Source: Oceanisphaera pacifica
GTDB taxonomy: Bacteria > Pseudomonadota > Gammaproteobacteria > Enterobacterales > Aeromonadaceae
Reading direction: 5' to 3'
Assembly (NCBI RefSeq): GCF_017498065.1
Contig: NZ_JAGDFX010000017.1
Location: 1-64,000, forward strand
Length of the DNA stretch: 64,000 bases
Below are positions 1-64,000 of the stretch, piece after piece (position 1 is the stretch's first letter; every line of letters starts with the position of its first letter). A program made the position numbers and the translations under genes. Below the pieces are notes generated by a model. That model was given only the letters and a program-made list of their open reading frames with translations, was not told the origin of the DNA and ran no database searches.

Positions 1-34
1 GGGTAATACCCGAAACTGGGAAGTGACGGGAGCT

Positions 35-202
35 GTCTCGCTCAATCCCTGTAAACTCGAGGAAATGGAGCGAAATAAAATGGCTGCTTAGACAGTCTTA
101 TTTGGACAACTGGGTTGAGTCTCGCTCAATCCCTGTAAACTCGAGGAAATGGAGCGAAATAAAATGGCTGCTTAGACAGTCTTATTTGGACAACTGGGTT
201 GA
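35..202. repeat. 84-bp perfect tandem duplication
   Basis: Two adjacent identical 84-bp copies lie at 35-118 and 119-202. Each starts GTCTCGCTCAATCC and ends GGACAACTGGGTTGA. Inside each copy TCGCTC and GAGCGA form a loose inverted repeat around a CTCGAG site. The right edge of the second copy is exactly where the neighbouring minus-strand reading frame stops resembling its family, so the duplication probably marks a rearrangement junction. I could not assign it to a known insertion sequence. Confidence 0.9.
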
Positions 203-573
203 AAATCACCGATCCTCTGGAGTTTTTCAGGGAGCAAATGGTCGTCTGACAATCCGGTTCTACTTTTTTCTGGGTTGGGAAAATAGTCTTCAAAAGTTAC
301 GTAATCTGCTTCCCAGCCTGTCGGCCCAGCGACATGCTCCATATCCTCCGAATTCATGTGTGACTGGCGAAACATTATCGTTTCGCATCCCTGACACTGG
401 ATAATTTGGTACTCGTTGTCCCACCCGTAAATCAGTGTCTCTTCGGTCTCCTCTCGCCCTGACAGATCGATGCTCGCCAGCACTTTGTGTTTGGTGCTTC
501 TTTTGCACTCACCGCAAGGAGCATCAACGATATTGTTCAAGGTTTTGTCTTTTTCTAATGTGACTCTGGGCAT
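172..573 (-). pseudogene. Truncated DUF4145-type protein (N-terminal zinc-ribbon part only)
   Basis: The 133-residue frame starts at an ATG preceded by AAGGATC at good spacing. It has two cysteine pairs, CGEC at residues 20-23 and CQGC at 60-63, with YQIIQCQGCE between strands, as in the N-terminal zinc-ribbon part of DUF4145 proteins. It then reads through a YFPNP and LPEKLQRI segment typical of the linker. After LQRI the frame runs 12 residues into the 84-bp duplication and stops. The usual C-terminal helical DUF4145 domain is missing, so I read it as a broken gene. DUF4145 domains are often found in accessory or defence-associated loci; the function here is unknown. Confidence 0.6.
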
Positions 574-1017
574 GAACTGATCCTTGTATAACAGCTAATT
601 AAGCGACAAATGACATCTATGCAGAATGCGCTTATTTTTTGCCAAACATAGACACCCTCATTAAAAAACCAATATTATCAACACCTTACAGCCAAACAAA
701 AGTGGCACATCGATAATTAAGCGACAACTGTCGTTTTTTGCGAAAAATGGTCGTTCGCTTATTTATTTTTATCCACATCAACTATTTCATACTTTTCAGT
801 ACTTTATAAGCCTTTAAGCTACAAAATTACGGAGTTTTACGACAACTGTCGTATAACTCCATTTTCGTTAGGCAATGGCGGTAATATCAGCCTGCTCACA
901 GATAAACGCACTGGGGATGAGTTTTCTTGTAAGGTGTTACACAGTAAGATGTTTTTTATTAATCTAATAGTTAACTGACGCTGTAACGCTGCCTAACGGG
1001 CTGGATAAGAAAGGGAT
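574..1017. other. Gene-free region rich in short inverted and direct repeats
   Basis: No credible gene is visible. TAATTAAGCGACAA occurs at 596-609 and 714-727, each followed 20-30 bases later by CGCTTATTT (629-637, 756-764), so each unit is an imperfect inverted repeat. CGACAACTGTCG occurs at 722-733 and again inside the 2-nt-spaced palindrome ACGACAACTGTCGT at 839-852. CGTTAGGCA at 866-874 is the exact inverse of TGCCTAACG at 990-998. Together with the truncated gene alongside, this looks like the remains of a recombination site or a small mobile element. Confidence 0.6.
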
Positions 1018-1022
1018 ATGTG

Positions 1023-3059
1023 ATGAAGAAGCTGGCCAAATTCCTACTGGTGTTGGTGCTGGTACTGTTACTGGCCGGCTGGCTGTTGCTGAGTGTATTT
1101 GATGCTAACCAGCTAAAAAAGCCGGTATTGGGCTGGCTAAACGAACACGCTGAGCTCGACCTAACAGTCGGCAACCTAGAGTTTAATCCGCTGCACCCTT
1201 ATACCTTGCTGGCGGAAGATGTGCAGTTAGGTGATTGGTTTAGCGCGGGGCAGGTATATGTGCAGTTGGCGCATTTTTCGCCGCTGTCTAATAACACCCG
1301 CATTGCCGCGCTTGATGTTATTGATGCCCAGTTACAGCTCGATAAGGCCGGTGATATTGCACTGCCGAGTAATTTAGCCAATATTCGTATCGATGAATTT
1401 ACCAGCAAAAACCTAAGCGTTAGCTGGCAAGATTGGCAGGCAAAAGGGGCAGATGTCACCTTAACAAATTGGCAGCCTCGCCTTGATAGCCATTGGCAAT
1501 GGTGGTCAGACACACAAATAAAGGGCCAGTTACGTCAACTCACGCATCCTCACTTTGCCATGGCACAAATGAGCTTTCATGGTCAGGTAGCCGATCAGCA
1601 GTTACAGCTGGCACGGATACAAAGCCGTTTGTTTGATGGGCTATTGGATGCGGCGTTAACGCTGGATGCTCAACAACAAGCACTGACCTTAACCGATGCC
1701 TCTTTTAGCCGTAATCGGCTGCAGCTTGAGCAGTTACCGCTCTGGGGTTCTCATTGGCGTGTGCAGCTTAATCGCGCAACATTTTCTGATATTAGTATTA
1801 CCAGCCCACAGTTAACGAGTAATGGCATTAACGGTGAGCTTCGTTATCTTGAGTGGCAAGCTGGCGGTTTGCCTGAAGCTCGGGGGCACTGGCAAGCTGA
1901 TGAAGCCGTACTCGATTGGTTACGCCTAGGCAAGCACCAAGGCGAGCTACTCAGTAGCCGCAATAAATTGGGGTTAAGCTTAACGGGGCAAGCTTATGAG
2001 GGCACCTTTAACAGCGAGCTAAGTTGGACTCCGGCACAAGCACGCTTAGACATAGACTCGCTGCAACTGGCAGATAATAAGCTGATTTGGCAGCCTGAGC
2101 TATATTGGCCCAGCCCAGATGTGCGCTTGCATAAGTTAAATGCCAGCCAAGTTGAGTTGTTATCGTTAGATGCTGAGTTACCACTGTCTATTTTAGGCGC
2201 CAATGTATTTGTAACCGACTTGGCTCGCTCTGCTGGGCAGTGGCGTCCGTTAAGTGAGCAAGCCCGATTAGAGGCCAGCTGGAATGAAGTAGCGTTTAAC
2301 AGCATAGTGGCGCGTCACGGGCACACCAAAGCACGCTTAGATGATACCCAATTGACGGTTGAGCAGCTAACCACTGAGATATTAGAAGGTAAGCTGTCGA
2401 TGCAAGGAGAGATCAGCCGTTATGCGCCTTATGTGGGGCAATTACAGCTGGCAGCACAAGCGCTAGATATACGGCCGCTGTATCGTTGGCAACAAGGTGA
2501 GCATGAGTTTTCTGGCATGATCGATCTTAATGGCAACTTACAGGGTGCATTAGCACAAACTGAAACCTGGCAGGGGCAGCTGGCAATAACAGGCCAAGAT
2601 GTGTTTATTGAAAAAGTAGGGCTAGATAGCTGGCTTAAGGCGCGATTAGCCGAAGATTATCGACAAGTGCGCCAAGTAGACCCCGCACTCGCCGCATTAG
2701 ATTTAAACCAAGGCGATGCCTTTATTTATCAGATGCAACTGGCAGGCCCCATCAACCAAGGCCGTTGGCAGTTAGATGGCAGCGCACTACAAAGTGTTCG
2801 CCACTTATTGGCCTTGCGCGGTCAGTTAGACTTTGCCGGTGCTTGGCAGCTGGAGCTCGGCGCCATTAACGACAGTGGTTGTAGAGAGTTGGCCATTGCG
2901 CTAACCAAAACATGGCGCGCGCCGCAGCTTAGCCTGCATCAACCCAAACTCGCTACCCCTTGCACGCCTTGGTATCGCGGTGACATCCCCTACCCTAAGG
3001 CAGGTTTGTCTGGCCCGCTTATTGATGCAGTACGAAAACTTAACTCCACTCACCCCTAG
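1023..3059 (+). CDS. AsmA family protein
   Basis: A protein of about 678 residues with an N-terminal membrane anchor (residues about 6-26, a leucine/valine-rich stretch after MKK) and a long beta-rich body. AsmA-like signatures are visible: PVLGWLNEHAELDLTVG, HPYTLLAEDV near the N-terminus and YPKAGLSGPLI near the end. AsmA-like proteins are anchored in the inner membrane and reach toward the outer membrane; relatives act in phospholipid transport and envelope homeostasis. The start could be GTG at 1020 or ATG at 1023; AAGGGAT at 1011-1016 fits the ATG better. The gene is convergent with the yiiD-like gene, only one base apart. The exact member of the family cannot be named. Confidence 0.8.
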   Translation: MKKLAKFLLVLVLVLLLAGWLLLSVFDANQLKKPVLGWLNEHAELDLTVGNLEFNPLHPYTLLAEDVQLGDWFSAGQVYVQLAHFSPLSNNTRIAALDVIDAQLQLDKAGDIALPSNLANIRIDEFTSKNLSVSWQDWQAKGADVTLTNWQPRLDSHWQWWSDTQIKGQLRQLTHPHFAMAQMSFHGQVADQQLQLARIQSRLFDGLLDAALTLDAQQQALTLTDASFSRNRLQLEQLPLWGSHWRVQLNRATFSDISITSPQLTSNGINGELRYLEWQAGGLPEARGHWQADEAVLDWLRLGKHQGELLSSRNKLGLSLTGQAYEGTFNSELSWTPAQARLDIDSLQLADNKLIWQPELYWPSPDVRLHKLNASQVELLSLDAELPLSILGANVFVTDLARSAGQWRPLSEQARLEASWNEVAFNSIVARHGHTKARLDDTQLTVEQLTTEILEGKLSMQGEISRYAPYVGQLQLAAQALDIRPLYRWQQGEHEFSGMIDLNGNLQGALAQTETWQGQLAITGQDVFIEKVGLDSWLKARLAEDYRQVRQVDPALAALDLNQGDAFIYQMQLAGPINQGRWQLDGSALQSVRHLLALRGQLDFAGAWQLELGAINDSGCRELAIALTKTWRAPQLSLHQPKLATPCTPWYRGDIPYPKAGLSGPLIDAVRKLNSTHP

Positions 3060-3060
3060 G

Positions 3061-3951
3061 CTAGTGGGGCATAATAACGTAGCGACCGTTGAAAACGGCG
3101 GCTTTTTGCTCACCGCTGTACAGGGTTACTTGTAAGTCAATGCGTACCCGCTTACCGAGCTGCAAAGGCAGTAGTTGCTCTCGTAATCGGCCCTGCACTT
3201 CGGCGTTGGGTTCATCCCAAATGGGAGTTAAGTATTTAATATCGCCTTGGCCCTGCACTATGTCGCCAGTTAACCCAAATTCTTGCATTTGTAACCAAAT
3301 TAGTCCCCAACCCGTTAATACACATTGGCTATAAATGCTGCCGGCAAACATAGACTCATGCAAATTAAGGTTGGCTGTAAGGTTGGCTTTGGTTTTAAAA
3401 CGACTGCCAGTGTATTGAATAATGCGAATGCCCATTTTCTCGCTAATAGGAATACGCCTATGCCACTGGCTTTGTAGCTCGTCACACAGCTCTGAACAGT
3501 GGCGAATTTGATGAATAGAGGTAAGGGCTTTAATCATTTGCCGGTGGGGTATTTTACCAAAACTAATCGGCCCCTCGCCCACCACAGTAAAACCACAACG
3601 GCTGTAAAATGCTACCGCTTCTTCACGGGCATTCATCACCAAGCGGCGGGCACTTTGCTGGCGTGCAACCTGCTCTAATGCTTGCACCATACGCGTACCT
3701 AAGCCTAAATCTCGGCACTCTGGCACCACGGCCATAAAACGAATTTGCGCTTCATCGCCGCTCATATACAGGCGCCCTACCGCCACTAGTTTATTTGAGC
3801 TATCCACCATCATACGATGATGGGCATACTCATCAAATTCATCTCGCTCAGATCCCTCGGGCTGTTGCCAAGGCTTGCGTAGTAGCTGCCAGCGTAGATG
3901 ATAATAAGACTTTAGCTCCGCGTCCGTTTGCGGGGTTACCACGCGATACAT
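3061..3951 (-). CDS. yiiD: YiiD-like bifunctional GNAT acetyltransferase / hotdog thioesterase-fold protein
   Basis: A 296-residue protein. The N-terminal half is a GNAT domain with the acetyl-CoA loop RDLGLGTRM at about 80-88 and a MNAREEAVAFYSRCGF motif. The C-terminal half (about 150-296) matches the YiiD_C hotdog domain, including NLNLHESMFAGSIYSQCVLTGWG. In E. coli the gene also follows dtd. E. coli YiiD has been reported as a malonyl-ACP decarboxylase (MadA) that helps start fatty-acid synthesis; that role is carried over from the literature and is not visible in the sequence. Confidence 0.85.
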   Translation of the reverse strand: MYRVVTPQTDAELKSYYHLRWQLLRKPWQQPEGSERDEFDEYAHHRMMVDSSNKLVAVGRLYMSGDEAQIRFMAVVPECRDLGLGTRMVQALEQVARQQSARRLVMNAREEAVAFYSRCGFTVVGEGPISFGKIPHRQMIKALTSIHQIRHCSELCDELQSQWHRRIPISEKMGIRIIQYTGSRFKTKANLTANLNLHESMFAGSIYSQCVLTGWGLIWLQMQEFGLTGDIVQGQGDIKYLTPIWDEPNAEVQGRLREQLLPLQLGKRVRIDLQVTLYSGEQKAAVFNGRYVIMPH

Positions 3952-4007
3952 GGCCTGCTCCTAATAATTTGGTAAAGGTAAACCAAGCGGATAAAGAGCA
4001 AACTCCC

Positions 4008-4445
4008 TTACGCCTGCAACCAAAAAGTGACGGGGCCGTCGTTGACTAAGCTCACTTGCATATCTGCAGCAAAGCGACCCGTTGCGGTAGTAATGCCTGA
4101 CGCTTGGGCTGCGCTTACAAAGTAGTCATACCAAGTTTCAGCCTCAGCAGGAGAGCCTGCGCTAGAAAAGCTGGGCCGCAAGCCGCTGTTGGTATCGGCG
4201 GCCAACGTAAACTGCGACACCACCAATAAACTGCCACCCACTTGTTGCACATTCAGGTTCATTTTATCGGCATCATCTGCAAACACCCGATAGCCCAATA
4301 CTTTACGCAATAGCTTATCAGCATTGTCTTTGGTGTCATTACGCTCAACGCCCAAAAAGACTAATAAACCTGGGCCAATGGCCCCTACCGTGTCTGCGCC
4401 AACCACAACCGATGCCGAACTCACACGTTGAATTAGTGCAATCAT
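4008..4445 (-). CDS. dtd: D-aminoacyl-tRNA deacylase
   Basis: The product is 145 residues, the usual Dtd length. It hydrolyses D-aminoacyl-tRNA (for example D-Tyr-tRNA) and so proofreads chirality in the cytoplasm. Both family motifs are intact: SQFTL at residues 77-81 and the gatekeeper NDGPVT at 135-140. The ATG at 4445 overlaps the stop of pip by four bases, so the two genes are translationally coupled. The order yihY-(pip)-dtd-yiiD matches E. coli except for the inserted pip. Confidence 0.97.
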
Positions 4446-5401
4446 AACTGAGCTAACTCCTTGGCCATGTGATCGGTAACTTTCACTAGGGCATCTATCA
4501 TAGGGGGTTCAAAGGCTGAGTGCCCAGCACCGGGCACAATATGTAGCGTTAACTCCGGCCAATGGGCCGCCAGCTCGGTGGCCGCAGCCGGCTTACAAAT
4601 GGCATCGTAGCGCCCGTGCACTAATACAGCGGGTATGTTGCGCAGTGCGTTTATCTGGCGAATAATGTGATTCTCTTCAATAAAGCACTGATGAATAAAG
4701 TAATGGCTTTCAATTCTTGCTAGGGCTAATGCCCCATGTACTTCGCCATAATATTCTTGCGCATCGGCCCTTGGCAATAAGGTAGAAATACGTCCCTCCC
4801 AAATCGCCCACGCACGCGCAGCATTAAGTCGCGCCAGCTCGTTGCTACTGGTAAGCAGGCGATAATAATGACTGAGCAAGTGACGCGTATCGCCTTCTAG
4901 TGGCGCAATAAAGTCTTGATAATAATCGGGGAATAATTGCGCCGCACCACCATCGGGCTGATATAACCAGCGCAAGTCTTGCTGACGCGCTAAGAAAAGC
5001 CCACGCAGTACTAATGCGCGCACTCGCTCGGCATGTTCAATGGCGTAACACAGTGCCAAGGTAGAGCCCCAAGAGCCGCCAAACACGAGCCAAGACTCAA
5101 CGCCTAATAGCTCACGGATCTGCTCAATATCAGCAATTAAGGCCTGGGTATGGTTATCAGCTAAGTCAGCATGGGGCTTAGATTGCCCCGCACCGCGCTG
5201 ATCAAACAAAATAATACGATAGCTTTCTGGATCAAAAAACCGACGATGCTGCTCACTAATGCCTGCTCCTGGCCCGCCATGGAGCACTATCACCGGAATA
5301 CCCAAGGGGTTACCACACTCTTCTATATACAACTGGTGGCGATCACTGACCGTCAGCCAATGCTGATTATAATAACCAATGCTGGGATATAAGGTGCGCA
5401 T
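4442..5401 (-). CDS. pip: Proline iminopeptidase
   Basis: A 319-residue alpha/beta-hydrolase of peptidase family S33, which removes N-terminal proline from peptides in the cytoplasm. HGGPGAG at 41-47 is the oxyanion-hole motif. GGSWGS at 108-113 carries the nucleophile Ser110. [10 protein letters not shown] holds the likely catalytic Asp and GAGHSAFEP near the C-terminus the His. The start ATG shares one base with the stop of yihY upstream, and the stop overlaps dtd, so it sits in a tight operon. It separates yihY from dtd, which are neighbours in E. coli. Confidence 0.93.
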
Positions 5402-6300
5402 TAGCTTATCTCCTCTTCGGCATCGGGGTTAACGTCTTCAAAGCGTTTGCCTCTTAGGCTTTCGTACTCCCCTAAACCAGCGGTAATTTCAGCCCCTAAT
5501 AAGGCCACCATCCAGCTTAAATATACCCACACAAAAATGATAGGTATGGTGGCCAAGGTACCGTAAATCGCCTCGTACGAGGGAAACTTCACAATGTAAA
5601 AGGCAAAGCCTCGCTTAGCGATTTCAAAAAGTAAGCCTGCCACTAAGGCGCCACAAACTGCGTGACTAAACTTCACGCGGGTATTCGGCACTACCATGTA
5701 AAACGCAATAAACATTATGGTAGATAAAATAAAAGGGAACAAAGATAACAAATGCCCCCCTAGCCCCAATACGTCATTCTCAAACAACCGTATACTGGTA
5801 ACGTAAGAGGTAATTGCCAAACTTGCACCCACCAAAATAGGCCCTAAGGTCAATATCATCCAATAGGTTGCAAAGGCCACCGATACTCGCCGCTTTTGGC
5901 TCACTCGCCAAATATAATTAAAGTTTTGATCAATCGCAGAGATTAATAACATGGCGGTAAACGCCAGCGCCACTACCCCCACCGCCGTGGTTTTAGAGGC
6001 ATTATCCACAAAGCTCTGAATTTTAGTTTGCACCACATCGCCTGCCGCCGGCACAAAATTGGTAAACACAAACTGTTGAATGGTGTCTCTTAGCTCGGCA
6101 AACATCGGAAACGCCGACATCATGGCAAAAATAACGGCCAGCATGGGTACTAAAGACAGCAAGGTGATATAGGCTAAATAACCTGCGGTTATTTTTAGCC
6201 GATCATCTTTTACACGCTGTAACAAAAAACGTGAAAAGCTCCCACCATGCTCCCGTATGAAATACAGCCGATGAGTAAGCTGTGCAAGTATCTGCTTCAT
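5401..6300 (-). CDS. yihY: YihY/BrkB family inner-membrane protein
   Basis: About 299 residues with six hydrophobic segments and the family motifs [17 protein letters not shown] and [19 protein letters not shown]. The family was once labelled ribonuclease BN; that assignment was withdrawn, and its role (possibly transport) is unsettled. I chose the ATG at 6300 (MKQILAQL), which has AAGAGAG just upstream, over the in-frame start 11 codons earlier. The C-terminus is acidic ([10 protein letters not shown]). It lies downstream of typA on the same strand, beyond a terminator. Confidence 0.9.
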
Positions 6301-6402
6301 AACGCTCTCTTTTTTATCCCTAAATATTATCATTGTGGCAAATTACCCCACCACAGCGCCAGTCGGATATCACTTACCCTGCAACTTGCCTCACAAAGAT
6401 AT

Positions 6403-6431
6403 AAAAAAGGGTGCCCTTAGGCACCCTTTTT
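6403..6431 (-). terminator. Rho-independent terminator after typA
   Basis: AAAAAGGGTGCC, TTAG and GGCACCCTTTTT form a strong hairpin flanked by A and T tracts, 18 bases past the typA stop. It should work in either direction. Confidence 0.9.
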
Positions 6432-6449
6432 AGCAAATGTCAGTCGCAA

Positions 6450-8276
6450 TTAACTGCGACCGGCACGCTTACGTTCGTTTTCAGTTAAGTGACGCTTACG
6501 AATACGCAAGAATTGTGGCGTAACTTCTACCAACTCGTCATCATCAATAAACTCTAACGCTTGCTCTAGTGTCATCTTGATCGGTGGCACTAAGGTTAGG
6601 GCTTCATCGGTACCAGAAGCACGTACGTTGGTTAACTGCTTACCTTTAATACAGTTAACGGTCAGGTCGTTGGCGCGGCTATGAATACCAATCACCATGC
6701 CTTCGTACACTTCGGTGGCGTGATCAATAAACAGGCGGCCACGGTCTTGCATATTAAACAGTGAGTAAGCCGATGCTTTACCTTTACTGTTAGAAATTAA
6801 TACGCCGTTAGTACGAGAGCCAATTTCACCGCCTTTATGTGGACCATAATGGTCGAAGCTGTGGTTCATTAAACCAGAGCCTGAGGTCAGCGTCATAAAC
6901 TCGGTTTGAAAACCAATAAGACCACGAGCAGGAATGATAAAGTCGATGCGAACACGGCCTTTACCATCGGGAACCATATCGGTCATTTCACCTTTACGCT
7001 CGCCCAACTTCTCCATAATGGAGCCTTGGCTTTCTTCTTCAATATCAACCGTTAAGGTCTCAAAAGGTTCTAGCTTAACGCCATTTTCTTCTTTTAAGAT
7101 AACTTCTGGGCGAGATACTGCCAGCTCGAAGCCTTCACGGCGCATGTTTTCAATCAAAATGCCTAGGTGTAATTCACCACGGCCAGATACACGGAACTTA
7201 TCGGGATCTGAACCTTGCTCAACGCGCAATGCTACGTTGTGCACCAGCTCAGAGTTTAAGCGCTCCATGATATTACGAGAGGTTACATACTTGCCGTCTA
7301 GACCAGCAAAAGGTGAGTTGTTCACCTGAAAGGTCATGGTTACGGTAGGCTCATCAACCGACAACGGTGGCAAGGCTTCTACTTCACCTTGAGCACAAAC
7401 AGTGTCAGAGATTTTTAGCTCACCTAAACCAGTAATAGCCACAATGTCACCGGCAGAGCCTTCACCTGAATCGGTACGCTCCAGCCCTAAGTAACCCATT
7501 ACTTGGCCTACTTTACCGTTACGAGTACTACCATCAGCCCCAATCACAGTCACTTGCTGGTTGGTTTTAACGGTACCGCGCTTAATACGACCAATACCAA
7601 TAACGCCAACATAAGAAGAGTAGTCTAATTGAGAAATCTGCATTTGCAGTGAACCATTAGGATCGGCATCCGGTACTGGCACTTGCTCAACGATGGTTTT
7701 AAATAAGGTGGTCATATCTGGTTCAGGTGCATCAACGTCAAGCGTTGCCCAACCGTTAATGCCAGAAGCATAAATAACTTGGAAGTCTAACTGGTCGTCA
7801 GTTGCACCTAAGTTATCAAACAAATCAAACACTTGGTCTAGTACCCAGTCTGGACGAGCACCAGGCTTGTCTACTTTGTTGATAACAACAATCGGCTTTA
7901 GGCCTTGAGCAAAAGCTTTTTGGGTTACAAAGCGCGTTTGTGGCATCGGGCCTTCTTGGGCATCAACCAGCAATAATACTGAGTCGACCATAGACATAAC
8001 ACGTTCCACTTCACCACCAAAGTCGGCGTGTCCTGGGGTGTCTACTATGTTGATGCGGTATTCTTGATTTTCAGGGGACGTCCAGCGGATAGCGGTGTTT
8101 TTGGCAAGAATGGTAATGCCGCGCTCCCGCTCTATGTCGTTGGAGTCCATGACTCTGTCTTCCGCTTCGCCGCGGCTTTCTAGCGTACCAGACTGCTGCA
8201 GCAGCTTGTCTACCAAGGTGGTTTTACCATGGTCAACGTGAGCGATGATTGCGATATTACGTAGGTTATCTAACAT
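6450..8276 (-). CDS. typA: Translational GTPase TypA/BipA
   Basis: The 608-residue product is the normal BipA length. G1 is AHVDHGKTT (12-20), G3 is [12 protein letters not shown] and G4 is NKVD. These are followed by EF-G-like domains II, III and V and the BipA-specific C-terminal domain ending in [10 protein letters not shown]. BipA binds the ribosome and assists 50S assembly and stress or cold adaptation. The gene is divergent from glnA, as in E. coli. The 385-base gap between them carries glnA control sequences. Confidence 0.98.
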
Positions 8277-8440
8277 TCCTGCCTCAAAATACTGGGGGTG
8301 GATAATAAATCGTCGGCTATTTTACTCGCCTAGCACGGATCTACCTAGAAGTATCGAAAATAACTGCAAGCGAGCTTTTCAAGTGCCGCCGAATGCACCA
8401 TGATAACTGGGTATAACAACTCAATACTTCTAGCATGGAC

Positions 8441-8455
8441 TGGCGAACTTAATGC
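8441..8455 (+). promoter_or_regulatory. Candidate sigma-54 promoter upstream of glnA
   Basis: TGGCGAACTTAATGC has the GG and GC pairs exactly ten bases apart, as sigma-54 (RpoN) -24/-12 elements require, though it departs from TGGCAC-N5-TTGC at several positions. It lies about 205 bases before the glnA start. An NtrC-like half site, TGCACCA, is at 8394-8400. This fits nitrogen control of glnA but is only a pattern match. The rest of the 8277-8661 gap shows nothing else I can name. Confidence 0.4.
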
Positions 8456-8661
8456 GTACCCAAAACGGCTTGGTGTTTCAAAAATCAAACTGAATGTCAT
8501 GCGCGCCAGCATTTAACAATGTGACAGAGATTTCGCTTTGTTGTGGTTATTTTCTAATTTGTGCTTTAAATTTCGTGTAGTTTTATCGCTGGCAACTGAT
8601 GGGGCGCTTGTTCCAACCCCTCATCAAACCATAAAATGATTATTTTTGGAGGTCGAAATCC

Positions 8662-10071
8662 ATGTCAATAGACAACGTAATGGACATGATAAAGGAATAT
8701 GAGGTCAAATTCATCGATCTGCGCTTTACCGATATAAAAGGTAAAGAGCAGCACATCAGTTTTCCTGCAGGTCAGGTCGATGAAGACTTCTTTGAAGAAG
8801 GCAAAATGTTCGACGGCTCGTCCATGACCGCCTGGAAAACCATTCATGAGTCCGACATGGTATTAATGCCCGACCCAAGCAGCGCCGTGCTAGATCCCTT
8901 TACTGAAGATGTCACCTTAAATATTCGCTGCGACATTCTAGAACCCAACACTATGCAGGGCTACGACCGTGACCCACGTTCAATTGCTCGCCGCTCAGAA
9001 GAATACCTAGTGGCCAGTGGTATTGCCGATAGTGTGCTAATTGGCCCAGAGCCCGAATTCTTTTTATTCGACGATGTACGTTTTCATACCGATATGTCGG
9101 GTAGTTTCTTTAAAATTGATGACATAGAAGCTAAATGGAACTCAGGCCGAGAGTATGAAGGTGGCAACAAAGGTCACAGACCCGGCGTAAAAGGCGGTTA
9201 CTTCCCGGTAGCGCCTACCGATTCATCACAAGATATTCGTGCCGCCATGTGCTTGGTGATGGAAGAAATGGGCTTAGTGGTTGAAGCGCATCACCATGAA
9301 GTGGCCACCGCAGGTCAAAATGAAATTGCCTGTAAGTTTAATACACTAACCTTAAAAGCCGATGAAATTCAGGTGTATAAGTATGTGGTGCATAACGTTG
9401 CCCATGCCTTTGATAAAACCGCTACCTTTATGCCTAAGCCATTAGTGGGCGATAATGGCTCGGGTATGCACGTACATCAGTCGTTAGTTAAAAATGGCGA
9501 AAACTTATTTGCCGGTGACTTATATGGCGGTTTGTCTGAAATGGCGCTGTTCTACATTGGCGGTATTATCAAGCATGCTCGCGCACTTAATGCCATTACC
9601 AACCCTTCAACTAACTCCTATAAGCGTTTGGTACCCGGCTTTGAAGCGCCAGTGATGTTGGCTTACTCAGCCCGTAACCGCTCGGCGTCTATTCGTATTC
9701 CTTTGGTGAGCTCTCCTAAAGCGCGCCGTATTGAAACGCGCTTCCCTGATCCAGCCGCTAACCCTTATTTGTGTTTTGCCGCCCTACTGATGGCTGGCTT
9801 AGATGGTATTCAAAATAAAATCCACCCTGGCGATGCCATGGATAAGGATTTATACGACTTGCCAGCAGAGGAAGCCGCCGAAATTCCAACGGTCGCCGTG
9901 TCGTTAGATAATGCGTTGGATTGTTTAGATGCCGATCGCGAGTTTTTAACTCGTGGTGGGGTGTTTAGTGACGAGTTTATTGATGCCTTTATCAAGTATA
10001 AGCGTGCAGAAGCCGAAACCATTAATATGGCGACTCACCCGCTAGAGTACGATCTTTACTACTCGATTTAA
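8662..10071 (+). CDS. glnA: Glutamine synthetase type I (GSI-beta)
   Basis: A 469-residue glutamine synthetase, forming glutamine from glutamate, ammonia and ATP as a cytoplasmic dodecamer. Visible motifs include [40 protein letters not shown] and the adenylylation loop [10 protein letters not shown] with Tyr398. The Tyr indicates control by GlnE adenylylation, typical of the GSI-beta type. TTTGGAGG at 8645-8652 is a good ribosome site. In enterobacteria ntrB and ntrC follow glnA; here the next gene is an unrelated one on the opposite strand. Confidence 0.98.
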
Positions 10072-10092
10072 GCTTATAATAGAGCTGTAAGC

Positions 10093-10134
10093 CGTCAGCT
10101 ATCAGCTATCAGCTATCAGCTATCAGCGGTCAGT
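10093..10134. repeat. AGCTATC heptad array (dispersed repeat family 1)
   Basis: Four tandem copies of AGCTATC are followed by AGCGGTC, and preceded by CTGTAAGCCGTC. Related 7-8-mers occur in other gaps of this window, at about 13922, 31128, 47283, 49530, 49663, 51828, 54785 and 54855. Confidence 0.8.
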
Positions 10135-10140
10135 TAAACA

Positions 10141-10170
10141 AACCCCGAGCCTGTAAGCTCGGGGTTTTTC
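10141..10170 (+). terminator. Rho-independent terminator after glnA
   Basis: ACCCCGAGC and GCTCGGGGT pair over a CTGTAA loop and run into TTTTTC. It lies between convergent glnA and the DUF2955 gene. Confidence 0.92.
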
Positions 10171-10189
10171 TTTGTACGGTGCCTGTTCA

Positions 10190-11206
10190 TTAGCTCAGTA
10201 TTTGGTGGCGCGTTGAGGGAAACAGATTCAATATTTTGTGCACTAAGTACACACAGCACAAAGTGAGCAAAATGGCGATGGTCATCGAGCTAATGCGATA
10301 TAAAGCGCTGTACACCAAGTCATGCTCTGGCGACACATATTGCCCAAATAAAATCCCCACAGTGGTTAAACCTGCAAAACCTATGCCCGGCATTCCCTCT
10401 TTAACATGCCAGCGGGCAAACACCATCACACATAACCAAAACGACAGCGTGAGCAACAGCAAATTGTGGTAATAGCTGTATAAAAATAGCTGGGTCAACA
10501 AACCTAAGCCACAACCCAACAAGGTGCCAATGCAGCGCTGGCGGCCCGACTGTGACGCCCCCACAAAACTCATGGGAAATAATACCAATATAGTGGCTAC
10601 TTGGGCCGAGAGTGAATCAACCAAGTCGACAGTTTGAAACACAATAAAACTTAACGTAGCGATAATGCCGCCCAATAAAGCCTGATGACGGATCACATTG
10701 GCACTTTTAGTTGGCAAGGCTCGTACCACGGGAGCCTCTTGGTTAGGCAAAAAAGTATAGACAATATATGCCAACGCCACCGATAGCAAAGAAGCAATAA
10801 TATTCAGCGACGCCATTTCGGCCAAATCAAAGTGTGCATAACTCGAAAAGTGCAGCATAATACTCAAACTCACGCAGCCTGAAGCGCCAAATAACATCAA
10901 AGGGCCTTTGGCCATCAAGAAAAAACGCCCCAAAAATAGGAAAAATACCATGGCAATAAACGCAGGCGGCCAGTGATTGAGGATGCCTGGCAAAATCATA
11001 ATCTCCAGTGACGTCAACAAAGAAGAGCCTATAAACTGCATGGCCACAAAGCGATTTAATATCGGCACCATGCCTAACAGCAGCATGGGATACACCGTAA
11101 AAAACACCCCAAAATTCCAGTTCATCACTTTAGCCGTTAGCAAACCGGCCGCACTGCCAAAGGCAATGCGCAAGCAGGTGCGCAGTTTATCGTGAGTTAA
11201 TTCCAT
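10190..11206 (-). CDS. DUF2955 (FUSC-like) inner-membrane protein
   Basis: A 338-residue protein with about ten hydrophobic segments arranged as two repeated blocks, typical of DUF2955 / fusaric-acid-resistance-like permeases. It ends the marR-hlyD-DUF2955 operon, with a 19-base gap from the HlyD gene. Such pairs (membrane-fusion protein plus FUSC-like permease) are thought to export small aromatic or toxic compounds, as AaeAB does. The substrate is unknown. No outer-membrane TolC-type gene is in the operon. Confidence 0.8.
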   Translation of the reverse strand: MELTHDKLRTCLRIAFGSAAGLLTAKVMNWNFGVFFTVYPMLLLGMVPILNRFVAMQFIGSSLLTSLEIMILPGILNHWPPAFIAMVFFLFLGRFFLMAKGPLMLFGASGCVSLSIMLHFSSYAHFDLAEMASLNIIASLLSVALAYIVYTFLPNQEAPVVRALPTKSANVIRHQALLGGIIATLSFIVFQTVDLVDSLSAQVATILVLFPMSFVGASQSGRQRCIGTLLGCGLGLLTQLFLYSYYHNLLLLTLSFWLCVMVFARWHVKEGMPGIGFAGLTTVGILFGQYVSPEHDLVYSALYRISSMTIAILLTLCCVYLVHKILNLFPSTRHQILS

Positions 11207-11225
11207 ACCGACCCTCGCTGAGCGC

Positions 11226-12275
11226 TTAATATAAATAGCGTAATACGCTAATTACCCGCGACTGCATGGCAGCTAAACCATAAAAAATGGGGTTATCAAT
11301 AGGGTAGAGTTGCACTGTTGCCTTAGCCCCCGTAGCCAACGGTGGCCAGTCTTCGTCTAGTGCAATATGAGTACGCAAACGCTGTGCATCTCGCACCCAG
11401 CGATCTGAGCTAACGGGCTGGGCTAATAAACCGTCTGCGGCTTGCTGCCCCTCTCGTACCCCACTGTCGATACTGGTGACATGCCCAGCAAACACCTGGC
11501 CAGGCAAGGCATCAAACACAATATCAACCGGTGTTCCTGCTGCTACATGGCGCAGGCTTTTCTCACGAAAGTCGGCACTCACCCAAGCTTGATCAGAAAT
11601 TAACGCCATTAACGGCTGACCGGCATTGGCGTGTTGCCCTTGGCGCAATTGCAAGTTACCAATACGACCATTGCTTTCGGCATACACTTGGGTGCGCGCC
11701 AACGCAAGCTGTGCCTGATCTAACGCCACTTGTGCCTCTTCTACACTAATGCCCGCGGCTAATACGCTTTGCTCTACTTCTTGGTTTTTCGCTTTGCTTA
11801 CGGCATTGGCTTCGCGTGCCAAACTAACCTTGGTATTCGCCTGTTCTAATTGTTGCAAAGACATATGCCCTTGACGGTGTAAGCGCGCAATACGGGCCGC
11901 TTCTCGTGCTTGCTCATCGGCTTGCAAGGCAGTTTGGTGAGACTCAGCTTTAACTTCAGCTAATGCCGATAAGGCTTTTTGCTGCTCAGTCTTAGCGTGA
12001 GAAAGCGCAAGCTCACTACGCTTAACCGCCAACACATAATCGCTATCATCCAACTCAAACAAGCGCTGCCCAACCGTTACCTGTTGATTATTAGTGACAT
12101 CAACCTTACTGACTTGCCCCGAGACACGAGCAGACACCGGTACCACATAACGTTGTATGCGTGCCTCTGGCGTCATTGGCATGTAGTTATCGGCCATCAC
12201 AAAATAGATAAACAGCACAAAAAAGATGCTAAGCGCAATTTTTACCCAACGGCTAAAGCTTTGTTCTGGTGTCAT
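11226..12275 (-). CDS. HlyD/EmrA-family membrane fusion protein
   Basis: The 349-residue protein has one N-terminal membrane segment (about 11-30), then a barrel-sandwich lipoyl half (residues about 45-80), a long alpha-helical coiled-coil hairpin rich in Ala, Gln and Glu (about 80-195) and the returning lipoyl and beta-barrel parts. This is the periplasmic adaptor of a tripartite efflux pump; the coiled coil would contact an outer-membrane channel. It lies between the MarR regulator (21-base gap) and the DUF2955 permease, which should be its inner-membrane partner. Confidence 0.9.
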   Translation of the reverse strand: MTPEQSFSRWVKIALSIFFVLFIYFVMADNYMPMTPEARIQRYVVPVSARVSGQVSKVDVTNNQQVTVGQRLFELDDSDYVLAVKRSELALSHAKTEQQKALSALAEVKAESHQTALQADEQAREAARIARLHRQGHMSLQQLEQANTKVSLAREANAVSKAKNQEVEQSVLAAGISVEEAQVALDQAQLALARTQVYAESNGRIGNLQLRQGQHANAGQPLMALISDQAWVSADFREKSLRHVAAGTPVDIVFDALPGQVFAGHVTSIDSGVREGQQAADGLLAQPVSSDRWVRDAQRLRTHIALDEDWPPLATGAKATVQLYPIDNPIFYGLAAMQSRVISVLRYLY

Positions 12276-12296
12276 TGTTACCTCAAAAGGGAGCCA

Positions 12297-12731
12297 TTAT
12301 TTATGTTCACACAAACGGTGTAAGTTGTGGCTAATATGCTCAGCAACTCGATTAAACTCAGCAATTTCCTGCTCGCTCAGCCCTGCTAATACTGCTGAGC
12401 GAGTGTCATCTAACACGGCATCCATGTCGGCCATAAGCGGGGCAGCCTTAGGGGTTAGATACACCCTTTTACCACGTCTGTCTTGCGGACAAGGCCGACG
12501 CTCAACTAAGCCCAATTGCTCTAGTCCATCTAGCGTGCGCACCAAAGAAGGGCTTTCTACGCCCACCATGCGTGCCAATTGGTGTTGCTGCATGCCATCT
12601 TGGTATTTTAGATGACTTAAGGTGACCCAGCGGCTTTGCGTTAACCCTAATGGCTGAAGGCGCTCATCGTTAACCCAACGCCAATGTCGAACCAGATAGG
12701 ATAAAGTCATGCCTAAGGTTTTCATTATCAC
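12297..12731 (-). CDS. MarR/SlyA family transcriptional regulator
   Basis: A 144-residue winged-helix repressor. The recognition helix region LARMVGVESPSLVRTLDGLEQLGLV and the wing PCPQDRRGKRVYLT are typical of SlyA. It heads the efflux operon with hlyD and DUF2955. Just upstream of its start is a perfect TTAGCATGCTAA, nearly identical to the SlyA consensus TTAGCAAGCTAA, so it probably represses its own operon and releases DNA on binding an aromatic ligand. The ligand is unknown. Confidence 0.93.
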   Translation of the reverse strand: MIMKTLGMTLSYLVRHWRWVNDERLQPLGLTQSRWVTLSHLKYQDGMQQHQLARMVGVESPSLVRTLDGLEQLGLVERRPCPQDRRGKRVYLTPKAAPLMADMDAVLDDTRSAVLAGLSEQEIAEFNRVAEHISHNLHRLCEHK

Positions 12732-12743
12732 CTCTTAAATTGG

Positions 12744-12755
12744 TTAGCATGCTAA
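12744..12755. promoter_or_regulatory. SlyA/MarR-type operator
   Basis: TTAGCATGCTAA is a perfect 12-base palindrome that differs from the published SlyA consensus TTAGCAAGCTAA at one central base. A half site, TTGCTAA, follows at 12764-12770. It lies 13 bases upstream of the marR start, in the space shared with the divergent add gene. Confidence 0.75.
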
Positions 12756-12871
12756 TTATATTCTTGCTAACTACCTCACACAATCATTAATTCACACACC
12801 AGCCAACATTTGTAACAATAAGTGCTAACCAGAAACTGACCGCACATAGGGTTAATCAGGAGCACACCATA

Positions 12872-13870
12872 ATGATAGACGCTAGGTTACCGGTATTAGA
12901 TTTACACCGTCATTTAGACGGTAATATTCGTCCTGCCACCATATTAGATCTAGGTCAGCAGTTTAATATGGTGCTGCCAGCCAACAATGTGCAGGCATTG
13001 CGCCCTTATGTGCAGGTGCAAGATAATGCTCCCGATTTGGTCTCGTTTCTTGCCAAGTTAGACTGGGGGGTCAAGGTGCTGGGCAGTTATGACGCTTGCC
13101 GGCGGGTGGCCTATGAAAACGTTGAAGATCTATATTTAGCCGGCATCGACTATGCAGAGCTGCGCTTTAGCCCCGGCTATATGGCTATGAACCACCAGCT
13201 TGATCCTCAAGGTGTGGTAGAGGCGGTATTAGATGGCGTGGCGGCGGGCAGTCGCGATTTTCACATCCCTACCAAGCTTATTGGTATTATGAGCCGCACC
13301 GTTGGTCAACAAGCCTGCGAGCAAGAACTGGCCGCCTGTTTGGCCTATAAAGATAGATTGGTGGCCATGGACTTAGCCGGTGATGAGTTAGGTTTTCCGG
13401 GGGATTTATTTACCGAGCATTTTAAACGCGTGCGCGATGCGGGTTTGCAAATTACCGTGCACGCCGGCGAAGCTGCTGGCAGTGCCAGTATATGGCAGGC
13501 CATTCAAGCGCTGGGAGCCGAGCGCATTGGTCATGGGGTTAATGCGGTGCAAGATGCTGCGTTATTGGATTATATCGGTGAGCATAATATTGGTATTGAG
13601 TCTTGCCTTACCTCCAATATACAAACCAGTACCGTGGCTAAGTTAAGCGAGCACCCTATTCACACCTTTTTAGCTCAGGATATTCGCGTTTGCCTGAATA
13701 CCGACGACCCCGCAGTACAAGGCATAGAGTTACGCCACGAATATAATAATGCAGCCAAAGCGGCCGGATTAACCCCCGCCCACACTCGCCGCTGCCAAGA
13801 AAACGCCCTCGCCATGGCATTTATGAGTGAAGAAGAAAAGAAGACTTTAAAAACAGCGCCGAGCACCTAG
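12872..13870 (+). CDS. add: Adenosine deaminase
   Basis: A 332-residue metal-dependent deaminase converting adenosine (and deoxyadenosine) to inosine in purine salvage. The zinc-binding HRH at residues 12-14, HAGEAAG (catalytic His/Glu), RIGHGV, SCLTSN and NTDDPAVQG are all in place. ATG with a weak AGGAGC ribosome site (12859-12864). The last few residues (TAPST) are encoded by sequence resembling intergenic repeats found elsewhere, so the C-terminus may have been extended or replaced. It is divergent from the marR operon. Confidence 0.95.
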
Positions 13871-13887
13871 CACCTAGCTACCCCAAA

Positions 13888-13919
13888 CAAAAATACCGAG
13901 CACTAGGCTCGGTATTTTT
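13888..13919. terminator. Bidirectional terminator between add and hemN
   Basis: AAATACCGAGC and GCTCGGTATTT pair with ACTAG-type loop bases between, flanked by A and T tracts. It serves two convergent genes. Confidence 0.9.
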
Positions 13920-13947
13920 CTGACCGCTGATAGCTGATAGCTATGTT

Positions 13948-15318
13948 TTAAATTACTCTCGAGAATTGACGGATGCGGGTTTCGCGGCGTAGGTGCACAT
14001 CAAAACACATGCAAATATTGCGAATAAGCAGTTCGCCTTTTAGCGTCACTTTAATGCCAGTGTCGCTGATAGTAACCAGTTCATCGTCGATAAAGGTTTG
14101 TAGTAGCTTAAGATCTTCAGCAAAGTAATCCGCAAAATTAATCTTATATTCCGCTTCAAGTGGAGCGAACTCCAGCTCAAAGTTACAAATTAAGGTCTTA
14201 ATTAAATCGCGGCGCAAGCAGTCATCTGTGTTTAAGGCATAACCTACCGTTTGCGCATGGCCCAAGCTATCTAGCTGAGCGTAATATTCTTTTAAATCTT
14301 TTTTGTTCTGCGAGTAAGCATCGCCAATCATACTAATTGAAGACACCCCAAGGCCCAGTAAGTCACACTCCCCCTGAGTGGTATAACCTTGGAAGTTACG
14401 GTGCAACTTGCCCTCGTTTTGCGCTATGGCCAAGCTGTCGTCAGGCAAAGCAAAATGATCCATACCAATAAACTGATAACCTTGCTCAGTTAAAAAGTTA
14501 ATACTTTGCTCTAGCATCAAGAGTTTATTGGCAGGGCTGGCCATATCCGCTTCGTTTAGCTTACGCTGCGCTGCAAATCGGTTCGGCAGATGTGCATAGT
14601 TAAATACCGAGAGCCGCGCCGGCTTTAATGCCACTATTTCTTTTAAGGTATGCTGAAAACTCTCGGGGGTTTGCAAGGGCAAGCCATAAATTAAGTCGAG
14701 ATTAGTAGAGCGAAAGCCAAGCGCTGCGGCATGAGTGACTAAAGTTTTAATAAAGTCATTGTCTTGCTCGCGGTTTACCATCTGCTGCACGGCTTTATTA
14801 AAGTCTTGTACACCTAAGCTAATACGATTAAAGCCGACCTCTTTCAACACATCTAAGATGTTTAGCTCAATTTTTCTGGGGTCGATTTCTATACTGTATT
14901 CGCCTGGCTCGGCAAAATGAAAATGCTCGCGCAATAAATTATTTAGGCGGCGAATTTGTGGTTCGGTCAAAAAGGTAGGGGTGCCGCCGCCCCAGTGCAA
15001 CTGAGTAACGGTACGCCCGGCAAACAAGGGAGCGAGGCGCTTAATTTCTTGCTCTAGATAATCAAGATATAAGTCGGCTTTACTTTGATGGCGGGTGATC
15101 ACCTTGTTACAACCGCAGTAATAACACAGCTTATGACAAAACGGGATATGCACATATAACGACAAAGGCCGCTCGGGGTAGCGGGCGGCGGCAGCTTCAA
15201 GTTCGGTCATGCCAAAAGAGTCGTTAAACTCCATTGCCGTGGGGTAAGACGTATAACGAGGTCCCGAGTAATTATACTTCTCGATAATTGCCTGATCCCA
15301 TACTATTTTTGCTGACAT
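13948..15318 (-). CDS. hemN: Oxygen-independent coproporphyrinogen III oxidase (radical SAM)
   Basis: A 456-residue enzyme, normal HemN length, converting coproporphyrinogen III to protoporphyrinogen IX without oxygen. The iron-sulfur site is HIPFCHKLCYYCGC with cysteines at 61, 65, 68 and 70. WGGGTPTFL, IEIDPRKI and RISLGVQDFN follow as in HemN. It ends the yihI-DUF2489-hemN cluster, with a 14-base gap from DUF2489. It and hemC/hemD at the right end of the window belong to the same pathway. Confidence 0.97.
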   Translation of the reverse strand: MSAKIVWDQAIIEKYNYSGPRYTSYPTAMEFNDSFGMTELEAAAARYPERPLSLYVHIPFCHKLCYYCGCNKVITRHQSKADLYLDYLEQEIKRLAPLFAGRTVTQLHWGGGTPTFLTEPQIRRLNNLLREHFHFAEPGEYSIEIDPRKIELNILDVLKEVGFNRISLGVQDFNKAVQQMVNREQDNDFIKTLVTHAAALGFRSTNLDLIYGLPLQTPESFQHTLKEIVALKPARLSVFNYAHLPNRFAAQRKLNEADMASPANKLLMLEQSINFLTEQGYQFIGMDHFALPDDSLAIAQNEGKLHRNFQGYTTQGECDLLGLGVSSISMIGDAYSQNKKDLKEYYAQLDSLGHAQTVGYALNTDDCLRRDLIKTLICNFELEFAPLEAEYKINFADYFAEDLKLLQTFIDDELVTISDTGIKVTLKGELLIRNICMCFDVHLRRETRIRQFSRVI

Positions 15319-15332
15319 GACCTCTCCTCGGC

Positions 15333-15791
15333 TTAGCGAGTGGGCAGTTCTAAGCTTGCCAGTCGCGTCACCTCTGTTTTAATTTGTGCTTCAAGTTCGT
15401 GTTCAAAACCCGCTCGCTGCAAATCCATACGCATAATTTGGTTGCGTTTATATTGCTTGCGCGCTTCGTGGGTTGGCATATCTTTAACCTTGTCATACAG
15501 GTCATAGACACCTGGGTAGTCAATGGCAAAGTCTTTTGGCTCAGCAAACTGCAAGGCATTTAACAGGTTAGTTAAGCGAATCGCACCTTCAGAAAAATTA
15601 CACTGGTCTTGGCTCATGGCCAAAGCAATGGTGTGAATACTGTCTAAAATGCGTAAATTACGCTTATCAATCGCCTGCTGCTGATACTGATTTTGCAGTT
15701 TTAACCGTGCAAGTAATTTGCCAGCATAAACCGCCAGCCCTACGATAATAAGGCCGCCCGCTAGGGCCGCCATTAACCAAGGAGAGATCAT
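15333..15791 (-). CDS. DUF2489 family membrane-anchored protein
   Basis: 152 residues, with one N-terminal membrane segment (about 5-25), then a charged helical cytoplasmic part with NLRILDSIHTIALAMSQDQCNFSEGAIRL, matching DUF2489. The function is unknown. The start overlaps the yihI stop by four bases, and the gene sits between yihI and hemN, an arrangement common in Vibrio- and Aeromonas-type genomes. Confidence 0.85.
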   Translation of the reverse strand: MISPWLMAALAGGLIIVGLAVYAGKLLARLKLQNQYQQQAIDKRNLRILDSIHTIALAMSQDQCNFSEGAIRLTNLLNALQFAEPKDFAIDYPGVYDLYDKVKDMPTHEARKQYKRNQIMRMDLQRAGFEHELEAQIKTEVTRLASLELPTR

Positions 15792-16372
15792 GACTTATCT
15801 TCCTTATCGTCATATTGCGCAGGATCAAGTTCTGCATCCATAAAGCGCGTCCATAAATCGTCGCCGTCAACCGCTTCTTCATCATCTGCTTCTAATAAAC
15901 CCAGTTGTTCTAGTAGCTGTTGATGACGTGCCAAGGTGCTATCTAGCCAGCTGGCGTCGGCTTTATTAAGCTTAGTGCCGGCATCGACTTTATCGAGTAA
16001 GTTATTGAGGCGCTCATTGTTTTCTAACTGCTCCAGCTCTTGTTCGGCCGTTAACTCACTTGATGCTTGAGCACGCTCGCTGGCCACTTGTTCCGTCAGC
16101 TGCTTTTTAGTCGGCTTAGGGGGCTTTTCAGCGTGAGACGCAGGGGAGCTAGGCGTAAGCGCCACCGGTTTTTTTGAGCCTAAACGCGGATCTTTATTAG
16201 CTTTATTACCACCTTGCTTAGTGGTGTGCTCGGCTACATTTTGTCTTGAGCCAGGTGCTAGCCCATTGCGCTTTGCTTTGCGTTTACGCTCTTTAATTTG
16301 CTCAGCTGTTTCCCGTTTCTTGTTTTGAGTTCCAGCTTGCCCCGGGCTGCGGGTCTTTTTTATACGTGTCAT
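15788..16372 (-). CDS. yihI: Der GTPase-activating protein YihI
   Basis: 194 residues: a highly basic N-terminal half (KKTRSPGQAG, KERKRKAKRNGLAPGSR) and an acidic C-terminal half (LEADDEEAVDGDDLW). That is the known YihI design. YihI stimulates the GTPase Der and so tunes late 50S ribosome assembly. The 236 bases upstream (16373-16608, shared with the cytochrome gene end) show no other gene. It is translationally coupled to DUF2489 by ATGA. Confidence 0.93.
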   Translation of the reverse strand: MTRIKKTRSPGQAGTQNKKRETAEQIKERKRKAKRNGLAPGSRQNVAEHTTKQGGNKANKDPRLGSKKPVALTPSSPASHAEKPPKPTKKQLTEQVASERAQASSELTAEQELEQLENNERLNNLLDKVDAGTKLNKADASWLDSTLARHQQLLEQLGLLEADDEEAVDGDDLWTRFMDAELDPAQYDDKEDKS

Positions 16373-16580
16373 TGTGACTCCGGTATATGCACAAATATGA
16401 TATCGGCCTCAAGATGTTATGCCGAACTTGCCTGCCTTATCAGTGAAGTTAAGGGATCTAAAACGCGACCTGACATGGCTACATTATTTTAACCTGCCAC
16501 AGCAGAAAACGTTAGCAAGATATTGAATAAGGAGGGTACGAATAGTACGGCAGGATAATCTGAGGAGAAAAAGAAAAGTA

Positions 16581-16600
16581 GGGGGCTGTCGCCCCCAAAA
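16581..16600 (-). terminator. Terminator after cytochrome c4 gene
   Basis: GGGGGC and GCCCCC pair over a four-base loop just past the stop codon; on the minus strand the hairpin is followed by a T-rich stretch (TACTTTTCTTTTT). Confidence 0.75.
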
Positions 16601-16608
16601 TACAAGTA

Positions 16609-17226
16609 TTAACGAAGACCAGCAACGTACTTAGACAGTACTTCTATATCTTCGTCAGTCAGCTTAGCTGCCACACTGCGCATCATGCCGTTAAGATCGT
16701 TATTACGCTCTCCACTACGGAACAAGTGCAGCTGCTCGGCAATATACTTAGGATATTGACCCGCTAAGCTTGGAAATTTAGCCGCTTCTAAGCCTTCGCC
16801 ACGTGGACCGTGACAAGCAATACAGGCGGTAATTCCACGCTCAATATCACCCCCTTGGTATAAAGCAGAACCCTGCTCAACCACGTCTTCTGGGGTAGCA
16901 ATAGGCGTAATTGCTTGGCTGGCAAAGTAGGCAGCTAAATCTGCGGCATCTTGCTCAGACAAAGGCATAGCCATGCCGGCCATTATAGCGTTAGCGCGCC
17001 CTTCTCCGCCGGTAGCCGCTGACTTATAATCAGCTAACTGCTCGGCAAGATAAGAGGCATGCTGCCCAGCCAGTTTAGGGTACATGTCGAGAGGGCTGTT
17101 ACCATCAGGACCATGGCAAGCTGCACAAGTAGCTGATTTTACTTTACCTGCTTCTGCGTCGCCTTGGGCTTGGGCAACACCAACCACTCCAAGCATTAAG
17201 GCGAGTGTAATTATAATTTTTTTCAT
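16609..17226 (-). CDS. Dihaem cytochrome c4
   Basis: About 205 residues from the ATG at 17226, which starts a clear signal peptide (MKKIIITLALMLGVVGVAQA, cut after AQA). A longer in-frame start at 17340 would add 38 residues ahead of that signal and is unlikely. Two haem sites are visible, CAACH and CIACH, each in a cytochrome c fold with a distal Met (MAMPL, MMRS). Cytochrome c4 carries electrons in the periplasm, usually from the bc1 complex to terminal oxidases. It is divergent from engB, as in Pseudomonas and Vibrio. Confidence 0.93.
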   Translation of the reverse strand: MKKIIITLALMLGVVGVAQAQGDAEAGKVKSATCAACHGPDGNSPLDMYPKLAGQHASYLAEQLADYKSAATGGEGRANAIMAGMAMPLSEQDAADLAAYFASQAITPIATPEDVVEQGSALYQGGDIERGITACIACHGPRGEGLEAAKFPSLAGQYPKYIAEQLHLFRSGERNNDLNGMMRSVAAKLTDEDIEVLSKYVAGLR

Positions 17227-17369
17227 GACGTTGCGACTTCTCGTTGTAATAGCTTCCAGATCACATACCGACAAGGGCATGCTACAATGCGATTCAAAAA
17301 ACCACACCATTCTACAATTTTTTTTCAAAAATGTAAGCAAAGCGGGACGAGAACTCAGAGGAATTCACA

Positions 17370-18014
17370 TTGCATAACAAACCGATAAACTTTAATAGCG
17401 CCCGCTTCATTACAAGCGCGCCCGATATTACACACATGCCAGAAGACACTGGCGTAGAGATTGCGTTTGCCGGACGCTCAAATGCTGGCAAATCATCCGC
17501 CTTAAACACAATAACACAGCAGAAAAGCCTGGCGCGAATTAGTAAAACCCCAGGCCGTACTCAGCTTATTAACGTGTTTGAGCTAAGCGAAGGTAAACGA
17601 TTAATCGATTTGCCCGGTTACGGCTACGCCAAAGTACCGCAAGAAATGAAGCGAAAATGGCAAGAAGCCTTGTCCATTTACCTGCAACAGCGTGAAAGTC
17701 TTAAAGGTTTGGTGGTATTAATGGATATTCGCCATCCCTTAAAAGACATAGATCAACAGCTGCTAGAATGGGCCAGCGACAGTCAGTTGCCAGTATTAGC
17801 ACTGCTCACTAAGTGCGACAAACTTAAGCCCGGCCAGCGTAACTCTGAAGTGCTGCGCGTTCGCAAAGCTGTGGCCGAGTTTGGCGGAGATATTCGTGTT
17901 GAATCATTTAGCTCCCTTAAAACGCTGGGCCTAGATAAAACCAAAGCTATTTTAAGCGAATGGTTATTACAAGAAGATGAGAGTGGAGCAGCAACAGACG
18001 GTGACACTCAGTAA
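17370..18014 (+). CDS. engB: Ribosome biogenesis GTPase EngB (YihA/YsxC)
   Basis: 214 residues. G1 is GRSNAGKS, G2 a TPGRTQ stretch, G3 DLPGYG and G4 TKCD, the EngB set. EngB is needed for 50S subunit assembly. The start is TTG at 17370, supported by AGAGGA at 17356-17361; no ATG in frame keeps the conserved N-terminal [12 protein letters not shown]. The stop overlaps the rsuA start by one base, so the two form an operon. Confidence 0.96.
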
Positions 18015-18712
18015 TGCGCCTTGACCGATTTTTATCTGAAGCCACCGGCATGACTCGCTCTCAGGCAAAAAAGGCCTTACACAATGGTGAGGTTACCCTT
18101 GATGGCGAGCTGATAAAAAAAAGCAGCGCGCACATTAACGACCAAACTGTACGCTTAAATGGCCAGCCGCTCAGCCGGCCTACCGATAGATATATTTTGC
18201 TGCATAAGCCCGCAGGTTATATTAGTGCCACACAAGATGAAGTACACCCTTGTGTGCTGCAGCTTCTACCTATGGAGCTACGCCGCGGTATGCAGTGTGC
18301 TGGTCGCCTCGATTTAGACACCACAGGCGCCTTATTACTGACTGACGATGGCCAATGGTCACACCGGTTGCGCTCGCCCAAAAAAGCCTGCCCTAAAGTG
18401 TACCAAGTTGATTTGTCCGACCCATTAACAGACGCTAAAGCTGCTGATATTAGTGAGCGCTTTACCCAAGGCGTACAGCTTAATGGTGAAGACCAACTCA
18501 CTTTGCCGGCGCAATTAGTGGTGCTTACGCCTACTCGTGTTTTACTCACCATATATGAAGGTAAGTATCATCAAGTTAAACGAATGTTTTCGGCAGTGGG
18601 CAATCATGTAATTGGCCTACACCGTTTACAAGTAGGCGAGATCAAGCTGGATGACAGCCTAGCTGAGGGCGAATGGCGTTATCTTACACCTGAAGAGGTA
18701 GCAGCAATTTAA
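18014..18712 (+). CDS. rsuA: 16S rRNA pseudouridine(516) synthase
   Basis: 232 residues: an N-terminal S4 RNA-binding domain ([22 protein letters not shown]) and the pseudouridine synthase domain with catalytic GRLDLDTTG (Asp100). RsuA modifies U516 of 16S rRNA. It is coupled to engB by TAATG, linking rRNA modification with subunit assembly. About 30 bases separate it from the convergent histidine kinase gene, with no clear terminator between them. Confidence 0.95.
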   Translation: MRLDRFLSEATGMTRSQAKKALHNGEVTLDGELIKKSSAHINDQTVRLNGQPLSRPTDRYILLHKPAGYISATQDEVHPCVLQLLPMELRRGMQCAGRLDLDTTGALLLTDDGQWSHRLRSPKKACPKVYQVDLSDPLTDAKAADISERFTQGVQLNGEDQLTLPAQLVVLTPTRVLLTIYEGKYHQVKRMFSAVGNHVIGLHRLQVGEIKLDDSLAEGEWRYLTPEEVAAI

Positions 18713-18741
18713 GCCTGTATATTGACGGTGAATATTCAGTG

Positions 18742-20532
18742 TTAAACGTCTGATTGCCCCTCACTTTTACGGGTATGATCAAGGCGTAAAGGGAGCTCTA
18801 CCCAAAGGTGAGCTCCCTTATCATTATAAAAGCCAATTTGCCCACCCATTAAGGTTATTAACTCTTTACTAATGGTTAACCCAAGGCCGGTTCCTTTATT
18901 AGCACGCATAGTGCCGCACTCTGCTTGAGCAAAACGTTCAAATAATGAATCGCGAAAGGCGGCAGGGATGCCACTCCCTTGATCACTCACCCGCAACCGA
19001 CCGCAAGGCGTAAGCTCAGTGGTTGCCGTAACAACCGCCTGCTTAGGTGAAAACTTAATCGCATTACTGAGCAAGTTATCTAATACTTGCCTAAACCTAA
19101 ATAGGTCTGTCTCTGCATAGTAGGGTTGGTTAGCCTGCGCCCTCAGCTGAACCTGATATTCTTGCGCCATAGGCTGATTAGCCGCAATAGCCTCATCCAC
19201 CAGTTCAGTGATGCAACAAGGCTCTATAGCTAACTGCATTTTACCGGCACTTAATTTATTAATATCAAGCAGATCATTAATAATGTGTTGCAGTCGCTCA
19301 CCATTGCGCAGCGCCAATACGGTTAACTCATCGGCTTTTTCAGGTAATGGACCAGTGACCCCAGAGTGCATCAACTTAAGCGCCCCATTAATCGAGGTAA
19401 GCGGAGTGCGTAACTCATGACTGATCACCGCCACAAAATCATCTTTTACGGCACTTAATGCCTTTCGCTCAGCCACTAATTGATTAAAAGCTTGGGCGAG
19501 CTGTGCCACTTCGCGCACGCCTGTTTCTGGTAGTGGTGAATTATTAGTGCTTTGGCTGCTCATAGTACGAATTTGCTGTGTCATGGTGGCCAAGGGACGC
19601 ATAGCACTCCAAGCTAACCCAAACGCGGCCAGCGCCAATATTGCTCCCATTAAAATACTGATACTGGCAAAGTCTAATAATAATGCTTTGGCAGGCCCAA
19701 TGGCTTGTTCGTAAGGCACAGCACGTACAAACACCCAGCCCAGCTGATTTAAATGCGTATTAGCATAAACCCAACGTTGCTCACCTTTTTCTACCACTCC
19801 CACATTAAAGCCTGATAAAGCCGCATCCACTAAGGGGTTTGCTAAGGGCGGAGGCAGTGGCTGAATGCCTTTTTCTGGATGGGTACCGTTATAAATAAAG
19901 GTTAAGCTTTGTGCGTCAATAATTTTAAACTCTACGCCCCTTTGCTGCGCTGCAGCTAAACGCTGTTGAGGTAACAATGAGGCTTTAGAGAGATTAATAA
20001 CGCCAATAAGTATGCCCAGTAACTGGCCATCATCCCCCAAAATAGGATTGACAAACGAGATAAGCGGCATGCCTGTCTTACGCCCGATAACGGGGTGACT
20101 AATCACGGGCTTTCGCGTTTTAAGAGCTTGTTTTATATGAGGAACATCAGCATAGTTAGTACCTAGCCGATGAGGAACAAATAGGCTTTCGGCAATCGCC
20201 GTTCCTTGCTGATTAAGCACTAATAATCCGTCAGGGAAATACGACTGCAACAGGGCATGGCGTTGTATTTTTTCATTTATCTTGGCCACAGAGTTGAGCT
20301 GAGTGCCATTGGTCAGTTGAGAGCTCATGCCCATTAACGCGGCCAAACGCAGAGCAAGCTTGTGCTGCACTTGCTCTGCATCGCGATTCGTTTCTATCAT
20401 CTGTTGCTGGCGAATTTGCTGTTCTAGGTCATCTCCCAGAATCTGGTAGCTCATCACCAAGATCGCCAATACGGTAAGCAAAGCCGTGGCTAAAATAATC
20501 AGAGAAATACGCCCTTTAAGGGATAAGCCCAT
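18742..20532 (-). CDS. Membrane sensor histidine kinase (Cache-type sensor, HAMP, HisKA, HATPase)
   Basis: 596 residues. Membrane segments at about 9-30 and 286-309 enclose a periplasmic Cache-like sensor (YFPDGLLVLNQQG, PVIGRKTGMPLISFVNPI). A HAMP linker follows, then the H-box VISHELRTPLTS with His372, the N-box DNLLSNAIKF, DQGSGIP and GTGLGLTISKEL. It has no receiver or Hpt of its own. It is divergent from three response-regulator genes starting 182 bases away, the likely partners. The signal is unknown; Cache domains often sense small organic acids or amino acids. Confidence 0.93.
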   Translation of the reverse strand: MGLSLKGRISLIILATALLTVLAILVMSYQILGDDLEQQIRQQQMIETNRDAEQVQHKLALRLAALMGMSSQLTNGTQLNSVAKINEKIQRHALLQSYFPDGLLVLNQQGTAIAESLFVPHRLGTNYADVPHIKQALKTRKPVISHPVIGRKTGMPLISFVNPILGDDGQLLGILIGVINLSKASLLPQQRLAAAQQRGVEFKIIDAQSLTFIYNGTHPEKGIQPLPPPLANPLVDAALSGFNVGVVEKGEQRWVYANTHLNQLGWVFVRAVPYEQAIGPAKALLLDFASISILMGAILALAAFGLAWSAMRPLATMTQQIRTMSSQSTNNSPLPETGVREVAQLAQAFNQLVAERKALSAVKDDFVAVISHELRTPLTSINGALKLMHSGVTGPLPEKADELTVLALRNGERLQHIINDLLDINKLSAGKMQLAIEPCCITELVDEAIAANQPMAQEYQVQLRAQANQPYYAETDLFRFRQVLDNLLSNAIKFSPKQAVVTATTELTPCGRLRVSDQGSGIPAAFRDSLFERFAQAECGTMRANKGTGLGLTISKELITLMGGQIGFYNDKGAHLWVELPLRLDHTRKSEGQSDV

Positions 20533-20714
20533 TCTGTATCTTCCTTGTGATGGCTCTTAGCAGCAGATACGCTATCATGACCACAGAAAGTGGTACATTT
20601 TTCTTAATACAGATTGTTATAACGGCTTGGCTTAAGAGAGTCGCTCCCACTCGGGGGACGGGTTAAGGTCAAGTTCGAGTCTTGCACAACCATACATCTA
20701 CACTGGAGAGGGTA

Positions 20715-22355
20715 ATGGCACCGGAAACAACCGCAATAGAAAATCGGCTGCTCTTGCTGAAAATACGGTTTGCCGAAAAAACCACCACTCAGTTAACAGC
20801 ATTATTAGCAGCTCTTGCCAGCAAACAGGGAGCAAGAGTTACAGCAACAGAAGTTGAAGACTTATACCAATTACTGCACCGCTTAAGCGGCTCTGCGGGT
20901 ACGTTTGGCTATCATCAACTGGGCCAGCAGGCCATGTTGTTAGCAGACACCATTAAGCCCACCACTCACGCAACGACTCCAACGACGACGCCGATTGTTG
21001 ATGCCGATTTTCTCTATTCATTACAACAGTTACTTCTTCTCTTGCAGCAAAACGACACGCCTTCTGCCCCTGAGGTTACTCACCCCCAAGCTGCTATTAA
21101 AAATAAAACGCAAATCTTGATTATAGGCCAAGAGCTTAGTCAGTTAGTCACCGCTCTTACCCCCTATGGGTTTACTATCAATCATTGCGAGCAGCCCATT
21201 ACCAACTGTAACCAATGTTGGCATTACGCCGATATTATTATTGCGCCTGCTCATCAACTCACAACAACGGTCGCTTGGAATAACACCCAAGCGCAACAAC
21301 ATCAGCAACAAGCAGCTGATATTTTGTGTATTGGCACACAAGATACCTTTTCGGCACGTTATGCCCTAGCCTCTAAGGGTGCCAAAGGCTTATTTACCTT
21401 GCCTGTAGATATTGCCAAACTGGCTGAAAGAATTGAGCAAATAGGTCAAGAGCGCCGTACTGCTTATACCAGCAAAATACTATTGTTAGATGATGACCAA
21501 GAGCTGGCAGAGCATTATCGCTTAGTGCTAACTGCCGCAGGTAAAGACGTAAAAGTCATGCACAGTCCTGAGCATTTATTAACCGTACTCAGTGAATTTA
21601 GCCCAGATATTGTGCTGCTTGATGTGCATATACCACCTTATTCTGGGATCACTTTAGCCCGCATGATCCGCTTTGAACCCAAATGGCTGAGTTTACCCAT
21701 TGTGTATTTATCATCTGAGCAAGACCGTGATCAGCAAATTATGGCCTTGGCACAAGGGGCTGACGACTTTATTACTAAGCCTATTTCTGACCAACAATTA
21801 GTAAATAGTGTGCACGCTTTGTGCTATCGCGCTCGCACTTTAGCTAAACTATTATCGTGTGACAGTTTAACCGGCTTGCTTAATCACTCTCATATTAAGC
21901 AAGCACTGGATCATGAATATGCTCGCATACAACGCTATGGCCACAGCACCACCATTGCCATACTGGATTTAGACCATTTTAAACAAGTGAATGACCAGCA
22001 TGGTCATGCCGCAGGCGATCTGGTCATTAAAGCCTTCGCTCACCTTTTAAAGCAGCGGCTGCGCTATACAGATCATATAGGTCGCTATGGCGGAGAAGAG
22101 TTTGTCGCTGTGCTGCCAAACTGTGACCTAACACAAGCACAACCCATGTTTAACGCTGTATGTCGCCACTTCTCGCGCTTAAGTTTTCATGGCCGCAAGG
22201 GTGAGTTTAATGTCACTGTGAGTATTGGCCTTGCACAGCTTAATCACTTTCCCTTGGCTGAGCATGCGCTTAAAGCCGCCGATCAGGCTCTTTATCAGCG
22301 TAAACATCAGGGCCGTAATGGTGTAACTTGCTTTACGCCTAAGGATGCCAACTAA
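20715..22355 (+). CDS. Hpt - pseudo-receiver - receiver - GGDEF response regulator (diguanylate cyclase)
   Basis: 546 residues from the ATG at 20715, which has GGAGAGGG five bases upstream; an in-frame TTG at 20682 is less likely. Order: Hpt domain (HRLSGSAGTFG, His55), a degenerate receiver-like block (about 132-235, lacking the phosphorylation Asp), a full receiver (LLLDDD and Asp303 in LLDVHIPP, about 254-375), and GGDEF. The active site is GGEEF (459-463), preceded five residues earlier by an RYTD inhibition site. It should make cyclic di-GMP, with phosphorylation control and product feedback. Confidence 0.93.
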   Translation: MAPETTAIENRLLLLKIRFAEKTTTQLTALLAALASKQGARVTATEVEDLYQLLHRLSGSAGTFGYHQLGQQAMLLADTIKPTTHATTPTTTPIVDADFLYSLQQLLLLLQQNDTPSAPEVTHPQAAIKNKTQILIIGQELSQLVTALTPYGFTINHCEQPITNCNQCWHYADIIIAPAHQLTTTVAWNNTQAQQHQQQAADILCIGTQDTFSARYALASKGAKGLFTLPVDIAKLAERIEQIGQERRTAYTSKILLLDDDQELAEHYRLVLTAAGKDVKVMHSPEHLLTVLSEFSPDIVLLDVHIPPYSGITLARMIRFEPKWLSLPIVYLSSEQDRDQQIMALAQGADDFITKPISDQQLVNSVHALCYRARTLAKLLSCDSLTGLLNHSHIKQALDHEYARIQRYGHSTTIAILDLDHFKQVNDQHGHAAGDLVIKAFAHLLKQRLRYTDHIGRYGGEEFVAVLPNCDLTQAQPMFNAVCRHFSRLSFHGRKGEFNVTVSIGLAQLNHFPLAEHALKAADQALYQRKHQGRNGVTCFTPKDAN

Positions 22356-23600
22356 GTGGATATTTTGCTGTTAGAGGATGATCCCTTCATTGCTGAATTG
22401 GTCGAGCTAGTATTAAGCGGCACCATAGCGCAAGCAAAAGTGCGCCATGCCACTGGCGTGGCACAAGCCATTAGCGCTTGGCATCAACAGCCGGCACAAC
22501 TTGTTATTTGCGATCAACATCTGCCCGATGGTTCAGGGTTGGAGTTGGTTAAGCTAATACGCAACCACAATAAAAGCGTGCCCATAGTGATGATTAGCGC
22601 CCACTCAGATAGACGTTCAGTGATCAGTGCCGCCCAACAGGGCATTAGTGAATTTATTGCTAAGCCATTTGACGTCAATATGTTACAGCAGCGTTTATTG
22701 CCCATTTTACAGACCGTCACTACCGTTAACTGCGATAAAGCCTTAGTGTCCAGCCTAGATACTTGGTTAAAAACCGCCTTTGCCGATCAAATACGTCTAC
22801 CCGCTGAGCTGGCTCCAGATGCGGTATTACCGCTACTGGCAAAAAGTGAGCAGCTATCCCCTCAGGCGCTTACTCAGCAATGGCAAACAGAGCCGTTATT
22901 GTCTGCCCGTCTACTTAAACTGGCGAACAGTGCGTCGTTAAAACGCAGCGGCAAACCCGTAAACCGATTAGATGAAGCGATTGCGATGCTAGGCGTCGAT
23001 ATGGCGTTGCGGGCCGCTATGGCGTTAGCGCTAGATATCACAGGCTCCTTGCATAATGAGTTATTAATAACACAAGCGAAGTATCACCAAGGTATCTCTG
23101 AACAAATAGCCAGCACAGCACGGGCAATGGCCACCAGCCTAGGTCTAGATGGGTTAAGCTGTTATACCGCTGGGCTATTGAGTCGGGCCGGTGAAATGGC
23201 GGTACTGCGCACCTTACAAGACTTTATTGCCTTAGGCGGCCAACTGAATGAGTCGCAGGTTAGCCTACAATTAGCGCAGTGGGCGCCACAGTATGGCAAT
23301 AAAATAAAGCAACAATGGGGGCTCCCTTTACCCATGCGTGAGCTTATTGGGGCTATTCATATGCCACCCACGCATATTACCCAGCGTATTTTACTGGTGA
23401 TGCATTTGGCCGCCTTAAAAGTGGCCTCACAGCTAGATACTCCAAAGGCATTACGCATGTTACGCCAGTCTGGATTAGATCAAGAAAAATGGCTCACGAG
23501 TGAGCCAGATGCAACAGAAGTTAGCGTATATACATTAACCGACACCCCGGCTTCATCATCCCATACCTCAGGAACAAACAGTGTCACACAAAAACCTTAA
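22356..23600 (+). CDS. Response regulator with HDOD output domain
   Basis: 414 residues. The receiver is at about 1-120 with Asp53 in ICDQHLPDGSG, followed by an HDOD domain (about 140-340: LPLLAKSEQLSPQALTQ, ARLLKLANSA, LDEAIAMLGVD). HDOD proteins regulate signalling and motility without known catalysis. The GTG start directly follows the stop of the GGDEF gene, with AAGGA upstream. The C-terminal 30 residues are Ser/Thr-rich and not conserved-looking. Confidence 0.9.
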   Translation: MDILLLEDDPFIAELVELVLSGTIAQAKVRHATGVAQAISAWHQQPAQLVICDQHLPDGSGLELVKLIRNHNKSVPIVMISAHSDRRSVISAAQQGISEFIAKPFDVNMLQQRLLPILQTVTTVNCDKALVSSLDTWLKTAFADQIRLPAELAPDAVLPLLAKSEQLSPQALTQQWQTEPLLSARLLKLANSASLKRSGKPVNRLDEAIAMLGVDMALRAAMALALDITGSLHNELLITQAKYHQGISEQIASTARAMATSLGLDGLSCYTAGLLSRAGEMAVLRTLQDFIALGGQLNESQVSLQLAQWAPQYGNKIKQQWGLPLPMRELIGAIHMPPTHITQRILLVMHLAALKVASQLDTPKALRMLRQSGLDQEKWLTSEPDATEVSVYTLTDTPASSSHTSGTNSVTQKP

Positions 23601-23970
23601 TCGCATATTATATGTAGAAGATGACGCAGATATTCGCGAAATTGCTCAACTGGCATTAGAAGTAGTGGGTGGCTTTAACGTATTACTGTGTGCCTCGGGT
23701 CAGCAAGCGCTAGAGCAGGCTGGCGACTTTGCACCGGATCTTATTTTGCTAGATGTCATGATGCCCGATATGGACGGCCCCACCACGCTCAAGGCAATGC
23801 AGCAGCAAGCAGAGCTTGCTCATATTCCCATTGCATTTATGACCGCTAAAACTCAACCCCAAGCGGTAGCCGCCTATAAAGCCTTGGGCGCTGTCGATGT
23901 AATAGCTAAACCTTTCGATCCCATGCGCTTACCACAGCAAGTTACCGATATTTGGCAAAGCTGTCAGTGA
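23581..23970 (+). CDS. Single-domain CheY-like response regulator
   Basis: 129 residues containing only a receiver: acidic pair EDD at 13-15, phospho-acceptor Asp58 in LLDVMMPDMDG, T in FMTAK and K in IAKPFDP. It starts with GTG at 23581, overlapping the HDOD gene by 20 bases in another frame, so it is co-translated. With no output domain it probably relays phosphate or acts by protein contact, for instance with the Hpt domain encoded two genes upstream. Confidence 0.92.
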   Translation: MSHKNLNRILYVEDDADIREIAQLALEVVGGFNVLLCASGQQALEQAGDFAPDLILLDVMMPDMDGPTTLKAMQQQAELAHIPIAFMTAKTQPQAVAAYKALGAVDVIAKPFDPMRLPQQVTDIWQSCQ

Positions 23971-24000
23971 TAAGAGAACTGGGGACTGGCTTGATTAAAG

Positions 24001-24029
24001 AAAAAGCCGAACTTAAAGTTCGGCTTTAA
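24001..24029. terminator. Bidirectional terminator between response regulator and mnhG
   Basis: AAAGCCGAACT and AGTTCGGCTTT pair over TAA, with A and T tracts on both sides. Confidence 0.92.
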
Positions 24030-24054
24030 TATTGGGGCACTATTTTTAGTAAGT

Positions 24055-24432
24055 CTAATCTTCATCCCGTGGTTTAGGGGCACTGCGTAGTCGATGAGTT
24101 TTAAGATCGTAACGTTCTTTAATCACGTCTTTTACCGTTCCTTCCCATAGCTTAATACCCACAAAGTAACCCGCCCTCGCCAACACATGCGCCGCCACTG
24201 GCGCAGTTACAATCACAAACATAATCATGGCGAGCGCACGAACTATCAAACTAAAGTCATCATGGTAAAACACTACAAAACCACAGGTCATTAACCCTAT
24301 ACCTAATGCCCCTGCTTTACTGGTTGCGTGCATACGCGTTAGCAAGTCGGGCATACGAATAATACCCACCCCAGACAACAGCATTAAAAACGCCCCCAGT
24401 AATAAAAATATACTAGTAAAGATCTCAGTCAT
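24055..24432 (-). CDS. mnhG: Mrp Na+/H+ antiporter subunit G
   Basis: About 125 residues from the ATG at 24432, which overlaps the mnhF stop by eight bases. Three hydrophobic segments and the family sequence GVIRMPD-like (GVGIIRMPDLLTRMHATSKAGALG) identify MnhG/MrpG. It is the last gene of the mnhABCDEFG operon. The small subunits E, F and G form the membrane module needed for complex stability. Confidence 0.95.
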   Translation of the reverse strand: MTEIFTSIFLLLGAFLMLLSGVGIIRMPDLLTRMHATSKAGALGIGLMTCGFVVFYHDDFSLIVRALAMIMFVIVTAPVAAHVLARAGYFVGIKLWEGTVKDVIKERYDLKTHRLRSAPKPRDED

Positions 24433-24700
24433 TATCGCGCTGCCCCCCTCGCTCAAGATATCGAGCAAAGCCGACCGCCGCCATAAAGGAAGTTAACGCC
24501 AGTACTAAGGCAACATCAATTAACTGTGGTACCTCATAACTAATGCTATAAAGCACAATAAAGCCCACCGTCATAGAGGCAATCACCTCTAACGCCACTA
24601 CCCGATCGGGTAAGGTAGGCCCACGCAACAGGCGAATAGTGGCCAGCACTAGCCCGAAACTTAAAAAAATAAACGATAATTTAATGGTAATTTCCAGCAT
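24425..24700 (-). CDS. mnhF: Mrp Na+/H+ antiporter subunit F
   Basis: 91 residues with three membrane segments and the conserved RLLRGPTLPDRVVALE stretch of MnhF/MrpF. The Asp in PDRVVALE is conserved and thought to be important for ion passage. Three bases separate it from mnhE and it overlaps mnhG. Confidence 0.95.
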   Translation of the reverse strand: MLEITIKLSFIFLSFGLVLATIRLLRGPTLPDRVVALEVIASMTVGFIVLYSISYEVPQLIDVALVLALTSFMAAVGFARYLERGGQRDND

Positions 24701-24703
24701 AGC

Positions 24704-25177
24704 TTACCTCAACAAATTCAATACTCGGGCTTCTAATGCCTTGAGCTCAGCTAATTGGCTTGCTTCATCATCTAAATACATCAAATGCACATAAAGCACC
24801 TTACGATCACTGGACACGTCCAGCGATAACGACCCAGGCGTAACCGTAATCAGGTTGGCAAACACACTAATCCCCGCCTCATCTTTAAGATCTAACGGAA
24901 TCGCAATCACCCCTGGGCGCATTAAATGCCTTGGGGTTAATACATCATACGCAACCCGCGCGTTCGCCTTGGTTAAGTCCCAGATAAAAAACAAAATAAA
25001 GCTGATAATTTTAGGCAGTTTGCCAAAGTAATTAGCAAACATGGGCTTATCACGCGCCACATAAGCTAATATCAAATAGCTGAGTAGCATGCCAACAAAG
25101 AGGTTACCAATGCTGTAATTACCCGATAAAATGACCCAAAACAGGGCCAATAACATATTCCAGCCAAACGCCTTCAT
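24704..25177 (-). CDS. mnhE: Mrp Na+/H+ antiporter subunit E
   Basis: 157 residues with two to three N-terminal membrane segments and a soluble C-terminal tail. The family block [29 protein letters not shown] is intact. It overlaps the end of mnhD by four bases. Confidence 0.95.
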
Positions 25178-26706
25178 GAGGAACCCCCTGTTGCAATAGG
25201 TGCTAGGTCTGTCGACCCTAATACCGCCTCAATATAACGGCTAGGCGTTAATAACTGCTCGGCCGTATCAATAGATAGCTGCACAAACCACTCAGCCCCT
25301 AAGCCTATGGTTAGCGTCATAACGGCTAATACAATCACAGGGGCATACAATACATAACGACTAGGATCTGTCTCGCCTCGCATGGGTTTCGCATCTTCGG
25401 GCAGGGGCTTCCAAAACGCTTCGGCCCAAATTTTTACCATCGAATAGAGGGTTAACAAGCCCACCAACAAGGCGATGCCTACCATCCACCAAGCACCTTC
25501 TAATACGCCGGCTTTAATCACAGTATATTTCGCGAAAAAGCCCGACAAGGGTGGGATCCCTGCCAGAGACATAGCGGGGATAAGAAACAAAAATGCCAGC
25601 CAAGGTGCCGAGCGATACAGGCCCCCAAGCTTTGCCAAGTCGTAACTGCCGTGATAGCGATACATAATACCGCTAATCAAAAATAGGTTTGTTTTTACTA
25701 TAATATGGTGAAAGATATAGAAAACACCGCCGGCAATGGCAAGTGGAGTAAAGAGCGCCAGCCCCACCAGCATATAGCCAATTTGGCTCACAATATGAAA
25801 CGATAAAATACGGCGCACTTCAAACTGCGCGGCCGCCCCCAATACCCCTGTAAGCATAGTAAAAATACCCATGCCCATTAAGATGTTATGGTGCGTTAAG
25901 CTGATATCTTGCACAAAAATCAGACTAAATACGCGATAAAGAGCATAAACCCCCACCTTAGTTAACAAACCCGCAAATACTGCAGAGATTGCCACCGGCG
26001 GCGTGTGATAAGACGCAGGCAACCAGAAAAACAGCGGAAATGCCGCCGCTTTAATACCAAATGCCACCAAAAACAACATGGCAATCACACTCACCAAGCC
26101 TGGTTGCTCATCGCCCCCCAGCTTAAGCGCTAAGTCTGCCATATTAAGGGTGCCCGCATAGCCATATAACAAGCCCACTGCGGTTAGGAATAATGCCGAC
26201 GATAATAGGTTTAGCGTGACATATTTAAGCGCCCCTTCCATTTGCGCTCGCTCGCCGCCCAAAATCATCAAGCCAAAGGAGGCAATCAGCATTATTTCAA
26301 ACCACACATAGAGGTTAAAAATATCGCCGGTTAAAAATGCCCCCACTACACCTGCAAGCATCAAATGTAATAACGGGTAATAGCCAAAAGCTTCGTGGCT
26401 GCGGCTCATGGTAGCCAGTGAATAAATGGCCACACTTAAGCCAATAATTCCGGTAACAACCACCATAATGGCACTGAGTAGATCGGCAACCAAGGTAATG
26501 CCAAACGGCGCCTGCCAGTTACCCATATAGGCCACCACCAGGCCTTGTTGGCGAACTTGCATAAACAGGTAAATACCGGCCAACAGTAAGCCTGCACCTG
26601 AAATTACAGACAACCAACGCTGCGCTTGGCGCGAACGCCAGCAGGCTAAGGTAAGCGCACCGGCCAACATGGGTATAAAAATAGGTAATACAACGGCTAT
26701 ATTCAC
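25174..26706 (-). CDS. mnhD: Mrp Na+/H+ antiporter subunit D
   Basis: 510 residues, a NuoN/NuoM-like channel subunit with about 14 membrane segments. Proton-channel signatures include [34 protein letters not shown] with its Lys, and [14 protein letters not shown]. With MnhA it forms the proton/cation translocation path. Translationally coupled at both ends (overlaps mnhC and mnhE by four bases). Confidence 0.96.
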
Positions 26707-27050
26707 AGGTCGGTACTCTTTATTTCGTTCATATCATCGGCGCCTATCACGGCATAGGCACGGTGAATTAACACCACAGCAAAAGCCAGCACCCCAAAGC
26801 TAATCACAATGGCCGTTAAAATTAATGCTTGTGGTAAGGGATCGGCAATAGGCATGACGGCTTGCTCTAATCCATCAGGGATCAGCGGCGGTGCTCCCCG
26901 CACCAAGCCGCCACCGGTTAGGATTAATAAATTGGCCGCGTTAGATAAAATCATTAGCCCGATCACCAATTTAGCGATGCTTCGCCGCAACATCATAAAT
27001 AAGGCGGTGGCGTATAAACCGCCAATCACGAAAGCAAAAAGATCTTCCAT
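26703..27050 (-). CDS. mnhC: Mrp Na+/H+ antiporter subunit C
   Basis: 115 residues, a NuoK-like subunit with three membrane segments: [33 protein letters not shown] and [20 protein letters not shown]. The [14 protein letters not shown] block is diagnostic. One base overlaps the mnhB stop, four overlap mnhD. Confidence 0.95.
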
Positions 27051-27481
27051 TATTCACCTACCTTATCGAGTGACAGTAATATGGTGGACACCACGCCAAT
27101 CACCACCAGATACACACCAATATCAAATACCAAGGGCGTGCTTAACGCTAAATCACCAATACCGGGCACATAAATATTCAACCACTGACTGGTTAAAAAA
27201 GACTGCCCCCGAAATATTACCCCCACCATACCACTCAGCAGTGCCAATATTAGCCCTACACTCATCAGTAATTGCGTTTCTACTTTTAATAGCTTTTTAG
27301 TGCTGCTGGCATCAAAAGCAAATAAATGCAGCGCAAAGGCACTCGAGGCTACTAGGCCGGCAATAAAACCGCCCCCTGGCTCGTTATGGCCACGCAACAA
27401 TAAGAAAATAGAAAACAGCAATAGCAAGGGCACCAACATGCGCGTGGAAGTTTGTAAAATTATCGAGCTATCTGATCTCAT
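27050..27481 (-). CDS. mnhB: Mrp Na+/H+ antiporter subunit B
   Basis: About 143 residues from the ATG at 27481, which overlaps the mnhA stop in an ATGA. It has four membrane segments and the MnhB motif [15 protein letters not shown]. Separate A and B genes make this a group-1 (seven-gene) Mrp operon. Confidence 0.95.
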
Positions 27482-29817
27482 TTTTGTGACTCCCAACGAA
27501 AACGGATCATGGCGTTAACGCCAATCGCGGCCAGCGCCAACACAAAGATTTCCCCTAAGGTATCGAGGGCACGAAAGTCCACCAAAATCACGTTTACAAT
27601 ATTGCGCCCATGAGCCATTACATAACTGTTTTCCACCAAGTATTCACTAATGCCCATGCTGGGTAGCGACGACTCATTTACCGTGAGCAGCATCATGGTC
27701 ACTAGCACACCAAAGGCTCCCGCAACAGCCGCATCTCGCCAACGCACTAATGGGCTCGACAAATCATGGAAGCCCGGCAAGCGGAACAACACTAAAACCA
27801 GCATAATGACTGTTAGGGTTTCCACTAGCACTTGAGTAATGGCCAAATCGGGTGCACTAAAGAACACATATACCATTGTCATGGCAAAACCTAACACCCC
27901 TAACGCGGCCACCGAACCTAAACGCAGCGGCGTTACACAGGCGTACAGCACAGCCACTAACATCAGTAGCGCAATAACCACCTCATAAAAACGCACATCG
28001 GTGAAGGAAATGACGTAGATAAAGGCGTCTTCAAACCAAAAGACATAGGTTAATAAGGCGATAGTACTGATCAGTATGGTGAGAATATAATTCGCCATAT
28101 AGCCATTTTGCAGGATGCGAGTTTGCGTTCTGGCCAACCACACCAAACCATTCATCATATGCTCGTAGCCACGCTCAGGCCCATAAGCTAAGGGGTAGAC
28201 CGCTTTGGCTAAGGGTTGATAGATTAACTGCCAATAACGATAGACAAAGGCACCACACACTAAGGCTAAGCCACTCAACATTAGCGGTACATTAATGCCA
28301 TGCCATAAGGCGAGATCTAGCTCAACATCCGCCTCTGCACCACTAATAGCGGCTATTGCCACTTGTAATAAAGGCGAAATAAGACCGGGAATTAGGCCGA
28401 GCAATAAGCTCACCACAGCCAATACCGAAAAACCTAATCGCATTGCCCAAGGGGCTTCGTGAGGTGTTTGCGGCGTGGTTTTATAGGCACCATAAAACGG
28501 CTTAATGGCCACCAAGGCACTGGCAGCCACTATACAAATAGCGGTAATCACCGACAACACAATAAGAAAGCCCGATAGATTAGCGCTGGTTAAGGCTGCG
28601 CTAAACATCAGCTCTTTGGCAATAAAGCCAAATAAGGGAGGAATGCCCGCTAATGACAAGGCCGCTATGGTAACAAACACGGTAGTGTGAGGCATATATT
28701 GGCGCAAGCCACCCAGCTCTCGCACATCTTTAGTGCCCGTTACATGGTCTAAAGTACCTGCCGCCATAAACAGCGCGCCTTTATATAAAGCGTGCGCCAG
28801 CAAAAAGACCATGGCCGCTTCTAGTGCATGCGGGGTACCAATGCCAATTAACATGGTGAGCGTGCCTAAGGCCATGACGGTAGAAAACGCCAAAATACGT
28901 TTTAAGTCCGTGCTGCACACCGCCATAATCGCGCCCAGCGTCATGGTGACACCACCAAACACCGACAGCGTGACCGCCCAAGGTTCGTAACCCGCCATCA
29001 TGGGTTGTAAGCGCGCCATTAAATATACGCCCGCTTTTACCATAGTCGCCGAGTGTAAGTAGGCACTTACTGGTGTAGGAGCGGCCATGGCGTTCGGTAG
29101 CCAAAAATGAAACGGCGTTTGCGCAGACTTGGTAAAGGTGCCTAATAAAATTAAGCCCATCATTGCCAAAAACAGTGGATTATCTTGTAAAGAGGTGCCC
29201 TGAGCCAACAGCTCTGTTATTTCAAAACTGCCGCCAATATAGCCCAGCAAAATCAGGCCCGTCATTAACGCTAAACCACCGCCAACGGTAATAAAGAAGC
29301 CTTGCAAAGCCGCCTTACGGGCTTTTTCTTGTTCGTGATTAAAGCCAATCAGTAGATAAGAGGTAAAACTGGTGAGCTCCCAAAACACAAACATCGCAAT
29401 CAGGTTACTGGATAGCACCAGCCCCAACATGGCCGCCATAAAGGCCTGCAAGTACATAAGTAGCTTGTGAATATCTTTATGACCATGCAGATAACAGCCT
29501 GCATAAATAAAAATAAAGGTACCAATGCCGGTGATCAATAAGGCAAACATTAAGCTAAGGCCATCGACCATAAAGCTTAAGTTGATGTCTAGACTGGGTA
29601 TCCATGTATAACTGTAATGAAGGGTCTCACCCGCCGTTACTTCAGGCCAAAAGCCTAAGAAATACACAAACAAGAGTGCAGGCAGCACAGACAGGTACCA
29701 ACCAATTTTATCTCCCACCAAAGGAGCTAATCGGGGCACCAGTAAGGCTAAAATAAAACCCGCTAAAATGGCAACAAGCATAGGAAATACGCCTCCTTTC
29801 CTTGCCTGTTCAGGCAA
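27478..29817 (-). CDS. mnhA: Mrp Na+/H+ antiporter subunit A
   Basis: 779 residues, close to the 800 of Bacillus MrpA. The N-terminal two-thirds is NuoL-like ([71 protein letters not shown]). The C-terminal part carries the MrpA-specific helices and [20 protein letters not shown]. Mrp complexes exchange cytoplasmic Na+ (or K+, Li+) for outside protons and give salt and alkali tolerance, which fits a marine bacterium. It is the first gene of the operon. Confidence 0.96.
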
Positions 29818-29889
29818 TAGAATAAGCTAAAAATAAGGGGGAGATGGCACAGTGCAGAGGCTATAGTAAGGAATTTTTTTGATTTTATT

Positions 29890-29907
29890 CAATCGGTTAA
29901 TCGATTG
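29890..29907. promoter_or_regulatory. Palindrome in the mnhA upstream region
   Basis: CAATCG and CGATTG flank GTTAAT in a very AT-rich stretch 70 bases before the mnhA start. It may be an operator for the antiporter operon; no regulator is known here. The rest of 29818-30073 shows only AT-rich sequence. Confidence 0.3.
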
Positions 29908-30032
29908 TTATAATATTATTTTTATAGTTGAAGATACTACAATTCGAGTTAACAAAAGGCAAGTAACGCTCTATGTTTAGCCCAACTTGCCACACTAATT
30001 GAGAGCTAGATCAAAGCTCGCAACAATAAAAC

Positions 30033-30060
30033 ATCTTGTATATTAACAAGATATAATACA
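30033..30060 (-). terminator. Weak AT-rich hairpin after thiD
   Basis: ATCTTGT and ACAAGAT pair over ATATTA about 20 bases past the thiD stop; the minus strand then reads GTTTTATTG. The stem is AT-rich, so it is a weak candidate. Confidence 0.4.
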
Positions 30061-30073
30061 TTTACCCTTCAAC

Positions 30074-30925
30074 TTACAATGCAAAAAAGTGCTCAACGGG
30101 TCCGCGTCCTTGGCCTATGCGCACACGACTACCAGCCAAAATAGCCTGATCAATATAACGTTTAGCACGCTCGGTCGCATCGCTCATGGTGAAGCCTTGC
30201 CCTAAATAACTCGCCAGTGCAGCAGATAAGGTACAACCCGTGCCGTGGGTGTTGGGCGTCATAATTCTAGGGGTATCAAAGCAGCGCACCTGATCGCCAT
30301 TTAGTAACCAATCGGGGCTACGATCTTCTTGTTGTAAGAAGCCCCCTTTTAATAATACAGCCCCACAATCTAGCTGACCTAACCCTGAGAACAAAGATTC
30401 AACATCCGTCATTTTTTGCGGCAACGTCGCTCCTAACAGCGCTGCTGCTTCCGGAAGATTAGGGGTAATCACATCAGCTAATGGTAATAGCTCTTCGCGT
30501 AGGCACTGCACTGCATCTTCGACTAACAACATATCGCCGTTGGCAGTGACCATCACCGGATCCACCACTAGGTGTGCAGGTTTATATTTGCGCAATGCCG
30601 ATGCAACCGTACCTATGGTCTCACTATCTCCCAACATACCCACTTTAACGGCGGTGACCGCTAAATCGCTAAATATCGCATCAAGTTGCGCTTCAATCAT
30701 GGCTTGTGGCGTTGGGTGTACTGCGCTAACACCTTGAGTATTTTGTGCCGTCAGTGCGGTAATCACCGAGCAGGCATAGCCACCCGTTGCTGAAATGGCT
30801 TTAATGTCTGCTTGTATACCAGCACCACCACTACAGTCAGATCCCGCAATGGTTAGGACTACCGGTTTTTGTTTATTAACATATCGCTCAGTAACGGCTT
30901 GAGCTTTAACAATATGATGGGGCAT
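30074..30925 (-). CDS. thiD: Hydroxymethylpyrimidine / phosphomethylpyrimidine kinase
   Basis: About 283 residues. It phosphorylates hydroxymethylpyrimidine twice in thiamine synthesis. TIAGSDCSGGAGIQADIKA, VVDPVMVTANGD, TPNLPEAAAL and NTHGTGCTLSAALA are all ThiD motifs. I chose the ATG at 30925, which has GAAGGAG upstream, over the in-frame TTG at 30961. A TPP riboswitch precedes it. The other thi genes are not beside it, so it seems to be a stand-alone, thiamine-regulated unit. Confidence 0.95.
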   Translation of the reverse strand: MPHHIVKAQAVTERYVNKQKPVVLTIAGSDCSGGAGIQADIKAISATGGYACSVITALTAQNTQGVSAVHPTPQAMIEAQLDAIFSDLAVTAVKVGMLGDSETIGTVASALRKYKPAHLVVDPVMVTANGDMLLVEDAVQCLREELLPLADVITPNLPEAAALLGATLPQKMTDVESLFSGLGQLDCGAVLLKGGFLQQEDRSPDWLLNGDQVRCFDTPRIMTPNTHGTGCTLSAALASYLGQGFTMSDATERAKRYIDQAILAGSRVRIGQGRGPVEHFFAL

Positions 30926-30974
30926 TTCCTTGGCTCCTTCGGGCGAAGAAACCACCGACAAGCTAAACGCTGCC

Positions 30975-31073
30975 CGTTAGTTTCCTACGCCAGCATTAAC
31001 TGGATCAGGTACCGCGGGTCCGGTGTACACCGTCTCAGCCTTTAATCGTTTAAATAAGGCCCCCCGACTAACA
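30975..31073 (-). promoter_or_regulatory. TPP riboswitch (THI element) controlling thiD
   Basis: Read on the minus strand, the element has GTTAGTC / ACTAACG closing the outer stem, the invariant CTGAGA near 31034-31040, ACCGGACCCG, CCTGATCCAG, and AATGCTGGCGTAGGAAAC. These are the conserved blocks of the thiamine-pyrophosphate aptamer. Between it and thiD a short stem CTTCG / CGAAG overlaps the GAAGGAG ribosome site, suggesting control of translation. Strand and position fit thiD alone. Confidence 0.95.
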
Positions 31074-31408
31074 ATGGGGCTGATAGTAACCATCTCACCC
31101 AAAAAAAGAAAGCCGTATCCCTTCGGGAGCTATCAGCTTGAAGCTCTAAGCCGTAAGTTAAAGATTAAGAATAAACACTAACGCTAGATCTGCAACAAAA
31201 CCCGCTAAACCCAAGTGAAAGGCAATGTTGAATTAAGAAGTTCATTCAACACTGTAATTCTGTCGTCCTCTTCACCCCTTACACCTCACCCATTACGGCT
31301 TTTTGTAGGCTAAAGCGGTGAATATCATTAGCCAGAAGTGAGTCGGTGTAAGCAACCGCTGCCTTTATATATACGCCACTATCGTCAACGAATACTCTAG
31401 TTCTTATC

Positions 31409-31483
31409 CTTTACCATTAAAGATCTCTTTCAGATTTAATCTCTGTTTTTCCGTGTTCTTCCGTGTATTCCGTGGCAGAAAAT
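31409..31483 (+). repeat. Dispersed repeat family 2, copy A
   Basis: It runs TTTACCATT, CTTTCAGATTTAATCTCT, TTTTTCCGTG, ATTCCGTGGCAGAAAA. The same ordered blocks are found at 35528-35598, inverted at 41911-41982, and in shorter form at 42252-42301 and inverted at 35415-35460. Confidence 0.75.
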
Positions 31484-31510
31484 ATTTAGCCTTTAAAGCT
31501 TTAGGGCGAG

Positions 31511-31530
31511 ATCCTGACCTTCGTCAGGAT
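31511..31530. repeat. Perfect 8-bp hairpin (ATCCTGAC ... GTCAGGAT)
   Basis: An 8-bp stem with a CTTC-type loop, lacking a T tract. It may be a small palindromic repeat unit rather than a terminator. Confidence 0.5.
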
Positions 31531-31538
31531 GACAGCAT

Positions 31539-31567
31539 AAAAAAACCGAACGTCTCAGTTCGGTTTT
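31539..31567 (-). terminator. Rho-independent terminator after polA
   Basis: AAAACCGAAC and GTTCGGTTTT pair over a short loop with flanking A and T tracts, 55 bases past the polA stop. Confidence 0.88.
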
Positions 31568-31620
31568 ATCTTTAACTTATTCTTTTTGGCTGGGCGCTTG
31601 GTGCTCGGCGCTGTTATTAG

Positions 31621-34359
31621 TTAATGCGCCTGATCCCAGTTGTCGCCTTCACCGGCTTCTACCAATAGCGGTACATCTATGCTGGCGGCCTGTTCCATTA
31701 ATTCGCAAATTTGTTGCTTAAACGATGCAACTTTATCTTCACGAATTTCAAAGATCAGCTCATCGTGTACCTGCATGATCATGCGTACATCATTATCTGC
31801 TTGCTCAGACAGCCAGTGTGCAACCTTGATCATGGCTTTTTTAATAATATCTGCCGCAGTTCCCTGCATAGGCGCGTTAATAGCGGCACGTTCGGCACCT
31901 TTACGACGCGCGCCGTTTTTAGCGTTAATTTCAGGTAAATATAAACGACGACCAAATAAAGTTTCTACATAACCTTTTTCTGCCGCCAAGGCGCGAGTCT
32001 CCTCCATGTATTTGAGCACACCGGGATAGCGCTCAAAGTAGATATCCATATAAGACTGAGACTCATGGCGTGGAATACCTAGCTGGCGAGATAAACCGAA
32101 GGCACTCATGCCATAAATAAGCCCAAAGTTAATCGCCTTAGCACGACGGCGCTGCTCTGTGGTAACGCTATCAAGATCAACGCCAAACACTTCGGCGGCG
32201 GTGGCCTTATGCACATCTAATCCCTTAGCAAAGGCATCAAGCAGGCCTTTGTCTTGAGACAAGTGCGCCATAATACGCAGTTCAATTTGCGAGTAATCCG
32301 CCGCCACAATTTTATAGCCCGGCTCGGCAATAAAGGCTTGGCGAATACGACGCCCTTCTGGGGTACGAATTGGAATATTTTGTAAGTTAGGATCTGAGGA
32401 CGATAAACGTCCGGTAGCGGCATTGGCCTGATGATAAGATGTGTGAATACGACCACTATGATCATTCACCATCTTCGGTAACTTGTCGGTATAAGTCGAC
32501 TTTAGCTTACTTAAACCGCGATATTCCATCAATAACTTAGGCAAGGGGTAATCTAGCGCCAGCTCTTGCAACACTTCTTCTGCAGTGGAGGGGGCGCCCT
32601 TAGGCGTTTTCTTTATAATGGGCAATTCAAGCTTAGTAAACAGCACTTCACCTAATTGTTTAGGCGAGCTTAAATTAAAGGGTTCACCAGCGAGCTCATG
32701 GGCTTTGTGCTCTAACTCTTTGAGGCGCTTGGCAATTTCATCACTCTGTATCGCCAATAATTGACTGTCTATCTTAACACCAGTGTATTCCATATCGGCC
32801 AAAATCTGTACCAGCGGCATTTCAATCTCATCGAATACCGCTTGTAACTCAGGCTCTGCCGCTAACTGCTCAGATAAATGATGATGTAAACGCAGTGTAA
32901 TATCAGCATCTTCTGCGGCATAAAATGCCGCTTCTTCCAGTGGAATTTGATTAAAGGTAAGCTGCTTAGCGCCTTTACCCGCAATGGCCTCGAAGGGTGT
33001 GGTGGCATGATTTAAGAAAAAATTAGCCATGCTGTCCATATCGTGACGGGTTTGCACTGAGTTCAGTACATAAGACTCCAACATGGTGTCTAGCCCAATA
33101 CCTTGCATATGAATACCGTGGTTTTTTAGCACATTGGCATCATATTTAAGATTTTGGCCCAGTTTTATCGGAACTTCAGCCTCTAATAATGGTTTTAAGG
33201 CCGCTAATACCACGGTTTCGCTTAACTGTTCTGGGGCATCTAAATAGTCGTGACCAAAGGGCACATAAGCCGCTTCACCAGCTTTAATGGCAAATGACAT
33301 CCCCACCACGCGCGCATCACGATAATTAAGGCTGGTGGTTTCGCTATCAAAAGCAAAATAGGGCGCCTTTTCTAGCCGCTTAACCCATTCTTGTAGCTCA
33401 GCCTCGGTTAAAATGGTGTGGTAATTTACTTCCATGGCAGGTACAACGGGTTTGGCATCCGCCTGTGCTTGTTCAGGGTCAAGTTCGGCCAACAAATTAC
33501 GAAACTCAAATTCTTGATACAAGGCTTTAAGGGCCTCAGTATCCGGCGGCGTTTGTACTAACTCTGCTGGGCCACAATGCAACTCAACATCTGTCTTAAT
33601 AGTGGCTAAAGTATAAGATAAGTCTAAGATCTCTTTATGTTCAGCGAACTTAGCAGCAAAACTCTTAGATCCACGAAAGCCCAGACTCGCCACTTTATCA
33701 AGCTGGCTAGCAATCTGCTCAATGGATCCTAACCCTTGCAGCAAGGCCAAGGCGGTTTTTTCACCCACACCCGGCATACCCGGAATGTTATCGACCTTAT
33801 CGCCCACCAACGCCAGTAGATCGATAATTAATTCGGGCGGTACGCCAAATTTATCGATCACACCGTCGCGATCCATAAACTCATTTTTCATGGTATCCAT
33901 CAATAGCACATGATCGGTCACCAACTGCGCCATATCTTTATCACCCGTGCTTATCACCACATCTAGCTGCTGCTCAGTGGCTTGGCGCGCCAAGGTACCA
34001 ATAACATCATCTGCCTCTACACCACTTTCTATAATTAAAGGCAGCCCCATGGCTTTAATGATGTTGTGGATAGGTTCAATTTGGCTACGCAAATCGTCCG
34101 GCATAGTAGGGCGCTGCGCTTTATATTCAGCGTACAGCTCATCACGAAATGTTTTGCCTTTAGCATCAAATATCACGGCAACTTGCGAGTCAGGAAACTG
34201 CTTATGCAAGCTGCGCAGCATATTGGTGACCACACGAATCGCACCACTGGGGCGGCCATCTGTGGTACGGAGATCAGCTTTTAAAGAAGCAAAATAGGCA
34301 CGGTAAAGATAAGAAGATCCATCTACTAGGATCAGAGGTTTAGAGGAAATGGCAGCCAT
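31621..34359 (-). CDS. polA: DNA polymerase I
   Basis: About 912 residues from the ATG at 34359 (E. coli 928). The three parts are present: 5'-3' exonuclease (LVDGSSYLYRAYFA, GVEADDVIGTLA), 3'-5' proofreading exonuclease with an intact DxE in FAFDSETTSL, and polymerase (DYSQIELRIMAH, INFGLIYGMS, VHDELIFEI). It fills gaps in repair and removes RNA primers. The upstream start at 34419 would add 20 unlikely residues. The region just upstream is unusual (see the DnaA/GATC cluster). Confidence 0.97.
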   Translation of the reverse strand: MAAISSKPLILVDGSSYLYRAYFASLKADLRTTDGRPSGAIRVVTNMLRSLHKQFPDSQVAVIFDAKGKTFRDELYAEYKAQRPTMPDDLRSQIEPIHNIIKAMGLPLIIESGVEADDVIGTLARQATEQQLDVVISTGDKDMAQLVTDHVLLMDTMKNEFMDRDGVIDKFGVPPELIIDLLALVGDKVDNIPGMPGVGEKTALALLQGLGSIEQIASQLDKVASLGFRGSKSFAAKFAEHKEILDLSYTLATIKTDVELHCGPAELVQTPPDTEALKALYQEFEFRNLLAELDPEQAQADAKPVVPAMEVNYHTILTEAELQEWVKRLEKAPYFAFDSETTSLNYRDARVVGMSFAIKAGEAAYVPFGHDYLDAPEQLSETVVLAALKPLLEAEVPIKLGQNLKYDANVLKNHGIHMQGIGLDTMLESYVLNSVQTRHDMDSMANFFLNHATTPFEAIAGKGAKQLTFNQIPLEEAAFYAAEDADITLRLHHHLSEQLAAEPELQAVFDEIEMPLVQILADMEYTGVKIDSQLLAIQSDEIAKRLKELEHKAHELAGEPFNLSSPKQLGEVLFTKLELPIIKKTPKGAPSTAEEVLQELALDYPLPKLLMEYRGLSKLKSTYTDKLPKMVNDHSGRIHTSYHQANAATGRLSSSDPNLQNIPIRTPEGRRIRQAFIAEPGYKIVAADYSQIELRIMAHLSQDKGLLDAFAKGLDVHKATAAEVFGVDLDSVTTEQRRRAKAINFGLIYGMSAFGLSRQLGIPRHESQSYMDIYFERYPGVLKYMEETRALAAEKGYVETLFGRRLYLPEINAKNGARRKGAERAAINAPMQGTAADIIKKAMIKVAHWLSEQADNDVRMIMQVHDELIFEIREDKVASFKQQICELMEQAASIDVPLLVEAGEGDNWDQAH

Positions 34360-34437
34360 GATGTCGTTCTCGTTAATGCGTTGGCCGCTAGCATGCCACA
34401 GCCAAGCTGTTGGCACCATGGTCGCCCTTAAACAGCC

Positions 34438-34592
34438 TGTGGATAACTCTGTGCAAAGGTGATCTTGATATGATCATAACTTCACAACCAAACTTTTAAA
34501 TATCAATAACTTAAGTATATCACCCCGATCTGTAGTTAAGATCTTATAATGTGTAAAAACTTTATTAACTATGATCTTAATAATCGATGATC
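34438..34592. other. DnaA-box and GATC-rich, AT-rich segment upstream of polA
   Basis: TGTGGATAA at 34438-34446 is a perfect DnaA box (TTATCCACA on the minus strand) and TGTGTAAAA at 34550-34558 is a second consensus match. Six GATC sites lie at 34461, 34472, 34527, 34540, 34573 and 34589. Four of them begin GATCT followed by AT-rich sequence, like the oriC 13-mers. It could be a DnaA/SeqA-controlled regulatory site or an origin-like element. polA is not the usual oriC neighbour, so I do not call it oriC. Confidence 0.45.
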
Positions 34593-34734
34593 GTATTAAT
34601 ATCACAAGGCAGGTGGCTATACCCAGCAGTCAGTAAACGCTAAGCTGGCAGGGTGAGAAGGTAAAGTACTTATCTGTTGTTCATCCTTTAATAGGTACCT
34701 TTCTCAAGCTATCCCTTTATACGAGGAGTTTATC

Positions 34735-35382
34735 ATGCAAAAAGTTGCCGTTATTTTAAGTGGTTGTGGTGTGTTTGATGGCTCAGAAATTCATGAAGCC
34801 GTGTTATGTATGCTGCATTTAACAAAGCAAGGCGCCAGCTATCAGTGCTTTGCCCCCGATAAACCTCAAGGCCAAGTCATTAATCACTTAAATAGTGAGC
34901 CGGAGCAAAGCAGCCGCAATACATTAATTGAAGCCGCACGTATTGCACGAGGCGACATTAAACCACTGACTGAGCTCAATGCTGAAGACTTTGATGCCCT
35001 GCTGTTACCCGGCGGTTTTGGGGTAGCAAAAACATTAAGTGATTTTGCTACCCAAGGGGCAGATGCCACAGTAGATGAGCAAGTGCTGGCGGCCTGTAAA
35101 GCCTTTGCTAGTGCGCGCAAGCCCGCAGGGTATTGCTGTATTGCACCAGTATTGATCCCTCGTGTTTATCCCGCTGGGGTAAAAGGCACCATAGGCACAG
35201 AAGCGGATGTGGCAGCAGCATTTTCTGCCATGGGCGGTGAGCATATTGGCTGTGTGGTAACAGATGTAGTAGAAGATGCCCGTTATCAAGTCATTTCTAC
35301 CCCAGCTTATATGTTGGCTGAAAACATTGCCGAAGCAGACATAGGTATCGGTAAGTTGGTAAAGCGCCTACTCGAAATGTAA
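34735..35382 (+). CDS. elbB: Isoprenoid biosynthesis glyoxalase ElbB
   Basis: 215 residues of the DJ-1/PfpI fold. GCGVFDGSEIHEAVLCML at the start, LLLPGGFGVAKTLSDFA, and GYCCIAPVLIP with the nucleophile-elbow cysteine are ElbB signatures. ElbB has weak glyoxalase activity; the link to isoprenoid synthesis comes from E. coli lycopene work. GAGGAG at 34722-34727 is a strong ribosome site. It is monocistronic as far as visible, divergent from polA. Confidence 0.95.
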   Translation: MQKVAVILSGCGVFDGSEIHEAVLCMLHLTKQGASYQCFAPDKPQGQVINHLNSEPEQSSRNTLIEAARIARGDIKPLTELNAEDFDALLLPGGFGVAKTLSDFATQGADATVDEQVLAACKAFASARKPAGYCCIAPVLIPRVYPAGVKGTIGTEADVAAAFSAMGGEHIGCVVTDVVEDARYQVISTPAYMLAENIAEADIGIGKLVKRLLEM

Positions 35383-35414
35383 AAACAGCGCCTAACTCAA
35401 TAGAGAGTACCGAT

Positions 35415-35598
35415 TTATTCGCAACGGAATCCACGGAACCCGCAGAAAAATTAAGATGAGATAAACTCGAAAAGTGACAAGATCATATTATAGTAAGACC
35501 TCTCTTTCTTCTGGCTTGGGGGTAGCTCTTACCATAAAAACCACTTTCAGATTTGCTCTCTATTTTTCTGCGTTTTTCTGCGGATTCCGTTGCAAAAA
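35415..35598. repeat. Inverted pair of dispersed repeat family 2 (copies B' and B)
   Basis: The left copy (35415-35460, minus orientation) begins CGCAACGGAATCCAC; the right copy (35528-35598, plus) ends GGATTCCGTTGCAAAA. The outer ends are therefore inverted repeats of each other, enclosing about 70 bases. The same outward arrangement is seen at 41911-42301. Confidence 0.7.
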
Positions 35599-35620
35599 TC
35601 TCTTTTTAAAGTGTTAGAAC

Positions 35621-35753
35621 AAAAAAAAGGCCAGCAAAACGCTGGCCTAAAAACTCTGGAAGCAATGTGAGCAATGTCGCGCTTTCAAAATCTGTCTCCA
35701 CTTACTACACAAAGAGTAAGATTGAGGAGCCTTCCATCAAAAGCAAGTTAACA
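35621..35753 (-). ncRNA. ryhB: RyhB iron-responsive small RNA
   Basis: On the minus strand the core GAAAGCGCGACATTGC continuing to TCACATTGCTTCCAG matches the conserved RyhB core almost base for base. It is followed by a GGCCAGC / GCTGGCC terminator hairpin and eight Ts. RyhB pairs with mRNAs for iron-using proteins under iron starvation, with Hfq. A 5' hairpin CTTAC / GTAAG precedes the core, making the RNA longer than E. coli RyhB. The 5' end is inferred from the Fur box and a GATAAT -10 at 35760-35765. Confidence 0.9.
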
Positions 35754-35754
35754 G

Positions 35755-35778
35755 TAACTATTATCATTTGTATTTGCA
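35755..35778 (-). promoter_or_regulatory. Fur box at the ryhB promoter
   Basis: The minus strand reads ACAAATGATAATAGTTACT, close to the Fur 19-mer GATAATGATAATCATTATC. It overlaps the likely -10 element, so Fe-Fur would block ryhB transcription. Confidence 0.7.
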
Positions 35779-35872
35779 AGTAAAGCTTCCCATCTTTATA
35801 TTTTATTTCTCTTTAACCGTATTCCTCGCAACTGAACTACACTGGGTTAGGTAACAACAAAAGGGGAATAGT

Positions 35873-36056
35873 ATGAATAAACACTGGTTATGGGGCCGCT
35901 ATATTGCTACCCAGCATGCTACTTGCTGATGAAGCCGAAGACGCCCACGTAGCAGTTACGCTGTTTGATTATGTGGCGACCTTAATTCGCCAATTGCAGG
36001 CTGGCGAACTGGGTAAGCTATTTCCCGAACCATTAGCCGGCTGGAAAGCAAACTAA
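35873..36056 (+). pseudogene. Frameshifted small secreted protein, about 60 residues
   Basis: AAGGGG sits before ATG at 35873. The frame begins MNKHWLWG and then stops early. One base further along, a second frame reads GAAILLPSMLLADEAEDAHVA to a TAA at 36056, i.e. the rest of a signal peptide (cut after LLA) plus a short acidic/helical mature part. Restoring one G in the GGGG run at about 35892 would join the halves into one protein. I do not recognise the family. It may be a true pseudogene or a one-base sequencing error. Confidence 0.45.
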
Positions 36057-36129
36057 ACTGTAAAGCAGATATACGTTCAACCAGGGTGCCTAAAATTAGC
36101 TTGCCTTTTCGATACTGTAGCTGACACAG

Positions 36130-37068
36130 TTAAGACGTTGGAGTTACCGCCGCTTGCTCTGTTAGTAGCTGTAAAAAAAGATCCTTCAATCGACTTTGAC
36201 GGCCATGACTGCGGGTAATAGCGGCAATGCCTAATGGATGACTTTTTTGCTCTGGGAGTATCGTCTTTAAACGTCCTTGCTCGACCCAGCGACGGGCAAA
36301 GTTTTCCGGCAAAAAGCCAACATAGTGACCCGATAATATAAGGGCCGCCCTTGGCTCATAATGATAAGCACGGCCCGCACTCCTTAACCCTTGCACTTGA
36401 GCACTTGCCTCGGGGTTGGTGTAGATACCCGGGTGAATAAACTTAGCATCTGCCAGCTTTTTTTCTAATACATTAGAGTCTTGCTCGTTAAACAGCGGAT
36501 GAGTGTCACTACAATATAAAAAACAACGCACCTGATAGAGTGGATGGTAGTCCAACCCATCTAAGTCCCTGTGGTAGTGAATAAACCCCACATCGGCATC
36601 TTCACTTAAAACCCGCCGTTCAATCTCACTCATTTGGGCGACATCGACACTTACATTTACTTCCGGTGCGACCTCTCCTAAGCGAGCAAAAACATCAACC
36701 ATTGAAAATTCATTTTCCAGCCATAAATTATCGCTAGACACAATTTTAAGCTCACCGCTTAGTTGCTCATGCAGCTCGTTTACCGAGTAACGAAATTCTT
36801 CTAACTTAGTGAATAGGCGCTTCGCGGATTCATAAACCACAGCCCCATCATCGGTTAATGCAAAGCCAGATCGCCCACGCCGACACAGCTTAAGCTTAAG
36901 TCGGCTTTCTAGATTAGACATATGAATACTAATAGTAGAACGACTGATGTTTAGCTCGGTTTCTGCCGCCGAAAACCCCCCGCACTCCACCACCGTCTTA
37001 AACAATTTAAGCAGGCGAATTTCGTAATCACCTATCTGACCCAATACTAGCCTGTTTGCATGACTCAT
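36130..37068 (-). CDS. LysR family transcriptional regulator
   Basis: 312 residues. The N-terminal winged helix (about 15-75) reads LLKLFKTVVECGGFSAAETELNISRSTISIHMSNLESRLKLKLC. The C-terminal ligand-binding domain follows. It is divergent from the dehydrogenase gene and probably controls it and the permease and transaminase beyond, in response to an omega-amino acid or semialdehyde. In Pseudomonas the bau genes for beta-alanine catabolism also have a LysR regulator (BauR), so it may be the counterpart; that is an inference from context. Confidence 0.92.
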   Translation of the reverse strand: MSHANRLVLGQIGDYEIRLLKLFKTVVECGGFSAAETELNISRSTISIHMSNLESRLKLKLCRRGRSGFALTDDGAVVYESAKRLFTKLEEFRYSVNELHEQLSGELKIVSSDNLWLENEFSMVDVFARLGEVAPEVNVSVDVAQMSEIERRVLSEDADVGFIHYHRDLDGLDYHPLYQVRCFLYCSDTHPLFNEQDSNVLEKKLADAKFIHPGIYTNPEASAQVQGLRSAGRAYHYEPRAALILSGHYVGFLPENFARRWVEQGRLKTILPEQKSHPLGIAAITRSHGRQSRLKDLFLQLLTEQAAVTPTS

Positions 37069-37123
37069 AGTTTTACAGCTCTCAATGTTAAAGTTTATAT
37101 GTAGCTATTTATAAAACTTTCAC

Positions 37124-37145
37124 TTGCAGGTTAACATGCCTGCAA
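37124..37145. promoter_or_regulatory. Inverted repeat, probable LysR-regulator operator
   Basis: TTGCAGG and CCTGCAA are perfect inverses with an 8-base spacer. They lie between the divergent LysR gene and the dehydrogenase gene, which is where an autoregulatory LysR site is expected. A second overlapping pair, CAGGTT and AACCTG, is nested in it. Confidence 0.5.
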
Positions 37146-37195
37146 CCTGTGGCCAATGTGATGCCACATATTTTTTAACATTTAGGGTGGTCATA

Positions 37196-38659
37196 ATGGG
37201 CATATCAAAGGTAAAGCAGCGTTTAGTTAAACAAGCCGGCTACATTAATGGTCAGTGGTGCCAAGCAAACAGTGCGAATACCATTACTGTGTATAACCCT
37301 GCAACCGGCGATGAGCTTGGTCAAGTGCCTGATATGGGCCCAGAAGAGACACAAGCCGCCATAGATGCAGCACATACAGCGCTGGCTAGCTGGCGTGAGG
37401 TAACACCTAAAGAGCGAGCGCGTTTATTACGTCGTTGGTTTGAGCTGGTGCTAGAACATCAAGAAGATTTAGCTCATTTAATGACGCTAGAGCAAGGCAA
37501 GCCGTTATTTGAGACCCGAGGTGAGGTGCTGTATGGCGCTTCTTATATTGAATGGTATGCCGAAGAAGGTAAGCGGGCCTACGGCAAAACGTTTGCCACG
37601 CCCTCTAATGATAAGCGCGCCTTAAGCATGTCGCAGCCAATAGGGGTAGTTGCGGCTATTACTCCTTGGAACTTCCCCAATGCAATGATCACCCGCAAAG
37701 TTGCGCCCGCATTAGCAGCAGGTTGTACCGTGGTGCTCAAGCCATCTGAAGAAACGCCTTACTCGGCGTTAGCGTTAATGGCGCTAGCCGAGCAAGCGGG
37801 TATTCCTGCCGGCGTGATTAATATGATTACCTCTCGCCAAGCCGCCGTGGTTGGCAAGGTATTAACCGACGACAGTCGAGTACGCAAATTGTCTTTTACC
37901 GGCTCTACGCGCGTTGGCAAATTATTATATAGCCAAAGTGCCGATACCGTTAAAAAGCTCAGCCTAGAGCTGGGCGGCAACGCGCCCTTTATTGTATTTG
38001 ATGATGCCGACCTAGATGCCGCCGTGGCAGGCGCGGTTATTTCTAAGTTTCGTAACGCGGGACAAACCTGTGTCTGTGCCAACCGCATCTTAGTACAAGA
38101 CGGTATTTACGATGCCTTTGTGTCGCGTTTTAAAGACGCAGTCGAGCAGCTAGTGGTTGGTAATGGCTTTGATGATGCGACCACCTTAGGGCCCGTTATT
38201 AACCAAGCGGCCATCGATAAAATTGCCGGCCTTGTGGATACCGCACAATCACAAGGGGCAAAGCTTATCACCGGCGGACACCGCCATCATGCAGGCGCCT
38301 TATTTTTTGCACCAACCATTCTGGCCAACGTCACCCAAGACATGGAGATTGCACAGCAAGAAATTTTTGGCCCAGTGGCACCGGTTATTCGCTTTAGCGA
38401 TGACGCCGAGGCGATTGCCATGGCCAACGATACGCCCTACGGCTTAGCCGCTTATTTTTATACCGAAAAACACAGCCGCATTTGGAAGGTTGCCGAAGCA
38501 CTCGAGTTTGGCATGGTGGGGATCAACGAATGCATTCTTTCTAATGAGATAGCACCCTTTGGGGGAGTCAAAGAATCAGGCCAAGGAAGGGAGGGATCTT
38601 CTTTGGGGTTAGACGATTACATGGAAACAAAATATCTCTGTATGGGCGGTATTCGCTAG
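37196..38659 (+). CDS. gabD: Succinate/glutarate-semialdehyde dehydrogenase (NAD(P)+)
   Basis: About 487 residues from the ATG at 37196, which has AGGGTGG upstream; an in-frame start at 37124 would add 24 atypical residues inside the operator. Aldehyde dehydrogenase motifs: ITPWNFPNAMITRK, FTGSTRVGKLL, LELGGNAPFIV with the general-base Glu, and NAGQTCVCANR with the catalytic Cys. It should oxidise succinate semialdehyde from GABA or glutarate semialdehyde from 5-aminovalerate. It lies upstream of the permease and transaminase genes. Confidence 0.93.
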   Translation: MGISKVKQRLVKQAGYINGQWCQANSANTITVYNPATGDELGQVPDMGPEETQAAIDAAHTALASWREVTPKERARLLRRWFELVLEHQEDLAHLMTLEQGKPLFETRGEVLYGASYIEWYAEEGKRAYGKTFATPSNDKRALSMSQPIGVVAAITPWNFPNAMITRKVAPALAAGCTVVLKPSEETPYSALALMALAEQAGIPAGVINMITSRQAAVVGKVLTDDSRVRKLSFTGSTRVGKLLYSQSADTVKKLSLELGGNAPFIVFDDADLDAAVAGAVISKFRNAGQTCVCANRILVQDGIYDAFVSRFKDAVEQLVVGNGFDDATTLGPVINQAAIDKIAGLVDTAQSQGAKLITGGHRHHAGALFFAPTILANVTQDMEIAQQEIFGPVAPVIRFSDDAEAIAMANDTPYGLAAYFYTEKHSRIWKVAEALEFGMVGINECILSNEIAPFGGVKESGQGREGSSLGLDDYMETKYLCMGGIR

Positions 38660-38771
38660 CTAAACGCTAACGAAAAGCGCCCTGCGAGCCACCACTCAAG
38701 GTAAGCGTATTTTGGAGATAAATCGCAACCGATGAGTTATCAGCATAGTTAAATGGTAAGGAAACATAACA

Positions 38772-40253
38772 ATGCCGCATGAATCGAATGAAGATCATAA
38801 AAAAGTACTTTCTAGACTGGATGTCTTGTTTCTCGCTTTTGGTGCCATGATTGGCTGGGGCTGGGTAGTACTGTCGGGCAACTGGATTATTGGGGCCGGC
38901 ACCTTAGGCGCTATGTTGGCGTTTGTATTAGGGGGCGTGCTGGTTATTTTTGTTGGCCTCGCCTATGCCGAACTCGCCTCTGCTATGCCCACCACAGGAG
39001 GGGCACTAATCTATGTGCTAAGAGGGATTGGCTACAAAACAGGGTTTGTTGCCGCTTGGGCACTGGCTCTGGGCTATATCTCTGTGGTTTCTTTTGAAGC
39101 TGTGGCATTACCGACCGTGATTGAATACATATTTCCTGATTACAAAGTCGGCTTGATGTACTCAATTCAAGGCTACGACGTCTACGCCTCTTGGGTACTG
39201 GTGGGTATGCTGGGGTCAGTATTTATTACCGTTGTTAACTTGATGGGCGTTAAGTTTGCCGCCTTACTGCAAATGATACTGACAATTATTATTGGCATTA
39301 TCGGCTTAATGTTAATCTTTGGCGCGGCGGTGAACGGCAGTGTGCACAATGCCGACCCCTTGCTCATTGGTGGTGTGGCTGGTGTGCTAACGGTGGCTAT
39401 TATGACGCCCTTTATGTTTGTGGGCTTCGACGTGATTCCACAAACCGCCGAAGAAATGAAAATTCCTCCTCGCTCAATTGGCCGTATTCTTATCGTGTCG
39501 GTGGTGGCTGCGGTTATCTGGTATGTAGCAATTATCTTTGCCGTGGGCTTTGGTCTAGATCAAACCGCATTAGTCAGCTCAGTACTACCTACCGCCGATG
39601 CCATGAGTAATGTTTTTGGCCATACTGGCTTTGGCATAGTGCTTATTTTGGGTGGCGTGGCCGGTATTATTACCAGCTGGAACTCCTTTATTATTGGTGG
39701 CAGCCGCATTTTATGCGCCATGGCCGAGCGCAAGATGATCCCCGCTTGGTTTAGCCGTCGACACGCACGCTATCACACGCCAATAAATGCCATTTTATTC
39801 ATTGGTACCTTGTCTACCTTGGCCCCTTTGCTAGGTCGCCCCATGCTGATTTGGCTAGTAGATGCCGGTGGTTTAGCCATAGTGCTCGCGTATGCCTTAG
39901 TGGCCGTGGCCTTCGTTAGATTACGTCGCAATGAGCCAAACATGGCGCGCCCCTTTAGAGCCGGACAATCCAGCTTTGTGGGTTGGGCTGCCGTCATCTT
40001 TAGTGTGTTGTTTATTGCACTGTATCTGCCGGGTATGCCAGCGGCACTCTTGTGGCCTTATGAGTGGCTTATCTTTGCCGGCTGGTGGGGTGTAGGTTGC
40101 TTGCTAATGTTACAAATGCGCTCGGCACGACGAGCCGTAGACCCAAAGCAGCTAGTCTCTACCGCCGTTAAAGAAGAAGAAGCACAATGCACCAACTCAG
40201 TACTAAACAAAAGCCTACGAGGCAGAACAGCATTGAAGCCATCATCAATGTAA
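38772..40253 (+). CDS. APC family amino-acid/amine permease
   Basis: 493 residues with about twelve membrane segments and the APC start FGAMIGWGWVVLSGNWI, then GGVLVIFVGLAYAELASAMPTTGGALIYV. TAAGGAAAC gives the ribosome site for the ATG at 38772. The place between the dehydrogenase and transaminase suggests uptake of the amine or omega-amino acid they degrade, similar to BauD in Pseudomonas. A 112-base gap separates it from the dehydrogenase gene, and a terminator follows it. Confidence 0.9.
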   Translation: MPHESNEDHKKVLSRLDVLFLAFGAMIGWGWVVLSGNWIIGAGTLGAMLAFVLGGVLVIFVGLAYAELASAMPTTGGALIYVLRGIGYKTGFVAAWALALGYISVVSFEAVALPTVIEYIFPDYKVGLMYSIQGYDVYASWVLVGMLGSVFITVVNLMGVKFAALLQMILTIIIGIIGLMLIFGAAVNGSVHNADPLLIGGVAGVLTVAIMTPFMFVGFDVIPQTAEEMKIPPRSIGRILIVSVVAAVIWYVAIIFAVGFGLDQTALVSSVLPTADAMSNVFGHTGFGIVLILGGVAGIITSWNSFIIGGSRILCAMAERKMIPAWFSRRHARYHTPINAILFIGTLSTLAPLLGRPMLIWLVDAGGLAIVLAYALVAVAFVRLRRNEPNMARPFRAGQSSFVGWAAVIFSVLFIALYLPGMPAALLWPYEWLIFAGWWGVGCLLMLQMRSARRAVDPKQLVSTAVKEEEAQCTNSVLNKSLRGRTALKPSSM

Positions 40254-40319
40254 CAGTAGCACGCTGGAAAGGCCTATAGAGGTAAAGCCCTACCAGCAAA
40301 CAAGATGGTGTCATCATTT

Positions 40320-40345
40320 GGCGAGCATTATGCTCGCCTTTTTTG
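40320..40345 (+). terminator. Rho-independent terminator after the permease gene
   Basis: GGCGAGCA and TGCTCGCC pair over TTA and run into TTTTTTG. Confidence 0.93.
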
Positions 40346-40385
40346 TGTGTGAAATTCCTATTAAAAGACACACCACGACATAAGG

Positions 40386-40432
40386 TTGACGTCAGTCAAA
40401 CTAAGAATTTAAACATTGTGATTTATCAAACA
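40386..40432 (+). promoter_or_regulatory. Candidate control region of the transaminase gene
   Basis: TTGAC and GTCAA form an inverted repeat (40386-40399). TGTGATTTATCAAACA (40417-40432) resembles a CRP site with a good left half and a poor right half. The transaminase has its own terminator-separated promoter, so these are reasonable but unproven regulatory sites. Confidence 0.3.
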
Positions 40433-40505
40433 TACCGTTTTATTCACACTATAGTGACAAATTCGTTACATCATCATTATTTTGAGATTCAGAGGGAGTG
40501 CCAAC

Positions 40506-41828
40506 ATGAGCGCAAACAAATTATCAGCACACTGGATGCCATTTACCGCCAATAAAAGCTTTAAAGAAAAGCCACGCATGCTAAGTGCCGCCAAAGGCAT
40601 GTATTGGACGACGGACGACCAACGCCAAGTGTTGGATATGACGGCAGGCCTGTGGTGCTGTAACGCGGGGCACGCTCACCCTCATATTGCCGAAGCCATC
40701 GCCAAGCAAGCAAGAACGCTAGACTATGCGCCCAGCTTTGGTTTTGGCCATGAGTTGTCTTTTGAATTAGCCGACCGTTTAGCAAGCTTGGCGCCGGGTA
40801 ATTTAAATAGGGTGTTTTACACCAACTCGGGCTCTGAGTCGGTAGATACCGCCCTTAAAATGGCATTGGCGTATCACTACGCTAAAGGTAACATCGGCAA
40901 GCAGATGTTTATTAGTCGAGAAAAAGGTTACCACGGCGTTAACTTTGGCGGTGTCTCGGTTGCAGGACTAACGAATAACCACAAAGCGTTTGGCCAGTGG
41001 CTGCCCAACGACCGACTAAACCATACCCAAGATTTAGCACTAAACTCCTTTGCTCATGGCTTGCCGCTACATGGTGGTGTAGAAAAAGCCAATGAGTTAG
41101 AAGATTTAATCCAGCGTCACGATACCAGTCGTATTGCCGCTGTTATTATCGAGCCCATTACCGGTGCCGGTGGCGTATTGCCGCCGCCAGTAGGCTACTT
41201 GAAGCGTATTCGCGAGATTTGCGATAAGCACGATATTTTGCTTATTTTTGACGAAGTGATTACAGGCTTTGGTCGTACCGGTGATGTGTTTGCCAGCCAA
41301 ACCTTCGACGTCATCCCCGATATTATGACCACAGCGAAAGGCTTAACCAACGGCGCCGCACCTATGGGTGCCGTATTAGCAGGTGATCATATTTATGATG
41401 CGATTGCTAATAACAGTAGCGCTGGCGTCGAGTTTTTCCATGGTTATACCTATTCGGCGCACCCACTAGCGTGCGCAGCCGCCATGGCCACCCTTGATGT
41501 ATATGAACAAGAAGACTTATATAAGCGCGGTGCGGCAAACGGTGAAATATCTAAGTACTTTGAGCAAGGCCTGCATAGCTTAAAAGGGCTGCCGGGGGTG
41601 ATTGATATTCGTAACTACTCTTTTATTGCCGCAGTAGAGTTTGAGCCGTTAGCTGGCAAGCCAGGTGCCACCGGTAGTTTGGTACAAACCAGCTCGTGGG
41701 AGCAAGGTCTGATGCTACGCTCTTTGGGTGATGCTATAGCCATGTCACCACCACTGATTATGGAAAAAGAGCATGTCGATCAGACCATTGGCACTCTTGA
41801 GCGCAGCATTAAACAGCACTTTGGCTAA
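40506..41828 (+). CDS. Omega-amino-acid:pyruvate aminotransferase (BauA-like, class III PLP)
   Basis: 440 residues from the ATG at 40506 (AGAGGGAG upstream). Strong likeness to beta-alanine:pyruvate transaminase BauA: HWMPFTANKSFK, GLWCCNAGHAHP, FYTNSGSESVDTALKMALAYH. PLP features are IFDEVITGFGRTG with the Asp and TTAKGLTNGAAPMGAV with the Schiff-base Lys. It moves the amino group of beta-alanine, GABA, 5-aminovalerate or similar to pyruvate, giving a semialdehyde for the nearby dehydrogenase. Confidence 0.93.
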   Translation: MSANKLSAHWMPFTANKSFKEKPRMLSAAKGMYWTTDDQRQVLDMTAGLWCCNAGHAHPHIAEAIAKQARTLDYAPSFGFGHELSFELADRLASLAPGNLNRVFYTNSGSESVDTALKMALAYHYAKGNIGKQMFISREKGYHGVNFGGVSVAGLTNNHKAFGQWLPNDRLNHTQDLALNSFAHGLPLHGGVEKANELEDLIQRHDTSRIAAVIIEPITGAGGVLPPPVGYLKRIREICDKHDILLIFDEVITGFGRTGDVFASQTFDVIPDIMTTAKGLTNGAAPMGAVLAGDHIYDAIANNSSAGVEFFHGYTYSAHPLACAAAMATLDVYEQEDLYKRGAANGEISKYFEQGLHSLKGLPGVIDIRNYSFIAAVEFEPLAGKPGATGSLVQTSSWEQGLMLRSLGDAIAMSPPLIMEKEHVDQTIGTLERSIKQHFG

Positions 41829-41858
41829 ACGTATCTCGTAAAACGCATCAATCATATA

Positions 41859-41884
41859 AAGGACTGCTTAGGCAGTCCTTTTTT
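41859..41884 (+). terminator. Rho-independent terminator after the transaminase gene
   Basis: AAGGACTGC and GCAGTCCTT pair over TTAG and run into TTTTTTA. Confidence 0.92.
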
Positions 41885-41910
41885 ATCGTAAAAACGTAAA
41901 AGCTAAGACC

Positions 41911-42301
41911 TTTTTTGCAACGAAACCCACTAAATCCACGAAAAATAGAGATTAGATCTAAAAGTACTCTCAATGGTAAAAGAAAAATGTGGCATTTGTA
42001 AAAGTGACAGCCCGACAGACGAAGCCCACGGGCTAGTGTTGAGTTTGTAGTGCGCGCACTTGTTCGGCGGCGAAGCAGGAGGTTTTTAATAGTAAGGACA
42101 GCTCTTAGGATAGCGGTAAGCTTGGAGCAATCAGCGCTCAGATAAGCAAAAAACTAAACCGACTGAAGAGTTCAGGGATAAAAGCTCATAGTGTAAGCGT
42201 CCCCCTCTCATTCAAGCTAGGTGTGTGACTCTTAGCATTAATGGTCATTGTCGGATCTGATCACTACTTTTCCGTGGGTTCAGTGGATTCCGTTGCGAAA
42301 A
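41911..42301. repeat. Inverted pair of dispersed repeat family 2 (copies C and D)
   Basis: Copy C (41911-41982, minus) starts TTTTTTGCAACGAAACCCAC and ends ACCATTG-type sequence inverted. Copy D (42252-42301, plus) ends GTGGATTCCGTTGCGAAA. The outer ends face each other as imperfect inverted repeats, 390 bases apart. Confidence 0.7.
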
Positions 42302-42357
42302 GGCTTTGAGCAGTTAATTTTACAGAAGGATTTAAGGTACGAAACTGAGTTTTGTAG

Positions 42358-42381
42358 ATGGCGGGGAAGGTTCCCCGCCAT
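42358..42381 (-). terminator. GC-rich hairpin after lhgO
   Basis: ATGGCGGGGAA and TTCCCCGCCAT are perfect inverses over two bases. The T tract is weak, so the end may be processed or the hairpin may protect the mRNA. Confidence 0.6.
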
Positions 42382-42393
42382 GGGCTGGGCCCG

Positions 42394-43605
42394 TTAGGCA
42401 GCCACAGATCCTTGCTCTACTTGCTGCTTCACCTTCTCCACAATGTAGCCGCCAATGGGAATGGCAGAGGTGGCCGCGGGTGAAGGCGCATTACAGACGT
42501 TAATAGTGCGCTGGGTGTTAACAAATAAAAAGTCATCCACCAAGTTACCGTCTTTCGATACCGCCTGAGCACGAATACCGGCCGGGTATGGCGTTAAATC
42601 ATCAAGCTGTAAGCTAGGGCAATACTTACGTACCAAATCTAAGTAACCGCCTTTATTAAGGGAGTTTTTCATCTCAACTAAGCCGGGTTTTAGATTTTTC
42701 ATTAGCACTTTTAAAATGCCTGGATAAGTAAACATCTCTAGTGTGTCGCGCAGCGAAATATCCCGCTTATTATAGCCTTCACGTTTAAACGCCAATACCG
42801 CATTGGGGCCAACGGTCACTGTACCATCAATCATACGAGTGAGGTGTACGCCCAAGAACGGCATATTGGGGTCGGGGATCGGGTAAATAAGATGATTCAC
42901 AATTTGATTATGCTCAGGCTTAAGCAGGTAATATTCGCCTCTAAACGGGCAAATTTTAAACTCTGGCTCAATGCCTAGCATGCGTACTACTCGATCGGCC
43001 ATCAGGCCTGAGCAAGAAATAAGATACTTACCCTGAATATCACCTTGGCGAGTTTCTAATACCACTTGCGTCGCTTCTTCTTTAAGCCCGATGACCTCGG
43101 CGTTATAACGAATTTCGCCGCCGAGTCGCTCAAACTCCTTACTCATGGCCTCTGTCACTTGCTGATAGTTAACAATACCGCTGGCCGGCACAAAAATCCC
43201 CCCCACGCCGGTAATGTTAGGCTCACGCTCTTTTAGTTGCTCGGCATTAAGCCAGTAACGCTCTAGGCCATTGGCCTCGCTACGATCCCAAAGCGCTTGC
43301 ATGTGCGCCATTTCTTGCTCGTTGGTTGCCACTAGCAACTTGCCACATTCGTCGAAGGGAATATGATGCTCACGGCAGAATTCCTTAGTGGCAATATTAC
43401 CTTCTAAGCAAAATTTGGCTTTTAGACTACCCGGAGTGTAATACACTCCCGCATGTATCACGCCGCTATTATGGCCCGTTTGGTGCTGAGCGGGGCCAGA
43501 TTCTTTTTCTAGCAAGAGTATTGTGTGGTCGGGATAGGTTTTCTTTAGCTGCCACGCGGTGGACATGCCAACGATACCGCCGCCGATAATGATGAAATCA
43601 AACAC
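42394..43605 (-). CDS. lhgO: L-2-hydroxyglutarate oxidase
   Basis: 403 residues. The N-terminal FAD-binding motif IIIGGGIVGMSTAW, then HNSGVIHAGVYYTPGSLKA and PYPAGIRAQAV-type C-terminal features identify LhgO. It oxidises L-2-hydroxyglutarate to 2-oxoglutarate and passes electrons to the quinone pool. It starts with GTG at 43605, with GAAGGTGG upstream. It lies 109 bases downstream of csiD on the same strand, matching the csiD-lhgO pairing of E. coli and Pseudomonas. Confidence 0.95.
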   Translation of the reverse strand: MFDFIIIGGGIVGMSTAWQLKKTYPDHTILLLEKESGPAQHQTGHNSGVIHAGVYYTPGSLKAKFCLEGNIATKEFCREHHIPFDECGKLLVATNEQEMAHMQALWDRSEANGLERYWLNAEQLKEREPNITGVGGIFVPASGIVNYQQVTEAMSKEFERLGGEIRYNAEVIGLKEEATQVVLETRQGDIQGKYLISCSGLMADRVVRMLGIEPEFKICPFRGEYYLLKPEHNQIVNHLIYPIPDPNMPFLGVHLTRMIDGTVTVGPNAVLAFKREGYNKRDISLRDTLEMFTYPGILKVLMKNLKPGLVEMKNSLNKGGYLDLVRKYCPSLQLDDLTPYPAGIRAQAVSKDGNLVDDFLFVNTQRTINVCNAPSPAATSAIPIGGYIVEKVKQQVEQGSVAA

Positions 43606-43714
43606 AGTTGGACCACCTTCGTTAAAGAGGCAAATGCCGAGGACCAGCCCCGGCGAAAGAGTATGCCATTATGAGAGTTAAGAGTGTCGGCGCAGCCGTC
43701 ATCTCACTAAAGCT

Positions 43715-44683
43715 TTATCCTTGATTAGGCTGTTTTAAGGTTTTTGCATGAGTAAAGTAGCCGCGTTGGCGCATTAACTCACGGCGTAAGCCATCATGAG
43801 CAGTAAACTTATCACGACCGTGCAACCAAAAATGGTTATTGATTAGCAAGAAAGAGCCCGGTGCTACCGGCACCGACAACCGCTGATTACTGGTTTCTAT
43901 CGCCTCAGAAAGACTGGCTAGCCACACGCCTTCATCAAAGTCTTTTGGCTGCACAAATTGATCGATATAAGACATGATCGGCTGACCACTCACATCGGTA
44001 TCAAACACCGCATGGTATACATCTTTTTGGGTGTTTTTACTTGGTGGTGCACCCCAACGCATCACGCGACGTGCCATAGGGTCGTTATAAAACTCGGCCA
44101 AATGCTCCCAATCATCTAAGTGCAGTAGCAAAGAGTTACCGCCTTCCATGTTCTGCTCATCTATTTTTAGCATCAGCACATAGTCGGTGTCTTGCTCAAC
44201 GAAGGTACCATCGTTATGTAACTCCATTACGCGGTGAGCTTGGCGAAGGTAACTATCTGAATTATCGTCATTTTTAACTACAAAACGTGCATAGTATTGC
44301 CCACTCATGGCATCAAAATTAGAGCGACCAAATAAATGGGCTACGGCAGTGGTGAACTTCACCATGTCTTCTGCTTGTTCTACTTGATTTAACCCTTCTG
44401 GGGTAATTAACAAGCCCCCGGTATCGCGGTTTACCAAAGTCTTGATCAATAACGGCTGCAACGCCTGACCGCACAAATCATTCAGTAACTGCGCCACCTT
44501 AAAGCGCAAGAAAGACTTGTACTCCAGTGCTTGAACCGGCCATTCGGCGGTAGCATCTAAAAAGGCTTTTACTGTTTGTTCGTCAAAGCGAAGCTCTAAC
44601 AAACGTCGAGAATGAGTAGACGGCGCTAAGGTAAAGCCTTGGTATTTATGGTGAGTAAAGTCGGCAGTGGCAACGTTAGACAT
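43715..44683 (-). CDS. csiD: Glutarate 2-hydroxylase (Fe(II)/2-oxoglutarate dioxygenase)
   Basis: 322 residues from the ATG at 44683, which has AAGGAAG upstream; the start at 44722 is less likely. Iron ligands are visible as HND in [12 protein letters not shown] and a later His in [12 protein letters not shown]. CsiD (GlaH) hydroxylates glutarate to L-2-hydroxyglutarate, which LhgO then oxidises, the end of lysine degradation via 5-aminovalerate. A GntR regulator gene lies divergently, with an operator-like palindrome between. Confidence 0.95.
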
Positions 44684-44743
44684 GATAGCTTCCTTGTTCT
44701 TTCTAGTGTGTGGGTCGAACAACTAAAAAATCGTTGTAAATTG

Positions 44744-44759
44744 ATAATGTCGACATTAT
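44744..44759. promoter_or_regulatory. Perfect 16-bp palindrome between csiD and the GntR gene
   Basis: ATAATGTCGACATTAT reads the same on both strands. It sits 60 bases from csiD and 90 bases from the GntR gene, the place expected for a shared CsiR-type operator. Confidence 0.6.
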
Positions 44760-44850
44760 TGATTTATGTCAATCTTATGTGGCAATTTTATGATCTAGAT
44801 TACAATTTCGTTATAATCGAATAACAGCATGATTTAGGGATCCGCGAACA

Positions 44851-45534
44851 ATGACCAACCAGCCACGAGAAAACCTCGCTCGAGCAGCTTATCAGCAGCT
44901 AAAACAAGACATTATTCAGAGCCACTTTCGCCCTCACGAAAAACTACTGATGAGCACGCTAAAAACACGCTATGGCTTAGGCGTGAGTCCGTTAAGGGAA
45001 GCATTATCGCAGTTGGTATCTGAGCGCTTGGTCACCACAGAAAGTCAGCGAGGCTTTCGCGTTAGCAGCATGTCGATTGCCGAACTCAAAGATATTTATG
45101 ACGCAAGAGCGCAATTAGAAGGGTTAATCGTGGAGCTGGCCATGGCGCGGGGCGATGACTTATGGGAGGCAGGAGTGGTCGCGGCGCATCATGCGCTGAG
45201 TAAGGTGAATCATATTGAAACCGTGGAAGACCAGCTAACACAGTGGGATCTGCGTCATCAAGCTTTTCACCAAGCGGTGGCTAACGGCTGCCAGTCACCG
45301 CAACTGCTGGTGGTGCGCCAAACCCTTATGGATCAGGCGGCTCGTTATCGCTACTTGTGGCTTAAACAAACCGTATTTAGCCAGCAGGCATTAAAAGAAA
45401 AGCAGCAAGAGCACTTAGTGTTGTTTAATGCCTTATTGGCGCGAGACAGTGGCGCAAACCGCATGATGCGTGAGCACCTAATGGGCCCTGTGCCTATTAT
45501 TAGCCAAGTATTAGGCGAACAAGGTGTTCGCTAA
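44851..45534 (+). CDS. csiR: GntR (FadR-subfamily) regulator, likely CsiR/GlaR
   Basis: 227 residues. The winged helix (about 10-75: AYQQLKQDIIQSHFRPHEKLLMSTLKTRYGLGVSPLREALSQL, broken here only for naming) is followed by an FCD ligand domain with DARAQLEG. In E. coli CsiR/GlaR is a glutarate-responsive repressor of csiD-lhgO-gabDTP. Divergence from csiD makes the same role likely. The C-terminus overlaps convergent yhhQ by four bases. Confidence 0.88.
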   Translation: MTNQPRENLARAAYQQLKQDIIQSHFRPHEKLLMSTLKTRYGLGVSPLREALSQLVSERLVTTESQRGFRVSSMSIAELKDIYDARAQLEGLIVELAMARGDDLWEAGVVAAHHALSKVNHIETVEDQLTQWDLRHQAFHQAVANGCQSPQLLVVRQTLMDQAARYRYLWLKQTVFSQQALKEKQQEHLVLFNALLARDSGANRMMREHLMGPVPIISQVLGEQGVR

Positions 45535-46193
45535 TGGCTGGTTTGTACCTGCACGCCCTGCTCACCCACAAACTTACTGGTTAGGTATTTAAGCAGCAAG
45601 CCATACGCAGGCACAAATAAAGCAAGACTAAATATTAGCTTAACACCGTAGTCGACCATGGCAATTTCTACCCAGTGCTCAGCCATAAAGGCGTCGGGCG
45701 AGCGGTAAAACGCCAGCCCAAAAAAGACTAAGGTATCGACTAAGTTGCCAAATATTGTCGAACAAGTCGGGGCAATCCACCAAGCTTTAATTTGGCGTAG
45801 GCGATTAAACACAGATACATCCATGATCTGTCCCAACACATAGGCCATAAAACTGGCCAGTGCGATGCGCGCCACAAACAAGTTAAACTCAGATAATGCC
45901 GCCAGACCTTGGTATTTTGCTTCAAAAAATAATACCGATAACACATAGGAGCTGGCGAGTGCTGGCAGCATCACTAATAAAATGATACGTCTCGCCATGG
46001 GCGCGCCAAAGATACGCACCGTAAGATCGGTAGCCAAGTAAATAAATGGAAAGCTTAGCGCCCCCCAAGTGGTATGAAAACCAAATAGCGTGAAGGGTAG
46101 CTGCACCAGATAGTTACTGGCGGCAATAATAGCAACGTGGAATAAAGACAGCCTAAATAAGGCGGTATTGTACTGCTGAGGTGAAATAACCAT
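45531..46193 (-). CDS. yhhQ: Queuosine precursor (preQ0/preQ1) transporter YhhQ
   Basis: 220 residues with six membrane segments of the VUT family (COG1738): ASNYLVQLPFTLFGFHTTWGAL, YLATDLTVRIFGAPMARRII, KAWWIAPTCSTIFGNLVDTLVFFGLAF. It imports 7-cyano- or 7-aminomethyl-7-deazaguanine for tRNA queuosine synthesis. A preQ1-I riboswitch lies directly before its start, supporting the assignment. Confidence 0.95.
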   Translation of the reverse strand: MVISPQQYNTALFRLSLFHVAIIAASNYLVQLPFTLFGFHTTWGALSFPFIYLATDLTVRIFGAPMARRIILLVMLPALASSYVLSVLFFEAKYQGLAALSEFNLFVARIALASFMAYVLGQIMDVSVFNRLRQIKAWWIAPTCSTIFGNLVDTLVFFGLAFYRSPDAFMAEHWVEIAMVDYGVKLIFSLALFVPAYGLLLKYLTSKFVGEQGVQVQTSH

Positions 46194-46199
46194 GTTTTA

Positions 46200-46229
46200 C
46201 CTTTTTTAATATGGGGTTAGGGAACCCAT
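46200..46229 (-). promoter_or_regulatory. PreQ1-I riboswitch at the yhhQ ribosome-binding site
   Basis: On the minus strand: ATGGGTTCCC, TAACCCCAT, then TTAAAAAAGG. This matches the compact preQ1-I pseudoknot, closely like the Thermoanaerobacter one (CTGGGTCGCAGTAACCCC, then an A-rich tail ending AAGG). The AAGG in the tail is the yhhQ Shine-Dalgarno, six bases before ATG. Binding of preQ1 should therefore hide the ribosome site and turn off import. Confidence 0.85.
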
Positions 46230-46316
46230 TCCGGAAACGGCACTCAGTATAACGAGCCGCACGGCATTAACAACTGCTTTAGTTTTAACCTGAACCGGAA
46301 TGTATGCGCGGCTATA

Positions 46317-47219
46317 CTACCCTTTCATCACGCACTTGTCTTTATTTGAAAGTAAATTCCATAGTCGTAAACCAAATACGTTCAACCCCAGCCCTAACAT
46401 CACTAGCCCAGCGCCAGCCCATTGCATCAACGTCAATTGTTCATCAAGCAACCACACCGCTGAACTTAATCCCACCACTGGCACCAAGAGTGAGAAAGGT
46501 GCCACCATGCTAGTGGGATAGCGTTGTAATAAACGGCTCCAAAGCCCGTATCCCAGTAACGTTGCGACAAAAGCTAAATACACCAAAGAAAACAAAGTAT
46601 TGCTGCCAACATGGCGCAAGGCCTCTATTATTTGTGTCGGCCCCTCTAGCCACAGTGATAAAGCTAGAAAAGGTAAAGGCGGCACCAAGTTTCCCCATAT
46701 AATAAGACCAATAAGGTTCACTCGGCCTATTTTTTTGGTCACTATATTACCCAATGCCCACATCGCCGAGGCTGCCAGCGTTAACCCTAATCCCAGCATA
46801 GTCATGGTACCGTCACCGCCGTAACCTATGGTTGCCAAGCCACCTGCTGCCACCATTAAGCCCGCCAAATGCACAGGCTTAATCTGTTCGCCTAAGAATA
46901 ATGCCGCGAACAACAGGCTAAAAAATGCTTGGGATTGCAGTACCAGAGACGCCAGTCCAGCAGGCATACCATTGGCCATGGCGTAAAACAGCAAGGCAAA
47001 CTGGCCTAAAGAGATGGTACCACCATAGGCGATTAACCAGCGCCAAGGAATAGCAGGCCGCTTAACAAATAGCACGGCAGGAAATGCCACTAAAGTAAAA
47101 CGCAGGGCTCCCAGCAGCATAGGCGGTACTTCATCTAGACCCACAAGGATCACTACAAAGTTCATACCCCATACGCCGATTACCACCAAGGCCAATAATA
47201 TGTCTTTAGGTGCCATCAT
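46317..47219 (-). CDS. eamA: EamA-like DMT-family exporter (possible cysteine/O-acetylserine exporter)
   Basis: About 300 residues from the ATG at 47219, preceded by AGGAAG; E. coli EamA has 299. Ten membrane segments as two EamA repeats: GVWGMNFVVILVGLDEVPPMLLGALRF and LAFVATLLGYGLWSRLLQRYPTSMVAPFSLLVPVVG (each quoted only in part by position). E. coli EamA exports cysteine-pathway metabolites, but DMT substrates are not predictable, so the symbol is tentative. Confidence 0.8.
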   Translation of the reverse strand: MMAPKDILLALVVIGVWGMNFVVILVGLDEVPPMLLGALRFTLVAFPAVLFVKRPAIPWRWLIAYGGTISLGQFALLFYAMANGMPAGLASLVLQSQAFFSLLFAALFLGEQIKPVHLAGLMVAAGGLATIGYGGDGTMTMLGLGLTLAASAMWALGNIVTKKIGRVNLIGLIIWGNLVPPLPFLALSLWLEGPTQIIEALRHVGSNTLFSLVYLAFVATLLGYGLWSRLLQRYPTSMVAPFSLLVPVVGLSSAVWLLDEQLTLMQWAGAGLVMLGLGLNVFGLRLWNLLSNKDKCVMKG

Positions 47220-47276
47220 CAGGCTTCCTGTTTGCTTCTCGAGAAACACAGCGGTACTGCGTATAGCGTACCGCTT

Positions 47277-47582
47277 TCATCTTTCACTGACTGCTGACGG
47301 CTGACGGCTGATCGCTTCCATTTGTCGATTCCACTGTTGAGTAAGCCAATCAGCAACATCTTGGTCTATGGTACTGACTGGCTGTAACCAGGCGCAGTCG
47401 GCATAATGTTGAAAGCACAAGAACAACTGACAGCCTTCAAAACACAATAACCATTGGTGATAATCCGCCCCTTGTTCACGCTCAATTACCTCTAATTCTA
47501 ACTCTCTTATTAACCCTTCTGCCCATGGTGCAAAATGAGTAAAGGTGAGTGGCTGCGTTGTAGTCAATATAGTCTTGGTCAT
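47277..47582 (-). CDS. DUF3630 family protein
   Basis: 101 residues, acidic, with HQWLLCFEGCQLFLCFQHY and DVADWLTQQWN, as in the small DUF3630 proteins of Vibrio- and Shewanella-like bacteria. The function is unknown. The last 13 codons (EAISRQPSAVSER) are encoded by the dispersed GCTGACGG repeat, so the C-terminus appears to have been rewritten by a repeat insertion. Confidence 0.75.
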   Translation of the reverse strand: MTKTILTTTQPLTFTHFAPWAEGLIRELELEVIEREQGADYHQWLLCFEGCQLFLCFQHYADCAWLQPVSTIDQDVADWLTQQWNRQMEAISRQPSAVSER

Positions 47583-47628
47583 AAGTATTGCATCACTTAT
47601 TGTTAAATGGGAAGCGCTGAGTATAAGC

Positions 47629-49062
47629 CTAGGAGCTACAAGAAATTTCTAAGTCGCTGGCCCAGTCGGGAGCCGGCATGGCGTAGGCATTAAATTCGGG
47701 CTGCTCATCAAAAGGATTCGCCAGCAATCTTAATAAGGTATCCGCTTCAGCCATGTCGCCCTGCTCTGCTTGATCTATCGCCTGCTGCGCCAAATGATTA
47801 CGCAAAATATACTTAGGGTTAACGGCATTCATTTGTGCTGCTTTATCGGCTTGCGTACGGTTTTCTTGTGCTAATCGCGCCTGATAACGCACAAACCACG
47901 GTTGCCACGCTTCCACATCATTGACCAGCGTTAATAACTCAGTCGGTATCGCAGCCGAGGGAGTCAATTCGGCCAAACGACGGAACCAGCAGGTGTAATC
48001 CACTTGTTGCGCCTTCATTAACGCAAACATATCGCGAAATAACGCCGGATCCTCATCTTGCCACTGCAATAAACCCAATTTTTGGCGCATGCCCTCAGAA
48101 TATGCCGTCATTAACCGCTGCTCGTAGCCACCCAGCGCTTGCTGCAACGCATCCATTTCAATGACCCCAGACAAAGCTTGTGCCAAACGCTGCAAGTTCC
48201 AATAGCCCACTGCGGGTTGTTGATCGTAAGCATAGCGTCCGGTGTGGTCAGAATGATTACAAATATGATCAGGGTTATAAGCATCTAAAAAGCCGTAGGG
48301 GCCATAATCAAGCGTAAGCCCCAGCATCGACATATTATCGGTATTCAGCACCCCATGACAAAAGCCCACCAGCTGCCACTGGGCAATTAAGGTGGCCGTT
48401 TTTTCAACAACGCGTGCAAACAAGCTGGCATAGCCTGTCGCATCTTTTGTTAAATCTGGCCATTGGGTATCAATTAAATAATTCAGTAAGGTAGGAATAC
48501 ATTCAGGCTGACCACTGTAATAAAAGAACTCAAAGTGACCAAACCGTAAGTGGCTATGCGCCGCTCGCAGCAAACCCGCACCCGATTCAACCTGCTCACG
48601 ATATACCGGCTCTTGGCTCCCCACTAACGCTAACGCTCGCGTGGTCGCAATGCCCAAATGATGCATGGCTTCTGATGCCAAATACTCGCGTAATGAGGAG
48701 CGCAATACGGCTCGACCATCACCGAAGCGTGAATAAGGGGTTTTACCCGCACCTTTTAAGTGTAAATCCCAACGCTGATTATCAGGGGCAATCACCTCAG
48801 CCAATAACATGGCACGGCCGTCACCTAGCTGTGGGCTAAAACCACCAAATTGATGGCCCGCATACACTTGAGCAAACGGTTGCATACCCGTCACTAGCTG
48901 CAGGCCCGCAGTCATGTCTCGCCACTGCGCCTCAGACAAGGCCATGCCTAACTCATCGGCTAAATCTCGATTTAATAACAGTAACCTAGGCGAGCGCAAC
49001 GGCGCTGGGGTAACTAAGGTGCCCGCCCAATCAAACTGGGCGTATTGGTTATCCATGCGCAT
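47629..49062 (-). CDS. selO: Protein adenylyltransferase SelO (YdiU)
   Basis: 477 residues, the pseudokinase SelO that transfers AMP to proteins in redox stress. Motifs include YAGHQFGGFSPQLGDGRA, LKGAGKTPYSRFGDGRAVLRSS with the nucleotide-binding Lys, GVLNTDNMS and LDYGPYGFLDAY, and the C-terminal EISCSS. As in bacterial forms it ends in a Cys rather than selenocysteine. It starts at an ATG with TCTTAAGAGGACA-like ribosome region. Confidence 0.95.
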   Translation of the reverse strand: MRMDNQYAQFDWAGTLVTPAPLRSPRLLLLNRDLADELGMALSEAQWRDMTAGLQLVTGMQPFAQVYAGHQFGGFSPQLGDGRAMLLAEVIAPDNQRWDLHLKGAGKTPYSRFGDGRAVLRSSLREYLASEAMHHLGIATTRALALVGSQEPVYREQVESGAGLLRAAHSHLRFGHFEFFYYSGQPECIPTLLNYLIDTQWPDLTKDATGYASLFARVVEKTATLIAQWQLVGFCHGVLNTDNMSMLGLTLDYGPYGFLDAYNPDHICNHSDHTGRYAYDQQPAVGYWNLQRLAQALSGVIEMDALQQALGGYEQRLMTAYSEGMRQKLGLLQWQDEDPALFRDMFALMKAQQVDYTCWFRRLAELTPSAAIPTELLTLVNDVEAWQPWFVRYQARLAQENRTQADKAAQMNAVNPKYILRNHLAQQAIDQAEQGDMAEADTLLRLLANPFDEQPEFNAYAMPAPDWASDLEISCSS

Positions 49063-49218
49063 GTTTCTGTCCTCTTAAGGTTAAACTTTGTTTAATGTTA
49101 CTTTTAACTTCTTTTATACTGCCGCACATTGCATAACGAAGGCGAATAAAGCAATACAAAGCCATCAGCCAACATCATGCAAAAGCCATGTAATGAGAAA
49201 AATAATAACGGAGTTGTC

Positions 49219-49518
49219 ATGAAAACACGAATTGCTGCCATTGCAGCCTTAGCCCTACTTAGCGCCCCTGCTTTTGCTGATGGTAACCCAGACGCCGGTA
49301 AGGCAAAGTCTGCCGTATGTGCTGCTTGCCATGGCCCAGAGGGGATATCTTCTATGGATATTTATCCTAACTTAGCCGGTCAAAAGGAAGGTTATTTGGT
49401 GAGCCAATTACAGCACTTTCGTGACGGCGAGCGCAACAACGCCATTATGGCCCCCATGGCAAAGCCCTTATCAGACGATGACATTGCCGACCTGGCTGCC
49501 TATTACGCCAGCCTTTAA
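49219..49518 (+). CDS. Small class I cytochrome c (c553/c5-like)
   Basis: 99 residues from the ATG at 49219 (GGAG upstream). Signal peptide [20 protein letters not shown] with cleavage after AFA; one haem site, CAACH; distal Met in MAPMAKPL. It resembles one half of the cytochrome c4 in this window ([17 protein letters not shown]), suggesting a related periplasmic electron carrier. Divergent from selO. Confidence 0.92.
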
Positions 49519-49524
49519 GATCCG

Positions 49525-49695
49525 CTGCAAGCCGTCAGCGGTAAGCGTTCAGCTAACAGAAGAACAACACAGTGCCGAATGCCGATGCTATGAAGACAAC
49601 ACCGACCAACAGGTTCGGCGCTTTCCTTAAGCTCGGCGCTCGGCATTGAATTTATTGTTTGTCTGACAGCTGAAAGCTTAAAGCTGACGGCTTTT
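49525..49695. repeat. Dispersed repeat family 1 stretches between cytochrome c and recQ
   Basis: AAGCCGTCAGCGGTAAGCG at 49529-49547 and GACAGCTGAAAGCTTAAAGC at 49665-49684 are degenerate copies of the AGCT/GCTGA heptad family; GGCGCTCGGCATTG with GCCGAATGCC forms an inverted pair between them (about 49572-49648). No gene is seen in this 180-base gap. Confidence 0.6.
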
Positions 49696-49698
49696 TTA

Positions 49699-51528
49699 TC
49701 AGTCTTGCTGGCGCAATAGCGTAATAAAAGCGCTGCCGTAACGGGCCAGCTTAGTGGCGCCAATGCCATTAATTCTTAGCAGTTCGGCTTCAGTTTTAGG
49801 GCGATAACGTGCCAGCTCAGTTAGTGTTGCATCACTAAACACCACATAAGGCGGCACGTCTGCTTCATCGGCCAGTTGTTTGCGTAACTGGCGCAGTTCT
49901 TGAAATAGCGCTTTGTCTTCGGGGCGGGATAATGCCGCCTCCCCTTTGTCTTTTTGTTTTACTCGTACTACCAGTCGCGGCTCAGCCAGTTCTAATGAGA
50001 CTTGGCCTCGTAGTACGGGTCTGGCGGCTTCGGTGAGTTGTAACACCATATTGCGGGTAATATTTTGGCTCAGTAAGCCTGAGTGAATAAGCTGGCGGAT
50101 CACACTCACCCAATGCTCTTGGCTGTTATCTTTACCAATACCATAGGTTGAGAGCTTATCGTGACCGTATTCGCGAATACGTTGCGTATCAGCCCCACGC
50201 AGCACTTCAACCACATAAATAACACCAAAGTTTTGCCCTACTCGATACACACATGAGAGGGCTTTTTGTGCATCTTGAGTGCCGTCGTAACGGGTAGGAG
50301 GATCTAGGCAAATATCACAGTTACCACAAGGCTCGCGCTGATATTCGCCAAAGTAATTAAGCAATACCTGACGCCGGCAGGTTAACGACTCAGCAAAGGC
50401 GGCCATCACATTTAATTTATATAGCTCAACCTGCACTTGCTGCGCATTTTCGCTCTTTTCTAATAAACGACGTACCCGGCCAACATCGCCAGGATCATAT
50501 AAAAGTAGCGCTTCTGCGGGCAGACCATCGCGGCCGCCGCGGCCGGTTTCTTGATAATAAGACTCGATATTTTTCGGAATATCAAAATGCACCACATAGC
50601 GCACATTAGGCTTATCAATCCCCATACCAAAGGCCACTGTGGCCACCACTATATCGAGGTCGTCACGAATAAAGCGCTCTTGCACCGATTGACGAACCTC
50701 AAGCGGCAAGCCCGCATGATAGCTGGCGGCTTTGTGGCCACGAGCGATTAAGCGCTCGGCCATCTCTTCAACGCGTTTGCGGCTCGAGCAATAGACAATG
50801 CCGCACAGGCCTTGCTGTTCAGACACATAACGCAGTAGTTGATCGGCGCCTTTAAATTTTTCCACCAAGGTATAGCGAATATTAGGGCGGTCGAAGCTGG
50901 CGATATGAATCAGCGGGTCGGTGAGATTTAACCGATTCAGCATATCTTGCTGCGTGGCTTCATCGGCGGTGGCGGTCAGCGCCATCACCGGAATATGGGG
51001 AAACCACTGTTTTAAGCGACCCAACAAGGCATATTCAGGGCGAAAGTCATGGCCCCACTGCGAGATACAATGCGCTTCGTCTATGGCAAATAAGCCCAGT
51101 TCCAGCTCGCCGAGGCGCTCCATAAACTCATGCTGTAATAAGCGCTCTGGCGACACATACACCAACTTCACTTCACCACGGCGCATAGCGGTAAAATGGC
51201 GATGCATGACTTCGCGACTCAGCGAGCTATTAATATACACAGCCGCCACACCGTTCGCCACCAAGGTATCTACCTGATCTTTCATTAAAGAAATCAGCGG
51301 CGATACCACTATGGTCAGGCCTGGGCGCAGTAGGGCAGGAATTTGATAACAGATGGACTTACCACCACCTGTTGGCTTAATAACGAGTGCATCGCGCCCA
51401 GCAATGGCGGAGTCGATGATCTCTTGCTGGCCATCACGAAAGCTCTGATAGCCAAACACCTGCTGCAACACCGCCAACGGCGTGTCGGGGATGGGAGCGG
51501 GATCAGCGTGTTCGATTAAAGAGGTCAT
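49699..51528 (-). CDS. recQ: ATP-dependent DNA helicase RecQ
   Basis: 609 residues from the ATG at 51528, exactly the E. coli length; a longer start at 51582 is less likely. Helicase motifs: GYQSFRDGQQEII, PTGGGKSICYQIP, DEAHCISQWGHDFR, QETGRGGRDG. A zinc-binding RQC region (CRRQVLLNYFGE, CGNCDIC) and a C-terminal HRDC domain (LRINGIGATKLARYG) complete it. RecQ acts in recombination repair and restart of stalled forks. Confidence 0.96.
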   Translation of the reverse strand: MTSLIEHADPAPIPDTPLAVLQQVFGYQSFRDGQQEIIDSAIAGRDALVIKPTGGGKSICYQIPALLRPGLTIVVSPLISLMKDQVDTLVANGVAAVYINSSLSREVMHRHFTAMRRGEVKLVYVSPERLLQHEFMERLGELELGLFAIDEAHCISQWGHDFRPEYALLGRLKQWFPHIPVMALTATADEATQQDMLNRLNLTDPLIHIASFDRPNIRYTLVEKFKGADQLLRYVSEQQGLCGIVYCSSRKRVEEMAERLIARGHKAASYHAGLPLEVRQSVQERFIRDDLDIVVATVAFGMGIDKPNVRYVVHFDIPKNIESYYQETGRGGRDGLPAEALLLYDPGDVGRVRRLLEKSENAQQVQVELYKLNVMAAFAESLTCRRQVLLNYFGEYQREPCGNCDICLDPPTRYDGTQDAQKALSCVYRVGQNFGVIYVVEVLRGADTQRIREYGHDKLSTYGIGKDNSQEHWVSVIRQLIHSGLLSQNITRNMVLQLTEAARPVLRGQVSLELAEPRLVVRVKQKDKGEAALSRPEDKALFQELRQLRKQLADEADVPPYVVFSDATLTELARYRPKTEAELLRINGIGATKLARYGSAFITLLRQQD

Positions 51529-51665
51529 GTCAGCCTGCAAGATAAAAGCGGGTAAGTATTGTAAAGCAGGGGGGGCAAACAATGAAGCTCACCGCGCCCA
51601 TCGCTTATAAGCTTAGCCTGTATCGCATTTTGTTTTGCACAACTTAAGCTAGTCAATATAGGCCA

Positions 51666-51767
51666 ATGCTCGTCACCTTCGCGCTGATCTGGTGCTCTAC
51701 AGCTGGGATGGCATTAAATAGCGCAAAAAAGCAGTGGTATGCCAAACGCCTTAAACTCTACCTTTAA
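51666..51767 (+). CDS. Possible 33-residue membrane peptide
   Basis: ATG at 51666 with AGG nearby, one hydrophobic segment (MLVTFALIWCSTAGMAL), then a basic tail. It ends at a TAA just before a terminator hairpin. It could equally be a remnant of a larger membrane protein; I do not recognise it. Apart from this and the repeat at 51828, the 51529-51853 gap shows nothing. Confidence 0.2.
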   Translation: MLVTFALIWCSTAGMALNSAKKQWYAKRLKLYL

Positions 51768-51803
51768 TAAAAAAGCACCGAGTTTCAGGCTTGGTGCTTT
51801 TTC
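51768..51803. terminator. Bidirectional terminator near uvrD
   Basis: AAAAAGCACC and GGTGCTTTTT pair with further pairing near the loop; A and T tracts on both sides. Confidence 0.82.
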
Positions 51804-51853
51804 GCTTGGTGTTAATTTTTCTTATATCTGACCGCTGAGAGCTTACCGCTTTC

Positions 51854-54022
51854 TTACAAAGCCTCTAATCGCGCGTAAGCGGTGACCAGCCATTTGCTGC
51901 CGCTGCCCTCAAAGTTAACTTGCACGCGGCTATGATTGCCGGCGCCCTCAAAGTTTAACACTATGCCTTCACCAAATTTGGGATGGGTGACGCGCTGACC
52001 TAGCTTAAAGCCGGTTTCATTAAAGGTGTCTTGTACCCGATCTTGGCTAAAGCGGCCATTGGGCATGGCACGGCTCACCGTGGCCTTAAGGCGCACTTCA
52101 TCTAAGCAATCATTGGGCAGCTCTTTTATAAAGCGGCTGGGGCGATGAAACATTTCTTTGCCGTATAAACGACGCGTTTCGGCGTGGCTAATATAGAGTT
52201 TGCTCATGGCACGGGTAATGCCCACATAAGCCAAGCGGCGCTCTTCTTCTAGGCGCTGACTTTCTTCTGCCGACTGTTGGCTAGGGAACATGCCCTCTTC
52301 TACCCCCACCATAAACACCAGCGGAAACTCTAGGCCCTTGGCCGAGTGCAAGGTCATCAATTGCACCGCATCGGTAAATTTATCGGCCTGACCTTCACCG
52401 GCCTCCAGTGCTGCATGAGATAAAAACGCGGACAGCAGCGACATATCGTCATCTTCTGCAGGCGTAAACTGGCGCGTGGCACTGACTAGCTCTTCTAAAT
52501 TTTCTACTCGAGCTTGAGCTTTTTCGCCACGTTCAGCTTGATACATGGCTTTTAACCCTGAGGTTTCAATCACCCGATCAGTTTGCACATGCAAAGGGAG
52601 CTCTCGAGTATCATCTTCGAGTTGATTAATGAGTGCTAAAAAGCGGCTTACCGCAGAAGCTGCACGGCCGGCCAGTATTTTTTCTTCTACTAGTCGCCAC
52701 GCTGCTTGCCACAGGGTTAGCTCGCGCTCTTTGGCCGCATCGCGTATTAAGCCCAAGGTACGCTCACCTATGCCTCGGGTAGGAGTATTAACCACTCGCT
52801 CAAAGGCGGCTTCGTCATCACGATTATTCATCAGTCGTAAATAGGCCAGCGCATCTTTAATTTCTTGGCGCTCAAAAAAGCGCAAGCCGCCGTAAATTCG
52901 ATAAGGCAACTGCGCCTGAATCAAAGATTCTTCTAATACTCGTGATTGGGCGTTATTACGATACAAAATGGCCGCTTCGCTTAACGCATTGCCTTGGTTA
53001 TGCCATTGCTTAATGCGCTCAACAACAAAACGAGATTCATCCACTTCGTTAAAGGCGGCATATACAGAGATGGGCTCACCGGCTTCATCTTGAGTCCACA
53101 ACTCTTTGCCCATGCGCTCGGCATTATTGGCAATTAAAGTATTGGCAGCTTTTAAAATGGTGCTGGTCGAGCGATAGTTTTGCTCGAGGCGGATGGTTTC
53201 TGAACCCGGAAAGTCTTGTAAAAAGCGGGCGATATTTTCAACTTTAGCGCCGCGCCAGCCGTAAATAGACTGATCATCATCGCCCACTATCATCACTCTG
53301 GCCTGAGTGCCCGCCAGCATCTGTAACCACGCATATTGAATGCTGTTGGTATCTTGAAACTCATCCACCAAAATATGGCGAAAACGGTCTTGATAGTGCG
53401 CCAAAATATGCGGTTTATGAAGCCATAACTCATGGGCGCGCAATAACAGCTCGGCAAAATCTACAAGACCCGCACGGTCGCAAGTATCTTGATATACCTG
53501 ATAAATACGCTGATAAGTTTGCTGTACGGGATCGTGCAATATTTGAATATCTTTAGGCCTTAGACCTTCATCTTTGCGGGCATTAATAAAACCGGAGGCT
53601 TGGCGCACCGGCCACTGCTTTTCATCCAAATTCATGCCTTTTAGAATACGACGCAGCAAGCGCTTTTGATCGTCTGAGTCAAGAATTTGAAAGTCTTGGG
53701 GCAGCTTGGCATCTAAATGATGAGCGCGTAATAAACGATGAGCTAAGCCGTGAAAGGTACCCAACCATAAGCCAAATAAGCGCCCGCCCAGTAACTCTTC
53801 TACCCGGCCACGCATTTCTGATGAAGCTTTATTGGTAAAGGTTACTGCCAAAATCGCCGAGGCAGGTACTTGCTCGACTCGCATTAACCAGGCGATACGA
53901 TGTACCAGCACCCGGGTTTTGCCACTGCCGGCACCGGCCAGCACCAACATATTTTGTGCTGGGGCGGCCACCGCTTCCCGTTGCTCGTCGTTCATGCCGT
54001 CAAGCAGGCTGGATACATCCAT
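51854..54022 (-). CDS. uvrD: DNA helicase II UvrD
   Basis: 722 residues (E. coli 720). Superfamily-1 motifs: LAGAGSGKTRVLVHR, VTFTNKASSEM, VDEFQDTN, GDDDQSIYGWRGA, LEQNYRS, TLHSAKGLEFP and YVGITRA, ending in the UvrD tail that binds UvrB/RNA polymerase. It unwinds DNA in mismatch and excision repair. The order uvrD-yigB-xerC-yigA-dapF is the same as in E. coli. Confidence 0.97.
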   Translation of the reverse strand: MDVSSLLDGMNDEQREAVAAPAQNMLVLAGAGSGKTRVLVHRIAWLMRVEQVPASAILAVTFTNKASSEMRGRVEELLGGRLFGLWLGTFHGLAHRLLRAHHLDAKLPQDFQILDSDDQKRLLRRILKGMNLDEKQWPVRQASGFINARKDEGLRPKDIQILHDPVQQTYQRIYQVYQDTCDRAGLVDFAELLLRAHELWLHKPHILAHYQDRFRHILVDEFQDTNSIQYAWLQMLAGTQARVMIVGDDDQSIYGWRGAKVENIARFLQDFPGSETIRLEQNYRSTSTILKAANTLIANNAERMGKELWTQDEAGEPISVYAAFNEVDESRFVVERIKQWHNQGNALSEAAILYRNNAQSRVLEESLIQAQLPYRIYGGLRFFERQEIKDALAYLRLMNNRDDEAAFERVVNTPTRGIGERTLGLIRDAAKERELTLWQAAWRLVEEKILAGRAASAVSRFLALINQLEDDTRELPLHVQTDRVIETSGLKAMYQAERGEKAQARVENLEELVSATRQFTPAEDDDMSLLSAFLSHAALEAGEGQADKFTDAVQLMTLHSAKGLEFPLVFMVGVEEGMFPSQQSAEESQRLEEERRLAYVGITRAMSKLYISHAETRRLYGKEMFHRPSRFIKELPNDCLDEVRLKATVSRAMPNGRFSQDRVQDTFNETGFKLGQRVTHPKFGEGIVLNFEGAGNHSRVQVNFEGSGSKWLVTAYARLEAL

Positions 54023-54056
54023 TACAACTCCTGAGTTTATTTACAGTATTAAGTGA

Positions 54057-54764
54057 TTATAGCAGCTCTAGCATTTGCTCCAACCGTGTCAGCTCTACGT
54101 GGGGCAAACACTGTAAATCATAGGCTGAGCGGCCTTGGTCATTCAGCCAAATGGCTTGGCAGCCAGCGTGTACTGCACCCGCTACATCGGTATTAATATG
54201 ATCGCCAATATGTAGTATTTCAGAGCGTTGCACGCCAGTTTGCTGGGCAAGACTGTTAAACATATCGGCAGCGGGCTTCATGCGTCCATCAATACCGGCA
54301 CGCAATACCGTTTTAAAGTAGGGTGCTAAGGCAGTATTTTCTAGAGGGAGATTCCCATTGGTGATCACCGCCAACTGATAACGCTGACCCAATTCAGTCA
54401 ATACTTTATGGCTAGTTTCTGGCACCGTTATTTTACCGCGCTCATTTAAAAAGCCCTGATAAAACTCATCCGCCATACTCGCCGCTTCAGCCTCCCCCAT
54501 GCCCTGCTGACGTAACCCCTCGCTAAGTAGGCGCATACGCAATGCGCTTACATTGTGGCTAAGTTCGGGCTCAAGCTGCAAAATTTGCCGTTTAATCGCC
54601 GCTAAGTTTTCGCCGCTCAACAACGTTGACTCAGGCCTATGATGTTTTAGCGCCTGTAACAACCAAGCTTCGGCCGCTACTATTACCGGCACGTTATCGT
54701 ACAAGGTGTCATCTAAGTCGAAACTAATCACCTTTACTTGTGTTAATCGTTTATAAAAACGCAT
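54057..54764 (-). CDS. yigB: HAD-IA phosphatase YigB
   Basis: 235 residues. HAD motif I SFDLDDTLYDN (nucleophile Asp near residue 16), motif II VITNGN, motif III Lys in DGRMKPAADMF, motif IV ILHIGDHINTD. YigB dephosphorylates FMN and the riboflavin intermediate ARPP. It lies 34 bases from uvrD and 124 bases from xerC, the latter gap filled with dispersed repeats. Confidence 0.92.
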   Translation of the reverse strand: MRFYKRLTQVKVISFDLDDTLYDNVPVIVAAEAWLLQALKHHRPESTLLSGENLAAIKRQILQLEPELSHNVSALRMRLLSEGLRQQGMGEAEAASMADEFYQGFLNERGKITVPETSHKVLTELGQRYQLAVITNGNLPLENTALAPYFKTVLRAGIDGRMKPAADMFNSLAQQTGVQRSEILHIGDHINTDVAGAVHAGCQAIWLNDQGRSAYDLQCLPHVELTRLEQMLELL

Positions 54765-54784
54765 GAAAATCCTTAATACATAAA

Positions 54785-54896
54785 GCGATAAGCCATCAGC
54801 TTTCAGCTGTCAGTTAAGGGCAATATCACAAACATTCAGCTACACCGAACTAATCTTTAGCTGACAGCTTACGGCTGAAAGCTGACAGCTAGCTTT
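54785..54896. repeat. Dispersed repeat family 1 between yigB and xerC
   Basis: AAGCCATCAGCTTTCAGCTG at 54788-54807 and GCTGACAGCTTACGGC continuing into TGAAAGCTGACAGC at 54860-54890 are inverted with respect to each other and enclose about 45 bases. The gap has no gene. Confidence 0.7.
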
Positions 54897-55815
54897 TGTC
54901 GCGTTTCGCTCTGGGGTGTGCGTTGTCGTAGGCGTTGGCGAGATGTTGAAAGTCTAGGTGAGTATAAATTTGGGTGGTGGCTAAATCGGCATGACCGAGT
55001 AATTCTTGCACCGCGCGTAAGTCGCCGCTGGATTCCAACATATGGGTGGCAAATGAATGGCGTAACTTGTGGGGGTGGATATGGCTGGATAACGACTGTT
55101 TACCGCCCCACTCGGCCATGCGTAATTGCACACTACGGTGGCTAATGCGCCGCTGGCGTTGACTCACAAATAAGGCAAACTCTTCACCACCAGCCAAAGT
55201 TGGCCGTACAGCCAGCCACTTATGCAGCCACTCTAATGCCATGCGCCCCACGGGTAAAATACGCTCTTTATTACCTTTACCTATTACTCGTACTTGACGT
55301 TCTGCAAACTGAATATCACCCACATTTAAGTCGACAAGTTCGGCCAAACGTAAGCCCGATGAATACATTAGCTCCATAATAGCGCGATCGCGCACCGCTA
55401 ATGGGTCTGACTCATCCATATTCATCAGCTGATGCAGCTCATCAACGTCGAGATTTTTTGGTAATGGCCGACCTTGCTTAGGTGCACTCACGCCGCGAGC
55501 CGGGTTGGCTTGTAATTGACCTTGTAAGATCAACCAATCACAAAAGCTGCGTAACGCGCTAAGCTTAGTGGCAATAGAGCGCGGCGATAAGCCTTTTTTA
55601 TGCATACGCGTGGCAATACCACGCACATGATTAACGGTTAGCGCCGGCCAAGCTGTGAGCGAGAGTTCACTCAGTTGCTCGGCCATATCATTTAAGTTAC
55701 GGCCATAAGCGCTGCGAGTATTAACGCTTAATTGCCGCTCTACTCGCAGATATTCCAAAAAGCGCTCAATCACGCTCACCAGCTCGTCTTTAGCTCCCCT
55801 CGCCTCTTTAGTCAC
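54889..55815 (-). CDS. xerC: Site-specific tyrosine recombinase XerC
   Basis: About 308 residues. N-terminal SAM-like domain ([23 protein letters not shown]) and catalytic domain with Arg in [34 protein letters not shown] (Tyr). With XerD it resolves chromosome dimers at dif. Start is uncertain: AGGAG favours a GTG at 55815 (or 55818) over TTG at 55833. It overlaps the yigA stop by about eight bases. Confidence 0.95.
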
Positions 55816-56509
55816 CACTGGGCTCCTGTGCAATAAGTTTGGGAAGTATCTGCGCCAGCACCTCAGCTAACTGGTTAATGAGTAAGGTGTCCATGCCGGT
55901 TCCATAATGGCCACCATCGGCACTGCCAAAAGCCAGCAAGCCCATTTCGCCATGATGCCCAATACGAATAAGCGCACAAGAATTGACGAGTGAGTCTTGA
56001 AATAAGCGCCGCTTTTCTTCTTTACCCAGTCGCCCTAAATACACCATTTGGCTGCTCATACGCTCTTGATATAAACGCGCTAACGGCTCACTGGCGGTTT
56101 TATCAGCCTGCACAAAGGTACGCGCATCTAAAATAAGACGTACGGCAGGCACCCGCAGCTTATCTTGCAGTGTACGACGAATATATGACTCAAGCTCAGT
56201 AACGCTGGTGCATTTAAATAACTGCGGTATCAAGTCCATATAGACTCGAAAAATACGCTCGTTATCACTGGCCACCGTCATTAGCTCTGTGATGTCATCT
56301 TCTAACTCATAAATGCGCAGCCGCTGTTGTTCTAACTTAGCTTCAACTAACGACAAACTGCCCCTTTGTGCATGAGGCAGGCGTAGTTGTCTAAGTAGGC
56401 TTGGGTTGCGTGCAAAAAAATGCGGTTCATCCTGTAAATATTCAGCAATGGTTGCATCATCTAGCGCTACCGCCTCATTCGGGCTGATATCGCTTGCTTG
56501 TTCGCTCAT
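55808..56509 (-). CDS. yigA: DUF484 family protein (YigA)
   Basis: 233 residues with an N-terminal [26 protein letters not shown], a coiled-coil stretch ([22 protein letters not shown]) and a GAF-like C-terminal half ([32 protein letters not shown]). The function is unknown. It is locked between dapF (four-base overlap) and xerC (overlap), the order seen across gammaproteobacteria. Confidence 0.92.
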
Positions 56510-57333
56510 AAATTAATGTGTCCGTCATAAACATGTTCAGCCGGCCCCGTCATATACACGGGGTTACCTGGTCCTTGCCAAGCAACAATCAGCTCACCAC
56601 AAGGGAACTTGACGCTCACTCTGTCTGCCAGTTTCCCCCAGATCATACCCATTATTGCTGCGGCACAGGCGCCTGTGCCATGCGACCGAGTTTCACCTGT
56701 ACCACGCCCGTGCACCCTGAGTTTAATTTCGCGAGCATTAATAATTTGCATAAAGCCGACATTAACGCCAGACGGAAAACGCTCATGATCTTCTAATTCA
56801 GGGCCAAGGCTGGCAATGGAGCAGGTATCAATATTGTCCACTTCAATAACACAATGCGGATTGCCCAATGACACCACGCCACAAAGTACCGTTTGCAAAG
56901 CGGAGGGAACCAAGTAGGTTTTTTCGGCCTTTTGCGCCTTAAAAGGAATTTTCCCTGGCTCAAACTCTGGCACACCCAGATTGACCGTCACCTTATGATC
57001 TTTTTCAAGCTGTAATATGATGCTGCCTTTTTGGGTGCTCATACTAATGCGGTCTCTATGAATCAAGCCCTTAGCACGAACAAAACGAGCAATACAGCGC
57101 GCCCCATTACCACATTGCTCAGACTCGCTACCATCGGCGTTAAATATACGATAGTGAAAATCAAGATCGGGATCATAAGGTGGCTCAACCAGCAATAACT
57201 GATCAAAACCAATACCAAAATGACGATCGGCTAATTGCCTAATCACCTCGGGATTAAAGAATACCTTTTGGGTGACGGCATCGACGACTACAAAGTCATT
57301 GCCAAGCCCCTGCATTTTGGAAAATTGGATCAC
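56506..57333 (-). CDS. dapF: Diaminopimelate epimerase
   Basis: 275 residues, converting LL- to meso-diaminopimelate. The two catalytic cysteines are in [10 protein letters not shown] and in [10 protein letters not shown]. It lies just after lysA (10-base gap), which uses its product, and overlaps yigA, so the lysA-dapF-yigA-xerC run is probably one transcript. Confidence 0.97.
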
Positions 57334-57343
57334 AAAGCTCCCC

Positions 57344-58600
57344 TCAGGATGCTGGTAATAAGCTTTCGTTATGCCATAAATCCGCTAATACTTCGCGTTC
57401 ACGCACCACAAAGGCCTGATCGCCATCCACCATCACTTCCGCTGCACGCGGGCGGCTATTATAGTTAGAGGCCATCACAAAACCGTACGCACCTGCTGAA
57501 CGTACTGCTAACAGGTCACCTTCGGTAATGGCTAGTTCGCGATCTTTACCAATAAAGTCACCGGTTTCACAGATAGGACCCACTACATCATAAACATCAG
57601 AGGGACGCTCTAAGGTTTTATCGACGGGAATAATCGCCTGCCAAGCGCTGTAGAGAGCTGGGCGAATTAAATCATTCATAGCAGCATCAACAATGGCGAA
57701 GCTTTTATCTTCATTGGGCTTTAAGTGTTCAACTCGAGTCAATAATACCCCGGCATTAGCAGCAATAGCGCGACCAGGTTCAAGCACTAAAGTGAGATCA
57801 CGCCCAGCTAACTTGGCTTTTACCTGCTCAACATAATCTTTGGGCTCAGGTGGTGTTTCATTGTCATAACGCACCCCTAAACCACCGCCAACATCTAAGT
57901 GCTTAATGTGAATTTCGTCAGCAGCTAAACTATCAATTAGCACTAACAATTTATCTACAGCTTCTAAGAAAGGCGCAACTTCCGTTAATTGTGAGCCGAT
58001 ATGACAATCTAGGCCATGAATATCAAGGTGCTCCATGGCCGCTGCTTGGCGATAAATATCTTGCGCTTGCTCAATAGGGATACCAAACTTATTTTCTTTT
58101 AAGCCAGTCGAAATATAAGGGTGGGTGCCCGCATCTATGTCGGGGTTAACACGAATAGAAATTGGCGCTTTACGACCCATACGCCCCGCTACTTCGTTAA
58201 TACGAGCCAACTCGGCAATGGATTCGACGTTGAAGCAAAAAATATTGTGCTCCAGTGCAAACTCAATTTCATCAACACGCTTACCCACGCCCGAGAAGAC
58301 CACTTTACCGGCGTCGCCACCGGCTTCTAGCACACGACATAGCTCACCTTTAGAGACAATATCAAACCCCGAACCTAGACGGGCTAGCACGTTAAGCACT
58401 GCTAGGTTAGAGTTAGCTTTAACGGCATAACAAACCAGATGCTCAATATCACCGCAAGCACTATTAAAAGCATGCCAGTGGCGCTCGAGTGTTGCACGGG
58501 AGTATACATAAAGCGGCGTACCGTGTTGCTCGGCTAAGCGGCTTAAATCGCAGGCTTCACCATAAAGGCGGCCATCTTCCTGATAGTTAAAATAATCCAA
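57344..58600 (-). CDS. lysA: Diaminopimelate decarboxylase
   Basis: 418 residues, a fold-III PLP enzyme making L-lysine from meso-diaminopimelate. PLP Lys is in [33 protein letters not shown] and [15 protein letters not shown] (active-site Cys) are intact. It is preceded at 11 bases by the lptM lipoprotein gene and followed by dapF. Confidence 0.97.
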
Positions 58601-58611
58601 GGTGTTTTCCT

Positions 58612-58734
58612 TTATGACTGCTGGGTTTGAGGTTGGGGTGACTCAGCTTCTGGCAGTGTTAACGGCCCTTTAAGACCGCATGCCAACAAACTTAGGCACA
58701 GCGCAACCAGTGCGGTTAATTTAAATATGTTCAT
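58612..58734 (-). CDS. lptM: LPS-assembly lipoprotein LptM (YifL)
   Basis: 40 residues only: MNIFKLTALVALCLSLLACG then LKGPLTLPEA and a Gln/Pro-rich tail. The lipobox LLAC and the CGLKGPL sequence right after the lipidated Cys are the hallmark of LptM (YifL), which helps oxidative maturation of LptD. The length is shorter than E. coli's 67 residues. It lies upstream of lysA, as in E. coli, and divergent from cyaY, as there. Confidence 0.92.
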   Translation of the reverse strand: MNIFKLTALVALCLSLLACGLKGPLTLPEAESPQPQTQQS

Positions 58735-58806
58735 AGGATGACTGTGAATATGTATCTAGGCTCTTATAATCTCATCCACACTCTCAAAAGCAATAGGAAG
58801 CAGACG

Positions 58807-59118
58807 ATGAACGATAGTGAATTCCATGCCTTGGCAGATGCCATTTATCAGCATATAGAAGAACGCATCGATGACAGCGGTGTAGACATCGACTGCGAAA
58901 CCATAGGTGGCGTTATGACGCTAACCTTTGAAAATAATATAAAGTTTGTAATTAATCGCCAAGAACCGCTCCACCAAATTTGGTTAGCCACCCGAGAAAA
59001 CGGTCACCATTTTGCGCTACAAGGTGACCAGTGGATTGATAATCGCCAAGGTCACGAGTTACTTAGCTGGCTTAGCTTACAAGCCGAGCGCCAAGGTGAC
59101 ACTCCCCTTGCGCTCTAG
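58807..59118 (+). CDS. cyaY: Frataxin-like iron-sulfur cluster protein CyaY
   Basis: 103 residues from the ATG at 58807 (AGGAAG upstream); an in-frame start at 58738 would add 23 residues not typical of CyaY. Acidic helix 1 (DDSGVDIDCE) binds iron; INRQEPLHQIWLA and W in DQWIDNR are family features. It regulates IscS-IscU cluster assembly. Convergent with cyaA, as in E. coli. Confidence 0.95.
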   Translation: MNDSEFHALADAIYQHIEERIDDSGVDIDCETIGGVMTLTFENNIKFVINRQEPLHQIWLATRENGHHFALQGDQWIDNRQGHELLSWLSLQAERQGDTPLAL

Positions 59119-59133
59119 CTTGTAGAATGCCGA

Positions 59134-59153
59134 CGGCTCCCCTAAGGGAGCCG
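59134..59153. terminator. Hairpin between convergent cyaY and cyaA
   Basis: CGGCTCCC and GGGAGCCG pair over CTAA. It has little T tract, so it is a probable rather than certain terminator. Confidence 0.65.
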
Positions 59154-59155
59154 CT

Positions 59156-61630
59156 TTACTTACAGCTTTTATAGGGCAGAACACTTTGCTGTCCCTGTTT
59201 GGTGACAATTTCATAATACTGCGGCAAGTTAAAGTGAGCAAAACGACTTTGCCCCTCGGCTTGCTGGTTAGAGGTATAAAAACGATTAATACTTTGCACT
59301 AACTCGTCTTTACTCCCCGATACCTGACGGTAAACTTCGGCTCGATTCGCTTCATCTAAAATGTATAAGTTATAGTCACAGCCACTATCTTCAAAGAAAA
59401 ACTGCATCAAGCCTTCACTAGCATAAACATCTACTACTTCAGGTACGGGTTTACCTGCTTGTTGATCAAGGCGTAATACTTTATCAGCCAAAGGGGGAAT
59501 AATTGCTTGGCCACTCACAGCACGCTTTTGCACACTGACACCACGCCGCTCAAAGAAAATACTGTGCTCTTCACTGCCAAGCAATAAGGTTTTAACACTG
59601 CTATTTTGCTCTCGCGTTAAGCGCAAGCTAATACACTCTTTTAATAACTGCTCGAAACGGGTGCGGATCAGGCTGCGAAAGTTCAGGCTATAACAAAACA
59701 CCTGCAGACTTTCTGGCGGTGTGGCGCCTTGATGCATTTTACCCAAGATAGTGATAAGCGCGTCAATCACGGCCATAGGGCTCGAAAAATGTAACGAACG
59801 AATTTCATCCCAAGAGTTGCGATATAATACATCCACCGAGCCCACTAAGTTTTCTAGCTGCTTACCAAAGCTAAAAGGGTCACTGGTTTTGGCATTAAAC
59901 TCAATAAAACGCCGGCGCCATTCTGTGGTGGGGTCTTGCTCTAAATTAAGAAAGATACCTAACTGGCGTACTTCACAGGGGCGACTGAGGGCGATATTGC
60001 TAGGAGAAGGAGCTCGCACCGGAAAGCTCTGTGCGAGATCACGACCAAATTCTTGTAAGTGTTGTAAGTTAACGTCTGTATCTTGGTTGAATAGCTGCAG
60101 CTGGGTGTCTTGGGTTAATAAGCCATTAAAATGTACCCATGCCACTAACTTACTCACATAACCACTGTACTCTAGTGGTCTATGACCAATTAGCGCTTTG
60201 GGTGCTAAGCTCTGCTTATACAAATACCAACCTGCTTTATGCAGCCGCCCTTTAGGAACCTGCACCAAACTGATATTTTTCTCTGCTAAGTCGGGGGCAA
60301 TTCTTAAGTTTATGAGCTGAACTTTACCCGGTAAGTTTTCGAAGGCGGCATAGAGTTTGCGAGATAAGATACCAATATCTTCAGGGTTAATTGACTCGCT
60401 AATATTGTTGCGCCGAGCAAATTGGATCAGGTTACGATAACTGTGCATTAGTGCTTCTAATAACTCAGCATATACCTGCTTTACCTGCTCTACTTTCCAG
60501 TTAGCTCGATTATTAAGCAGAGCAACATCTGCTTCTGTCCACCCCCAAGCAGCAACCAGCTGATTAATTTGCTCAACACGCCAAGTATTAGGCCCGTTAT
60601 GAACCTTAAAGAAATCTAAATCCTCAGATACTTTTACATAAAAACAGCGACGCACCAGTTGCAGCCGCTTTTCATCACCAATGGATTTAAGATACAAGGT
60701 CACTTTTTCGAGCATCAACATATAGTGGTCTTGGCGCTCATCTAGCCGGTCGGCGGTTTGAAAGTGTGCTTTTAAATGGCGGCATAATAACTGAGTGTTA
60801 GGATACTCGTGAGAGTAGGCTTCCATTAATATCGTCTTTAGCACCGCTTTGTAGGGCGAGTCGATACTTTTATAGAGTTGCCACAGTGCTGAGCCAAAGT
60901 ACTCTTCTGCCGGAATCCGGTCAAAGCCCCCCAAGTCTAACCATTCATCATGATTGAGCGTGCCATTGGCAAATTGCTCGGCTATAAAGTCATCATAATC
61001 AGGCCCAAGTTTACCCGGGGCAAACATCCATGCCAGCCGCTTACCCGCAATACACAAGTGACTGCGATAAAATTCATCCAACAATAATAAGTGCTGAGCG
61101 CTGCCACAACTTTCGCCTTGCACCGACTGCTGATTATGAGTGCGAAATTTATTATCGGGGATTAAAAATAAATTTAGTTCTACTTGGCGCTGCTCGGCCC
61201 ACTGAGAAATCAACAAACATTTTTGCTGTAACCCAGCCACTCGCTCCGCATCCATGGTATGAGAATAACAAACCCATACATCTAAGTCTGACTCGCGGCT
61301 TTGGCCAATAGAAGAGGTGCTGCCCATCGAATATAAACCAAATATTTCATTATGGCTGGGGGCTAAATCTTGGTGATTATCGGCGGCTTGGCAGAGTTCG
61401 TTAATAAACTCTTGCTGGCGTTCATTAGGAAAGAAGTAACATACACCCACAGGAACATTACCTGGCACATAGCCCGGTAATAAGGGATGGTTATAATGCA
61501 GCAACACTGGCAGTAATTGAAATACTTGCTGGCCATAACGACTCATTACCGCGAGCGCATGAGCATGTTTTTGCTGATTAAATCGATCACATTGCTTTAT
61601 AAGCTGGTGAAAATTCGCGTACAAGGGCAT
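59156..61630 (-). CDS. cyaA: Class I adenylate cyclase
   Basis: About 824 residues. The N-terminal catalytic part has [22 protein letters not shown] with the acidic metal ligands; the C-terminal half is the regulatory region acted on by EIIA-Glc. It makes cyclic AMP for CRP. I chose the ATG at 61630 (MPLYANF) because it aligns with the E. coli N-terminus MYLYIET; an upstream GTG at 61651 is possible. It is divergent from hemC. Confidence 0.95.
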
Positions 61631-61671
61631 AGGCCTTTGGTGGACCGACACAGACCAATATAGGTCAAAGT

Positions 61672-61723
61672 GTGATCATGGTAGCAATTTGCTACTGTTT
61701 GAACAATATATGGCACTGTTTGA
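61672..61723. promoter_or_regulatory. Repeats between cyaA and hemC
   Basis: AAGTGTGATCATGG at 61668-61681 looks like a CRP half site. GTAGCAATTTGCTAC (61681-61695) is a 15-base inverted repeat. ACTGTTTGA occurs at 61694 and 61715, exactly two helical turns apart. Together they suggest a regulatory region for cyaA or hemC, possibly with CRP feedback on cyaA. Confidence 0.4.
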
Positions 61724-61818
61724 GTTAGCACTATTATCCCAAACCCACTTTCTCCCCTGTAATGCCTGCACAGGGATGATAATATCACTTTATTATGGAC
61801 ATAAGAGAAGAGTTTAAA

Positions 61819-62748
61819 ATGGCAAATCGCACCATCCGCATCGCTACCCGTAAGAGTATGTTGGCCCTGTGGCAGGCTCAAGATGTTAAAACGCGGCTTG
61901 AACAGCTGCACCCCCACATTACCGTTGAGCTGGTGCCAATGACCACCAAGGGTGATGTGTTATTAGATACTCCCCTCGCCAAAATTGGCGGCAAAGGTTT
62001 GTTTATTAAAGAGTTAGAACAGGCCATGTTGGAAGGTAGAGCTGATATTGCCGTACACTCCATGAAAGATGTACCGGTGGAGTTTCCTGAAGGTTTAGGC
62101 TTAACGGTGATTTGCGAGCGTGACGATCCTCGTGATGCCTTTGTGTCAAATAATTACACTCATCTAGAACAACTCCCCGCAGGTGCAGTAGTAGGAACCG
62201 CAAGCCTGCGCCGCGAATGCCAAGTACGCGCTCGCTACCCACACTTAGAAGTTAAAATGCTGCGTGGTAATGTGCAAACTCGCCTGCGCAAGCTTGATGA
62301 AGGCCAGTATGACGCCATTATTTTAGCCTCCGCAGGCCTAAAGCGCTTAGAGCTACAAGAGCGTATAGCCGGCTTAATGAGCCCAGAAGACAGCTTACCC
62401 GCGAATGGCCAAGGGGCGGTCGGTATCGAATGTCGTTTAGATGATGCCGAGTTACTTGAACTATTGGCGCCTCTGGATCATCACGAAACGCGCCTACGAG
62501 TAGAAGCCGAGCGCGCCATGAATCAAGGCTTACAAGGCGGCTGCCAAGTACCCATTGGTTCTTATGCCGAGCTGCAAGGTGACCAAATTTGGTTACGTGG
62601 TTTAGTCGGTCGCCCCGACGGCACCGAAGTGATTTATGAAGAAGCCACCGGCCCTGCTACCCAAGGGAAAACAATAGGTGCCGAGATGGCTAAGCGACTA
62701 TTAGCTCGTGGAGCCGATAAGATTTTAGCCGAGGTATATCAAGCATGA
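61819..62748 (+). CDS. hemC: Hydroxymethylbilane synthase (porphobilinogen deaminase)
   Basis: 309 residues from the ATG at 61819; a start at 61795 would add eight unlikely residues. [44 protein letters not shown] and GGCQVPIG, whose Cys holds the dipyrromethane cofactor, are all present. It links four porphobilinogens for haem and sirohaem. Four bases overlap hemD. Confidence 0.97.
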
Positions 62749-63500
62749 TCCCACTGGTGGTTCGCCCAGAGCCTCAAGCAACAAGCTTGAGCCAGGCCTT
62801 ATGTGCGGCTGGCCACCAGCCAGTCTCGACGCCGTTACTTAGCTTTATTGAAGGAAGGGAATTAGCGCAACTTCCTCAGTTGCTGGGTCAGTTATCGGAA
62901 CACGATTATGTGATAGCAGTCAGCGTACACGCAGTCGATTTTACCGATAATGCGCTACAAGAATATCATTTAACTTGGCCTAGTGTGCACTATATTGCAG
63001 TAGGTGAAGCCACCGGTAATGCCTTTACCAAGGTGGGTGTTACCGGTGCGGCGGTTCCTGATGATCCTCGCTCTGAAGGCATTATTGCGCTACCGGGATT
63101 AGAGCTGCTAGCCGGCCGCCGGGTAGTAATTTTACGCGGTGACGGTGGGCGGCATATGATAGCGCCCACCTTGACCGAGAGAGGCGCACATGTCGATTAT
63201 TGTGAGGTATATCGCCGTCAATATAGTTCAGACCCAAATGACAGCTTCGTTAAAAGCTGGCAGAGTAAGCAAGTGGACAGTATTATTATCACCAGTGGGG
63301 GTTTGCTGAATCACATTGTTCAGCTAGCAACCAACAACCATGCAAAGGACTGGCTGCTAAGCCGTTTATTGATTGTTCCCAGTATCCGCGTAGTGTTAGA
63401 AGCCAAGGCGCTGGGTTTCACTCAGATCATAAATGCAGAAGGTGCATCCAATCAGGCCCTGATTGCCGCTCTGGATGAGAGGACACGCAATGACAGATAA
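62745..63500 (+). CDS. hemD: Uroporphyrinogen-III synthase
   Basis: 251 residues. The family is loosely conserved, but VVRPEPQA at the start, [42 protein letters not shown] and IITSGG fit HemD. It closes and flips ring D of hydroxymethylbilane. The position between hemC and hemX, with overlaps on both sides, settles it. Confidence 0.94.
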
Positions 63501-64000
63501 AACTGATAATAACCAAGAGCATAAAAAATCATCTCTCGAGAATAACGATCAACAAGGTGTAGCAAGCTCGGCGTCTGAGCAAGCAAAGCTTAAGTCGCAA
63601 AGCGCTACGCCTAACGAAAAAGTGCCCGAGTCAAAGGCAACAGAGCCCGAGCCCAAAAAGTCTGCCTCACCAAAAGCCACGGTTCCCCCATCGTCTGAGC
63701 CGACTAAAGCGTCATCATCGGGCAAGGTGTTGGCGATTGTTGCCATTATTATTGCGATTATATTAGCTGCTGTACTTTACTGGCACGGTCATAATCAGTC
63801 ATTGGAGCAAGCTCAAAAAATTGAGCAACTTCAACAACAGATGAGCCAACAACAGCAGCAACTGCAAGACTCGCTACAGACAGCCGAAAGTAAGCAAGCT
63901 AAGCAGCTAGCCAATGTAGCCAGCCAGCAAGACAGCCTCAATGAGCGTATTGAAGGCGTCTCACGCAAGGTATTAGATCTTGATAGTAAACGCCCTAACG
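63490..64000 (+). CDS. hemX: HemX-like membrane protein (partial, cut by window end)
   Basis: The frame opens at ATG 63490, overlapping hemD by 11 bases, and has no stop before the window ends. The visible 170 residues are a long polar N-terminal tail rich in Ser, Lys and Pro, one membrane segment (about 79-97, VLAIVAIIIAIILAAVLYW), then a Gln-rich coiled coil (QQQMSQQQQQLQDSLQ). This is the known HemX pattern of the hemCDXY operon. HemX was named as a methyltransferase, but its true role is uncertain. Confidence 0.9.
   Translation, partial: MTDKTDNNQEHKKSSLENNDQQGVASSASEQAKLKSQSATPNEKVPESKATEPEPKKSASPKATVPPSSEPTKASSSGKVLAIVAIIIAIILAAVLYWHGHNQSLEQAQKIEQLQQQMSQQQQQLQDSLQTAESKQAKQLANVASQQDSLNERIEGVSRKVLDLDSKRPN

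Follow-up and report, generated by a model that had tools for sequence, protein, structure and literature searches.

A RyhB small RNA gene, predicted to spare iron, between elbB and a LysR gene in Oceanisphaera pacifica

We found that a 64,000-nucleotide stretch of the Oceanisphaera pacifica genome (the whole stretch analysed, hereafter the window; contig NZ_JAGDFX010000017.1, positions 1 to 64,000) carries a genuine ryhB gene, which passes all sequence tests apart from the Fur score taken by itself and is otherwise an ordinary member of its family. We identify it as RyhB because four lines of evidence agree: the covariance model match, the synteny with elbB, a conserved promoter and Fur-like block, and complementarity to sodB. 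The gene very probably encodes a working RyhB, a Fur-controlled, iron-sparing small RNA acting on sodB, with Fur binding, the iron response, Hfq dependence and mRNA decay extrapolated from the family. A full-text search of a literature library found no paper on RyhB in Oceanimonas, Oceanisphaera or Zobellella. With this gene, a well-studied iron regulator whose main target can be tested is placed in that group.

In the mechanism that we favour, iron-loaded Fur would occupy an operator over the -10 region when iron is plentiful and keep ryhB off. Once iron runs short, a transcript of ~124 nt would be made and held by Hfq, and its core would pair with the mRNAs of iron-using proteins, in sodB at a site ~50 nt upstream of the start. 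Pairing would then lead to loss of translation and to mRNA decay, sparing iron.

A RyhB gene beside elbB

The features of the locus are as follows (window coordinates).

34735-35382, plus strand: convergent neighbour, traced by tblastn across the genus, which we take to be elbB
35418-35596, no strand: palindrome-ended repeat (inverted repeats) in the intergenic region between elbB and ryhB, outside RyhB
35621-35744, minus strand: ryhB, copy a, predicted transcript of ~124 nt (RF00057 match; 5′ end placed by promoter spacing and genus alignment)
35621-35648, minus strand: predicted intrinsic terminator, GGCCAGC/GCTGGCC stem and 8 T
35658-35678, minus strand: pairing core of two similar 9-nt units, ACATTGCTC and ACATTGCTT, unchanged in 30 aligned copies except for an added unit in G012 and G014
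35681-35744, minus strand: 5′ domain of the predicted folds, outer GCUUUU (35744-35739) with GAAAGC (35686-35681) and an inner hairpin, CUCC/GGAG and CUUAC/GUAAG
35747-35768, minus strand: predicted Fur-like operator over the spacer and the -10, best 19-mer 13/19
35751-35756, minus strand: -10-like hexamer TACTGT, separated from the -35 by 17 nt; most genus copies have TATCGT
35774-35779, minus strand: -35-like hexamer TTGCAA; TTGCAA, TTGCAC or TTGATA in aligned RyhB promoters
36130-37068, minus strand: LysR gene (Pfam HTH_1 and LysR_substrate)

When the window was scanned with cmscan against 4227 Rfam families at their gathering thresholds, two matches were returned, and RyhB alone matched at the ryhB site. 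The RyhB family (RF00057) matched 35622-35686 on the minus strand over the full model, positions 1-67, scoring 72.4 bits where the gathering cut-off is 55 (E 1.3e-11 in the 64-kb window). This was the covariance-model check proposed by the sequence-only reading, made before any database search, and it bore out the RyhB core seen there on the minus strand. A minus-strand TPP riboswitch was also found at 30965-31076 (78.9 bits).

The core, GACATTGCTCACATTGCTTCC, occupies 35678-35658 and, read as GACAUUGCUCACAUUGCUUCC, agrees with the model consensus at every core position. The terminator that had been noticed is likewise present, as a nine-pair stem (35648-35628) followed by an eight-T run (35628-35621), and two of its pairs have changed on both sides among the 30 aligned copies. 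These copies comprise 25 from the genus and five from the family genus g4; a degenerate extra copy in G022, for which no start was found, was dropped.

The position between elbB and a LysR gene was also read correctly; the sole Pfam match of the elbB product is DJ-1/PfpI, below threshold. The repeat of 35418-35596 has 71 matches in the genome, many of them partial or overlapping, and fills part of the 239 bases between the elbB stop and the last T of ryhB, a distance that ranges from -1 to 248 bases across the genus. On the other side, between ryhB and the LysR gene, ~35872-36056 appears by eye to be the remnant of a truncated gene, whose counterpart beside ryhB in G011 has 190 aa (L040 2997-3569).

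Distribution of RyhB in relatives

We surveyed RyhB in 61 genomes in all. RyhB scored above the cut-off in 23 of the 23 genomes of the genus (the Oceanisphaera/Oceanimonas/Zobellella group, the window's own genome included), and by tblastn elbB lies beside ryhB in every one of them, with ElbB in the other 22 showing 74-81% identity to that of the window. RyhB was also above the cut-off in five of five genomes of g4, which we take to be Aeromonas; at all five g4 loci tested, elbB was absent within ~1.5 kb of ryhB. Under stricter filters, no RyhB match was found in the nine genomes of family genera g2, g3 and g5, some of which are incomplete. In other families of the order, elbB and a RyhB match share an 8-kb stretch in L044 (~2.6 kb apart) and L046 (~100 bases apart), both matches being below the curated cut-off.

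RyhB is not rare outside enterobacteria and vibrios, as these counts show, and published reports describe it in Aeromonas salmonicida (PMC8780938) and Shewanella (PMC5826389). The earlier suggestion that automatic annotation misses the gene is plausible: in E. coli RefSeq, 54% of a 123-nt query aligned at 82-83% in five records among the matches listed, and in those five, of 5374 records with a match, no feature is annotated under the match.

The promoter and its Fur-like site

The -10 hexamer TACTGT agrees with TATAAT at three of six positions, a weak match, and a promoter scan did not list the copy a promoter. Against the 19-bp Fur consensus, the best site in this promoter scores 13/19, which taken alone is at chance level: the window has 22 sites scoring at least 13, and 20 first-order simulated sequences of equal length average ~15. 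We therefore dropped the consensus score on its own as evidence for a Fur site. Across the other 22 elbB-linked copies of the genus, scores in this promoter block run from 14 to 16, so that copy a is the lowest of the 23, and the arrangement of TTGCAA, Fur-like block and start region is conserved in the aligned genus promoters. It is because of this conservation in orthologous promoters that we consider the Fur-like site of copy a credible. Of the Fur-like site that had been proposed over the -10 region, the overlap thus holds and the consensus match by itself does not.

A second RyhB copy in the same genome

The sequence-only reading held that this gene gives the genome its iron-sparing RNA. 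The RyhB assignment stands, but the account is incomplete: the window's genome (G000; 3.1 Mb, 37 contigs) contains a second full RyhB, copy b, at G000:C5:62268-62329 (66 bits; minus strand of L038, ~10268-10330). Copy b lies ~430 bp upstream of an ABC transporter operon on the same strand. The first three genes of this operon, which we label 'sitABCD-like', have Pfam matches to ZnuA, ABC_tran and ABC-3. Its core is identical to that of copy a, its Fur-like score is 15 and its outer stem is predicted to be intact. The two copies, sharing one core, are probably partly redundant.

The same arrangement is found in G011 (L018), where the Fur-like score of copy b is 17. In G017 (L245), a decayed trace of copy b sits in the same place and retains the terminator and some of the 3′ half, with no Fur block recognizable in the alignment. 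A gene with at least 70% identity to sitA occurs in 13 of the 23 genus genomes; upstream of it, the RyhB core is intact in two of the 13 and a remnant in one, and for this reason we rejected the sitABCD linkage as ancestral in the genus. Three short RyhB words gave no clear trace upstream of sitA in G005, G014 and G022. A tree of four proteins grouped G000, G011, G017, G005, G014 and G022 with a support of 100, many of its other branches being weak. The simplest history would be that copy b arose by duplication at the base of this clade and was lost afterwards in some of its members; the second copy appears to have arisen within the genus. The persistence of the duplication in G000 and G011, set beside its decay in G017, offers a natural experiment on how paralogues of a small RNA diverge.

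Parts of the Fur-site variant of copy a are seen in G022, G005, G014 and G017, which have no intact copy b. By eye, an element similar to the 35418-35596 repeat sits between copy b and sitA. The repeat was rejected as the carrier of the duplication: it belongs to a high-copy family, and none was seen by eye beside copy b of G011.

Predicted fold of the 5′ domain

With the transcript start placed at G35744, copy a would give an RNA of 124 nt, typical of the 30 aligned copies, whose predicted transcripts span 111-154 nt. Its 5′ part had been described as longer than that of E. coli, which is right, and this length is the norm in the genus and nothing special to this gene. The CTTAC (35720-35716)/GTAAG (35705-35701) stem that had been pointed out is present and lies inside the predicted fold, as the inner hairpin of the 5′ domain.

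In most copies, the first bases, GCUUUC, are predicted to pair with GAAGGC just before the core, which would close the 5′ domain and leave the core largely open, and the energies favour this outer stem. RNAalifold did not choose the stem on the gappy alignment, and none of its pairs shows two-sided changes among the 30 copies. Controls with swapped partners came close (mean -9.9), at least 1 of 200 being as low as the real value of -10.6. In the inner four-pair helix, two pairs show two-sided changes, with just 81% of cells paired. An outer stem conserved in the 5′ domain is therefore likely, although covariation does not prove it.

Copy a is the only elbB-linked copy predicted to lose this stem. 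The probability that its outer stem forms is 0.01, whereas values of 0.68-1.00 are predicted for the other 22 elbB-linked copies and 0.99 for copy b; the five g4 copies range over 0.03-0.66, and G031, which has a single RyhB, is at 0.03. The minimum-energy fold of copy a omits the stem, and forcing it costs 3.2 kcal/mol, a difference that falls inside the usual error of fold predictions. The predicted fold departs from those of the orthologues and would partly hide the second core unit.

One possible explanation for these departures is that copy a is transcribed yet has been drifting since the duplication, with the sit-linked copy b doing most of the iron-sparing work. The low Fur score (13, against 14-16 in elbB-linked copies and 15 in copy b) and the near-absent outer stem would fit such drift, and both may fit an early divergence of the pair. 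We nevertheless regard drift as unlikely, if still worth keeping in mind: the core and terminator of copy a are intact, parts of its Fur-site variant are shared by the four genomes named above without an intact copy b, the low stem probability of the single RyhB in G031 indicates that such a value need not mean decay, and the energy difference is within prediction error. Because its core is intact, we favour the reading, drawn from sequence, that copy a still works as a RyhB.

The core is complementary to sodB leaders

The best-supported target of this RyhB, by predicted pairing, is sodB. About 50 nt before the ATGGCNTTTGAACTT start, the FeSOD (sodB) leaders of the genus have a somewhat variable stretch resembling AAGCAAGNAGCAATGTC, and the site AGUAAUGUCG in the sodB leader is complementary to the RyhB core; in this genome, AATGTC starts 50 nt before the sodB start codon. 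Three MnSOD-like paralogues were set aside from the 26 SOD matches of the genus, and against the remaining 23 FeSOD genes the 21-nt core gave a mean of -20.2 kcal/mol (-15.0 to -22.6), with 0 of 172 shuffled cores as low. The site of this genome contains a G-U wobble and pairs with the 21-nt core at -17.3, more weakly than in 18 of 22 genus-mates. With a 28-nt core, the sodB of this genome reached -26.4, compared with -23.4 for the best of 41 control ORF starts (the mechanically called ORFs of the window with at least 200 codons).

A further 26 SOD matches came from 21 relatives. The five g4 sodB genes had a mean of -15.8 kcal/mol, a modest result in that 8 of 172 shuffled cores were as low. 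Seven SOD genes from family genomes that lack RyhB had a mean of -11.0 kcal/mol, which did not stand out from the shuffled cores (91 of 172 as low). This comparison left out three paralogues from g4, one gene for which no start was found and ten matches from other families. Pairing in the RyhB-bearing genomes of other families was mixed, at -19.6 in G057, -18.6 in G046, -17.7 in G048 and -16.4 in G040, and weaker in G037 (-11.2), G054 (-10.5, perhaps an MnSOD) and G051 (two genes, -6.2 and -15.6); for two further genes of this set no start was found.

The conservation of this complementarity bears on whether the RyhB-like sequence could be a chance or decayed one with no function. A Fur-like site that alone is at chance level is what such a sequence would have, but the E value of 1.3e-11, the intact core and terminator, the presence of the locus in 23 of 23 genomes and the conserved match to sodB make this very improbable. 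That the RNA belongs instead to PrrF or NrrF, families of Fur-repressed small RNAs with the same iron-sparing logic, is scarcely credible, as RyhB alone matched the site at gathering threshold among 4227 Rfam families, presumably with PrrF and NrrF among them.

For sdhC, a possible target on predicted pairing, the mean over 22 genomes was -17.5, with 7 of 172 shuffled cores as low or lower, and the strong energy in this genome is that of a duplex interrupted by a long one-sided loop. The exact complement of an 11-nt seed has five matches in the whole genome and yielded no new target: two are the ryhB copies, and the remaining three fall within ORFs, at distances of 113, 1088 and 1447 bases from the first start codon. 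The genome has an hfq gene. All 23 genus genomes contain two Hfq-domain matches, a strong one of 102-104 bits and a weaker one of 82-83 bits, placed here at G000:C14:23492-23677 and 159284-159466.

Comparison with known RyhB systems

The predicted RNA resembles E. coli RyhB (RF00057) in its core, its terminator, the layout of a Fur-like site over the promoter and sodB as a predicted target. E. coli RyhB is 90 nt long and pairs with sodB across the start codon, whereas here the RNA would be ~124 nt and the sodB site, behind a small hairpin, precedes the start by ~50 nt. The g4 genomes, the nearest relative group, share the start region, the core and a weaker sodB site, and differ in having no elbB within ~1.5 kb of ryhB at the five loci. 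The mechanism of RyhB in E. coli and other bacteria is treated in a review (PMC3788343). The RyhB of Shewanella oneidensis is described as ~127 nt long, encoded between SO_4716 and SO_4717, under Fur control and acting on sodB (PMC5826389); going by that description, the window copy is similar in length and in its predicted target and control. Salmonella is reported to have two RyhB paralogues, RyhB-1 and RyhB-2 (PMC7944605, PMC9860832), and the present genome likewise has two in one genome. It differs in that its second copy lies upstream of a sitABCD-like operon and was found intact solely in G000 and G011, with the decayed copy in G017.

Variation in copy and unit number

A broader and more speculative reading, which we consider doubtful, is that RyhB is a movable and expandable module in the genus. 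Copy b, beside a metal-uptake operon, would be moving away from the elbB-linked copy both in the strength of its operator and in its 5′ fold, giving two iron thresholds; a core and terminator would have come to lie after an esterase gene in G022; and the 9-nt unit would have expanded in five genomes of the order. If this were true, the copy number and unit number of one small RNA would tune the iron-sparing response.

The G022 sequence (L041:3778-3841) has an altered RyhB core with three changes and a terminator, and scores 50.2 bits, below the cut-off. It begins ~20 bases past the stop codon that ends a gene for a putative siderophore esterase (Pfam Esterase) and has no Fur site directly upstream; a Fur-like site of 15/19 lies ahead of the esterase gene, a score reached by 2 of 300 random windows, which are largely coding. 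The altered RyhB is possibly read from the 3′ end of the mRNA.

The 9-nt unit has expanded beyond its two copies (L043, L035, L150, L151 and L152): there are three in G012, G014, G160 and G351, while G332 has five. An exact-pattern search of 394 genomes of the order matched three of them, G160, G351 and G332, in a sample that did not include G012 and G014. Two tandem RyhB cores lie 366 bp apart in G037 (L047, ~4141 and ~4507), each with a Fur-like promoter by eye, and in G048 (L037) a second core with three changes is found ~180 bp from the first.
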